Below the pieces are notes generated by a model. It made no database searches and was not told the origin of the DNA. It saw nothing but the letters and a program-made list of their open reading frames with translations. From assembly GCA_944325085.1 (NCBI GenBank), contig CALUYT010000062.1:1-40573 (forward strand): a DNA stretch of 40,573 bases, written 5' to 3'. The stretch is from Candidatus Gastranaerophilales bacterium. GTDB lineage: Bacteria; Cyanobacteriota; Vampirovibrionia; Gastranaerophilales; Gastranaerophilaceae. Shown here one piece after another: positions 1 through 40,573 of the stretch. The translations under genes were made by a program, and so were the position numbers. Positions within the stretch are counted from its first letter, which is position 1; the number at the start of each line of letters is the position of its first letter.

Positions 1-128
1 AAGTAACAAATACAACAAATGGCAGAAAAATAATAAAACAATTAAGTCAAGCACAAAGAACAGCTCTAGGCGCAAAACCACAAAACACAACAAGAACAAC
101 AAATGTTGGTGTATTAAAACAATTATAG
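1..128 (+). CDS. C-terminal fragment of an unknown protein, cut by the window edge
   Basis: The frame with its first full codon at base 3 stays open to a TAG at 126-128 and gives 41 residues. They are rich in Thr, Asn, Gln and Lys and end in GVLKQL. The other two forward frames either stop early or give a less protein-like product. A strong intrinsic terminator about 45 bases downstream supports a transcribed gene ending here. I do not recognise the family, and too little is present to infer a role. Confidence 0.45.
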   Translation, partial: VTNTTNGRKIIKQLSQAQRTALGAKPQNTTRTTNVGVLKQL

Positions 129-171
129 TTATTAGCTTTTGTAAGTAAAAAGACTTCATTATCTTTATTGA

Positions 172-198
172 GGTATGGCTTTGCTGTACCTTTTTTTT
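172..198 (+). terminator. Intrinsic terminator after the cut gene
   Basis: Bases 172-179 and 183-190 form an 8-bp stem, including two G-U pairs, with a TTT loop. Eight T residues follow at 191-198. This is a textbook rho-independent terminator for the gene ending at 128. Confidence 0.85.
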
Positions 199-296
199 AA
201 TTAAATTTTGTAACAAAACAGTATTCTTATTTAAAGTTTTATTCGGATTTTCCGATATATAAAATGTAATTAGATAATACGGGGTGTGTATTAAAA

Positions 297-437
297 ATGT
301 ATGAAGATTTAATAAGAAGACAGATTATTATTGAATTGAAAAACTTGATTAAAAAAGCTGAAGATATGGATGAAGATAAAGATAGTTATTGTGAATTTAT
401 GAAGTATCAAATATTAAATACGTATAGTTGTAATTAG
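297..437 (+). CDS. Small acidic/helical hypothetical protein, 46 aa
   Basis: ATG at 297 opens a 47-codon frame ending in TAG at 435-437. The product begins MYEDLIRRQIIIELKNLIKK and then has an acidic stretch (EDMDEDKDS). It looks like an amphipathic helix with charged residues and two Cys near the C-terminus. The ribosome-binding site is weak: a GGGG lies about 12 bases upstream. It sits alone between a terminator and the flavoenzyme at 484. Composition and its position in an otherwise empty 355-base gap favour a real gene. No family is recognised, and chance cannot be excluded at this length. Confidence 0.45.
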   Translation: MYEDLIRRQIIIELKNLIKKAEDMDEDKDSYCEFMKYQILNTYSCN

Positions 438-483
438 TCTATTGTTGAATGTATTTTGTCTATATCTAAAATAGATTATAGGC

Positions 484-1833
484 ATGAATATTGTTATAAT
501 TGGTGGCGTAGCTGCTGGAGCTAAAGCAGCTTCAAAAATAAGACGTTTACTTCCCAACTCAAAAGTATCAATATATACAGACGATACTCACGTATCTTAT
601 TCTTCATGTGGTATTCCTTATTATATTCAGGGAAATTTTGAGGATTATCATTCGCTATTAGTGCGTTCAGTTGAAGAATTTAAGGATATGGGAATTGATG
701 TATATCTGGAATCTAAAGTTATTAAAATATTACCGCAACATCAGCAAATTTTGGTTTGTAGTAATAATAATGCTTATTTGGTTGAATATGATAAATTGAT
801 TATTGCAACAGGGGCAAGAGCATACCTTCCAACAATACATAATTATACAAATTTTGATAATGTTTTTACTGTTAGAAAGATTGAAGACGCAATAAATATT
901 AGGCAAAAAATGTTATCATCAAACCATGCAACAATTTTAGGCAGTGGGTATATTGGTATTGAAATGTTAGAGGCCTTTGTTAAAAACGGCTTAAAAGTTA
1001 CTGTTGTTGAAAAAAATGAAAAAATTATGCCTATTTTTGATGATGATATGTCAACTATAATACAAAATAGGCTCGAAAATTTAGAAGGTTATGAGTTTGA
1101 GTTTTTAACAAATGAGGTTGTATCTGAATTTACAGGAAAGACTTCTGTTGAATCTGTAAAAACTTTATCAGGAAAAGAATTTGCTACAGATTTTGTCGTT
1201 ATATGTGCAGGAGTAGTACCAAATGTTGAAATAGCAAAAGAAGCAGGTATTGTAATTGGGCAAACTGGTGCAATTAAGGTTAATAAATTGATGCAGACTT
1301 CGATTGAAAATATATACGCCTGTGGTGATTGTGCTGAGAAAAAACATTTGGTTAGTGGAAAAAATGTTTGGATTCCACTTGGTTCTACTGCTAATAAAGA
1401 AGGTAGATGTGCTGCAATGAATGCTGCAGGAATATTTGACCAATTTGAAGGGGTTTTAGGTTCTGCCGTTACAAGATGTTTAAATACAACTATGTCTATG
1501 ACCGGTTTGACTGAAAAACAAGCAATAGCAGTAGGTTTTAATCCAATATCTGTTAGAATAGATAAAACAGATAGAGTTGGTTATATGCCAGATGCAGATG
1601 AAATTTATTTAAAAGTAATTGCAGATAAGGTAACAGGTTTATTGCTTGGTGGGCAAGCTGTTGGAGCAATTGGAGCAGATAAAAGAATAAATGCTCTTAC
1701 TTCATCTCTTTTGGCGCATATGACGGTAGAAGAATTTGCAAATAATGATTTTACATATTCTCCGCCATATTCTCCAACTATAGATCCTTTGCTAAATGCA
1801 ATGATGATTCTAAGAAGCAAGTTGCATAATTAA
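484..1833 (+). CDS. CoA-disulfide reductase / NADH oxidase-like flavoprotein
   Basis: This is a pyridine nucleotide-disulfide oxidoreductase of the single-cysteine subgroup (CoA-disulfide reductase, Nox, Npx), 449 aa, the usual length. Residues 7-12 are the FAD-binding GGVAAG. Cys42 in SYSSCGIPYY is the redox-active cysteine that carries the CoA-S-S or sulfenic acid intermediate in this family. GSGYIG at 153-158 is the NAD(P)H-binding motif, and CGDCAE near 280-285 contacts FAD. The C-terminal dimer domain ends YSPPYSPTIDPLLNA, matching the family. No rhodanese domain is fused. Members reduce CoA disulfides, oxygen or peroxide, so an oxygen or thiol-stress role in an anaerobe is likely but inferred. 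The substrate cannot be set from sequence. Its 3' end overlaps the convergent gene by 4 bases, with no terminator between. Confidence 0.85.
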   Translation: MNIVIIGGVAAGAKAASKIRRLLPNSKVSIYTDDTHVSYSSCGIPYYIQGNFEDYHSLLVRSVEEFKDMGIDVYLESKVIKILPQHQQILVCSNNNAYLVEYDKLIIATGARAYLPTIHNYTNFDNVFTVRKIEDAINIRQKMLSSNHATILGSGYIGIEMLEAFVKNGLKVTVVEKNEKIMPIFDDDMSTIIQNRLENLEGYEFEFLTNEVVSEFTGKTSVESVKTLSGKEFATDFVVICAGVVPNVEIAKEAGIVIGQTGAIKVNKLMQTSIENIYACGDCAEKKHLVSGKNVWIPLGSTANKEGRCAAMNAAGIFDQFEGVLGSAVTRCLNTTMSMTGLTEKQAIAVGFNPISVRIDKTDRVGYMPDADEIYLKVIADKVTGLLLGGQAVGAIGADKRINALTSSLLAHMTVEEFANNDFTYSPPYSPTIDPLLNAMMILRSKLHN

Positions 1834-3146
1834 GCTGAAAGTTTTTCTTTAATGAATTTAGCTACGGCTTCTCCCATAGAAAAACAACTTGATTGTACGC
1901 GCAAAGCCCCTTGAGCCATATAATCCGCAGATATTCCACGTCCTATTATAAATAAGTTATCGTAATCATATGACATTAGACTTTCAATAGGAAGTTGATA
2001 TTCTCCTGTAAATTCAAGTGTAGATGTATTTTTATTTTTATTGTGAACATCAACTGGATAATTTGAAATTAGTGCAGGGTGTTCAAATTTTTTACCGGAT
2101 TTTAAATCTTCAATTGTGTAAAAATATTTACCTTTTACTCTGTTTGAAACCCTTATCCCAAGGTAATCAGCTATATTTGATATGTAAGCATTTTCAAAGC
2201 CTGGAAAATATTTTTTACAGAAATTAGAAAGTCTTAAAATGCTCTCTCTGCCTTGTTGTAAGGCTTTTGTAGTATCTTTAACAAGGTTTGGGTTAAGATT
2301 TTCAACAATTCTAGGACAGTTAAACGCAATAGAATTAGGCATACCAGCTATGGTAAATACCTGAAAATAGTTTCTATCAGTGTCTTTTAGCTCCCCTAAC
2401 TCTACGGCTTTGTTGAACAAAGGGGCTAAAGCCCAATGCTTATCAGTATCCCAGGTGTATGCTGTAGATAAGTGCGTACACCCATCAATATTTTCAACCG
2501 TTGTTACCGATCTATCTTTATCAAATTCTAAAAGCCATTTTCCAAATTTGTCAATATCAATACCACTCATCGTAAATCGAAGACTCATCGGTTGATATTC
2601 AGAATTCATTTCCAAAAATTGACAATTAATTTGATTTGAAAAATCACAATTTCCTGTCGCATCTACAAAGTACTTCGCTTCGATATATACCGATAACGGT
2701 TTGTATTTTGGCAGAGTATTATTATCAGTATCTACCGTTTCGTTATATACAGATAATATTTCTTTGTTTACCTCAATAGAATATACACGGTTTTTCGAAT
2801 ATTTAACATCTTTAACTTCAGCATTAAATCGAACTTCGACATTAACATCTTTCATCATTTTATCAAGTACGATTTTAGTAAGTTCAGGATTGAACCAGCC
2901 GGGATTCCCCATATATGTGACTTGGGCTCCTATTTTTTGAAGTTCAGAAATTAGAATTTTGTAAAATTCAGTATTTATTTGATGATTACCCGACATCATA
3001 ACCGGAACGACAAGCCCTGATGTAATTGTGCCGCCTAGGTGAATACCTTTTTCAAGTAACAGTGTTTTAAGTCCAAGTTTACCGCACATATAGGCTGCAG
3101 CACAACCTGATGTTCCTCCTCCAACTATTATTACATCATATGACAT
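1830..3146 (-). CDS. FAD-dependent oxidoreductase (FAD_oxidored family)
   Basis: 438 aa. The N-terminal Rossmann motif is GGGTSG at residues 9-14, with Glu32 placed to bind the FAD ribose. VDATGNCDFS mid-protein and the C-terminal SYDYDNLFIIGRG...MAQGALRVQSSCFSMGEA block match the family often annotated FAD-dependent oxidoreductase (PF12831). Substrates of this family are mostly unknown. The gene starts inside the end of the methyltransferase gene (16-base overlap), so the two are translationally coupled. An SD-like GGAGG lies just upstream of the ATG. Residues about 135-143 carry one copy of the coding repeat found three times in the neighbouring gene, within a stretch (about 125-150) that looks inserted before the conserved AKYFVDATGN strand. 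It is not the DAO-type domain of MnmC2, although a functional partnership with the upstream MnmC1-like protein is possible. Confidence 0.8.
   Translation of the reverse strand: MSYDVIIVGGGTSGCAAAYMCGKLGLKTLLLEKGIHLGGTITSGLVVPVMMSGNHQINTEFYKILISELQKIGAQVTYMGNPGWFNPELTKIVLDKMMKDVNVEVRFNAEVKDVKYSKNRVYSIEVNKEILSVYNETVDTDNNTLPKYKPLSVYIEAKYFVDATGNCDFSNQINCQFLEMNSEYQPMSLRFTMSGIDIDKFGKWLLEFDKDRSVTTVENIDGCTHLSTAYTWDTDKHWALAPLFNKAVELGELKDTDRNYFQVFTIAGMPNSIAFNCPRIVENLNPNLVKDTTKALQQGRESILRLSNFCKKYFPGFENAYISNIADYLGIRVSNRVKGKYFYTIEDLKSGKKFEHPALISNYPVDVHNKNKNTSTLEFTGEYQLPIESLMSYDYDNLFIIGRGISADYMAQGALRVQSSCFSMGEAVAKFIKEKLSA
2718..2742 (-). repeat. Coding repeat copy R1 (in the FAD oxidoreductase gene)
   Basis: By eye, 20 of 25 bases match copy R3 at 4202-4226 with no gap. 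Read on the minus strand it encodes ETVDTDNNT in the same frame in which R3 encodes ETIHTNNIS. It lies in a segment that seems to be extra relative to the family, so it is probably an inserted element tolerated at a surface loop. Confidence 0.65.
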
Positions 3147-4513
3147 GACTCCTCCTGTTTATATAATTTTTTAAAATGTGATGTTGAAATTCGAGTGCTA
3201 TTTTTAACTTCATTTTTTCTTGACTCGATAATCGCCTCATTAAGCCCTGTTAAATTTTTATCACGATAAAATATACCTGCTTTAGTTTTTAAAAGTCCTA
3301 AATCAAATTCTGAAAGGGGATATTTTATAAGCTTTTTATTTTTTGTGGCTATTGTGCCAGTGTATTTGTTTTCTCTTTCGTTAAAGATGTATCCAATATA
3401 AAATCCGGCTTCTTTCATAGCTGAGCGTATAGATGCTGAAGTTGAATATGTTAAAAGCTTACCATCTTCGTTTAAATGCTTATATAACTCTTTAAAAAAT
3501 TCATAAGACCACAAACATGGACATTTTGAAGGTGTAAAAGCATCTAAAAATATCAAATCATACATATTCGTATCCGATAATATCATTTTTCTAGCATCAT
3601 CAATTTTAAGTTCAAAATCTACATCTAATAAACATAAGCTATTAAGGTGCTTTTTGTAGCAATTAGATATATACCTATAATATATATTATGTAAAAACGA
3701 TACTTTGCCCCAAGTTGGGGATAATTTATATATATTTGATCTATAAAAGTTAAATATACCACTTAAATTTTTGTCGAAATATTCGCTAAATTTTGGGTTA
3801 TTTAATATTGATATTAAATCTTCATTTTTTAAAATCTCTGGGTCAGATTTTATCAGGTTACACAAAATTAGATAATTTATTTCTGAATGTATTTTTTGCG
3901 TTTTTAGTTTTTTATTTTTTATCAGATATTTATCTATATTTTCATGTTCAAAATCAAATGTATTGTTATTGAAATTTATTTTTCCTGTTTCTATAAAAGG
4001 TGATAAATATGAAAGTATATTATCATTATCTACAGCTTTAATATAAATTTTAGGTAAAATATTATTTGTATGTATCGAGTAGGTACATCTATTGCATAAC
4101 CATGTAATATTCTGAAGTTTATTTTTTATTTTGTCTAAAATATTATCAGTATATATCGTATCGATACTGTTAGCGTTTAAATTCTTAATTCTGTCATTAG
4201 AAATATTATTGGTATGTATCGTTTCGATATTATTATCTTGATCAAAAAAATTTTTTAACTTTTTATTTTTATTTTTTGAATATTTTTTAAAAATATAATT
4301 TAAAAAACTTTTTGAGTTATAGCCGATGCCATAGCAAATATCTAAAACTTTTATTGAATCTTTGTTTAGTAATTTATCTATCCCTGCAGGCATTACAAAC
4401 TTTTCATAGGCTTCTGTAAGTGCACCTGTAGCACTATGATATATATCATTATATACAGGGCTATATAGCCCTACTGAACCATCGTTTGTGAAATATGGGT
4501 GAAATTCATACAT
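3131..4513 (-). CDS. MnmC1-like SAM-dependent methyltransferase with a repeat-bearing insertion
   Basis: 460 aa. The N-terminus (YFTNDGSVGLYSPVYNDIYH, then GALTEA) and the C-terminal block DAFTPSKCPCLW from residue 324 followed by LLTYSTSASIRSAMKEAGF are hallmarks of the MnmC methyltransferase domain (PF05430). In E. coli this domain makes mnm5s2U at the tRNA wobble base from nm5s2U. SAM motif I is DICYGIG at 58-64. Motif II would be IKAVDNDN near 158-165. Between them lie about 80 Lys/Asn-rich residues with three copies of a coding repeat, making the protein much longer than a bare MnmC1 domain. No SD is visible. The start codon sits where a strong promoter should begin transcription, so the mRNA is probably leaderless. 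The MnmC2 oxidase domain is absent. The overlapping downstream gene encodes an unrelated type of FAD oxidoreductase. tRNA modification is inferred from the family. Confidence 0.8.
   Translation of the reverse strand: MYEFHPYFTNDGSVGLYSPVYNDIYHSATGALTEAYEKFVMPAGIDKLLNKDSIKVLDICYGIGYNSKSFLNYIFKKYSKNKNKKLKNFFDQDNNIETIHTNNISNDRIKNLNANSIDTIYTDNILDKIKNKLQNITWLCNRCTYSIHTNNILPKIYIKAVDNDNILSYLSPFIETGKINFNNNTFDFEHENIDKYLIKNKKLKTQKIHSEINYLILCNLIKSDPEILKNEDLISILNNPKFSEYFDKNLSGIFNFYRSNIYKLSPTWGKVSFLHNIYYRYISNCYKKHLNSLCLLDVDFELKIDDARKMILSDTNMYDLIFLDAFTPSKCPCLWSYEFFKELYKHLNEDGKLLTYSTSASIRSAMKEAGFYIGYIFNERENKYTGTIATKNKKLIKYPLSEFDLGLLKTKAGIFYRDKNLTGLNEAIIESRKNEVKNSTRISTSHFKKLYKQEESCHMM
4058..4082 (-). repeat. 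Coding repeat copy R4 (methyltransferase gene)
   Basis: This copy encodes SIHTNNI followed by LPK at about residues 144-152, in the same frame as R1-R3. It is the most diverged copy: the central TATCG-N3-CGATA palindrome is lost. It starts 81 bases from R2, a multiple of three. Confidence 0.6.
4139..4163 (-). repeat. Coding repeat copy R2 (methyltransferase gene)
   Basis: This copy encodes DTIYTDNIL at about residues 117-125. It holds a perfect TATCG-TAT-CGATA inverted repeat at 4154-4166. It lies 63 bases (21 codons) from R3, and the similarity extends past the core (NSIDTIYTDNI against NNIETIHTNNI, each followed by IKN). Confidence 0.7.
4202..4226 (-). repeat. Coding repeat copy R3 (methyltransferase gene)
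   Basis: This copy encodes ETIHTNNI at about residues 96-104. It includes a perfect TATCG-TTT-CGATA inverted repeat at 4217-4229. It is the reference copy of the family: R1 and R2 both align to it without gaps. Confidence 0.7.
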
Positions 4514-4519
4514 AGTCTT

Positions 4520-4548
4520 ATTATAGCCTTATTAATTCATTAGTACAA
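4520..4548 (-). promoter_or_regulatory. Strong sigma70-type promoter for the methyltransferase gene, probably giving a leaderless mRNA
   Basis: On the minus strand, TTGTAC (4543-4548), a 17-base spacer and a perfect TATAAT (4520-4525) are followed after six bases (AAGACT) by the ATG at 4513-4511. Transcription normally starts about 7 bases after the -10 box, which puts +1 at or next to the A of the start codon. Confidence 0.75.
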
Positions 4549-4588
4549 ATTGTTTAAATATCTTATAATAAGCTTATTTTTGTGTTTT

Positions 4589-4597
4589 TGGTATAAT
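4589..4597 (+). promoter_or_regulatory. Extended -10 promoter for thrB
   Basis: TGGTATAAT has the TGn extension plus a perfect TATAAT at 4592-4597. No good -35 is present, which is usual for extended -10 promoters. An AAGGT ribosome-binding site follows, 10 or more bases before the ATG at 4622. The promoter is divergent from, and close to, the methyltransferase promoter. Confidence 0.6.
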
Positions 4598-4621
4598 ATA
4601 ACTGAAAGGTAGATTAAGATT

Positions 4622-5569
4622 ATGAAAGTTAGTGTAAAAGTACCTGCTACTACGGCAAATATAGGTCCAGGGTTTGATTGCATGGGTATGGCTTTGCCTA
4701 TATACAATACTGTGACAATTGAGGAAACTGTATTGCCTGGTACTGGTGTTGAAATTAATGTAATTGCTGATAGCGATTCAATAGATCAATTATCACTTGA
4801 TCATATTCCATCTGATGAAAACAGTATCGTATATAAAGCTGTTGAGCTATTATATAATTCTATTGGTCAAACACCAAGTGAATTAAAAATTACTATACAT
4901 TCAAATATTCCGGTAGCTAGAGGCTTAGGCAGCAGCTCTTCTGTTATCGTTGGAGCCTTAGTTGCAGCAAATGAATTGCTTGGCAGACCGGCTGATGAAG
5001 TTGCTTTATTGTCTATAGCATGCGAAATAGAAGGTCATCCTGATAATATTACACCTGCAATTGTTGGTGGGTTAGTAATATCTTCTCAAGAAGATGATGG
5101 TTCTGTTATTTATCGTCGCTTAAAATGGCCTGAAAATTGGGCAGTGACAGTTTGTGTTCCTGATTTTGAACTATCAACTGATATTGCAAGATCAGTTTTA
5201 CCACAAGAAGTTCCAATGAAAGATGCTATATTTAATGCAAAACGTCTTGCAATGTTTGTTGAAGCTATCAATACTGAAGATTCAGAATTGATGAAATTGG
5301 CACTTCAAGATAGATTACACCAACCATATAGAATGAAGCTTGTTCCGGGACTTGAAAATATCATTGCTAATTTAAAACATTTTGATAATGTATTAGGTTG
5401 TGTTCTTAGTGGAGCCGGATCTTCAATTCTTATAGTTTCTGAGAAAAATAATTTAGATAAAATTAGAAATGTAGTAAAAGAAACATGGGCAGACCAAAAT
5501 ATAAAATGTGAAATAAGAACATTAGCAGTTGAAAATAATGGTGCTCAAATTGTTTCAAATGAAGATTAA
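4622..5569 (+). CDS. thrB: Homoserine kinase
   Basis: 315 aa, normal length. This GHMP kinase phosphorylates L-homoserine with ATP, the step before threonine synthase. Residues 1-20 (KVPATTANIGPGFDCMGMAL) are the conserved ThrB N-terminus. PVARGLGSSSS near 97-107 is the GHMP phosphate-binding loop, and EIEGHPDNITPAIVGG follows, characteristic of ThrB rather than other GHMP kinases. The C-terminal SGAGSSI motif is also present. The gene has its own extended -10 promoter and no thrA or thrC nearby. The ferredoxin gene follows after 83 bases without a terminator, so read-through is possible. Confidence 0.95.
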   Translation: MKVSVKVPATTANIGPGFDCMGMALPIYNTVTIEETVLPGTGVEINVIADSDSIDQLSLDHIPSDENSIVYKAVELLYNSIGQTPSELKITIHSNIPVARGLGSSSSVIVGALVAANELLGRPADEVALLSIACEIEGHPDNITPAIVGGLVISSQEDDGSVIYRRLKWPENWAVTVCVPDFELSTDIARSVLPQEVPMKDAIFNAKRLAMFVEAINTEDSELMKLALQDRLHQPYRMKLVPGLENIIANLKHFDNVLGCVLSGAGSSILIVSEKNNLDKIRNVVKETWADQNIKCEIRTLAVENNGAQIVSNED

Positions 5570-5610
5570 CATATAATATTATCAAAATTACTAATTAAAA
5601 TTTAGATATA

Positions 5611-5645
5611 ATCCTCCATAATAGTTAATAACTTATATGGAGGAT
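5611..5645 (+). promoter_or_regulatory. Perfect 10-bp inverted repeat over the ferredoxin ribosome-binding site
   Basis: ATCCTCCATA (5611-5620) is the exact reverse complement of TATGGAGGAT (5636-5645), with a 15-base spacer. The right arm contains the GGAGG ribosome-binding site of the ferredoxin gene. A TATAAT at 5607-5612 overlaps the left arm. In an RNA started upstream, for example from thrB, the hairpin would hide the SD. If transcription starts from the local TATAAT, the left arm is mostly untranscribed and the repeat would act as a DNA operator. Confidence 0.6.
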
Positions 5646-5652
5646 ATATTTT

Positions 5653-5838
5653 ATGAAAGTTTCAATTTTAGATTCATGTGTTGGTTGTGGCGCTTGTGCA
5701 ATAATAAATCCTGAAGCCTTTGACATACAGGGAAATAAGGCTGTTGTTAATGAAGAAAAAATTAGTGATACAGAGGATTTATGCATAGATGCAGCTATTA
5801 GTTGCCCTGTTAATGCGATTGAATTATCTGAATGTTAA
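5653..5838 (+). CDS. Single-cluster [4Fe-4S] ferredoxin
   Basis: 61 aa, acidic. C9-x2-C12-x2-C15 and C51-P are the four ligands of one cubane, the pattern of Thermotoga or Moorella-type monocluster ferredoxins of about 60 residues. Cys44 corresponds to one half of the disulfide seen in some relatives, but the usual partner position near residue 19 is Asn here. Cys61 is the last residue. The protein is a soluble low-potential electron carrier; its partner enzymes cannot be told from the context. A strong GGAGG lies nine bases before the ATG inside a perfect inverted repeat, which suggests control of translation or transcription. A good terminator follows. Confidence 0.92.
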   Translation: MKVSILDSCVGCGACAIINPEAFDIQGNKAVVNEEKISDTEDLCIDAAISCPVNAIELSEC

Positions 5839-5879
5839 CTTTTGTAAAGCGCTGTAATTGCTATATAATAACTAATTTC

Positions 5880-5912
5880 AAATTGCTCGATATTTTATCG
5901 GGCAATTTTTAT
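5880..5912 (+). terminator. Intrinsic terminator after the ferredoxin gene
   Basis: Arms 5880-5891 and 5897-5908 form a 12-bp stem with one T-G pair and an ATTTT loop, running into T residues to 5910. It ends the thrB-ferredoxin unit. Confidence 0.8.
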
Positions 5913-5975
5913 ACCTTAAATTTTTTTATAAAAAAGTAAGGTTATTTTAGTGTGTAATATGAAAGGTAGGTTATT

Positions 5976-6401
5976 ATGTCAAGTATTTATTCAGCATCTG
6001 CAGTTGGCGCTATGGTTGATCCAACAAAAGGTAGTTTAACAAATAGATCTCAATGTGCAAAAGAGCATTTTAAAAATAATTTTGCATTAGATGCAAAAAT
6101 GGCTTTAGCAGGTGCAGGTGGTGCTTATGTTGCACTGAAGAAACCTAGTGTAGCCGTAAATTTAGCAAAAGTTGTAGGTGAATTTGGTGCTAAAATTGTA
6201 AAATCTCTTGGTGGTAAAAATCTTGCTAAAAATATCTTGAAAAATCCATCTAAATATGGTGCTTATGGTCTTGCAGCGGCAGGTGCTTTATGGGTATTAA
6301 ATACAATTAGCAAACATGTATATAAAGCAGGTCAAATTGATCAAAAATATACAGACGCCGCAGCTATTGAATCTCAAACTAAAAATGTTATATTATATTA
6401 G
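5976..6401 (+). CDS. Hypothetical Gly/Ala-rich membrane-associated protein, 141 aa
   Basis: Not recognised. The N-terminus (MSSIYSASAVGAM) is not a classical signal peptide. Two Ala/Gly-rich hydrophobic stretches, about residues 42-52 (MALAGAGGAYVAL) and 93-108 (GAYGLAAAGALWVL), are separated by an amphipathic Lys-rich segment, so one or two short membrane helices or helical hairpins are likely. The start is supported by AGGTAGG about six bases upstream. It stands alone between two terminators. Its build (soluble N-terminus, Gly/Ala hydrophobic segment, Lys-rich flank) resembles the small protein at 39702, which suggests a lineage-specific class but not proven homology. Confidence 0.75.
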   Translation: MSSIYSASAVGAMVDPTKGSLTNRSQCAKEHFKNNFALDAKMALAGAGGAYVALKKPSVAVNLAKVVGEFGAKIVKSLGGKNLAKNILKNPSKYGAYGLAAAGALWVLNTISKHVYKAGQIDQKYTDAAAIESQTKNVILY

Positions 6402-6489
6402 ATACTAATAGATGTTCACTAGAAGATGGTAGAGAATTTTATCGAAATGGTGGCAAGACATTTATTAATTATAAATAGGTACATATAAT

Positions 6490-6518
6490 AAAAAGGGGTA
6501 TTTATAATACCCCTTTTT
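6490..6518. terminator. Bidirectional terminator between the 141-aa gene and the glmS unit
   Basis: This is a perfect 13-bp stem (6490-6502 with 6506-6518) and a TAT loop, with five A at the left foot and five T at the right, so it works on both strands. The minus-strand small gene (6502-6675) ends inside its left arm. Confidence 0.85.
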
Positions 6519-6675
6519 CGTATGTAATACAAATTTTTAACTTATCATTTATAATATCTATAACTGCCCACCTAATTATATCTTTATATTTATTTGCAAG
6601 GATTGTCTCTAAATCTCTTACATTTTTGATATTTGTCCTATCTATATAAAATATTTCAGATACAATTTGGCTCAC
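6502..6675 (-). CDS. Small hypothetical protein downstream of glmS, GTG start, 57 aa
   Basis: A GTG at 6673-6675 opens 58 codons ending in TAA at 6502-6504. The product begins MSQIVSEIFYIDRTNIKN and contains RWAVIDIINDKLKICITYEK, a believable globular composition. An AAGGA lies about eight bases before the GTG, directly after the glmS stop 11 bases upstream, so it is probably the last gene of a glmS unit. Its final codons form part of the terminator stem. It is too short and starts with GTG, so simple gene callers would miss it. No family is recognised. Confidence 0.6.
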   Translation of the reverse strand: MSQIVSEIFYIDRTNIKNVRDLETILANKYKDIIRWAVIDIINDKLKICITYEKGVL

Positions 6676-6686
6676 TTAAAAATCCT

Positions 6687-8531
6687 TTATTCAACAGTTA
6701 CTGATTTAGCAAGGTTTCTAGGTTGGTCAACGTCCTTACCTAGGAATTCTGCTATATAATAAGCGATTAATTGTAATGGAATCATTGCAATTATTGGTGA
6801 TAATAATTCTGGTACATCAGGAACGTGAATTATATAATCAAACAAATCATCTAATTTTTTATCAGAAGAATTTGTTAAGGCAATCATTCTTGCATTACGA
6901 GCTTTGGCTTCTTCACTATTTGAAAGTAATTTTTCATATACACTACCGTTCATTAATATTGAAAGAACAGGCATTGTTTCATCAAGCATTGCAATTGGAC
7001 CGTGTTTTAATTCTCCTGCAGGATAACCTGTTGCATTTATATAGCTGATTTCTTTTAGTTTTAAAGCTCCTTCCAGTGCTGTTGGATAATTTATTCCTCT
7101 TGCAATATATATAAAATCTCTGGTATTTGAGTATTTTCTCGCACAAGTTTGTATGTTTTCTTTATGTGCTAAAATTTGTTCAATTTTTTGAGGAAGCAAC
7201 ATCATTTCTGCTTTTAATTTCGTTAGATCAGCTTCTGGCATTGTTCCTTTAATTTCAGCCATATATAAAGCAAGTAGATAGAATGAAGTTAGCTGTGCAA
7301 TATAAGATTTTGTTGCAGCAACTGAAACTTCAATACCAGCGCTTACCGGAATTAAACTATCAGCTTCTCTAGCCATTGCACTATCAGGACGGTTTGTAAT
7401 TATCAGAATATGAGATCCTTTTGCTTTAGCTTGTTTTATAGCTGTTAAGGTATCGGCAGTTTCACCTGATTGCGAAACCCCAATAACAAGAGTATGAGAA
7501 TCTGTTACAGTTTTTCTATAAATATATTCACTTGAAGCTTCTACATCTACAGGTATTTCACAGAAGTTTTCGATAATATATTTTCCAATCATTGCAGCAT
7601 GAAGTGATGTTCCGCATGCAATTATTTGTATTCTGTTTAAATCTTTTAGTGTTTGTCTTGTAAGTTTCACTTCATCTAAAACTATTGGTGAATCTGAAGT
7701 GTGAAGTTTACCAACTAATATATTTCTTATTACATCTGGTTGTTCATGTATTTCTTTAAGCATAAAGTGTTTATAACCCATTTTGCTTAAAGCTACAGGT
7801 TCCCAAGGTAAAACCTCAATTTTTGGAGATACTTCGGTTTCATTTATATCTTCTAATTTTAAAGAATTTGGAGTCAATGTAGCTACTTGATTGTCAGTTA
7901 AATATATTGCTCTTTTTGTGTGTTTAATAATTGCAGGTACATCAGAAGCTACATAATATTCATTTTCTCCAACACCAATAAGTAATGGAGCATTTCGTTT
8001 TGTAACAACAAGTTTATTTGGCTCATCATTGTGCATAATACATAGAGCATAAGCTCCTTCTATTCTTTTTGTTGCAATTTGTACAGCTTTTGTAAGATTT
8101 TTAACTTCACCATATATAGAAGCTATCAAGTGAGCAACTGTTTCTGTATCAGTTTGAGATCTAAACTTGCAACCTTTTGCCTCAAGTTCAGCCTTTAATT
8201 CTTTATAGTTTTCTATTATACCGTTATGTACAACAACTAATTTTCCACAGCTGCAAGTGTGTGGGTGTGCATTAACTACTGTTGGGGCACCATGTGTAGC
8301 CCATCTTATATGACCAATACCCATTGTAGCTTTTGAAATTTCATAAGCATGCGGAGCAAGTTCTTCTTTTAAATTTGCTAATTTCCCTTCTGCTTTATAA
8401 ACTTTTATACTATCTTGGCACTTAACAGCAATACCAGAAGAATCATATCCTCTGTATTCAAGCTGTTCTAGTCCATCTAATAATATATCTGCTACCGGTT
8501 TATTACCGACATATCCGACAATACCACACAT
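6687..8531 (-). CDS. glmS: Glutamine--fructose-6-phosphate aminotransferase (isomerizing)
   Basis: 614 aa, the normal length. It makes glucosamine-6-phosphate from fructose-6-phosphate and glutamine, the entry step to UDP-GlcNAc for peptidoglycan and LPS. Cys2 is the N-terminal nucleophile of the class-II glutaminase domain (MCGIVGYVG), with GYDSSGIA and the HxRWATHG block following. Two SIS sugar-isomerase domains follow (ACGTSLHAAMIGKY; VSQSGETADT), and the C-terminus DQPRNLAKSVTVE is the invariant GlmS ending. AGGGAGA lies eight bases upstream of the ATG. I see no glmS ribozyme: the 87-base gap upstream is too short and too A+T rich. Confidence 0.97.
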   Translation of the reverse strand: MCGIVGYVGNKPVADILLDGLEQLEYRGYDSSGIAVKCQDSIKVYKAEGKLANLKEELAPHAYEISKATMGIGHIRWATHGAPTVVNAHPHTCSCGKLVVVHNGIIENYKELKAELEAKGCKFRSQTDTETVAHLIASIYGEVKNLTKAVQIATKRIEGAYALCIMHNDEPNKLVVTKRNAPLLIGVGENEYYVASDVPAIIKHTKRAIYLTDNQVATLTPNSLKLEDINETEVSPKIEVLPWEPVALSKMGYKHFMLKEIHEQPDVIRNILVGKLHTSDSPIVLDEVKLTRQTLKDLNRIQIIACGTSLHAAMIGKYIIENFCEIPVDVEASSEYIYRKTVTDSHTLVIGVSQSGETADTLTAIKQAKAKGSHILIITNRPDSAMAREADSLIPVSAGIEVSVAATKSYIAQLTSFYLLALYMAEIKGTMPEADLTKLKAEMMLLPQKIEQILAHKENIQTCARKYSNTRDFIYIARGINYPTALEGALKLKEISYINATGYPAGELKHGPIAMLDETMPVLSILMNGSVYEKLLSNSEEAKARNARMIALTNSSDKKLDDLFDYIIHVPDVPELLSPIIAMIPLQLIAYYIAEFLGKDVDQPRNLAKSVTVE

Positions 8532-8618
8532 ATTGTTACTTCTCCCTTATCTAACTACAATATATATAGTATCATCAAAATAGCAACTTTTTTATACCTT
8601 AATATATTTTTTATATTA

Positions 8619-9203
8619 TTATGGCAAAATTCTAATACCTGCTCTTGAACTTGTCGGATAGAAATTATTATATCCAAAGGTTCGCGGTCTATATATGCTT
8701 CTATTTATTCTAGGTCCAAAACTGTTTCTGTGAAACGGACTATTCATAATTGGTGGGGTAAAACCTGTTGGTTGCCCAATAAATCTGTTATAGATACGTC
8801 TTGTCGGGGTGTAATTACTTGTTCTACTATAGTAACTGGTTCCGGTATTCGAATTTGTAAAGAAATTACTGTTTGTATTAAATCCATCAAAATTATCAAA
8901 ACTGTCATATTTTCTATAATTTGCAAGAATATTATTCATTCTGCTTGATGTATTCATGGTTGAGTATGTTTTATTAAAAATCTTTTTTTCTATTCGATTA
9001 ATACGATTATTTACATTTTCATTAGGATAAGTCTTACCAAATAAATATTCTTCTATATGTGCTAAATCATTGCTGTACGCGTTATAAGTTGTTCCTGAAT
9101 ATGTTGGAACATTTTTAATCTGCCTAATTGTATAAGCCTGAGCTTCTCCGTTTGCTATTGTTAAGCCGAACACTAAAATACTGATTGCTAATATTTTTTT
9201 CAT
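8619..9203 (-). CDS. Secreted protein with two 21-residue LFGKTY-type repeats
   Basis: I start this at the second Met (9203) because GAGGTG lies four bases before it and a clean signal peptide follows (MKKILAISILVFGLTIANG, cleavage likely after EAQA at 23). The frame could open 17 codons earlier, but that would bury the signal. The mature protein holds two tandem motifs 21 residues apart: IEEYLFGKTYPNENVNNRIN (50-69) and IEKKIFNKTYSTMNTSSRMN (71-90). The remainder is Asn/Ser/Tyr/Arg-rich and probably disordered. From memory, similar LFGxTY repeats occur in envelope proteins of Vampirovibrionia. Function is unknown; it is presumably periplasmic or surface-exposed. Confidence 0.75.
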   Translation of the reverse strand: MKKILAISILVFGLTIANGEAQAYTIRQIKNVPTYSGTTYNAYSNDLAHIEEYLFGKTYPNENVNNRINRIEKKIFNKTYSTMNTSSRMNNILANYRKYDSFDNFDGFNTNSNFFTNSNTGTSYYSRTSNYTPTRRIYNRFIGQPTGFTPPIMNSPFHRNSFGPRINRSIYRPRTFGYNNFYPTSSRAGIRILP

Positions 9204-9314
9204 AAACACCTCATTTTCAAAATAAATAATATAAGTTGTTATAAAGTATTTCATTCAACATTTGGATAATCTTAACAATTAGCCATGCTCCATATAAAGT
9301 GGTAATATTTAGTT

Positions 9315-11378
9315 ATGTTTAATAATAAGAAAAAGAAAAAAGAAGTTATTGCATATTTGCATACCCACTGGGATAGAGAGTGGTACAGAGAATTTGAAGT
9401 CTTTAGATTAAGACTTTTAAGAGTTTTTGATCATGTTTTAGAGTTGTTGGAAAATGACAGTATTCCATCATTTTATTTTGATGGACAAATTTCGGCAATG
9501 CTTGATTATTTAGAAATTCGACCTGAAAAAGAAGAACAAATTAGAAAATTTATTAAGGATAAACGTCTTTTTATAGGTCCTTTTTACTGTTTGGTTGATG
9601 AATTTTTAACTGATGGTATATGTTTTAGAAAAAATATAGAAATTGGTTTAAAGGTAGCTAAAAATTTTGGTTGCGAAGATTTTATAGCTTATCTTGCAGA
9701 TACATTTGGACATAGCAAGAATGTTCCTGAAATATTAAAAGAATATGGCATTGACAAAGCTATTGTTTGGCGTGGCTGCGGTAATATTCCTGCTGAATTT
9801 ATTTGGAATGGAGTAAATACTGTAAATTTAATCCGCGGTTATTTTATGGATATTTTTTCTTCAGATAAATCAATAGAAGAAAAAGCTGAATTTTTAAAAT
9901 CTAATTTAGATAAAATAGCTCAATATTCAGGAAATACTTTATTACTACCTATTGGTGCAGATCATTTGGATATTCCCGATGATATAAATGAACAAATAGA
10001 CAAAGTAAATGAATTATTAGAGGATTATACAATACGTTTAGGTTCTCCGTTTGAATATTTTGATGCTGTTAAATTTAAAGAAAAGCATAATGACGAGTTG
10101 CGTGATAATTCAAAAACTTTTATTTTGCCTGGCACGCATTCTTCTCGTCTAAAATTAAAACAGCTTAATGCTGAATGTTCATACAAGCTTGATATAGCAA
10201 ATAAATTACAATTTAATTTTGGCAGTAAATATGATAAAGTTATAGATTATGCTTACGAGTTACTTTTGCAAAATCAGGCTCATGATAGTATTTGTGGGTG
10301 CTCAACCGATATGGTTCATGAAGAAAATATTATCCGATATAAAAAAATTCTACAAATTGCGAATACAATTATTGAAGAAATTAGATTAGAACAGCCTGAA
10401 AATCTGTCTATAACGTTTAAATATCTTGATAAGTATAAAATTTTGGAAGTTGAACGTGAAGCTGTTGGTAAAAACGAGCAAGTAATTTCGCACAGAAAAG
10501 GTTTTCCTTCAAAATTGTTGCACGATACAAATAAAATACCGGTAACAGAAGATTTCACAGCATTATATACTGTATTAAAAGAGTTTAATGGTAATGAATC
10601 TCCATCAGATCTTGTTATTGATCAAACAACAATATTTAATTCAAATATTAGATTAGAAGTTGCTGATGGAAAATTGAATGTGTATGATAAAGCTAAATGC
10701 TATAAAAACTTTATAGAATTTGTCAGATGCAAAGATAAAGGAGATAGCTATAATTTTGGACCTGTTGCAGATGATAAATATGAAGTTGCAGAAATTAAAT
10801 CTGCTCGTGTTATAGCAAATGGTCCGTTACGTGCAACATTGCGTATTGTTACATCATTTTTCAGTGTTGATGTTTCTTTAGATAAAAAATCAAAACTACT
10901 TAATTTTAAAGTTAAATGGTTAAATCTTTTAACTAATAAATTATGGCAAGTAAGATTTAATCTAGATAAACCTGTTAAAGAAGTTCAATCTGAAGATATG
11001 AACTTGCTAATAACAAGAAAGTTTGATCCTGAATATGATATAAGACAAAATTTGCCAACATCAAAAGGTATAGAAGCTAAAACTAATACTGCTCCTATGC
11101 AAAGATTTGCTTGGACAAACAAATTTGGTGTTATAACTAAAGGTTTAACAGAATATGAGGTTTATAAAAATTCTCTATCTGTTACATTGTTGCGTAGCAC
11201 AGGCATGATTTCAAATCCTAAGAATTCATCTCGCTCAACACCGGCTGGACCACCTCTTGATGTTCCAGGTTTGCAACAATTAGGTGAAAATACTGCAGAA
11301 TTTTCAATAGGATTTTTCGATATTAAGGATTGGGCAACTTATGTTGAAGAGGTTTATCCTCAAACAATAATTTTCTAA
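9315..11378 (+). CDS. Glycoside hydrolase family 38 alpha-mannosidase
   Basis: 687 aa. HTHWDREWY at residues 16-24 carries the Zn ligands His18 and Asp20. Asp129 in LADTFGH is the predicted nucleophile and also a Zn ligand, and His323 in QAHDSICGCSTD is the fourth ligand, so the full GH38 metal site is present. The middle helical domain and C-terminal beta-sandwich follow, but the protein is shorter than MngB-type enzymes of about 870 aa. It has no signal peptide and starts MFNNKKKKK, so it is cytoplasmic and probably trims imported mannosides or mannosyl-glycerate-like substrates. No sugar transporter or regulator is adjacent. The ribosome-binding site is weak. A hairpin follows the stop closely. 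Confidence 0.92.
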   Translation: MFNNKKKKKEVIAYLHTHWDREWYREFEVFRLRLLRVFDHVLELLENDSIPSFYFDGQISAMLDYLEIRPEKEEQIRKFIKDKRLFIGPFYCLVDEFLTDGICFRKNIEIGLKVAKNFGCEDFIAYLADTFGHSKNVPEILKEYGIDKAIVWRGCGNIPAEFIWNGVNTVNLIRGYFMDIFSSDKSIEEKAEFLKSNLDKIAQYSGNTLLLPIGADHLDIPDDINEQIDKVNELLEDYTIRLGSPFEYFDAVKFKEKHNDELRDNSKTFILPGTHSSRLKLKQLNAECSYKLDIANKLQFNFGSKYDKVIDYAYELLLQNQAHDSICGCSTDMVHEENIIRYKKILQIANTIIEEIRLEQPENLSITFKYLDKYKILEVEREAVGKNEQVISHRKGFPSKLLHDTNKIPVTEDFTALYTVLKEFNGNESPSDLVIDQTTIFNSNIRLEVADGKLNVYDKAKCYKNFIEFVRCKDKGDSYNFGPVADDKYEVAEIKSARVIANGPLRATLRIVTSFFSVDVSLDKKSKLLNFKVKWLNLLTNKLWQVRFNLDKPVKEVQSEDMNLLITRKFDPEYDIRQNLPTSKGIEAKTNTAPMQRFAWTNKFGVITKGLTEYEVYKNSLSVTLLRSTGMISNPKNSSRSTPAGPPLDVPGLQQLGENTAEFSIGFFDIKDWATYVEEVYPQTIIF

Positions 11379-11379
11379 C

Positions 11380-11403
11380 AAAAAAGCGGTCTTATGACCG
11401 CTT
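11380..11403 (-). terminator. Hairpin terminator, best on the minus strand
   Basis: AAGCGGTC (11384-11391) pairs perfectly with GACCGCTT (11396-11403) around TTAT. Read on the minus strand it runs into six T (complement of 11380-11385), which would end the 80-aa gene. On the plus strand the stem is followed only by AAATTTTA, so it is weaker for the mannosidase gene. Confidence 0.75.
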
Positions 11404-11455
11404 AAATTTTATATTCCTATCCTTTTTCCAAAATCTTTCTCTTTTATCCTATTGA

Positions 11456-11698
11456 TTATCCAACAACTTTTGATACAAAATTCATAACTTCAAAAACTGA
11501 GTCTTTCACATATTCTTTTGCCAGAACACTGATTGGTCTGTTTTCTATACAATCAAATACGTAATATATCGGGTCTTGAGAATTGTTAAATCTCATTCTT
11601 TTATCTTTTTTTTCTAAATATTTAAAATCTTCAATAGAACAACCTTTTCTTACTCTTTTTGTCATTGTTCCAAAAGCTTTTCCTGATGTTGCTAACAT
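11456..11698 (-). CDS. Small basic hypothetical protein, 80 aa
   Basis: Not recognised. The product is soluble and has a basic N-terminal third (MTKRVRKG at 12-19, then KKDKRMR). The C-terminal part includes DPIYYVFDCIENRP and a predicted helix (VFEVMNFVSKVVG). There is no signal peptide or membrane segment. A purine-rich GAGAGAGAAA precedes the ATG by about seven bases. Met12 is an alternative start without a clear SD. The gene stands alone between the efflux operon and a terminator. Confidence 0.6.
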   Translation of the reverse strand: MLATSGKAFGTMTKRVRKGCSIEDFKYLEKKDKRMRFNNSQDPIYYVFDCIENRPISVLAKEYVKDSVFEVMNFVSKVVG

Positions 11699-11774
11699 AA
11701 TCTATTTCTCTCTCTTATATCTTACATATATATAAAGTAAATAAAAGAGAAATAATTGCCTTTTTAAAATTTAT

Positions 11775-11786
11775 TTTGTTAACAAA
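11775..11786. promoter_or_regulatory. 12-bp perfect palindrome, possible operator
   Basis: TTTGTTAACAAA is a perfect palindrome lying 77 bases upstream of the 80-aa gene and 13 bases beyond the end of the tolC-like gene. It could be an operator for the 80-aa gene. A palindrome of this length in A+T-rich DNA could also be chance. Confidence 0.25.
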
Positions 11787-11798
11787 CCTTAATATAAT

Positions 11799-13214
11799 TT
11801 ATTTTATTAAATCAACAGGTTCTTCGTCATCATCTTGTATATTTTTGCCAATAGATTTTTCAAGTTCAGCTTTTGCAGAATTATATTCATAAAGTGCTGT
11901 ATAATAAGCTAATTGGGCTTGTTCAAACATATTTTCAGCGTCTTTTAACTCTGTTGGAGAGGCTTCGCCTACTCTATAGCGACCATATGAAAGTTCATAA
12001 TTTTCTTTTGTTTGTTTTACTTGTAATACTGCAACAGGAAGTTGATTTCGTTTTTCATCAAGTTTTAGGTAGGCATTTTGAATTTCCAGATATATTGCAT
12101 TTTGAGTATTTCTTGCATTTGCAAGTTCTCTATCATAAAGATATCTGGCTTCTTTTATTTCATTTCTTATAAGCATTGCGTTAATTGATGGGAATGTTAA
12201 ATATGCGCCAACATTAAAACCATAATTTGAGTTCCAAGATTTACCACCTCGTTGATATTGTCCTTCTAATGATAGAGTTGGTAAAAATGATTTTTTTGTT
12301 AATTTGATGGTTTGATTAACACCTTCAACTTTTATTTCCGCTTGTTTTAGTTCAGGTCTTGATTCTCTAGCGATATCAATAGCTTCTTCGAATGATAAAT
12401 TTATAGGTTTATATTGTAATCTGTCAACAATATCATATTTTTCTATGTACGGAACACCCATAATGTTATTAAGTTTTGCTATTGCTAAATTTACGGCATT
12501 ATCAGCCTGAATAAATTTAAGTTTAGCATTACTCAAATTTGATTCAGCAATAGTTACATCAACTTTAGGATTCATTCCTATTTGATAAAAGGCTTTTGCC
12601 TGATCATAGAATAATTGATATTTATCTACGGTATCTTGAGCAACTCGTCTTGCTTCATAGGCATACAAAACATTGTAGTAAGCATCTTTTGTTTGGTAGA
12701 TTACATTATTTACAGTTGCTTCAAAAGTCTTTTTATAACTTTCATAATCAAGTTTTCTAATAGTAGCTTGGTTTTGAGTTACACCAAAGTCATAAAGCAT
12801 TTGTTGTAATGAAATTTGGCCAAGCAAATAATAGTTAAATTCTAACCTTCTGCCTAAAGCATCAGATAATTGAAGTTGTCTTAATCTTGAATAGCCTGTT
12901 TGCCAAGAAATTGTTGGGAAATAATTAGACCAAACTTGCTTTATACGTGCATCTGAGGCCAGTATGTCTTGAAATGCTGCATTAATTTGAGGATTGTTGC
13001 CTAATGCAATTCTCAAGCAATTATCAAGCGTCATATCAACATTTTTTTCAACTGAACCGGAAATAACAAAGTCAGGTTTTACATTAACTTCCGGTAGAAC
13101 ACTATCACTATGCGGATATTCCTTATCATTAATTTTATTTCCTAACTCTTTTGCCAAAGAAACAGGTACAATTGTAAATATTATAATTAGTATTGAAATT
13201 ATTTTCTTAAGCAT
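11799..13214 (-). CDS. TolC-like outer membrane efflux protein
   Basis: 471 aa with an N-terminal signal peptide (MLKKIISILIIIFTIVPVSLA). It contains two OEP repeats of long coiled-coil helices and strands (about residues 60-260 and 270-460), with typical phrases such as LRIALGNNPQI and LSYGRYRVGEASPTELKDAE. This is the trimeric outer membrane channel of a tripartite pump. The gene overlaps the RND gene by eight bases and is last in the fusion protein - RND - channel order. The acidic tail (DDDEEPVDLIK) is not conserved in the family. I see no clear terminator after it. Confidence 0.92.
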   Translation of the reverse strand: MLKKIISILIIIFTIVPVSLAKELGNKINDKEYPHSDSVLPEVNVKPDFVISGSVEKNVDMTLDNCLRIALGNNPQINAAFQDILASDARIKQVWSNYFPTISWQTGYSRLRQLQLSDALGRRLEFNYYLLGQISLQQMLYDFGVTQNQATIRKLDYESYKKTFEATVNNVIYQTKDAYYNVLYAYEARRVAQDTVDKYQLFYDQAKAFYQIGMNPKVDVTIAESNLSNAKLKFIQADNAVNLAIAKLNNIMGVPYIEKYDIVDRLQYKPINLSFEEAIDIARESRPELKQAEIKVEGVNQTIKLTKKSFLPTLSLEGQYQRGGKSWNSNYGFNVGAYLTFPSINAMLIRNEIKEARYLYDRELANARNTQNAIYLEIQNAYLKLDEKRNQLPVAVLQVKQTKENYELSYGRYRVGEASPTELKDAENMFEQAQLAYYTALYEYNSAKAELEKSIGKNIQDDDEEPVDLIK

Positions 13215-16200
13215 TTTTCTTTTTTTCCTTAAGTTCTTTTATTTTATGTGAAAAATTAAGTTTAAAGTTTTCAATCATAACGTAAAAAGCCGGAACCAAA
13301 AATGTTCCAATAAAAGCAACAGCAATCATTCCACCAAATACTGTCATACCAACGGAGTGTCTTGAAGCTGCACCTGCACCTGATGCAAATACTAAAGGTA
13401 ACAAACCAAGAATAAATGCAATATTTGTCATCATTACAGCTCTAAATCTTAATCTTGCAGCTTGAATAGCTGCATCTCTGATAGATAAACCTTCTTGGTG
13501 TGCATCTTTGGCAAATTCAATAATTAAAATTGCTTGTTTTGTACTTAAACCAATTAACATAACTAAACCAATTTGTGAATAAATATCTAGAGCGTATCCT
13601 GCAACGTATTGGAATATTAATGCACCAGACAATGAAACCGGAGTAACTAAAAGTACACTAATTGGAAGTAGCCAACTTTCGTATAAACCTACTAAAAATA
13701 GGAATATAAAGACTAAAGACATCATTAATATTGGTACAATTTGTCCACTTGATTGCTTTTCTTGTAAAGATGTGCCGGACCAAGCAAAGCCCATATCTTC
13801 AGGTAACGTTTCCTTAGAAATATTTTCCATTATTTCCATAGCTTTACCGGAACTTACTCCAGGTCTTGAGTTACCGTTAATTGTTATAGCAGGATACATG
13901 TTAAATCTTGTTCTTGTATAAGGACCTACTATGCTTTTAACGTTAACTACAGAAGAAAGTGGAACCATTTTGCCATAATTATTTTTTACGTAAATTTTGT
14001 CTAAATCGGAAATCTTTTCTCTAAATTGTGAATCAGCTTGAACAAATACACGATAAACACGTCCGTATTTATTAAAGTCATTGATATATGATGTTGCAAA
14101 ATAAGCAGCAATAGCATTGTATATTTCAGATACAGGAACACTTTGTGCCATTGCTTTTTTTACATCTACATCAACCATAATTTGAGGTAAATTAGCACTA
14201 TAAGATGTATAAATCATAGTAAAATCTTGATTAGAAGATGCTTTTGCAATTAATTTTTTAGCTTCATCATATAATTCTGATGCTGAACGGTCACCTTTAT
14301 CAAGTAATTGATATTCAAAGCCACCAAACATACCTAAACCGGATATTGCTGGTGGAGAAAATGTTGCTACAGTAGCTTGAGGGTATGATGCAAATTGTTT
14401 TTTAATATTTTTCATAATACCATCAATAGATTCTTCAGAATTTTTTCTTTCAGACCAAGGTTTAAAATCTGAAACTATAAATGCTGTATTTTCACCATTC
14501 ATACCAACAAGAGTGATTGTATCCTTTACTCCTGGAATTTTTAGGAGTTTACTTTCTACATCTTTTGCAATTTGGTCAGTTCTTGAAGCTGAAGATCCAT
14601 CAGGTAATTGTATTTGTGTAAATACGGCGCCCCTATCTTCACTTGGTAAAAATCCTTTTGGAATTATATAGAACATCGCAATAGTGAATACTGCAATAAT
14701 TGAAAGTACTCCAAAAGTTAACTTCCAAGAATCAATAAAACTAATTGTATATTTTAAATATTTGTCTCTAATTTTGTTAAACCATTCATCAAACATTTGT
14801 ATAAATTTAAAATCAGCCTTTTCTTCACCTGATTTTAAGATAATTGAACATAAAGCCGGAGCTAAAGTTAGCGCAACTAGTGTAGATAAACCTATAGATG
14901 AGGCAATACAAAGTGCAAATTGTTTAAACATACGCCCTGTAATACCACCCATAAATGATACTGGCACAAATACGGCCATTAAAACTAAGGATGTAGCTAA
15001 AACCGCACCAAATACTTCCTTCATTGTGATTTCTGTTGCTTCTTTTGGGGTTTTACCTTCTTGTATGTGCCGTTGTGTGTTTTCAAGTACAACAATAGCA
15101 TCATCAACTACTAACCCTACAGCAAGGACTAATCCAAACAAAATTAAAAGGTTTATAGAAAAACCAAATAAATTCATAAATATGAAAACACCAATTAGCG
15201 ATACAGGAATTGCACAAAATGGAATAAATGCTGCTCTTGCAGTTCCTAAGAATAAATAAGTAACTATAGAAACTAGTAATACTGCTAATGCAACAGCACT
15301 TACAACTTCATTAATAGATTCTCTAACGAATTCTGTTTCATCGTGTTGAATTTTATATTCAATATCTTTAGGGAATGACTTACTTAATTCTTGTAATTTA
15401 GCCCTAATTTTATTTGATAAATCAATAGCGTTTGCTTCAGGTAATTGGCTTACTGTAATAATTGCAGAATTTTTACCGCTAATTCGGGAAAATTTAGAGT
15501 AATTTTCTGCACCCAATTCAACTCTTGCAACATCTTTTAATCTTACTTGTGCACCATTAGGTAATGATTTTATTATAATATCTTCAAATTCGCTTGCATC
15601 TTTTAATCTACCTTTTGTTCGCATAGTTAATTTTAAAAGCTGCTTATTTTTCATAGGCTCAACACCTAAATCTCCCGCAGGAGATTGAATATTTTGGGTC
15701 TGTATTGCATTTGTAACATCTGTTACAGATAATCCATAATTTGCCATTTTATCAGCATCAAGCCATATTCTCATTGAGTAAGTTGATGATGCAAATACTG
15801 CAACTGAACCTACCCCCTTAATACGAGCAAGTTCATCTTTAATAAATATATCTGCATAATTTGATATAAATAACTTATCATATGAACCATGTGGCGAATT
15901 AACGGAAATCATCATTAAACCAGGACCACCTGTTGATTTTTTTACGGTTAAGCCATATCTTTTAACCTCTTCAGGAAGCCTTGGTGTAACCAGTTGTAAT
16001 TGGTTTTGAACATTTACAACAGCCATATCAGGGTCTGATCCGACTTCGAAAAATAATGTTAACTTGTAGTTCCCATTTTGAGATGTTGAAGTCATATAAA
16101 TCATATCTTCAACACCATTCAATTGTGCCTCAACCGGTGCTGCTACAGTTGATTCTATAACGTCAGAACTTGCACCAGCATAAGTTGCTGTAACAACTAC

Positions 16201-16341
16201 TTGAGGAGGTGTAATAGAAGGATATTCTTCTAAAGGAAGGGTTTTTATCATTAATATACCTGCAAGTAGTATCGCTAAAGATATAACTATTGCAAGTTTT
16301 GGTCTTTTTATAAAAATATTTCCTTGTTTTTGTTCTGACAT
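13207..16341 (-). CDS. RND multidrug efflux pump, AcrB/MexB (HAE1) type
   Basis: 1044 aa, the standard length. It has twelve transmembrane helices in the usual 1+5 / 1+5 pattern and two large periplasmic loops. TM4 carries GLVLAVGLVVDDAIVVLEN, including the paired Asp of the proton relay (AcrB D407/D408), and the matching TM10 Lys is expected in LIGLSTKQAILIIEFAKDA. The N-terminus FIKRPKLAIVISLAILLAG is typical. It exports hydrophobic compounds or drugs using the proton gradient; the substrates cannot be read from sequence. It sits between its fusion protein (38-base gap upstream) and its outer membrane channel (8-base overlap downstream). Confidence 0.96.
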   Translation of the reverse strand: MSEQKQGNIFIKRPKLAIVISLAILLAGILMIKTLPLEEYPSITPPQVVVTATYAGASSDVIESTVAAPVEAQLNGVEDMIYMTSTSQNGNYKLTLFFEVGSDPDMAVVNVQNQLQLVTPRLPEEVKRYGLTVKKSTGGPGLMMISVNSPHGSYDKLFISNYADIFIKDELARIKGVGSVAVFASSTYSMRIWLDADKMANYGLSVTDVTNAIQTQNIQSPAGDLGVEPMKNKQLLKLTMRTKGRLKDASEFEDIIIKSLPNGAQVRLKDVARVELGAENYSKFSRISGKNSAIITVSQLPEANAIDLSNKIRAKLQELSKSFPKDIEYKIQHDETEFVRESINEVVSAVALAVLLVSIVTYLFLGTARAAFIPFCAIPVSLIGVFIFMNLFGFSINLLILFGLVLAVGLVVDDAIVVLENTQRHIQEGKTPKEATEITMKEVFGAVLATSLVLMAVFVPVSFMGGITGRMFKQFALCIASSIGLSTLVALTLAPALCSIILKSGEEKADFKFIQMFDEWFNKIRDKYLKYTISFIDSWKLTFGVLSIIAVFTIAMFYIIPKGFLPSEDRGAVFTQIQLPDGSSASRTDQIAKDVESKLLKIPGVKDTITLVGMNGENTAFIVSDFKPWSERKNSEESIDGIMKNIKKQFASYPQATVATFSPPAISGLGMFGGFEYQLLDKGDRSASELYDEAKKLIAKASSNQDFTMIYTSYSANLPQIMVDVDVKKAMAQSVPVSEIYNAIAAYFATSYINDFNKYGRVYRVFVQADSQFREKISDLDKIYVKNNYGKMVPLSSVVNVKSIVGPYTRTRFNMYPAITINGNSRPGVSSGKAMEIMENISKETLPEDMGFAWSGTSLQEKQSSGQIVPILMMSLVFIFLFLVGLYESWLLPISVLLVTPVSLSGALIFQYVAGYALDIYSQIGLVMLIGLSTKQAILIIEFAKDAHQEGLSIRDAAIQAARLRFRAVMMTNIAFILGLLPLVFASGAGAASRHSVGMTVFGGMIAVAFIGTFLVPAFYVMIENFKLNFSHKIKELKEKKKNA

Positions 16342-16379
16342 TTTATATCCCTTAATAATGTTTTATAAATTTTATTTTA

Positions 16380-17534
16380 TTATTTTGTTTCTTTAGCATT
16401 TTCTTTTTCTAATTCTTCTTTAGAAACAATTTCAACAGGTGATCCAGGCATAACTTTTAATATACCTTCAACAATAACTTTATCACCTTTTTTAAGACCA
16501 CTTTTTACCATCCAATTGTTTCCACTTTGACCTAAAACTTTTATATATGTCAATTTTGGTAAGCCTTTTTCATCAATAGTATAAACATACTTACCTTCTT
16601 GGTTTTCTTGTACTGCGACAAGCGGAACTAAAGGTACTGTTACTTTATTATTAGCAAACAATTTTACATTAACAAATTCCCCATGTAGAAGTTTGTTTTC
16701 TGGGTTTTGGAATGTTGCCCTCATTGTTACTGTACCTGTTGATTCATCAACTTTATTGTCTAGAAAATCTTGAACTCCATCAAGTTCATATTTTGTTCCG
16801 TTTGGAAAATATAATTCGACTTTACGTTTTTCATTTCCAGACTTATCAATTGATGATAGACGTGCATAATCTTCTGCTGAAAGCGGAAAAGTTACGTATA
16901 TAGGATTTGTACTGTTTATTGTAGTTAATGATCCTGACGATGGCGTAACATAGTTACCAACAGTAACATCAATAATACCAATTCTTCCATCTACAGGTGC
17001 TTTTACTCTTGTATAGCTTAAATTCCTATTTGAATCATTATAATTTGATTGTGCAGCTTTTAATTGCGCTTGTAGGGCATCTCTATTTGCCAAAATTTCA
17101 TCATATTTTGATTTAGCTATATAGTCTTGCTTTACAAGTTCTTCTGCTCTGGCTAATTGTTTATTTGCATATGTTAGTTGAGCTTTTATATTTTGAATAT
17201 TAGCACCAGCTACATTTGATGCATTTTGATATTCTAAAGGTTCTATTAAAAATAAAGTTTCCCCTGCTTTTACATAGTCACCTTCTTTGAAAAAGCTTTT
17301 TTGCAAGTATCCAGAAATTCTGGCCATAATACTTACTTGGTATTTCGAAACAACACGCCCTGGAGCATCAAAACTTTGGGTTACATTATCTTCTGTAATA
17401 GTTTCTACAGCTACTTTTGGCGGATTCATTCTTGATGTTTTATTTTTCAAAAATGACCCTGTTGATGAAATAATAAATCTAATACCAATAGCTAATAAAA
17501 TAACTATAATAATTAATGCTATCTTTTTTTTCAT
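16380..17534 (-). CDS. RND periplasmic membrane fusion protein (AcrA/MexA-like)
   Basis: 384 aa from the Met at 17534, chosen because AGGGAGA lies seven bases upstream and the N-terminal anchor (MKKKIALIIIVILLAIGIRF) then begins at once. An in-frame Met 14 codons earlier lacks an SD. Order: membrane anchor, lipoyl-like half-motif (GRVVSKYQVSIMARISGYL), alpha-helical hairpin (about 105-165), the second lipoyl half (VKAPVDGRIGIIDVTVGNYV), beta-barrel, and membrane-proximal domain. There is no lipobox Cys, so a TM anchor is likely. It is first in the pump operon, with a TTGACA promoter upstream and no regulator gene adjacent. Confidence 0.92.
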   Translation of the reverse strand: MKKKIALIIIVILLAIGIRFIISSTGSFLKNKTSRMNPPKVAVETITEDNVTQSFDAPGRVVSKYQVSIMARISGYLQKSFFKEGDYVKAGETLFLIEPLEYQNASNVAGANIQNIKAQLTYANKQLARAEELVKQDYIAKSKYDEILANRDALQAQLKAAQSNYNDSNRNLSYTRVKAPVDGRIGIIDVTVGNYVTPSSGSLTTINSTNPIYVTFPLSAEDYARLSSIDKSGNEKRKVELYFPNGTKYELDGVQDFLDNKVDESTGTVTMRATFQNPENKLLHGEFVNVKLFANNKVTVPLVPLVAVQENQEGKYVYTIDEKGLPKLTYIKVLGQSGNNWMVKSGLKKGDKVIVEGILKVMPGSPVEIVSKEELEKENAKETK

Positions 17535-17592
17535 ATTATCATCTCCCTGATGAATTTTAGTATGGGATAAATACACCTAATCAACTATATTA

Positions 17593-17620
17593 ATTTTATA
17601 ATAGATAAAAGTTGTGTCAA
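17593..17620 (-). promoter_or_regulatory. Promoter of the RND efflux operon
   Basis: A perfect TTGACA (17615-17620 on the minus strand), a 16-base spacer and TAAAAT (17593-17598) leave a 5-prime leader of roughly 50 bases before the ATG at 17534. Confidence 0.55.
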
Positions 17621-17634
17621 TATAACTATAAATG

Positions 17635-18222
17635 CTATATTAGGTAGGAATTTATATAATTGATAATCTTGTTTAGGGCTATACTTCTGTGGGAAACAGA
17701 ATTTTTTAATTCTTCTGACATATCAGCCATTGTAACCCCATATCCATCAACGACAAATACAGGATCGTAACCAAAACCGTTTACACCGGATCTTTTTGTT
17801 GCAATTTTGCCATGGCACTCTCCTATTTCTTGTGTTAAGACATTTCCAAATTCATCAACTAAAGTCATAGCACAAACAAATTTTGCTTTTCTATTAGTAC
17901 AATTGGCTAAATTGTTTAATAATTTATCTATTCTTTTTTCTGGGGTTTCATCGTATCGTGCTGAGTAAATTCCAGGCTCACCGTTTAAAGCTTCTACACA
18001 GAGCCCTGAATCATCTGCTAATGCAATATTTTTAGATAATAAAGCTGCTTCTTTTGCTTTTATATATGAATTTTGTTCAAATGTAGTTCCATTTTCATTC
18101 GGATCAAAATTATCAGGCGGTAATATAAATTCAATACCTGAACTTTTGGATATTTCATTAATTTCATGCAATTTATGCAAATTGCCGGTTGCAAATACAA
18201 TTTTTATATTTTTATTTTCCAT
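17635..18222 (-). CDS. rdgB: dITP/XTP pyrophosphatase (non-canonical purine NTPase, HAM1 family)
   Basis: 195 aa from Met at 18222. It hydrolyses dITP, ITP and XTP to monophosphates, keeping deaminated purines out of nucleic acids. IVFATGNLHKLHEI is the N-terminal nucleotide-binding loop, ALADDSGLCVEALNGEPGIY carries the catalytic/metal Asp pair, and GYDPVF and SHRSIAL are the specificity motifs near the C-terminus. An upstream in-frame ATG at 18249 would add nine residues. I prefer the later start because homologues begin just before the ATGN motif. Either way the gene overlaps the end of uppS and is translationally coupled. It is last in the ftsI-murE cluster. Confidence 0.93.
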   Translation of the reverse strand: MENKNIKIVFATGNLHKLHEINEISKSSGIEFILPPDNFDPNENGTTFEQNSYIKAKEAALLSKNIALADDSGLCVEALNGEPGIYSARYDETPEKRIDKLLNNLANCTNRKAKFVCAMTLVDEFGNVLTQEIGECHGKIATKRSGVNGFGYDPVFVVDGYGVTMADMSEELKNSVSHRSIALNKIINYINSYLI

Positions 18223-18928
18223 ATCTTCTTTGCCTTTTTCCAAATTCAATTATAACTTTTTCTAAAAATTCTTTATTAAAATCTGGCCAAAATTCTTTTA
18301 AAATAACAATTTCAGAATATGCAATTTGCCATAACAAATAATTAGAAATTCTCTGTTCTCCACCTGTTCTTACTAAGATGTCAGGATCAGGAATTCCTGC
18401 TGTGTATAAATATTGTGATATTAAATCTTCCGTTATATCTTCAGCAGAGACATTTTTAGATACAATATTTTTTACAGCATTTGTAATTTCATCTCTAGCT
18501 CCATAATTTAATGCAATTTGAAGATTTACACCTGTATTATTTTTTGTTGTTTCTACTGCATTTTTTAATATTTTTTGTAATTTATCAGAAAATCTTGTTA
18601 AATCACCTATAAAATGAATTTGTACATTTTCCTTATGCATTTCTGCCAGTTCATTTGTTAACGTTACAGCAACAAGTTCCATCAGAAAATCAACTTCTTC
18701 TTTTTTACGGTTCCAATTTTCTGTAGAAAATGCGTAAACGGTTAAATATTTTATACCATAATCGTTACAGGCTCTAAGCGTTGTTTTTAAAGCTTCTACA
18801 CCTTTTTTATGTCCAACTGCGCTAGGTAGATTTTTTTCTTTTGCCCAGCGCCTGTTACCGTCCATAATTATTGCAATATGTTTTAAATTTGTATCAGTTA
18901 CAATTTTGTTTATTTCATTATTTGTCAT
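18212..18928 (-). CDS. uppS: Isoprenyl (undecaprenyl) diphosphate synthase
   Basis: 238 aa, a cis-prenyltransferase. HIAIIMDGNRRWA holds the catalytic Asp and the P-loop-like region. GHKKGVE, YAFSTENWNR and the C-terminal DPDILVRTGGEQRISNYLLWQ motif with FWPDF complete the five conserved regions. It makes the C55 lipid carrier for peptidoglycan and other envelope polymers, in keeping with murE and ftsI upstream. It starts 11 bases after ilvD, with only a distant AGGA (which overlaps the ilvD end) as SD, so coupling to ilvD is likely. cdsA, its frequent partner, is not here; rdgB follows instead. Confidence 0.95.
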   Translation of the reverse strand: MTNNEINKIVTDTNLKHIAIIMDGNRRWAKEKNLPSAVGHKKGVEALKTTLRACNDYGIKYLTVYAFSTENWNRKKEEVDFLMELVAVTLTNELAEMHKENVQIHFIGDLTRFSDKLQKILKNAVETTKNNTGVNLQIALNYGARDEITNAVKNIVSKNVSAEDITEDLISQYLYTAGIPDPDILVRTGGEQRISNYLLWQIAYSEIVILKEFWPDFNKEFLEKVIIEFGKRQRRYGK

Positions 18929-18939
18929 ATTTATATACT

Positions 18940-20598
18940 CTATCCTGCTATTGCGCCATGTGAGGCATCTTGTACATTTTGAGCGTATTTCTTTAAGTAT
19001 CCTGATTTACATTTTAAAATAAAAGGTTTCATTTCTTTTTTTCTTTTTATCAACTCATCTTCAGATACTAAAAGCGTAATTTTACGATTATTTATATCTA
19101 TTTTTATCTTGTCACCATTTTTAATCAGTGCAATTGGTCCACCGTTAGCAGCTTCAGGACAAACATGACCAATACAAATACCTCTTGTTCCGCCTGAAAA
19201 TCTACCATCAGTAATTAAGGCACAGCTTGTACCAAGCCCTTTCCCTACCAGTAATGAAGTTGGTGCAAGCATTTCTCTCATTCCAGGACCGCCTTTTGGA
19301 CCTTCATAACGTATTATAATTATGTCACCAGGCTTAATTTTATCATTTTCAAGTGCTTCCATTGCTTCTTCTTCGCTATCAAAAGTTACAGCTTGCCCTT
19401 CAAATTCATAACAACTTTCATCAATACCGGAAATTTTTGTAACACACCCATCAGGGGCAAGATTTCCATATAAAATACCAAGTCCTGGTTTTGTTGTAAA
19501 AGGTTCATTGTATGGGTGAATTAAATTAGTATTGACATATGCATCTTTAATAAGTTCTGACAATTTTAAACCACAACAAGTTAAACTATCAGTTATACCA
19601 ATATTAGCATCAATTAATGTTTTTAATAGTGCAGGAACCCCACCTGCTTTATGGAAATCAGTCATTGTAGGTTCTGCTGCTGGATCTAATTTTACAACCT
19701 GATGAATTTTATGACTTAATTCTTCAAAATCATCCAAAGTAATATCAATATTTCCGGAATTTGCAATAGCTAGTATATGTAAAAATGAATTAGTAGATCC
19801 GCCCATTGCTAAATCACATATAATTGCGTTTCTTATTGTTTCACGATTAACAATATCTTGTGGGCAAATATTATCTTTTACTAATTCAACAATTCTAAAA
19901 CCACTTTCAAATGCAATTCTGCGTTTTTTAGAAGATACAGCAGATGATGTTGCACAAAATGGTAAACTTAATCCCATTACTTCAGTTAAACAAGCCATTG
20001 TATTAGCTGTGTACATACCTTGGCAGGATCCGGCAGAAGGACAAGATTCTTCTTCTAATTCAAGTAATCTATTTTCATCAATAATTCCGCTTCTAAATTT
20101 ACCAACTGCTTCAAAGGAACCCTTTATCATAGATAATTTCTCACATCTACTTTCTCCATCAAGCATTGGTCCTGCAGTTACTATAATGGCAGGTATATTC
20201 AATCGCATTGCAGCTATTAACATTCCTGGAGTAATTTTATCGCAGTTAGATAACAATACAAGTCCATCTAATTGGTGAGCTTCGGCAACTGTTTCAATAC
20301 AGTCAGCAATCAAATCCCTAGATGGTAGTGAATATCTCATTCCGCTATGTCCCATTGAAATTCCATCACAAACTGCAGGAACGCCAAATATAAAAGCTTG
20401 TCCACCTCCAGAATGAATACCCTTTTCTATTTGTCTTTCTAAATCTCTCATTCCGACATGACCAGGAACTAAATCAGAAAAAGAACTTGCTATTCCGATA
20501 AATGGAGCTTTCATATTTTTTTTACTAACTCCAGATGCCATTAATAGCCCTCTGTGTGGAGTACGTGCTATTCCTTTTTTAATATTATCACTTCTCAT
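18940..20598 (-). CDS. ilvD: Dihydroxy-acid dehydratase
   Basis: 552 aa, normal for the IlvD/Edd family. It dehydrates 2,3-dihydroxyisovalerate or -methylvalerate in valine, isoleucine and CoA-precursor synthesis. [12 protein letters not shown] and [15 protein letters not shown] carry two of the Fe-S cluster cysteines, and [17 protein letters not shown] is the C-terminal signature. The overall match is to IlvD rather than Edd, because the N-terminus [17 protein letters not shown] is typical of IlvD. It lies inside a run of cell-wall genes, without other ilv genes nearby. Confidence 0.95.
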
Positions 20599-20623
20599 AT
20601 TGTTATTACGTCCTTAGTTATTT

Positions 20624-21529
20624 TTAATAAGTTACTTTGATTATATTAAAATCTTCGTCCCATTCAATTTCACCATTTAGGTCAAATTTATGATAATCAT
20701 AGGAATTGGAGATATATTGTTTGCTAAACAAATCTTTTGAAGCCAAAATTTTAATAATATCTGGCAATAATTTAGTACTGCCTGCAAGTGTACCATCTTT
20801 TGACGTTGCTTTTGTTCCATCAAAATATATTTTAGAACCCGCAAATTCAAATTCCTTTATATTACTATGAGTACAAGGTAAACAATCAGATATTAACAAT
20901 ATTTTATTCATTTGTTTAACCTTAAATAGTAGTTTTAAGGCATCATCGCAAACATGTACTCCATCACCTATAACTTCTGTATATAAATCATCATTTATTA
21001 AAGCACTTAGTGCTGTTGATGATTTTTTGTGTGTTATGGCTCCCATTGCATTAAATGTATGGGTTGTGCCGTTACATTTTGATAAATCGCTTCCCAGACA
21101 GTGACCTGCTTGAATTTTTATATCTTTATCGGATAAATAATTAAAAAGTTCGTTATCAGTCAGTTCAGGAGCTAAAGTAACAATTTTAATAAAGTCATCT
21201 TCTATTTTCTTAAAGTTTTCAAGCGTAGGAGCTAAAAAATATTCAGAATCGTGAATGCCCTTCTTTTCCGGGTTTAAAAATATACCCTCAAGATGAACAC
21301 CACAAATTTTTGCCATTTCATTTGTTGTTTTTAGTGAAGCTTGTTTAATTACTTCTATCTGTCTTTTTGTATTTTTCAAGCTATCAGTAACTAATGTCGG
21401 GAATATAGCTCCAATACCTTCTTTTAAAATATTTTTTGCTAAATACAAAATATCATCTACAGAAGCTTTATTAAAATTTACACCATAACAACCATGAAAA
21501 TGTTGTTCAACTAATAATTTAGTTTTCAT
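20624..21529 (-). CDS. nagA: Short N-acetylglucosamine-6-phosphate deacetylase-like amidohydrolase
   Basis: 301 aa against about 380 for typical NagA. The metal and catalytic residues are all visible: HxH at 10-12, Glu81 (GVHLEG), His143 (QAGHC), His157 (TTHTFNAM), DGVH at 189-192 and the catalytic Asp215 (LLISDC). What is missing is the N-terminal beta-sandwich half: the protein begins almost at the HxH strand, and the C-terminal sandwich strands are reduced too. If active, it deacetylates GlcNAc-6-P or a related amino-sugar phosphate, possibly for cell-wall recycling given its place after murE. Its ATG shares a base with the murE stop (TAATG), so it is translationally coupled. Substrate is uncertain. 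Confidence 0.82.
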   Translation of the reverse strand: MKTKLLVEQHFHGCYGVNFNKASVDDILYLAKNILKEGIGAIFPTLVTDSLKNTKRQIEVIKQASLKTTNEMAKICGVHLEGIFLNPEKKGIHDSEYFLAPTLENFKKIEDDFIKIVTLAPELTDNELFNYLSDKDIKIQAGHCLGSDLSKCNGTTHTFNAMGAITHKKSSTALSALINDDLYTEVIGDGVHVCDDALKLLFKVKQMNKILLISDCLPCTHSNIKEFEFAGSKIYFDGTKATSKDGTLAGSTKLLPDIIKILASKDLFSKQYISNSYDYHKFDLNGEIEWDEDFNIIKVTY

Positions 21530-23007
21530 TATATCACGCTGCCTTCAAAAACTTTTCTAGCTTGTTCTCTATCATCAAAATGGATTGTTTTATCTTTTAA
21601 AATTTGATAATCTTCGTGACCTTTTCCTGCAATAACAACAACATCATTATTATCAGCAAGTGTTTTTAATAGTGCGATAGCTTCGCCTCTATCAGGTTCA
21701 ACTGTTACAATCTCAGGATCAACAGATTTTAACCCTGCAATAATATCTGTAATGATTTGTTGAGGGTCTTCTGAACGAGGATTATCACTTGTTATAATAA
21801 TTTTATCTGCTAATTCTTGTGCAATTGCTCCCATTTTTGGTCGTTTTGTTGCGTCTCTATCACCGCCACATCCAAATAAACAAATCAATTTGCCATCAGC
21901 AGGTGTTATTTCTCTTGCAGATTTTAAAACATTTTCTAAGCCATCTGGGGTATGCGCATAATCTACAATAACTAAAGGTTTTTTATTAACAACTTCAAAT
22001 CTTCCGGCTACGCCATGAACATTTTGCAAAGCTTTTAATGCAACTTTTATATCTATACCCATAGCAATAGCTGCTGTCAATGCTGCTAGTACGTTATATA
22101 CACTAAACATACCATTCATATGAAGATTTACACTATATTCATCTTTACCATTTATTAAAAGCTTAAATTCTGCACCATTTAATGAAAAATGAATATCTTT
22201 AGCCATAACATCAGCGTCTTTTTTTACACCATATGTGAATTTATTTACTCCTTCAGGTATTACAGATAAAAATCTTTCGCCATATTCATCATCAATATTT
22301 ATAACACCAAAATCGCCTTCATCTAATCTTTGGAATAGTAGAGCCTTTGCTTTAAAGTAATTTTCCATTGTAATATGGTAATCCAAATGATCCTGAGTTA
22401 AGTTAGTGAAAACAGCACCATTAAAACGGCATCCGCCTACTCTGTTTTGGTCAAGTGCGTGTGAACTAACTTCCATAACTACATTATCAATTTTTTCTAC
22501 ATCTTTTATCATACGTAATGTAGCTTGTAATTCAGGAGCTTGAGGTGTTGTATGTTTTGCATCTCTATATTCCCCTGTTGAAGATAATTTGTATCCCAAA
22601 GTTCCGATTAATGCGCATTTTTGATTATTTTCTTCAAATATTTTTTGAATTAAGTGAGTAACAGTGGTTTTACCGTTTGTTCCGGTTACACCTATTAAAT
22701 TAAGTCCTTTTGATGGATTTGAATAAAACCTGTCAGCGATATCTGCGATTTTATGACGAGTTGAATCAACTATAACTTGAGGAATTTTAATATTATCAAC
22801 TTTATGTTCAGCAAGTATTGCTACAGCACCTTTTTCTATAGCCATTTGTGCATATTCATGACCATCTGTATGTTCTCCTACCAAACAAACAAAAATATCA
22901 CCTTTTTTAGTAGTATTTGAATTATAAGAAATTCCAGAAATTTCAATATTCTTAAAGTTAATCAAATCATCATATTTTAAGTACTCAATTAATTCATCTA
23001 ATTTCAT
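21529..23007 (-). CDS. murE: UDP-MurNAc-L-Ala-D-Glu--meso-diaminopimelate ligase
   Basis: 492 aa. Mur ligase order: N-terminal UDP-binding domain, P-loop GVTGTNGKTT, central ATPase domain with VMEVSSHALDQNRV, and C-terminal domain. TSDNPRSEDP carries the DNPR motif of meso-DAP-adding MurE, rather than the variant of L-lysine enzymes, so the peptidoglycan should be of DAP type. AGGGAGA lies eight bases before the ATG. It is 12 bases downstream of ftsI and one base overlapped with the nagA-like gene, all on one strand. Confidence 0.96.
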   Translation of the reverse strand: MKLDELIEYLKYDDLINFKNIEISGISYNSNTTKKGDIFVCLVGEHTDGHEYAQMAIEKGAVAILAEHKVDNIKIPQVIVDSTRHKIADIADRFYSNPSKGLNLIGVTGTNGKTTVTHLIQKIFEENNQKCALIGTLGYKLSSTGEYRDAKHTTPQAPELQATLRMIKDVEKIDNVVMEVSSHALDQNRVGGCRFNGAVFTNLTQDHLDYHITMENYFKAKALLFQRLDEGDFGVINIDDEYGERFLSVIPEGVNKFTYGVKKDADVMAKDIHFSLNGAEFKLLINGKDEYSVNLHMNGMFSVYNVLAALTAAIAMGIDIKVALKALQNVHGVAGRFEVVNKKPLVIVDYAHTPDGLENVLKSAREITPADGKLICLFGCGGDRDATKRPKMGAIAQELADKIIITSDNPRSEDPQQIITDIIAGLKSVDPEIVTVEPDRGEAIALLKTLADNNDVVVIAGKGHEDYQILKDKTIHFDDREQARKVFEGSVI

Positions 23008-23019
23008 AATATATCTCCC

Positions 23020-24783
23020 TTAAATTTTATTCTTATCATCATTAACCGGAACTTTGTCAGGTTTTAAATCTAATATTCTTGCGGTTTGTTCCGCGACTTC
23101 ATGGAATACAGGACCAGCAATAGTATTACCCCATACAGGACCTTTTTTAGCGCTATCTACAACAACGTAAATTAAAACCTTAGGGTCACTTGCTGGTAAA
23201 TATCCTATGGTAGAAGTGTACATTGCACCTGAATAACCAACACCATTTTCTAATGGTTTTCTTGAAGTACCGGTTTTTGCAGCAACATTATATTTGTCCA
23301 TTTTAATACAAGATCTACCATTATTTACGCTCATTGCAAGCAGTTTGGTTATAGTTCTTGCAGTTTCAGGACTAATAGTTGGTATATGCTTAACTTTTTC
23401 AACTTCTTCTTCAGGTGAATATTTGATAACATGTGGTGTAACTCTTACGCCATTATTTGCTAATGCTGAAACCGCAGATACCATTTGCATTATAGATACA
23501 GATGTACCGTATCCGTATGACATTGTCATATGTAAGCCTCTATCCCAAAATTGAGGTGAAGCTAACAAACCTGAAGATTCTCCTGGTAAATCAATACCTG
23601 ATTTTTCACCAAAGCCAAATTTCTTTAGCATATTATAAAACTCTTTGTGAGTCATTAAAAAACCTACATTAACAGAACCAATATTACTTGAGTGCTCAAA
23701 TAGGTAAACTAAATTGATTTTGCCAGGTGCTCCTTTTTCTTTGTAGTCATAGTTTTCAATTGTATAACCACCAAATTTCATACGGCCTTTATCTTCAATA
23801 ATGGAATTTTCATTAATTTTTCCTAATTCCATAGCACTTGTTACTGTAATTGTTTTAAATGTTGATCCTGGTGGATAAACATCAGTTAAAGTCCAGTTTT
23901 TTATCTGTGTGTTGCTGGCTTTTTGAAAATTGTTAGGATCATATGTAGGATAGACTGCATATGCAAGAATTTCACCATTTTTTGGATTCATAACAATAAC
24001 AGCACCGCGTAAAGCTTCTTTTTCTTTTATAATTTTAAATAATTCTTTTTCGCATACGTGTTGTATTGCCGCATCAATTGTTAAAGTGACATCTTGTCCT
24101 TTTGGGTTTCTTGTAGGGATTACAGGATCCGTAAAGAAGTTATATATAATCTTACCATCTCTTGTTTTATCGTATGTAGCTTTGATTGTGTGCTCTAATT
24201 TATCTTTTGCGGTAAGTTCAACACCATTAGATACATTTGCATCAAAATTATAAAATCCAAGAACATGAGAGGCAAATATACCTTGAGGATACTCTCTTGT
24301 GTTCTTTTTGTCTAAGCTTATAGATCTAAAGCTGTTTTCATTAATAACTTCCATTATCTTTTTGGCAGTATCTCTGTCAACATCTTTTTTTACAGCAATT
24401 ACTGGTATTTTTGTATTTGATAATTTTGCATATAAATTAGCTTCTGAAATACCTAAAATTGGAGCAAATAATTTTGCAATTTTTCTAGGTGTTTCTTTTT
24501 TAGAATAATCAACAGGTCTTGCGTAAATATTATAATAGATCCTGTCTGTGGCTAATTTTATACCATGTCTATCATATATATCACCGCGAACAGCAAAATC
24601 GTGGCTGGAGCGCTGCATTTTACCACGTTCTCTATATTTTTGAAAATCAAAAATTTGTAATAAGAAAAGATGCACGATTAATATTGCAATTGCAACACAA
24701 TACAAAACATCTAAAATTCCGGCGACATTGTTACAGTATCTATTTTTAGAGAGTTTACTGTTTTTGTCTATATCTCTTCTCAT
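23020..24783 (-). CDS. ftsI: Class B penicillin-binding protein (FtsI/PBP2-like transpeptidase)
   Basis: 587 aa. A short cytoplasmic N-terminus is followed by one membrane helix (about 25-45, VLYCVAIAILIVHLFLL), the dimerisation domain (RGDIYDRHGIKLA), and the transpeptidase domain. The active-site Ser307 and Lys310 lie in PPGSTFKT, SSN is in the EHSSNIGS stretch, and KTGT is at 503-506. No PASTA domains follow. The enzyme cross-links septal peptidoglycan. The FtsI assignment, rather than an elongation PBP2, rests on its place directly upstream of murE, the dcw-cluster order. AAGGGA is the ribosome-binding site. Confidence 0.92.
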   Translation of the reverse strand: MRRDIDKNSKLSKNRYCNNVAGILDVLYCVAIAILIVHLFLLQIFDFQKYRERGKMQRSSHDFAVRGDIYDRHGIKLATDRIYYNIYARPVDYSKKETPRKIAKLFAPILGISEANLYAKLSNTKIPVIAVKKDVDRDTAKKIMEVINENSFRSISLDKKNTREYPQGIFASHVLGFYNFDANVSNGVELTAKDKLEHTIKATYDKTRDGKIIYNFFTDPVIPTRNPKGQDVTLTIDAAIQHVCEKELFKIIKEKEALRGAVIVMNPKNGEILAYAVYPTYDPNNFQKASNTQIKNWTLTDVYPPGSTFKTITVTSAMELGKINENSIIEDKGRMKFGGYTIENYDYKEKGAPGKINLVYLFEHSSNIGSVNVGFLMTHKEFYNMLKKFGFGEKSGIDLPGESSGLLASPQFWDRGLHMTMSYGYGTSVSIMQMVSAVSALANNGVRVTPHVIKYSPEEEVEKVKHIPTISPETARTITKLLAMSVNNGRSCIKMDKYNVAAKTGTSRKPLENGVGYSGAMYTSTIGYLPASDPKVLIYVVVDSAKKGPVWGNTIAGPVFHEVAEQTARILDLKPDKVPVNDDKNKI

Positions 24784-24894
24784 TTCACTATCCCTTATAA
24801 ACTACATTTTATCACAATCGATATCTAAAAATCATAATTATTAAATAAATTTACGAAATTATATATTATGGAATAAATATAGTATTATAGTTGT

Positions 24895-26301
24895 ATGAAT
24901 AGCTTAAAAATATTTATAACACTTTTAATAATATTTATATTTTTCGGCAAAGCATCAGCTGCTGTTATAATTTACCCAAAATCAGAAAATACAACTATTG
25001 ATGCTGATGTTACTTTCTTTGTTGGTAACGAGGATATAAATAATACTTTAAGAATCAATTCAGAACCAGTGGAATTACATTCTTCAGGAGGGTTCTTTTA
25101 TCCTGTAAATTTAAAGTATGGCGAAAATATATTTAATATTGATAATGGTGTGGAAACCAAAGTTTATACAATTTTTAGACCTGAAAATAAAAAACAACAT
25201 GAAAAATATGTTGTTGAAAGGTTTAATGCTCCACAAATTTATGAAGTTTCAAAAGATAATGTTCCATTAAGATCAATACCATACGACGGTGGAATAAATA
25301 GATTGCAACACTTTGATAAAGGTGTTTTGTTAAGTGTTGTAGGAGATTATAAGCAATTTTATAAAGTACAACTTGCTCGTGATGATTTTGCTTGGATAGA
25401 TAAAAGTTACGTGAAACAATCTGTTGACAATGATTATAAACCTGCACAAATAAATAGTTATACTTACGAAGAAAATGATAAGTATAAAACCTATAAGATT
25501 AAATTAAATAAAAAAGTTCCTTATATACTAACAGAAAGGATTGCTTATGATTTAGTTAAAAATCAATATGAATCAAAAACAGTAGGGCTTGATTTGGTGA
25601 TTTATAATATAGAAAATTTACCTGAACATAAATATGAACTTTATATACCTAAAAAAGATAAACTCTTTGGCTATAAAAGTTACTATACAAACGATAATGA
25701 ATTAGTTATTCAAATAAAAAACACTCCTTCTGTTGATAATAAATTACCTTTAAAGGACAAAACAATAACAATTGATCCTGGCCATGGGGGTTCTGAAATA
25801 GGCGCGGTTGGCTGCTTAGGTGATTATGAAAAGAATATAAATTTAAAGATTGCATTAAGGCTAAAAGATTATTTACAACAAGCTGGTGCTAATGTTGTTA
25901 TGACTAGAAATGATGATTCTTATGTTTCTTTATCAGATAGAGTAGAAATATCTCAAAATAACAATTCTGATATATTTATAAGTATTCATAATAATGCACT
26001 AGGTGATTCTGAGGCAAAATCTAACCGTTCAGGAGCCAGTGCTTATTATTTTTATCCGCAATCAAAAGAATTAGCTTCAACTATGCTTAAGGTATTAACT
26101 AAAGAATTATCTATGAATGATGATAAATTAAGACAAAGGAGCTTTGCTGTTGTTAGAAATACTCAATCTCCTAGTATATTACTTGAAATTGGGTATATGA
26201 TAAAACCTACAGATAATGCAAAATTAATAAGAAGTGATTTTCAAGACAAAGCAGCTAAGGCTATTTATGATGGATTGGAGAAATATTTAAATGACTTATA
26301 A
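24895..26301 (+). CDS. Exported N-acetylmuramoyl-L-alanine amidase with SH3-like domain
   Basis: 468 aa. A signal peptide (MNSLKIFITLLIIFIFFGKA, cleaved near residue 22) precedes an N-terminal beta-rich region, an SH3-like segment (VPLRSIPYDGGINRL to WIDKSYVK, about 120-180) and a C-terminal Amidase_3 domain from about 290. Zn ligands: His297 in IDPGHGG, Glu in the KNINLKIALRL helix region, and His in FISIHNNA. The catalytic Glu is in ILLEIGYM. It cleaves the MurNAc-L-Ala bond, for daughter-cell separation or wall turnover. No SD is visible before the ATG, and an AT-rich TATTAT ends seven bases upstream, so the mRNA may be leaderless. The DUF3326 gene overlaps its end by 11 bases. Confidence 0.9.
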   Translation: MNSLKIFITLLIIFIFFGKASAAVIIYPKSENTTIDADVTFFVGNEDINNTLRINSEPVELHSSGGFFYPVNLKYGENIFNIDNGVETKVYTIFRPENKKQHEKYVVERFNAPQIYEVSKDNVPLRSIPYDGGINRLQHFDKGVLLSVVGDYKQFYKVQLARDDFAWIDKSYVKQSVDNDYKPAQINSYTYEENDKYKTYKIKLNKKVPYILTERIAYDLVKNQYESKTVGLDLVIYNIENLPEHKYELYIPKKDKLFGYKSYYTNDNELVIQIKNTPSVDNKLPLKDKTITIDPGHGGSEIGAVGCLGDYEKNINLKIALRLKDYLQQAGANVVMTRNDDSYVSLSDRVEISQNNNSDIFISIHNNALGDSEAKSNRSGASAYYFYPQSKELASTMLKVLTKELSMNDDKLRQRSFAVVRNTQSPSILLEIGYMIKPTDNAKLIRSDFQDKAAKAIYDGLEKYLNDL

Positions 26302-27277
26302 GGGTGATAAATTAGGCGCATTTATTGTTCCAACAGGAGTAGGGGCTTCAATTGGAGGCTATGCAGGAGATGCAAGCGTATATGCAAGAAAATTTGCAAA
26401 ACATACAAAGCTTATAGTAAACCCAAATGTTGTTAACGCTGGTTGTTTTTCAGGTATTACTGACAATATGCTTTATGTAGAAGGTTACACTTTGGATTCA
26501 TTTTTTAAAAATGAAATAAATATTTACCAATCAAATAATAATAAAATTGGTGTTATATACGATAAAGCAATACCACAAGAGGTTTTAAATATTCATATAA
26601 ATACTCAAAACGCAGTTAAAACTGTTTATGGAGTTGATATTTATGCCTATGAAATTACGGATACAGATGTCGGAGTAGAATTTTTCATGACTGATGAAGG
26701 TATTTCGACCGGTAATGTCAAAAATATTGAAACGCTTGATAGAGCTTGTAAAAGTCTTTTAGCTAAAGGTTGCGATGCTATTGCTGTTGTTTGTTTGTTT
26801 GAAGAACCTGATGATTACAATTTAGATTATGCAAATGGTATTGGTGCAGACCCTGTAGGTGGAGTTGAAGCTATCATTTCTCACTATATTTCAAAACATT
26901 ATAAAGTTCCGTGTGCACATTCTCCAGCATTTTTGGATTCCGAGATTTCATCAAATTTAGTTAATCCAAAAGCAGCTGCTGAATATATAACTCCAACCTT
27001 TTTGCCTTGTATTTTATTAGGACTTTCTGATGCTCCAAAAATAACTACAGATAAAGATTTAGGTATTAACATTTCAAATTTAGATTACTTGGTAATGCCA
27101 TGTAATTCTCTTGGTTCAATTCCAGTTATTGAAGCTTCTAATAGGAATATTCCTATATATGCAATTATGGAAAATAAAACTGAATTAAATATAACAAAAA
27201 ATAATTTTCTTCAAAATTCTAATATTATAGAAGTTCCAACTTACGAAGATTGTTTAAAACTTATATTAGAAAGTTAG
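26291..27277 (+). CDS. DUF3326 family protein
   Basis: 328 aa. The run VPTGVGASIGGYAGDASVYA, then NPNVVNAG, LYVEGYTLD, the GIGADPVGGVEAIISHY block and PCAHSPAF are the pattern I associate with DUF3326, a family known mainly from cyanobacteria and some plants with no assigned function. It has no signal peptide or membrane helix. The alternating beta/alpha pattern suggests a Rossmann-like enzyme, and conserved Asp, His and Cys residues (ADPVGG, CAHSP, MPCNS) could form a site. It starts inside the amidase gene (GGAG SD) and runs 12 bases into the convergent murI. The context is cell-wall metabolism, so a link to peptidoglycan is possible but unproven. Confidence 0.8.
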   Translation: MTYKGDKLGAFIVPTGVGASIGGYAGDASVYARKFAKHTKLIVNPNVVNAGCFSGITDNMLYVEGYTLDSFFKNEINIYQSNNNKIGVIYDKAIPQEVLNIHINTQNAVKTVYGVDIYAYEITDTDVGVEFFMTDEGISTGNVKNIETLDRACKSLLAKGCDAIAVVCLFEEPDDYNLDYANGIGADPVGGVEAIISHYISKHYKVPCAHSPAFLDSEISSNLVNPKAAAEYITPTFLPCILLGLSDAPKITTDKDLGINISNLDYLVMPCNSLGSIPVIEASNRNIPIYAIMENKTELNITKNNFLQNSNIIEVPTYEDCLKLILES

Positions 27278-28072
27278 TAATTTCGGTAATTCAGTTAATT
27301 CATAAAACATACAAGATGAATTTTTAAAATTATCAGGATTAGAACTTACATAAAATTCTTCAAATCTGTGCTTAGAATCACATAACAAATTATTCTGAGC
27401 TAAAGTGTCTTTTATATAGTCAGCAAAAGGAATCGCAGGATCAATAAATAAATCTTTATTAGCTAATTCAGATAATACTCCTAGCAAGAATGGATAATGA
27501 GTACAGCCAAGAACAATTCTGTCAGGAGAATTTTTCATCATTTTTTCAAAATCATTTTTTATAATTTCTCGGCTATTAGCTAAATCCATTGTATTTTCTT
27601 CCACAATATGAACCCAATCAGGGCAATGTTGACCATAGACTTTCATATTGGAATTGTACTTTGCAATTTCATTTTGATAAGCCATTGATGATATGGTTGC
27701 TCTAGTTGCAAATATTCCAAGCTTATTAATTGGCAGTTGAGATAAGATTTTTGCAACTGATTGAACAATTGGAAATACAATTAGATTATATTTATCTTTT
27801 ACACTGTCATAAATAACTGAAGATGTCGTATTACAAGCCATAACTACAGCTTTACAACCTTTTGATTCAAAGAACTTGAATATTTTATCAGAATATTCCA
27901 ATAATTGTTCCTTAGTTTTTTCACCATAAGGCATATGAAGGGTATCACCGTAATAAATAAAACTTTCATTTGGTAATATTTTTTTTACTTTATTTAAAAC
28001 GGTCAATCCACCGACACCGGAATCAAAAAATGCAATTGGGGCATTTTTATCAATATTATTTAAGATAGTCAT
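27266..28072 (-). CDS. murI: Glutamate racemase
   Basis: 268 aa, normal. It makes D-glutamate for peptidoglycan. FFDSGVGGLTVL is the N-terminal signature, with YYGDTLHMPYG following. The two catalytic cysteines are Cys80 (ACNTTSS) and Cys190 (LGCTHYPF). The gene starts 17 bases inside the end of the upstream amidase gene, with GAGGG five bases before the ATG, so the two are coupled. Its 3' end overlaps the convergent DUF3326 gene by 12 bases, with no room for a terminator. Confidence 0.96.
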   Translation of the reverse strand: MTILNNIDKNAPIAFFDSGVGGLTVLNKVKKILPNESFIYYGDTLHMPYGEKTKEQLLEYSDKIFKFFESKGCKAVVMACNTTSSVIYDSVKDKYNLIVFPIVQSVAKILSQLPINKLGIFATRATISSMAYQNEIAKYNSNMKVYGQHCPDWVHIVEENTMDLANSREIIKNDFEKMMKNSPDRIVLGCTHYPFLLGVLSELANKDLFIDPAIPFADYIKDTLAQNNLLCDSKHRFEEFYVSSNPDNFKNSSCMFYELTELPKLLTF

Positions 28073-29897
28073 CTATACCCTCAGCTATAGCCTTAGCAGT
28101 TGCTTGTTTTCTGCTATCTGAAACTAATTGTGCACGTTCTGCAGAATTTGAAATGAATCCGATTTCAACCAAAATTGCAGGTGCTGTAGTATGATTTATA
28201 ACATAAAATTTAGATTTAAACAATCCACGATTATTTGCATTTATGTTGTTAAGCATAGATGCGTGAACTGTTTTTGCAAGTTGCAAACTGTTATCCTTGT
28301 AATAGTGTGTTTCAATCCCGTTAGGTGATTCTATATTACTTGAGTTAACATGGATACTTACAAATATTACAGGTGAAACATTTTCAGATATTTCAACTCT
28401 TTCTTGTAAAGATACAGTTTTGTCGTTATCTCTTGTCATAACAACATCGTAGCCCATCTTTTTCAGTAATTCTTCTGTTCTTTTAGATACATCTAACGTA
28501 ATATTTTTCTCATATAGACCATTTCTTGTACAACCTACATCAGAACCACCATGACCTGGGTCAATAACTACAAGTTTTTTAGAAGATTTATGTACAGGCA
28601 CAACAGGTTCTACAACAACTGCAGGTTCAGGCTTTTTAACAATTTGGTCATATTTTTCTTTAATTCTTAAAGTTTTACCATCAGAACCCACATGAATATC
28701 TATTAAGTTTGCTTTATTTGCAGGAATAGATAATTTAATTCCACCACCTGCAATGTTAGAAAATTTTGCACCATCAAGTATTGATGAAATATTAAGATCA
28801 TCTTCATGTTTATTGACATTATATAGCAATAAATCAAATGTTGATGAAGTTCTTTCAATACCATATATTACAGGCTTTGAAAAAATCAATTTTACAGAAT
28901 GATATTGAGAAGCATCAGGTTCTTTAATTACAGAATTTAATGTTACATTTGAAGAAAATAAAGACTGTGAATTTACAGAACTATCAATAAATACCAAGCG
29001 CTGAGAGTCTCCATATATAACTGGAATATATTTATCAGCATTAGGCGATGTAATAACAATTCTTGCTGTTGCCTTATCAAACTGTCCAATCTTAATTGTA
29101 GCATTTTGAGAAATATATATAGTTTTATTTCTGATTGTAGGATTAACCATAGCATTAGCTATGTCATATGCCACTCTAGTCGGATTAGACAGGTACATAG
29201 GTGAAGATAATGTTAAAGAACCAATACCAGAGATATTAATTGTTGAATTTTTTATATTAACATTATCAACGTAGTATTTTGTTGGCAAAATCAAACTTTT
29301 TTTGGATAATATATAATTTTTATCTTCAGTTGTAGAACCAAGATTGAAAGCTGAATCTATTTGTGATAACAAATTGTTTTGTGCAACTTGTACAGGTGTC
29401 TGAATAGATGTGTGTTCATAGAATTGATCTATATTAGAAACTTCGTCACTATACATATGTTGAAAATAAAAATTTTGTATTTGAATAGGTTTGAAAGTTA
29501 CAAATAAACTATTATTTAGCTTCTTCAATTGAATGTTTTTAGGATTAAAATTGTCTTTGTAATATATAACAACTCTTACAATATTTGGATCTGCAGAGAA
29601 TTGTTTAACCATAATTTCTTTGATATCAGAAGATGTTATGATTAAATCTTGAGCTGGGCATCTTAAAATTGAAGCTTCTATATCAAAATAAGCTTTCTTT
29701 TCATCTTCAACAATGTGAATTTTTGGTTCAGTTGTAAACGAGAATTCTTCATTATCAAGAGAATTAATAGTTAATAATGCTGATGAATTATCATAAACAA
29801 CAGATGATATATTTAAGTTACCAGCAGCAAATACATTAACTGCAAAACACAGGATAAATGCAAATATACAGAATAATTTTACTAAAATGTTTTTCAT
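28056..29897 (-). CDS. AMIN-domain N-acetylmuramoyl-L-alanine amidase (AmiC-like)
   Basis: 613 aa. Signal peptide (ILVKLFCIFAFILCFAVNVFA), then a long beta-rich region with probably two AMIN-like domains (about 30-130 and 220-390; phrases such as VRVVIYYKDNF and ATARIVITSPNADKYIPVIY), a proline/valine linker (about 425-440) and Amidase_3 (KKLVVIDPGHGGSDVG to the end). The Zn site (DPGHGG, the Glu of the next helix, FVSIHVN) and the catalytic Glu (ILVEIGF) are present. AMIN domains direct amidases to the septum and peptidoglycan in proteobacteria and cyanobacteria. AGGTAG is the ribosome-binding site and a TTGCTA/TATAAT promoter lies upstream. It is co-transcribed with murI. Confidence 0.92.
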   Translation of the reverse strand: MKNILVKLFCIFAFILCFAVNVFAAGNLNISSVVYDNSSALLTINSLDNEEFSFTTEPKIHIVEDEKKAYFDIEASILRCPAQDLIITSSDIKEIMVKQFSADPNIVRVVIYYKDNFNPKNIQLKKLNNSLFVTFKPIQIQNFYFQHMYSDEVSNIDQFYEHTSIQTPVQVAQNNLLSQIDSAFNLGSTTEDKNYILSKKSLILPTKYYVDNVNIKNSTINISGIGSLTLSSPMYLSNPTRVAYDIANAMVNPTIRNKTIYISQNATIKIGQFDKATARIVITSPNADKYIPVIYGDSQRLVFIDSSVNSQSLFSSNVTLNSVIKEPDASQYHSVKLIFSKPVIYGIERTSSTFDLLLYNVNKHEDDLNISSILDGAKFSNIAGGGIKLSIPANKANLIDIHVGSDGKTLRIKEKYDQIVKKPEPAVVVEPVVPVHKSSKKLVVIDPGHGGSDVGCTRNGLYEKNITLDVSKRTEELLKKMGYDVVMTRDNDKTVSLQERVEISENVSPVIFVSIHVNSSNIESPNGIETHYYKDNSLQLAKTVHASMLNNINANNRGLFKSKFYVINHTTAPAILVEIGFISNSAERAQLVSDSRKQATAKAIAEGIDDYLK

Positions 29898-29914
29898 AAT
29901 TTCTACCTATAAAA

Positions 29915-29942
29915 ATTATATATTTTTTTTGACAAATAGCAA
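29915..29942 (-). promoter_or_regulatory. Promoter of the AMIN amidase - murI unit
   Basis: On the minus strand, TTGCTA (29937-29942), a 16-base spacer and a perfect TATAAT (29915-29920) lie about 18 bases before the ATG, with the AGGTAG ribosome-binding site between them. Confidence 0.5.
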
Positions 29943-30018
29943 AAATGTTACAGTTTTATAAAATTTGTTCAAATAATAAAATAATTTGCTACTTGAAAAT
30001 TATCTTTGTTTTGTCTAT

Positions 30019-30024
30019 TATAAT
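30019..30024 (+). promoter_or_regulatory. -10 box of the tRNA-Arg gene
   Basis: A perfect TATAAT lies 15 bases before the first tRNA base. The only -35 candidate (TTGAAA at 29993-29998) is 20 bases away, which is too far for a standard promoter. Confidence 0.4.
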
Positions 30025-30039
30025 ATCAAGCTTAATTAA

Positions 30040-30113
<74 letters not shown>

Positions 30114-30115
30114 AT

Positions 30116-30147
30116 AAACAGACTTCAATTATGAGGTCTGTTTTTTT
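30116..30147 (+). terminator. Intrinsic terminator after tRNA-Arg
   Basis: AAACAGACTTC (30116-30126) pairs with GAGGTCTGTTT (30133-30143), 11 bp with one T-G pair, around AATTAT, and continues into a T run to 30147. Confidence 0.85.
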
Positions 30148-30206
30148 ATTTAAAATTCCTTGCCTAAAGTTAGACTTTGCATGTAAAATTATATTTGAGG
30201 TGAAAA

Positions 30207-30509
30207 ATGAAAAAATTTTATATTACATTTATTTTTATAATGTTTTCAGCGTTGTTAATGGCTAACGCTGAAACAATTAAAGTTAATCTGGGCAGTGATT
30301 ATATTCCGGAAAAAGATCCTGCAAAAGCAAATGCTATGTGCAATATTTATCCAAATGGAGCATATAAATGTTTTTGCAAAAATGGTCATTACGCAGGTGC
30401 AGCAAAGGATTACGTTTGGAAATCAACTAACCCGGAACCTGATGATAATATGCTAGATACATTTCCGTTATATGTACGTACTCAAAAGTGTTTAAAATTT
30501 AATAAATAA
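30207..30509 (+). CDS. Small secreted cysteine-containing protein, 100 aa
   Basis: Not recognised. A signal peptide (MKKFYITFIFIMFSALLMAN, cleavage after ANA at 21) leads to a mature domain of about 79 residues with four cysteines (45, 55, 57, 95), probably two disulfides in the periplasm or outside. CNIYPNGAYKCFCKNGHY is the most distinctive stretch. The protein ends basic (KCLKFNK). GAGGTG five bases before the ATG fixes the start. An in-frame open stretch extends upstream to 30068 but runs through the tRNA and its terminator, so it is not coding. No terminator is seen after it, and 199 bases separate it from the AAA+ gene. Confidence 0.8.
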   Translation: MKKFYITFIFIMFSALLMANAETIKVNLGSDYIPEKDPAKANAMCNIYPNGAYKCFCKNGHYAGAAKDYVWKSTNPEPDDNMLDTFPLYVRTQKCLKFNK

Positions 30510-30550
30510 TAATAGCTTAACATAACTTAATAATAAAAAAGTGTAAAAAG

Positions 30551-30563
30551 TACTATTATAGTA
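30551..30563. promoter_or_regulatory. Palindrome TACTAT-T-ATAGTA upstream of the AAA+ gene
   Basis: A 13-base perfect palindrome with a central T, about 80 bases upstream of a second palindrome that shares the TACTA/TAGTA half-sites (30643-30662). It may be a second binding site for the same regulator. Confidence 0.35.
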
Positions 30564-30616
30564 GTATTTTATATGAATTTTGTACTCTTCACAAAAGCTT
30601 AAAAACACCTTGCTAG

Positions 30617-30662
30617 TTGACAAATTGCTTTAAAGTGTATATCCTACTACATAAGTAGTAGG
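30617..30662 (+). promoter_or_regulatory. Promoter plus operator-like palindrome of the AAA+ gene
   Basis: A perfect TTGACA at 30617-30622 is followed 15-17 bases later by an A+T-rich -10 region (TATATC at 30638-30643). Directly after it CCTACTAC (30643-30650) and GTAGTAGG (30655-30662) form a perfect 8-bp inverted repeat around ATAA. The repeat covers the expected transcription start near 30650, the position of a repressor operator. It could also fold as a hairpin at the very 5-prime end of the mRNA. Confidence 0.5.
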
Positions 30663-30708
30663 TAAATATAGTTGTTTGATTAGGATATCAGACGGAGTGA
30701 GGTGTTAG

Positions 30709-32238
30709 ATGAGAATTGCAAGTATTCAAAGCGTAAATTATTACCCTAAAACAAATGTAACAAATACAATTAAAAATGATAATAACATGTCAGTCTCCGT
30801 CTTACGTGGAGGTATGCAAACATTACCTAATTATGGTTACGGTAGAGATTTGGTAAACAGAAAACAACCTGCTTTTACCAGTTCAATATCAAAAGCTGCA
30901 GTAGAACTTGCACAACAATTACCATTTGAAGAACGTTTAGCTTCATTATTTGAGGTTTTACATCATAATGAAATCATTGTAGCAGGTAAGGATTTTAATA
31001 GTGCACAAAAGGCGCTAAAAAAACATCTTGGTAAATTAAAACAAGTTATTCAAAAAGAAATTTTTATACCTGAAAACAAGCTTGAACATAATTATGCATT
31101 TATAAAAAATTTGGATGGAGATATTGAATTATTAAACATAAATGATAAAAATGTTACATATATTACAGGAGGTAAAACATATCACCTTGATCCGGGTAAT
31201 AGTTTTTATATTGTTAACAATGATACAATTCAATATGCAAATGATGTGATACATCTAAAAGAAAAACCGAAAGCAGATTTAAGCTTTAGCAGACCAATAT
31301 TTTCTAAAGTATATGATTTTACAGATGAAGTACAAAATGAAGTCGTAAAATTAAATAATAAAACCGTAGCAAAAAGAATATTAAAAGCAAATACGCCTAA
31401 TTCACCTGTTTCTTTTGCTAATATTGGAGGTCAATCAAAAGCAATTGAAGAGTTAAAAAGAGGTATAGTATTTCCTGTAAGATACCCTGCAAGTGCTACA
31501 GGTGAAGATATAACAAGAGGTTATATTTTATACGGACCACCTGGAACAGGTAAAACAGAACTTTGTAGAGCCTTAGCTAATGAAGCGAATATGGAATATA
31601 TGTATGCCAGTGGTACAGACTTTGAATCTAAGTGGTATGGCGAAGCTGAGGCAAATATAAGAGCTTGGTTTGATGAACTAAAAAACAAGCAACCTGCAAT
31701 AGGCGTAATCGATGAAATAGATAGTATTGGTAAGGAAAGAATGGATGCACAATATGCAGGCGATTCTGTTGTTAACCAAATTTTAACTTGTATGACTGAT
31801 CTTTATAATGAAAATGATGATGTATTTATAATTGGACTTACCAATAAGTACAGTTCACTTGATTCAGCGCTAAAAAGAGCTGAAAGGTTCAGTAAGCACA
31901 TATATATGGGACCACCTGATTTAGATGGAGTTAAAGAAATACTTAAAATTCATACAAGAAACAAAAAATTAGATGAAAATGTTAATTTTGAAGAACTTTC
32001 CAAAAAACTATTTGAAAATAAGGCTGTTGGTAGTGATATAAAATTTGTTACTAAGTTAGCAAGAGAAAATATGATGAACCGTCTTGGATTATATGAAAAA
32101 ATGGAAAATGGAACCTTTGTAGAAAGCGATATGTTAGAAGCAAAGATAAACCAAGAAGATTTCTTAAATGCAATTGAGTCATTTAAAGAACAACACAGGA
32201 CATCAACTCAAAGAAAACCAATTGGTTTTAATAAATAA
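30709..32238 (+). CDS. AAA+ ATPase with a lineage-specific N-terminal half
   Basis: 509 aa. The C-terminal half is a single classical AAA module: SFANIGGQSKAIEELKRGIV (linker), Walker A GPPGTGKT at 276-283, the pore-loop-like KWYGEAE, Walker B GVIDEID at 332-338, sensor-1 Asn in GLTNKYSSLD, and the SALKRAERFSKHIYM region, where a conserved Gly of the usual GRFD is Glu. This resembles FtsH, Vps4 or proteasome-ATPase modules, but no peptidase, TM segment or MIT domain follows. Residues 1-60 are Asn/Ser/Tyr-rich and look disordered (ending QPAFTSS). Residues 65-225 form an unknown alpha/beta domain. GAGGTG lies four bases before the ATG. A promoter with palindromes precedes it. It is probably an unfoldase or remodelling ATPase with an unknown target. 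Confidence 0.88.
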   Translation: MRIASIQSVNYYPKTNVTNTIKNDNNMSVSVLRGGMQTLPNYGYGRDLVNRKQPAFTSSISKAAVELAQQLPFEERLASLFEVLHHNEIIVAGKDFNSAQKALKKHLGKLKQVIQKEIFIPENKLEHNYAFIKNLDGDIELLNINDKNVTYITGGKTYHLDPGNSFYIVNNDTIQYANDVIHLKEKPKADLSFSRPIFSKVYDFTDEVQNEVVKLNNKTVAKRILKANTPNSPVSFANIGGQSKAIEELKRGIVFPVRYPASATGEDITRGYILYGPPGTGKTELCRALANEANMEYMYASGTDFESKWYGEAEANIRAWFDELKNKQPAIGVIDEIDSIGKERMDAQYAGDSVVNQILTCMTDLYNENDDVFIIGLTNKYSSLDSALKRAERFSKHIYMGPPDLDGVKEILKIHTRNKKLDENVNFEELSKKLFENKAVGSDIKFVTKLARENMMNRLGLYEKMENGTFVESDMLEAKINQEDFLNAIESFKEQHRTSTQRKPIGFNK

Positions 32239-32288
32239 CAATAACTCCTTATCTTCTTTTAGTATAACTACTATATGCGCAAAAGAAA

Positions 32289-32313
32289 AACCCTCTATAT
32301 TTAATAGAGGGTT
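32289..32313. terminator. Terminator between the AAA+ gene and sdaAA, strongest on the minus strand
   Basis: AACCCTCTA (32289-32297) pairs with TAGAGGGTT (32305-32313). On the minus strand it runs into TTTTTCTTTT, closing the long serine dehydratase operon. On the plus strand TTCTTATTATTA follows and may suffice for the AAA+ gene. Confidence 0.75.
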
Positions 32314-32320
32314 CTTATTA

Positions 32321-33202
32321 TTAATTTCCAAACACTTTTTTTTGAACTTCAAGCGCTGTTCTTGTCGTTGCCAAACCTGCTTGAGAACTTTCTTTAAGTG
32401 TAGGCGACATCAAAGCACCTGTTTGCTCCATTGCATCAATAACTTCATCAAGTGGAATTTTAGATTCAATACCTGCTAAAGCCATTTCTACTGCAGTAAT
32501 GGCGTGAATAGCCATAAACGGGTTTCTCTTAACGCAAGGAACTTCTACTAAGCCAGCAACAGGATCACAACTTAGTCCTAACAAATTTTTCATAGCTAGA
32601 GCTGCAGCATTAAGAACTTGAGAAATATTACCACCCTTAAGTTGACAGATAGCTGCAGCTGTCATTGCTGAAGCAACTCCGCATTCTGCTTGGCAACCGG
32701 CAACAGCACCCGCTAAAGATACTTTATTTGATATAATTCTGCCAATTTCACCAGCGGTAATTAGAGCATTAATTTGTTCTCTTTCAGAATAATTGTAATC
32801 TTGACTAACTGCAACTAAAGCTGATGGTAAAATTCCACATGAACCTGCCGTTGGACAAGCTACAATTTTACCCATTCTTATATTTTCCTCACTTGTTGCA
32901 AGCGCATAAACTAAAACTTTTTCAAAAGTTTTACCAAACATTGCCATATCTGTTTTAAATCTATTTTGAAGTTTATAGCAATCTTGTCCGCACATACCGC
33001 TTAAAGAGAGTTCTTTACTATTTAAACCGCTTTGTATAGCTTCTTTCATAGCAAATAAGCTTTTATTAGTAAAAGCTCTAACTTCCTCAACTGAAATATC
33101 GGCATCTTTTGCCATATTTTCTTGAGCTACTTCATATATTTTTTTATCTTTTGATATACATATATCTTTTAATTGTTCAAATGTACTTATACTTGTATCC
33201 AT
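32321..33202 (-). CDS. sdaAA: L-serine dehydratase, iron-sulfur-dependent, alpha subunit
   Basis: 293 aa. The two-subunit Fe-S enzyme converts L-serine to pyruvate and ammonia without PLP. GKIVACPTAGSCGILPSAL is the family signature. Cysteine-rich motifs SGMCGQDCYK and LLGLSCDPVAGLVEVPC supply cluster ligands. The oxygen-labile cluster fits an anaerobe. It lies three bases downstream of sdaAB and is followed by a terminator, so it is the last gene of a long minus-strand unit. The SD is weak (TTGGAAAA), so coupling to sdaAB is likely. Confidence 0.95.
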   Translation of the reverse strand: MDTSISTFEQLKDICISKDKKIYEVAQENMAKDADISVEEVRAFTNKSLFAMKEAIQSGLNSKELSLSGMCGQDCYKLQNRFKTDMAMFGKTFEKVLVYALATSEENIRMGKIVACPTAGSCGILPSALVAVSQDYNYSEREQINALITAGEIGRIISNKVSLAGAVAGCQAECGVASAMTAAAICQLKGGNISQVLNAAALAMKNLLGLSCDPVAGLVEVPCVKRNPFMAIHAITAVEMALAGIESKIPLDEVIDAMEQTGALMSPTLKESSQAGLATTRTALEVQKKVFGN

Positions 33203-33205
33203 AAT

Positions 33206-33874
33206 TTAATTTTCCAATTTTTCAATATAACTTACAAAATACACATCAGAAATTTCTTCCACCATATCAACAATTTCAGGACTAATATTGCCATCAACAC
33301 TAATTATCATAGATGCTTCTTGACCTTTTGCATTTCTATCACATAATAATGAGGCAATATTGATATTATGATGCTGTAAAATTGAAGATACTTTTGATAT
33401 CATTCCTGGCAAATCTTTATAAACAATTAACAAAGTGTTATATTTACCTGTTAATTTAACATTAAAATCATTGATTTTTCTAATTGCAATTTCTCCTGCC
33501 CCAACAGATTCACCAGATATAAACATATTATTCTCACCAATAAAAGTCATATCAACTGCATTTGGGTGATATTTAAAATTGTCAGCGTACTGAAATTCAT
33601 ATTCAATTTGCTTTGCAATATCAGAATCAAATATATTTTTAATTCTTCTATCATCAACACTTAGTCCCAGAACTCCTGCCAGTAAACCTTTTTCGGTACC
33701 GTGACCTTTACCTGTGTGTGCATATGAATTGTACAACTTAAAAATAACTTTTTTAGGAGTATTTTTATAGATATTTCTTGCCAAAATACCCAATCTGACA
33801 GCTCCTGCAGTATGTGAACTTGAAGGACCTATCATAACAGGTGAAATTATATCGAATAATGTTGACTTTTTCAT
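33206..33874 (-). CDS. sdaAB: L-serine dehydratase, iron-sulfur-dependent, beta subunit
   Basis: 222 aa. FDIISPVMIGPSSSHTAGAVRLG is the SdaAB N-terminus, with SYAHTGKGHGTEKGLLAGVLG following. A C-terminal ACT domain (about 148-222, TLLIVYKDLPGMISKVSSIL) probably binds serine as an allosteric activator. Its ATG overlaps the stop of the pilin-like gene (ATGA), so it is translationally coupled to that gene, an odd pairing. The alpha subunit follows at three bases. Confidence 0.95.
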   Translation of the reverse strand: MKKSTLFDIISPVMIGPSSSHTAGAVRLGILARNIYKNTPKKVIFKLYNSYAHTGKGHGTEKGLLAGVLGLSVDDRRIKNIFDSDIAKQIEYEFQYADNFKYHPNAVDMTFIGENNMFISGESVGAGEIAIRKINDFNVKLTGKYNTLLIVYKDLPGMISKVSSILQHHNINIASLLCDRNAKGQEASMIISVDGNISPEIVDMVEEISDVYFVSYIEKLEN

Positions 33875-34098
33875 CTGGTTCCCTCTTGCAAATTCTTTTC
33901 AATTCTTTCTTTTATGTTTTTTGTATTCTGAAGATCATTCATTTTTATTTCTATAATATCCTCTTGAGACTGTAAATTAACGTTGTCATCAAATGGATTT
34001 TTTCTTCCAACCTTAGGACCTGCTATAAATGAAAAGTATAAAACTGTAATAATTACTATAACAATTAATAATTCCAATATCCCAAATGCTCTTTTCAT
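33871..34098 (-). CDS. Type IV pilin-like small membrane protein, 75 aa
   Basis: MKRAFGILELLIVIVIITVL is close to the N-terminus of type IV prepilins and pseudopilins. Taking Glu9 as the invariant Glu+5, mature residue +1 is Phe5 and the residue at -1 is Ala4 instead of the usual Gly, which some prepilin peptidases accept. One hydrophobic helix (about 6-27) is followed by a short charged domain (to 75) with a likely coiled coil (EIKMNDLQNTKNIKERIEKN). It lacks the beta domain of major pilins, so it is at most a minor pseudopilin-like anchor. It sits four bases after a signal-peptide protein gene and overlaps sdaAB by four bases. No pilus machinery is in the window. Confidence 0.65.
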   Translation of the reverse strand: MKRAFGILELLIVIVIITVLYFSFIAGPKVGRKNPFDDNVNLQSQEDIIEIKMNDLQNTKNIKERIEKNLQEGTR

Positions 34099-34102
34099 TT
34101 TA

Positions 34103-34408
34103 TTATCTCAACCTATTTTTTGTAATAAACATCATAATCGCTTCATCTTTATCTGCCGGAGTTCTTAAAGAATCTCTATTTAATTTGTAGTCTTTTACAT
34201 AATTTGAAACAAAAAATTTATTATACAGAGACAAGCCAATAGATATAAGCATTGAAAATAAAACAACACCCATCATCGCAAGACCAAATTTAACCATTAT
34301 AGATTTAACTTCTGGTCCAAGGGTAAATGTTTTGGCATAAGCAAAGTTAGTAGTGCAAAAAAGCACTACTAAAATTGCATTAAGTTTATTAAAAATTTTA
34401 TTCTTCAC
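34103..34408 (-). CDS. Small exported or membrane protein, GTG start, 101 aa
   Basis: Not recognised. The start is GTG at 34406-34408, with GAGGA five bases upstream, both inside the end of the RNase E/G gene (11-base overlap). A signal peptide or first membrane helix (NAILVVLFCTTNFAYA, possible cleavage after 25) is followed by a second hydrophobic helix (about 40-62, GLAMMGVVLFSMLISIGLSL) and a basic tail (NKFFVSNYVKDYKLNRDSLR). If cleaved, the protein is single-pass with the basic tail inside. It is followed after four bases by the pilin-like gene, so the two may form a small envelope pair. Confidence 0.7.
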   Translation of the reverse strand: MKNKIFNKLNAILVVLFCTTNFAYAKTFTLGPEVKSIMVKFGLAMMGVVLFSMLISIGLSLYNKFFVSNYVKDYKLNRDSLRTPADKDEAIMMFITKNRLR

Positions 34409-36305
34409 CTTTTTCCTCAGATTTTTTAGATTTTCTGCCTGTTTTAGCAGTCTTAGAAGATCCTCTGTTTGGACGTCTGGTCTTTATCTTTGGTTCTTCT
34501 ACGGTAGGTTCTGTAGCTGGAGTAACGTTTTCTTCTGTTTCTTTAATAGCTTCTTGTTCAGATGTAACATTTTCTTTTGCTACAGTTTGTTCCTGTTCAG
34601 CAGCCTTTTTAGCAGCTTTTCTCTTTCTTGATTTACCTTTAATTTTTGGTTCTACAACAGGTTCTGCAGGAACTTGTTCAACTGAAACCTCTTGAACTTC
34701 TTTATTAGTATCTACTTCAACTTGTTTAACTTCTTCAACTACAGGTTGTACAGATTCAGTTAAAGTTTCAGTCTGTTCTAATTTTACTTCTGATACTTCT
34801 TGAGGTTTATTTTTATCAAATTTACCTTTTTTATTCTTATTGCGTTTGTTATTTTCTTTTTTAACAATTTCTTCTGCTGCAACCACTGAAGGCTCAGTTT
34901 CTATTGCAACTTTTTGAGGTTGCTCTTGAGGTTGCTGTTCAATTTGTTGTGGCTGCTGGTTATTGTTCTTGTTAAATTTATTATTATTCTTTTTAAAGCT
35001 TCCTGTTGGAAGTTTTAATTTTGCAGCTTTTGCTCTATATTCACCCTCTGCTGTAGGTGTTGCAAAGTTAAATTCAATCATTGAATAACCGCTACCTTGG
35101 CAATGAGGACATTTTTTTGTAAATATTTCTGATAAAGATTGTCCTTGACGGTGACGAGTAAGTTCAACCAAACCAAGATCAGACAATTGACCAACTTGAG
35201 GTTTTGCTTTATCAGGTTCTAAGGCAATTTCTAATTCTTCCATCATAGCCAATTTATCAGCTCTAGACATCATATCAATAAAGTCAACAATTACCATTCC
35301 GCCTATATTACGAAGTCTCAATTGTCTTGCTATTTCATGAACTGCTTCTATATTTGTTTTTAAAATAGTTTCATCTTGTGTTGCTGAACTAATAAATTTA
35401 CCACTGTTTACATCAATAACAGTTAAAGCTTCTGTTTGTTGTATAAATAAATACCCACCAGATGGCATATTAACTTTTACGTTTAATGCAGCTTTTATTT
35501 CTTTATGAATATCCATTGCAATCAACAAAGGCTCTGTACCTTTATATAAAGTTACTTGAATACCTTTTGACATATGCCAATTTTGTAAAATTGATTGAAC
35601 TCGGTTCATTGCAAACGGAGTGTCAACAATAATTTCTGAAACATCATCAGTACAAGCTTCACGTATAACTCTATATAACAAATCTTGATCTCTGTAGATA
35701 AGATTTGGAGGAGTTAATGATTCGGCTGAAGTAATAATATTGTTCCATTTTTCTAAAAGAATTTCTAAATCTTCTTGAATATCAGCTTCAGATTGACCTT
35801 CAGCTTCAGTTCTAATAATTACACCAACGCCTACAGGCTTAATTAAATTTACAATAGCTTTTAATCTTGCTCTTTCTTTAGAGTTTTCAATTTTTTTACT
35901 TACACTTACACCTGGTTCACTAGGCATCAATACTAAAAATCTTCCAGGAAGACTAATTTCTGTAGTAACTCTAGGTCCTTTATGTCCTGTAGGTTCTTTT
36001 ACTACTTGAACGATCAATTTTTGTTTTGGTGATAATTTTTCTTTTAAAGTGCCTTTTCCCATAACATCTTGTGCATGTAAAAAGCCCATTTTATCAGTTC
36101 CAACATTTACAAATGCGGCATCAATACTTGGCAAAATATTATCTACAGTAGCAAGATAAACATCACCTAGTAAAACTTCGCCTCTGTGAATGAAAAAATC
36201 AGTAACCTTTTTGTTTTCTAAAACAGCTGCAATGTTGTCTCTTTCAGCTATAACAATCTTTTTGTCAACCGGCTGTTGATTTGAATTTCGATTTCTTTCG
36301 CTCAT
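34398..36305 (-). CDS. rne: Ribonuclease E/G family endoribonuclease
   Basis: 635 aa from Met at 36305, chosen because AAGGAA lies five bases upstream. An in-frame Met at 36329 would overlap the previous gene. Order: S1 RNA-binding domain with RNase-H-like parts (about 15-110), 5' sensor and DNase-I-like catalytic region with the metal-binding Asp of VIDVNSGKF and VIVDFIDMM, and the Zn-link CPHC (KKCPHCQGSG). The tail after residue about 430 is low-complexity, Gln/Asn then Glu/Val/Lys-rich, ending basic (RRPNRGSSKTAKTGRKSKK). This is the short-tail RNase E/G layout seen in cyanobacteria. It processes rRNA and mRNA. It follows the radical-SAM/DUF2344 gene at 13 bases, a conserved pairing. Confidence 0.92.
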   Translation of the reverse strand: MSERNRNSNQQPVDKKIVIAERDNIAAVLENKKVTDFFIHRGEVLLGDVYLATVDNILPSIDAAFVNVGTDKMGFLHAQDVMGKGTLKEKLSPKQKLIVQVVKEPTGHKGPRVTTEISLPGRFLVLMPSEPGVSVSKKIENSKERARLKAIVNLIKPVGVGVIIRTEAEGQSEADIQEDLEILLEKWNNIITSAESLTPPNLIYRDQDLLYRVIREACTDDVSEIIVDTPFAMNRVQSILQNWHMSKGIQVTLYKGTEPLLIAMDIHKEIKAALNVKVNMPSGGYLFIQQTEALTVIDVNSGKFISSATQDETILKTNIEAVHEIARQLRLRNIGGMVIVDFIDMMSRADKLAMMEELEIALEPDKAKPQVGQLSDLGLVELTRHRQGQSLSEIFTKKCPHCQGSGYSMIEFNFATPTAEGEYRAKAAKLKLPTGSFKKNNNKFNKNNNQQPQQIEQQPQEQPQKVAIETEPSVVAAEEIVKKENNKRNKNKKGKFDKNKPQEVSEVKLEQTETLTESVQPVVEEVKQVEVDTNKEVQEVSVEQVPAEPVVEPKIKGKSRKRKAAKKAAEQEQTVAKENVTSEQEAIKETEENVTPATEPTVEEPKIKTRRPNRGSSKTAKTGRKSKKSEEKGEE

Positions 36306-36318
36306 AAAAATTCCTTTT

Positions 36319-38862
36319 CTATAACTCATGCAAAGACTCAGTCAAAAACTTCACTCTAGTAATATTGAATATAATATTAGGCGCTATAATGTTCATTAAA
36401 ACATCAGCCCTTAAAGGTGGAATCTCAGATCCTTGACCTGTCTTTAATACTATAAATAGACAATCATTTTCATATCGGTGGGAACCAATTGATTTTTTAA
36501 TATCTATTTTTTTTACTAAACCTTTTTTGTTTTGCTTCTCAACTAAAATTTCGTTAGAAGCCAAAACTTTTTCTGTATTATATACTAATTTATCAAAATC
36601 GTAAAGAGGTACTCCATCATTATTTGATATTGCTGGAATTTCAATCTTATATTCAGCCCAACTTGCCGTATGATCTATTGATGGCAAAGATTTGTCTATT
36701 TTTCTAACATCTAAAACATCTGATTGTTCCGGCAATACTCTTTGCAATTCTGTTTTTACATACGAAATATCATAATCTTCTAATAATTCAATATCCACAA
36801 GTTCTGTATAACTCTCACAAAATAAAGGTAAAGCAATTCCCATAGATATTTTCATTGTCGGGTTATAACCGTATGAAAATGCCACTTTTAAATTTGAGCG
36901 AGATATTGATTTAAAAAATGTATTTTGCCAATCTAAATGAGAAAAATACTTTAATATACCTGTTTTAGTAATTTTAATTCGATATCTAAAAGTTTCTTTC
37001 ACATCTTTAGGACACAAAGATGGATCGTGAGGAACAATTGATAAAACGTTTTGTGCCTTTTCAGAAGCTTTATAAGGTTGTGCCATAACTTTATTTACCT
37101 TAAAGTTTTTACAAACCCCACAATTTACACACTTTTGTTGACAGGTTGGAACAATATGGTCTGATGTATTAGTTACAGAATATGCTGCCTTATATTCATT
37201 TTTAAACCATTCTTTATCAATTCCAATATCAATAAAATTCCAAGGTAAATCATCATTTAGAGAATATTGGTATTGTGCAAGTGCATTTAAATCAATTCCC
37301 AGTTCTTCTGCTGTTTCAAACCAAACTTTCTTATTAAAATATTCACCCCAAGCATCAAGATAACAACCTTTTTTATACAAAGCTTCTATATATTTGCATA
37401 ATGAGTCATCACCTCTTGTTAATACGGCTTCAAGCAAAGAAACATATTTTTCGTGATAATTTACCTTTACCCCTTTTATATGCGATACTTGTTCCATCAA
37501 ATAATGAATATGTTCACTAACCTTATCTAAATCCATTTGACCACACCATTGAAACGGAGTAAACGGTTTTGGTACAAAAATAGATAAAGTACAAGTTAAA
37601 TCCAAAGAATGCGACAAGCCTTTTTCTTTTTTCATTAGTCTTGAACGATATCTAATTCTTCTAAATAATTCAGCCATTTCTTCCATATCGTCAATAGTTT
37701 CAGTTGGAAGACCGCAAATAAAATAGAATTTAACCCTTGACCAGCCATTTTCATACAAAGTTAAAACAGCATTCATTATCTGTTCTTCAGTAATATTTTT
37801 CTTTATTACATCTCTTAAGCGCTGACTACCTGCTTCCGGAGCCAAAGTCATAGTTGATTTTCTTACACTTTGAACTAAATTAGCTAATTCTAAATTAAAA
37901 CCATCAATTCTTTGACTAGGCAAAGATACTGATATTTTACGCTCATTAAAATCAACTGCTAATTCTTTTATTACTTCATTAATATTTCCATAATCGTTAG
38001 ACGATAATGATAACAATGAATATTCATCATAACCTGTTGCATTAACTAACTCTTTAGTTATTTTTATAATATCTTCAGCACTTCTTTCTCTAATAGGCAA
38101 TGTAACATGTCCTGGCTGGCAAAATCTACACATTCTGCCACAGCCTCTACGAATTTCAACAACTGCCCTATCTTGAATTGAAGAGGAATATGGAATAGGA
38201 TAAGACTTCAATGCGGTATCATAATCTAACTGAGCAATTCTTTTTTTGACCTTGCCTCCAACTGATTTTGACCAACGTCCTGAATTTTCACCCTTGCAAA
38301 GAGCTCTAATTCTCTGTTGTCTTGGTTGACCTTTAGTTTGTTCTAAAATTTTGCAAACTTCAATTATAGAATCTTCACCATCACCAATCATAAATACATC
38401 AATAAAATCAGCAACAGGTAAAGGATTATATGCACAAGGTCCACCGGCAATAATTATTGGATCTTCCTCTTTTCTATCTGAATTTTTATATGGAATACCT
38501 GACATTTCAAGCATTTTTAAAACTGTTGGATAAGCCATTTCATACTGCAAAGAAAACCCAACAGCATCAAAATCTTTAATTGGGCGTTTTGATTCTACAC
38601 CATATAAAATCTCCGGGTTAAAATCAGGTTCCGGAGCATATACTCTATCACACATATAATCATTTTGACGATTTATAAGCTCATATAAAACCCTAACTCC
38701 CAAATTTGAAATACCAATTTCATACTTATCAGGGAATGCTAATGCAAACTTAATTTTTGCACTGTCAAAATCTTTATTATGGGATAAATACTCGCCACCT
38801 ACATATTGATACGGCTTGCTACATTTATGTAAACTTTCTTGATATCTTTGATAAAAACACAT
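36319..38862 (-). CDS. B12-binding-like radical SAM protein fused to DUF2344
   Basis: 847 aa. The N-terminal part (about 25-200, with FALAFPDKYEIGISNLGVRV and IIAGGPCAYNP) is the cobalamin-binding-like region of TIGR03960 proteins. The radical SAM core carries C-x3-C-x2-C in RRGCGRMCRFCQPG. Residues after about 630 form the DUF2344/TIGR03936 domain (YRIKITKTGILKYFSHLDWQ; FSYGYNPTMKISMGIALPL). A small Cys cluster (CQQKCVNCGVC) joins the two. In Firmicutes these parts are often two adjacent genes next to rng; here they are fused and next to rne. The reaction is unknown; an RNA or ribosome modification is often suggested from the neighbours. The gene follows the 115-aa gene at 12 bases. Confidence 0.9.
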   Translation of the reverse strand: MCFYQRYQESLHKCSKPYQYVGGEYLSHNKDFDSAKIKFALAFPDKYEIGISNLGVRVLYELINRQNDYMCDRVYAPEPDFNPEILYGVESKRPIKDFDAVGFSLQYEMAYPTVLKMLEMSGIPYKNSDRKEEDPIIIAGGPCAYNPLPVADFIDVFMIGDGEDSIIEVCKILEQTKGQPRQQRIRALCKGENSGRWSKSVGGKVKKRIAQLDYDTALKSYPIPYSSSIQDRAVVEIRRGCGRMCRFCQPGHVTLPIRERSAEDIIKITKELVNATGYDEYSLLSLSSNDYGNINEVIKELAVDFNERKISVSLPSQRIDGFNLELANLVQSVRKSTMTLAPEAGSQRLRDVIKKNITEEQIMNAVLTLYENGWSRVKFYFICGLPTETIDDMEEMAELFRRIRYRSRLMKKEKGLSHSLDLTCTLSIFVPKPFTPFQWCGQMDLDKVSEHIHYLMEQVSHIKGVKVNYHEKYVSLLEAVLTRGDDSLCKYIEALYKKGCYLDAWGEYFNKKVWFETAEELGIDLNALAQYQYSLNDDLPWNFIDIGIDKEWFKNEYKAAYSVTNTSDHIVPTCQQKCVNCGVCKNFKVNKVMAQPYKASEKAQNVLSIVPHDPSLCPKDVKETFRYRIKITKTGILKYFSHLDWQNTFFKSISRSNLKVAFSYGYNPTMKISMGIALPLFCESYTELVDIELLEDYDISYVKTELQRVLPEQSDVLDVRKIDKSLPSIDHTASWAEYKIEIPAISNNDGVPLYDFDKLVYNTEKVLASNEILVEKQNKKGLVKKIDIKKSIGSHRYENDCLFIVLKTGQGSEIPPLRADVLMNIIAPNIIFNITRVKFLTESLHEL

Positions 38863-38874
38863 TTTTCTATTCTC

Positions 38875-39222
38875 TCAGGCTAAATCCTCCGGAAAATACT
38901 TATCTATTTCAATAATTGTACCGTCTAGTGTATTTTCCTCAAACGACTTCATAAACTTAAACAAATCAGAGTTTGGAACATCGTAACTATACAAAACGAC
39001 TTCTCCATTCAACTCTCGCATTACAGAAACCATATAATGACATTTTGATGCATAATTTAATAATATATCTTTGCTAAATTTATTATCATTTATGTCTTTT
39101 GTTAACTTAACATAATTAAAACCTGCATAATATTTAACACGCTTTTGTACATCAGGAGTAAGTTTGTTATTATTATGCTCCGAAAATAGGTTTATTACGT
39201 TTTTATTTAACTCATCAGACAC
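38875..39222 (-). CDS. Hypothetical protein, GTG start, 115 aa
   Basis: Not recognised. The start is GTG at 39220-39222, with an excellent GGAGGG six bases upstream. The product is soluble, mixed alpha/beta and acidic at the C-terminus (IEIDKYFPEDLA), with no signal peptide. MSDELNKNVINLFSEHNNNK looks helical. The segment HYMVSVMRELNGEVVLYSYDVPNSDLF suggests a small beta-sheet. It is 12 bases upstream of the radical SAM gene and probably the first well-translated gene of the long unit ending at sdaAA. Confidence 0.75.
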   Translation of the reverse strand: MSDELNKNVINLFSEHNNNKLTPDVQKRVKYYAGFNYVKLTKDINDNKFSKDILLNYASKCHYMVSVMRELNGEVVLYSYDVPNSDLFKFMKSFEENTLDGTIIEIDKYFPEDLA

Positions 39223-39274
39223 AAATATCCCTCCAAATAATATTAAACAACATTATTAAAAAAAAGTCTAAGTG

Positions 39275-39583
39275 TTAAGATTCTTTTTTTGAAATTTCTT
39301 TAAGATATTTAACAACTTTTAGCGCAGTTTCTCTTCTAACTTCTTCAGGAGATAATCTTAAATACTCAATAGCATGTGAAACTTTGATATTTTTATCATA
39401 CCACCTGCGCATTATATAGTTATATTGATCTTCCAAGCTTAATTTTTCAAGTTCGACATCTTTTAACAAGTCAATAATATAATCGGCACATTTGATTTGA
39501 ATATTTTCAGGAGCATGCTCCAATTCATTTATAGCACGACTTACAACTGCATCTGCATCATACCATCTTTTAAACATATTCAT
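39275..39583 (-). CDS. Small helical protein with an internal 54-residue duplication
   Basis: 102 aa, family not recognised. Residues 6-41 and 60-95 are two copies of one unit, 54 residues apart: RWYDADAVVSRAINELEHAP and RWYDKNIKVSHAIEYLRLSP, each continuing PE....A......LK. The conserved pattern is RWYD-x4-VS-x-AI-x2-L-x3-PE-x6-A-x6-LK, consistent with two helix-turn-helix-like or helical-hairpin units. It is soluble and basic at the end. AAGGGGA before the ATG (39583) is a good ribosome-binding site. It lies 52 bases upstream of the 115-aa gene on the same strand. Confidence 0.8.
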   Translation of the reverse strand: MNMFKRWYDADAVVSRAINELEHAPENIQIKCADYIIDLLKDVELEKLSLEDQYNYIMRRWYDKNIKVSHAIEYLRLSPEEVRRETALKVVKYLKEISKKES

Positions 39584-39642
39584 AATAATCCCCTTCTATT
39601 ATTAAGTTAATTAAACCAAAATCTGTACCAAAAGTAAATTCT

Positions 39643-39671
39643 TTTACAAAAAATAACTTTATATATATGTA
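39643..39671 (+). promoter_or_regulatory. Likely promoter of the 113-aa gene
   Basis: TTTACA (39643-39648) and an A+T-rich -10 region (TATGTA at 39666-39671, or the overlapping TATATG) are 17 bases apart, some 30 bases before the ATG at 39702. Confidence 0.35.
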
Positions 39672-39701
39672 GGTTATGTTAATAAAGTAAAGGTTAGAAT
39701 T

Positions 39702-40043
39702 ATGTCATTTAACAGTAGTGAATACAATTTAAGTAATCCTGCATTTACTGAAGATATTGGCAGATCATTTGGATTTAATCCAATGCCAATACCTCAATAT
39801 AACTACTTTGGAGGTTTAGGATATATTCCCGGGATAACAGGGACAATGGATAATGTAATTCTTAGGGGGCCATTAAAATCTGATATCGCGGATATTCCAA
39901 GACGTGAAAAAGATAAAAAAATCTGGACAAGTATATTTAAAGCCATTGCTTTAGTTGGTGCAGGCTTATTAACTTATAAATTTGGTAAAAAAATATTTTC
40001 ATTTTGTGCAGATAAATTAAAACATTTATTTAAAAAGAATTAA
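39702..40043 (+). CDS. Hypothetical single-pass membrane protein, 113 aa
   Basis: Not recognised. The N-terminal 70 residues are Asn/Ser/Pro/Gly-rich and probably disordered (NPAFTEDIGRSFGFNP, then GGLGYIPGITG). One membrane helix lies at about 76-92 (SIFKAIALVGAGLLTYKFG), flanked by Lys, with a short basic C-terminal helix (FSFCADKLKHLFKKN). There is no signal peptide, so a tail-anchored or cytoplasm-in topology is likely. AAAGG is the ribosome-binding site. The design (flexible N-terminus, Ala/Gly membrane segment, Lys-rich end) recalls the 141-aa protein at 5976, and the PAFT tetrapeptide recurs in the AAA+ protein. Confidence 0.75.
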   Translation: MSFNSSEYNLSNPAFTEDIGRSFGFNPMPIPQYNYFGGLGYIPGITGTMDNVILRGPLKSDIADIPRREKDKKIWTSIFKAIALVGAGLLTYKFGKKIFSFCADKLKHLFKKN

Positions 40044-40098
40044 AAATAATTATATATCCTCGTGTATAGTAAAATTTATGTGTGTATGTTTGGTAGGA

Positions 40099-40127
40099 TT
40101 GAAAAATTCTACTTTTTTATGTTATAT
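40099..40127 (+). promoter_or_regulatory. Promoter of yajQ
   Basis: TTGAAA (40099-40104), a 17-base spacer and TTATAT (40122-40127) stand about 30 bases before the ATG, with AGGAGG between. Confidence 0.5.
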
Positions 40128-40158
40128 TAACGTCTATACACAAATAGGAGGTTATTAT

Positions 40159-40573
40159 ATGGCTAAAGATTGCAGTTTTGACATTGTATCTGAATACAAT
40201 AAACAAGAGCTTGTAAATGCTGTTGATCAAGTAAAAAGAGAGTTAACTTCAAGATTTGATTTAAAAAACTCTAATTCACAAGTTGAGTTAGAAGCAGATA
40301 AAAACATTACAATAACAACAAATGACGAAATGAAATTAAAAAACATTGTTGATATTTTACAATCAAAACTTGTAAAAAGAAATTTAAGTATAAAAATTCT
40401 TGATCCTAAACCTATAGAAAATGCTCTTGGTGGAAATGTAAGACAAGTTTTTGAACTAAAAAAAGGTTTAACTCAAGAACTTGCAAAAACAATAGTATCA
40501 GACATTAAAGCTACAAAACTAAAGGTTCAGGCATCAATTCAGGGTGAACAGGTAAGGGTAACAGGAAAAGATA
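40159..40573 (+). CDS. yajQ: YajQ family nucleotide-binding protein (partial, cut by window end)
   Basis: The first 138 codons are present; the family is about 160 aa, so only the C-terminus is missing. DCSFDIVSEYNKQELVNAVD is the standard YajQ N-terminus, followed by the KRELTSRFDLKNS block, and the two ferredoxin-like folds can be followed through to KLKVQASIQGEQVRVTGKD. Family members bind RNA or nucleotides. One, from Xanthomonas, binds cyclic di-GMP and acts with a transcription factor. Which activity applies here is unknown. AGGAGG lies eight bases before the ATG, a near-perfect ribosome-binding site. Confidence 0.95.
   Translation, partial: MAKDCSFDIVSEYNKQELVNAVDQVKRELTSRFDLKNSNSQVELEADKNITITTNDEMKLKNIVDILQSKLVKRNLSIKILDPKPIENALGGNVRQVFELKKGLTQELAKTIVSDIKATKLKVQASIQGEQVRVTGKD

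Follow-up and report, generated by a model that had tools for sequence, protein, structure and literature searches.

A single-ring Cdc48-like AAA+ ATPase from a bacterial order carries a two-part N-terminal leader that recurs on unrelated proteins

The AAA+ ATPase encoded at position 30709 of the window (by which we mean the whole 40,573-nucleotide stretch of DNA that was analysed) is, as judged from its sequence, a single-ring classical AAA+ protein that lies nearest to Cdc48/VCP, carries an uncharacterised N-domain and represents a new subfamily (Table 1). The protein opens with a two-part leader, in which a short conserved head and a phenylalanine-centred foot are joined by a variable polar linker, and a leader of the same kind is borne by unrelated protein families of the same order. 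We infer that the leader may be a lineage-specific sorting or docking tag.

Table 1. Positions within the window of the ATPase, of its segments and of the protein at 39702
Feature	Position	Strand	Basis
AAA+ ATPase gene, 509 aa	30709..32238	+	intact ORF
Leader head MRIASIQS (M-x-I-x-x-I-Q)	30709..30732	+	column 3 Ile 30 and Val 1 of 31; column 6 I/V/L 29/30; column 7 Gln 23/30
Asn/Ser/Thr/Tyr-rich variable linker (residues 9-53)	30733..30867	+	mean pairwise identity 0.17 over residues 10-50; mean column entropy with gap penalty 3.05 over residues 9-50
Leader foot PAFTS, Phe56 invariant	30868..30882	+	F 32/32; codons TTT 25, TTC 7
N-domain (residues 61-200), no known family	30889..31308	+	profile, Pfam and PDB searches
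AAA module with lid, Cdc48/VCP-like (residues 232-493)	31402..32187	+	PDB sequence match
Walker A GPPGTGKT (residues 276-283)	31534..31557	+	G276, G279, T280, G281 and K282 invariant in 16 sequences
Arginine-finger motif R-A-E-R (residues 390-393), Glu392 instead of Gly	31876..31887	+	alignment of 32 orthologues
C-terminal tail KPIGFNK with [IV]-G-[FY]	32215..32235	+	I/V 32/32, G 32/32, F/Y 32/32; Gly by all four codons
113-aa protein with NPAFTED	39702..40043	+	proposed echo of QPAFTSS, link unsupported

The ATPase module is intact, as had been predicted. A Pfam search of the ORF places the AAA domain PF00004 at residues 273-401 (E 3.5e-34), the single match above cut-off, with 15 P-loop models matching below it. 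The residues of a classical AAA protein are all kept: Gly276 and Gly279 to Lys282 of Walker A, together with Asp335 and Glu336 of Walker B, are invariant in 16 sequences, and Arg390 and Arg393 are present in all 32 orthologues. The module had also been called FtsH/Vps4-like, a description that gives way to Cdc48/VCP on closer comparison. The best PDB match of the module, over residues 232-493, is an archaeal VCP-like ATPase, the first rings of 5vc7 and 5g4g scoring 148.7 and 148.6 bits against it, and NCBIfam models rank in the order CDC48 (165 bits), PAN (163 bits; 162.6 to one decimal) and FtsH (155 bits). The protein is nevertheless a member of none of these three families, since its scores are far below their respective cut-offs of 802.65, 500 and 600 bits.

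Comparison with the individual families brings out both kinship and distance. The closest AAA module by sequence is that of Cdc48/VCP/VAT, but these proteins have two rings where the window ATPase has one (Pfam finds one PF00004 stretch, and no second ring, in its 509 residues), their CDC48 model is matched only far under cut-off, and the N-domain is unmatched: at the sequence level there is no Pfam match to the CDC48_N double-psi barrel in the whole ATPase (E <= 0.1) or in the N-domains of 16 members, and none to the MIT domain of Vps4 and katanin in the ATPase or the same 16 N-domains. A search of the window's own genome for paralogues, as suggested with the original prediction, returned three other AAA matches, the best of which is a 640-aa ORF taken to be FtsH. 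The two proteins have the classical AAA motifs in common and are 36% identical over residues 218-434, but the window ATPase has neither the M41 peptidase (Pfam) nor the transmembrane segments (hydrophobicity scan) of FtsH. Indeed, no peptidase of any kind is matched in it by Pfam or NCBIfam and no hydrophobic segment is found with a 19-residue window, confirming that neither a protease nor a membrane anchor is attached. PAN resembles the protein in its AAA module, its single ring and a conserved C-terminal tail, but the PAN cut-off is not reached and the tail reads [IV]-G-[FY], not the HbYX of proteasome-activating nucleotidases such as PAN. The predicted lack of an effector domain thus holds for the polypeptide itself, but the conserved [IV]-G-[FY] suggests that there may be a separate partner. 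The Glu that had been noticed in place of the arginine-finger Gly is present, and the six congeners nearest to the window protein share it (17-row alignment). At column 392, 22 of the 32 orthologues have Gly and 10 have Glu, and because Glu recurs in these 10 members and both arginines are invariant, the proposed change of ring geometry receives no special support.

Conservation within the family picks out the leader. N-termini were read in 46 members (the window protein, 15 relatives and the best 30 profile loci from the matches of 101 genomes); without identical or contained sequences 33 remained, and 32 distinct orthologues once one with an incomplete start was dropped; the divergent member L020 is outside this set. 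Mean pairwise identity among the 32 is 17% over leader residues 10-50, 36% over the N-domain and 57% over the AAA module. Within this barely conserved leader, Phe56 of the QPAFTSS stretch is Phe in every orthologue, more than chance would give, and it is one of only three invariant columns in residues 1-225, the others being Asn143 and Asn216. Its codon is TTT in 25 and TTC in 7, so that it is the peptide and not the DNA that is kept. L020 has Tyr in this column and an ISFGES stretch nearby (17-row alignment). The spacing between head and foot varies among orthologues. The leader is best restated as M-x-[IV]-x-x-[IV]-[QN] ... [IVPT]-[SNTA]-F-[TKG]-[GNSR], which bears out the idea of a meaningful short leader motif in a better formulation than the P-[AN]-F originally offered.

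The leader motif had further been proposed to be echoed in the protein at 39702. This echo is not supported by the sequences compared, though the leader Phe of the ATPase is real. The N-terminal survey that had been suggested, covering the first 70 residues of 330 own-genome ORFs, finds P-[AN]-F at chance frequency (5 occurrences, 4.3 expected). Exact PAFT occurs twice in these ORFs, in the ATPase and the 39702 protein (0.56 expected), and an apparent orthologue of the latter in a congener (L106:9114, by eye) reads PAYTED, with Tyr in place of the Phe. Two further small proteins of the window may be recorded here. One (5976-6401, MSSIYSASAVGAMVDPTKGSL...) has an apparent congener orthologue at L104:14376. 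The other (30207-30509), immediately downstream of a tRNA-Arg, is short, secreted-looking and Cys-containing, with an EGF match below cut-off (E 0.011).

The region to which the original prediction referred, 30709-31430, constitutes the N-terminal 240 residues of the ATPase, and its description as unfamiliar is upheld by the lack of a good Pfam or PDB match over ~230 residues. In the window member, Pfam matches nothing in the N-domain at E <= 10, NCBIfam offers no N-domain family, and the sole PDB sequence match has an E of 1.4. In a Pfam scan of the N-domains of 16 members, eight families match one or two members each, with a best E of 0.0075. The suggested fold prediction was obtained with single-sequence AlphaFold2, but at a pLDDT of 39.7 the fold is not modelled well. 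Taken as a whole, the earlier observation was largely right, above all about the intact AAA module, the unfamiliar N-domain and the leader Phe; the FtsH/Vps4 likeness is corrected and the PAFT echo lacks support.

Matches that extend into the N-domain are present in 16 of 59 genomes, the own genome included, and a profile built from the 16 members finds the N-domain (E <= 0.001) in 101 of 286 genomes and 21 of 50 genera of the order. Five of these matches are weak and fall in ORFs of 279-310 aa, and since in four genomes (G278, G097, G404, G145) such a weak match stands alone, family members are present in ~97 genomes. The remaining matches fall in ORFs of 477-587 aa, with one exception of 303 aa. 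Four of the five short ORFs (L260-L263) were rejected as family members on account of TPR-like and NHL-like parts recognized by eye, in agreement with Pfam for the one scanned. An hhalign comparison of the N-domain with these four gives 67.7% probability over 66 columns in the NHL stretch, and a possible propeller-blade-like stretch in the N-domain is a lead, not a finding. The outgroup genome G058 has no N-domain match, viral contigs contain no relatives of the ATPase, and a scan for close relatives in a wider contig set, based on six peptide patterns from the ATPase, gave one AAA-only match, in a Bacteroidetes MAG. Within these searches the family has so far been found in one bacterial order only, probably Gastranaerophilales (Melainabacteria/Vampirovibrionia). 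This assignment is suggested by small AT-rich genomes, by an RNase E that comes nearest to the cyanobacterial model and by the pattern of flagellar genes.

The two-part leader is, on comparison of N-termini, common to unrelated families of this order. Among 16 AAA-type stretches (L244-L259, with no ORF in L253 and one further stretch left out), six homologous ORFs of 447-463 aa (AAA group 2; L244-L248 and L257) start with M-[RK]-I-...-x-F-G-Y-N, in L248 behind an upstream ATG, and all six have [IVA]-G-[FY] near the C-terminus. A 493-aa ORF in L250 has both foot and tail, and foot-like stretches are present in L258, an AAA+M41 protein of 833 aa, and in L251, an AAA protein of 368 aa. No leader was seen in five of the stretches (L249, L254-L256 and L259), although in L254 and L259 the ORF chosen is not the AAA. 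The GH77 enzymes include a leaderless sister clan that is a natural control. Their sample, with an ORF in 29 of 30 loci, divides into a leader clan of 16, with the head in 15 and the foot in 16 (lenient pattern), and a canonical clan of 13, with the head in none and the lenient foot in two. A tree built without the N-terminal part separates the clans with an unrooted split support of 1.000; under midpoint rooting the long branch L177 falls on the canonical side. For the M16 peptidase, 30 loci yielded 28 usable N-termini (in L226 and L233 the longest ORF is another gene), of which 23 have the foot by a pattern set after looking and five do not; Phe occupies the aligned column in 20. PRPP synthetase bears the leader on its second paralogue only, in G046 and G041, and the two ORFs, which are 97% identical, probably represent one event. 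By eye, none of the 27 canonical PRPP synthetase ORFs printed has a leader (L204 had no ORF).

Single carriers add to this range. By Pfam they include a nucleotidyl transferase, RelA/SpoT, a DSP-type phosphatase, DHH and M16, with glycogen-synthase-like and transglutaminase-like proteins below cut-off, and 10 of the 20 carriers scanned have no Pfam match at E <= 0.01. One carrier is a 1051-aa AAA+M41 protein with no hydrophobic segment; such a segment is present in 4 of 34 carriers picked by eye. Two neighboring carriers of G046 (L057:9848-12346 and L057:12472-13659) have an unusually long N-terminal region in which the leader is followed by an apparent Sec signal or lipobox (by eye), and only the second exceeds the hydrophobicity threshold. 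A C-terminal membrane anchor is possible by eye on the leader-bearing GH77 proteins L149-L151 and L158, the own-genome GH77 being below threshold, and by threshold on L052:12112, a leader-bearing carbohydrate-enzyme paralogue.

The proteome-wide case that can be made from single sequences is modest. A first leader profile, trained on 16 own-genome carriers picked by eye and tested against shuffles, was applied to the held-out genome G046, from another family of the order, and to the outgroup G058. In G046 it identifies 11 of 348 ORFs at T>=9, against 3.25 in shuffles, and 16 at T>=8, against 5.25; in G058 the figures are 2 of 349 against 2.65 and 4 against 4.10. At T>=9 there are none of 114 in G161 (1.40 in shuffles), of 94 in G040 (0.75), of 81 in G035 minus its AAA (0.60) or of 16 in G047 (0.15). 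A second profile, trained on AAA and GH77 only and compared with whole-N-terminus shuffles at T>=8, finds 9 against 2.42 in the own genome and 11 against 2.92 in G046 (one of the 11 being a GH77 member), and the outgroup G058 is also in excess, at 6 against 2.36. When the second profile was tested more strictly, with hydrophobic N-termini removed, the G046 GH77 member excluded and head-fixed shuffles, the own genome showed no enrichment, with 6 against 3.34 at T>=10 (p 0.1) and 7 against 5.98 at T>=8. Only two of the five order sets stood out: G046, which gave 7 against 2.27 at T>=10 (p 0.009) and 8 against 3.97 at T>=8 (p 0.05), and G047, which gave 1 against 0.03 in a set of 15 ORFs. No ORF reached T>=10 in G040 or G035. 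In G161, none of the 77 filtered ORFs reached T>=5. Pooled, the order has 24, 22, 17 and 14 of 616 at T>=6, 7, 8 and 10, against 4, 3, 2 and 2 of 292 in the outgroups (p 0.03, 0.02, 0.03 and 0.07). Loose head and foot patterns and k-mer enrichment over sampled ORFs were set aside as weak, being diluted by signal peptides and spurious ORFs. With proteome-wide statistics this modest, the argument for the leader is carried by the evidence from orthologues and paralogues.

The explanation we favor, in which our confidence and our doubt are about evenly balanced, is that the protein is a single-ring Cdc48-type unfoldase with a sorting leader, an N-domain of its own and a docking tail. The two-part leader (head M-x-I-x-x-[IV]-[QN], polar linker, and foot x-[SNTA]-F-[TKG]-[GNSR] lying at the border of the folded domain) would be a sorting or docking tag, and a putative receptor reading it would direct the ATPase to the place, or along the route, that the other leader proteins share, among them peptidases, GH77 paralogues and other AAA proteins. 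The N-domain would choose the substrates and the ring would pull them, while the flexible C-terminal [IV]-G-[FY] tail would dock on a partner, perhaps a ClpP-like peptidase. The ATPase itself cannot be the general leader receptor, since its family is patchy (21 of 50 genera).

Alternatively, the ATPase could be an ordinary AAA+ remodeller with a fast-evolving, disordered N-terminus, in which Phe56 belongs to the N-domain fold and resembles other N-termini by coincidence, in sequence rich in Asn, Ser and Phe. The position of Phe56 at the N-domain border fits such a protein, as does the frequency with which loose patterns are matched by N-termini shuffled from these AT-rich genomes; but the head (residues 1-7) is conserved too, at a variable distance from the Phe, and coincidence does not readily account for AAA group 2 or for the contrasts between GH77 and between PRPP paralogues. 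We consider this account rather unlikely. The tail suggests a different division of labor, in which the ATPase would be a dedicated ClpP unfoldase that inserts its tail into the hydrophobic pockets of ClpP, the leader serving only as a substrate-recruiting or adaptor-binding arm. The [IV]-G-[FY] of columns 505-507, present in all 32 orthologues, and the [IVA]-G-[FY] of all six AAA group 2 ORFs resemble the conserved Ile-Gly-Phe motif of ClpX, and the available passages of PMC9035409 describe IGF loops of ClpX that dock at the H sites of ClpP. According to the same passages, however, the ClpX motif belongs to an AAA-domain loop, whereas here it is C-terminal; moreover, the third tail residue is Tyr in 10 of the 32. 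No ClpX model is among the best 25 of 40 NCBIfam matches listed for the ATPase. The tail is not seen on other leader carriers among those whose last 30 residues were printed, and [IVL]-G-[FY] is not enriched as a proteome-wide C-terminal tail. ClpP is encoded in 58 of 59 genomes, mostly in two copies, as in the own genome; but genomes without the AAA have two copies as well, and by eye copy number bears no relation to AAA presence across the 59. Docking on ClpP is thus a guess by analogy, and an ATPase dedicated to ClpP would seem improbable.

A third account keeps the leader as a signal and assigns it to export: the leader would be a type III-like export signal, and its carriers, the ATPase included, substrates of an order-wide non-flagellar type III-like apparatus. 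Type III secretion signals are N-terminal, polar and unstructured and are found on unrelated proteins. The leaders are likewise N-terminal and polar, 30 of the 34 by-eye carriers having no hydrophobic segment, but that of the window ATPase differs in its conserved Phe foot and Ile head. A cluster in the own genome (G000:C4:44993-50878; L096:4993-10878) encodes homologues of FliE, FliF, FliH and FlhA, with a 332-aa protein in the place of FliG, although flagellin was not found in 35 of the 36 genus genomes of the set, the exception (G013) being 6% contaminated. Of 24 genomes of the order that were tested, the own one (100%) among them, 20 encode a full-length FlhA with 66-93% identity to that of the own genome, and 18 have a second, more distant FlhA (37-40% identical; in G182 two pieces, 47% and 33%). 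The first FlhA is, however, a fragment in G053 and missing from G035, G039 and G049 (completeness 99%, 78% and 82%), and G035 and G049 still have the leader on the AAA. G035, lacking the gate and FliF, was discarded as a counter-example, as it has FliP and may reflect an assembly gap or partial loss. The outgroup G058, in which neither an export gate nor FliF or FliP was found, lacks leader enrichment in the first-profile and head-fixed tests, in keeping with an export role, but has the slight excess of the remaining test; G161, conversely, has a gate (46% identity) yet no leader excess (0/77 at T>=5; 0/114 at T>=9). The apparent Sec or lipoprotein signals after the leader of the two L057 carriers (by eye) argue against a single type III-like route, and the FliE homologue, a likely exported part, has no head. 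A type III-like route for leader carriers is therefore possible on the genes present, but as a full explanation of the leader we think it unlikely.

Incomplete flagellar gene sets in members of Gastranaerophilales are described in the portions consulted of PMC4040986 and PMC5877343, one of which infers that flagella were lost in members of this order. Some further ORFs may be recorded here. A 494-aa ORF of the own genome (G000:C42:18338-19438) matches only the C-terminal part of FlhA, at 26% identity, and all 24 order genomes tested have ORFs of 473-520 aa that match in this way, the matched part being interrupted in some by an in-frame stop. Some 8 kb away from that cluster, L095:16402-17457 (C4:36402-37457 of the own genome) encodes a protein to which Pfam assigns no family above cut-off; like the product of L047:5208, it starts with M-G-[IL]-[SA]-A-S-Q-A-R.

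The sorting reading of the leader has a broader form, which we put forward tentatively and with more doubt than confidence. Throughout the order, the leader (M-x-I-x-x-[IV]-[QN] ... F-[TKG]-[GNSR]) would be dedicated to sorting proteins into an undescribed route or compartment. Duplicated enzymes would supply it, together with AAA unfoldases and peptidases of its own, and the non-flagellar type III-like apparatus might provide the passage. An N-terminal tag that is common to paralogous enzymes of unrelated families would imply a sorting system, and to our knowledge few bacterial sorting signals have such breadth. Among the literature matches listed, the opening lines of the abstracts contain no description of such a sorting signal in this group. 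If the proposal is true, the destination of a set of proteins in these mostly uncultured gut bacteria would become open to test, as would the purpose of the retained non-flagellar export genes.
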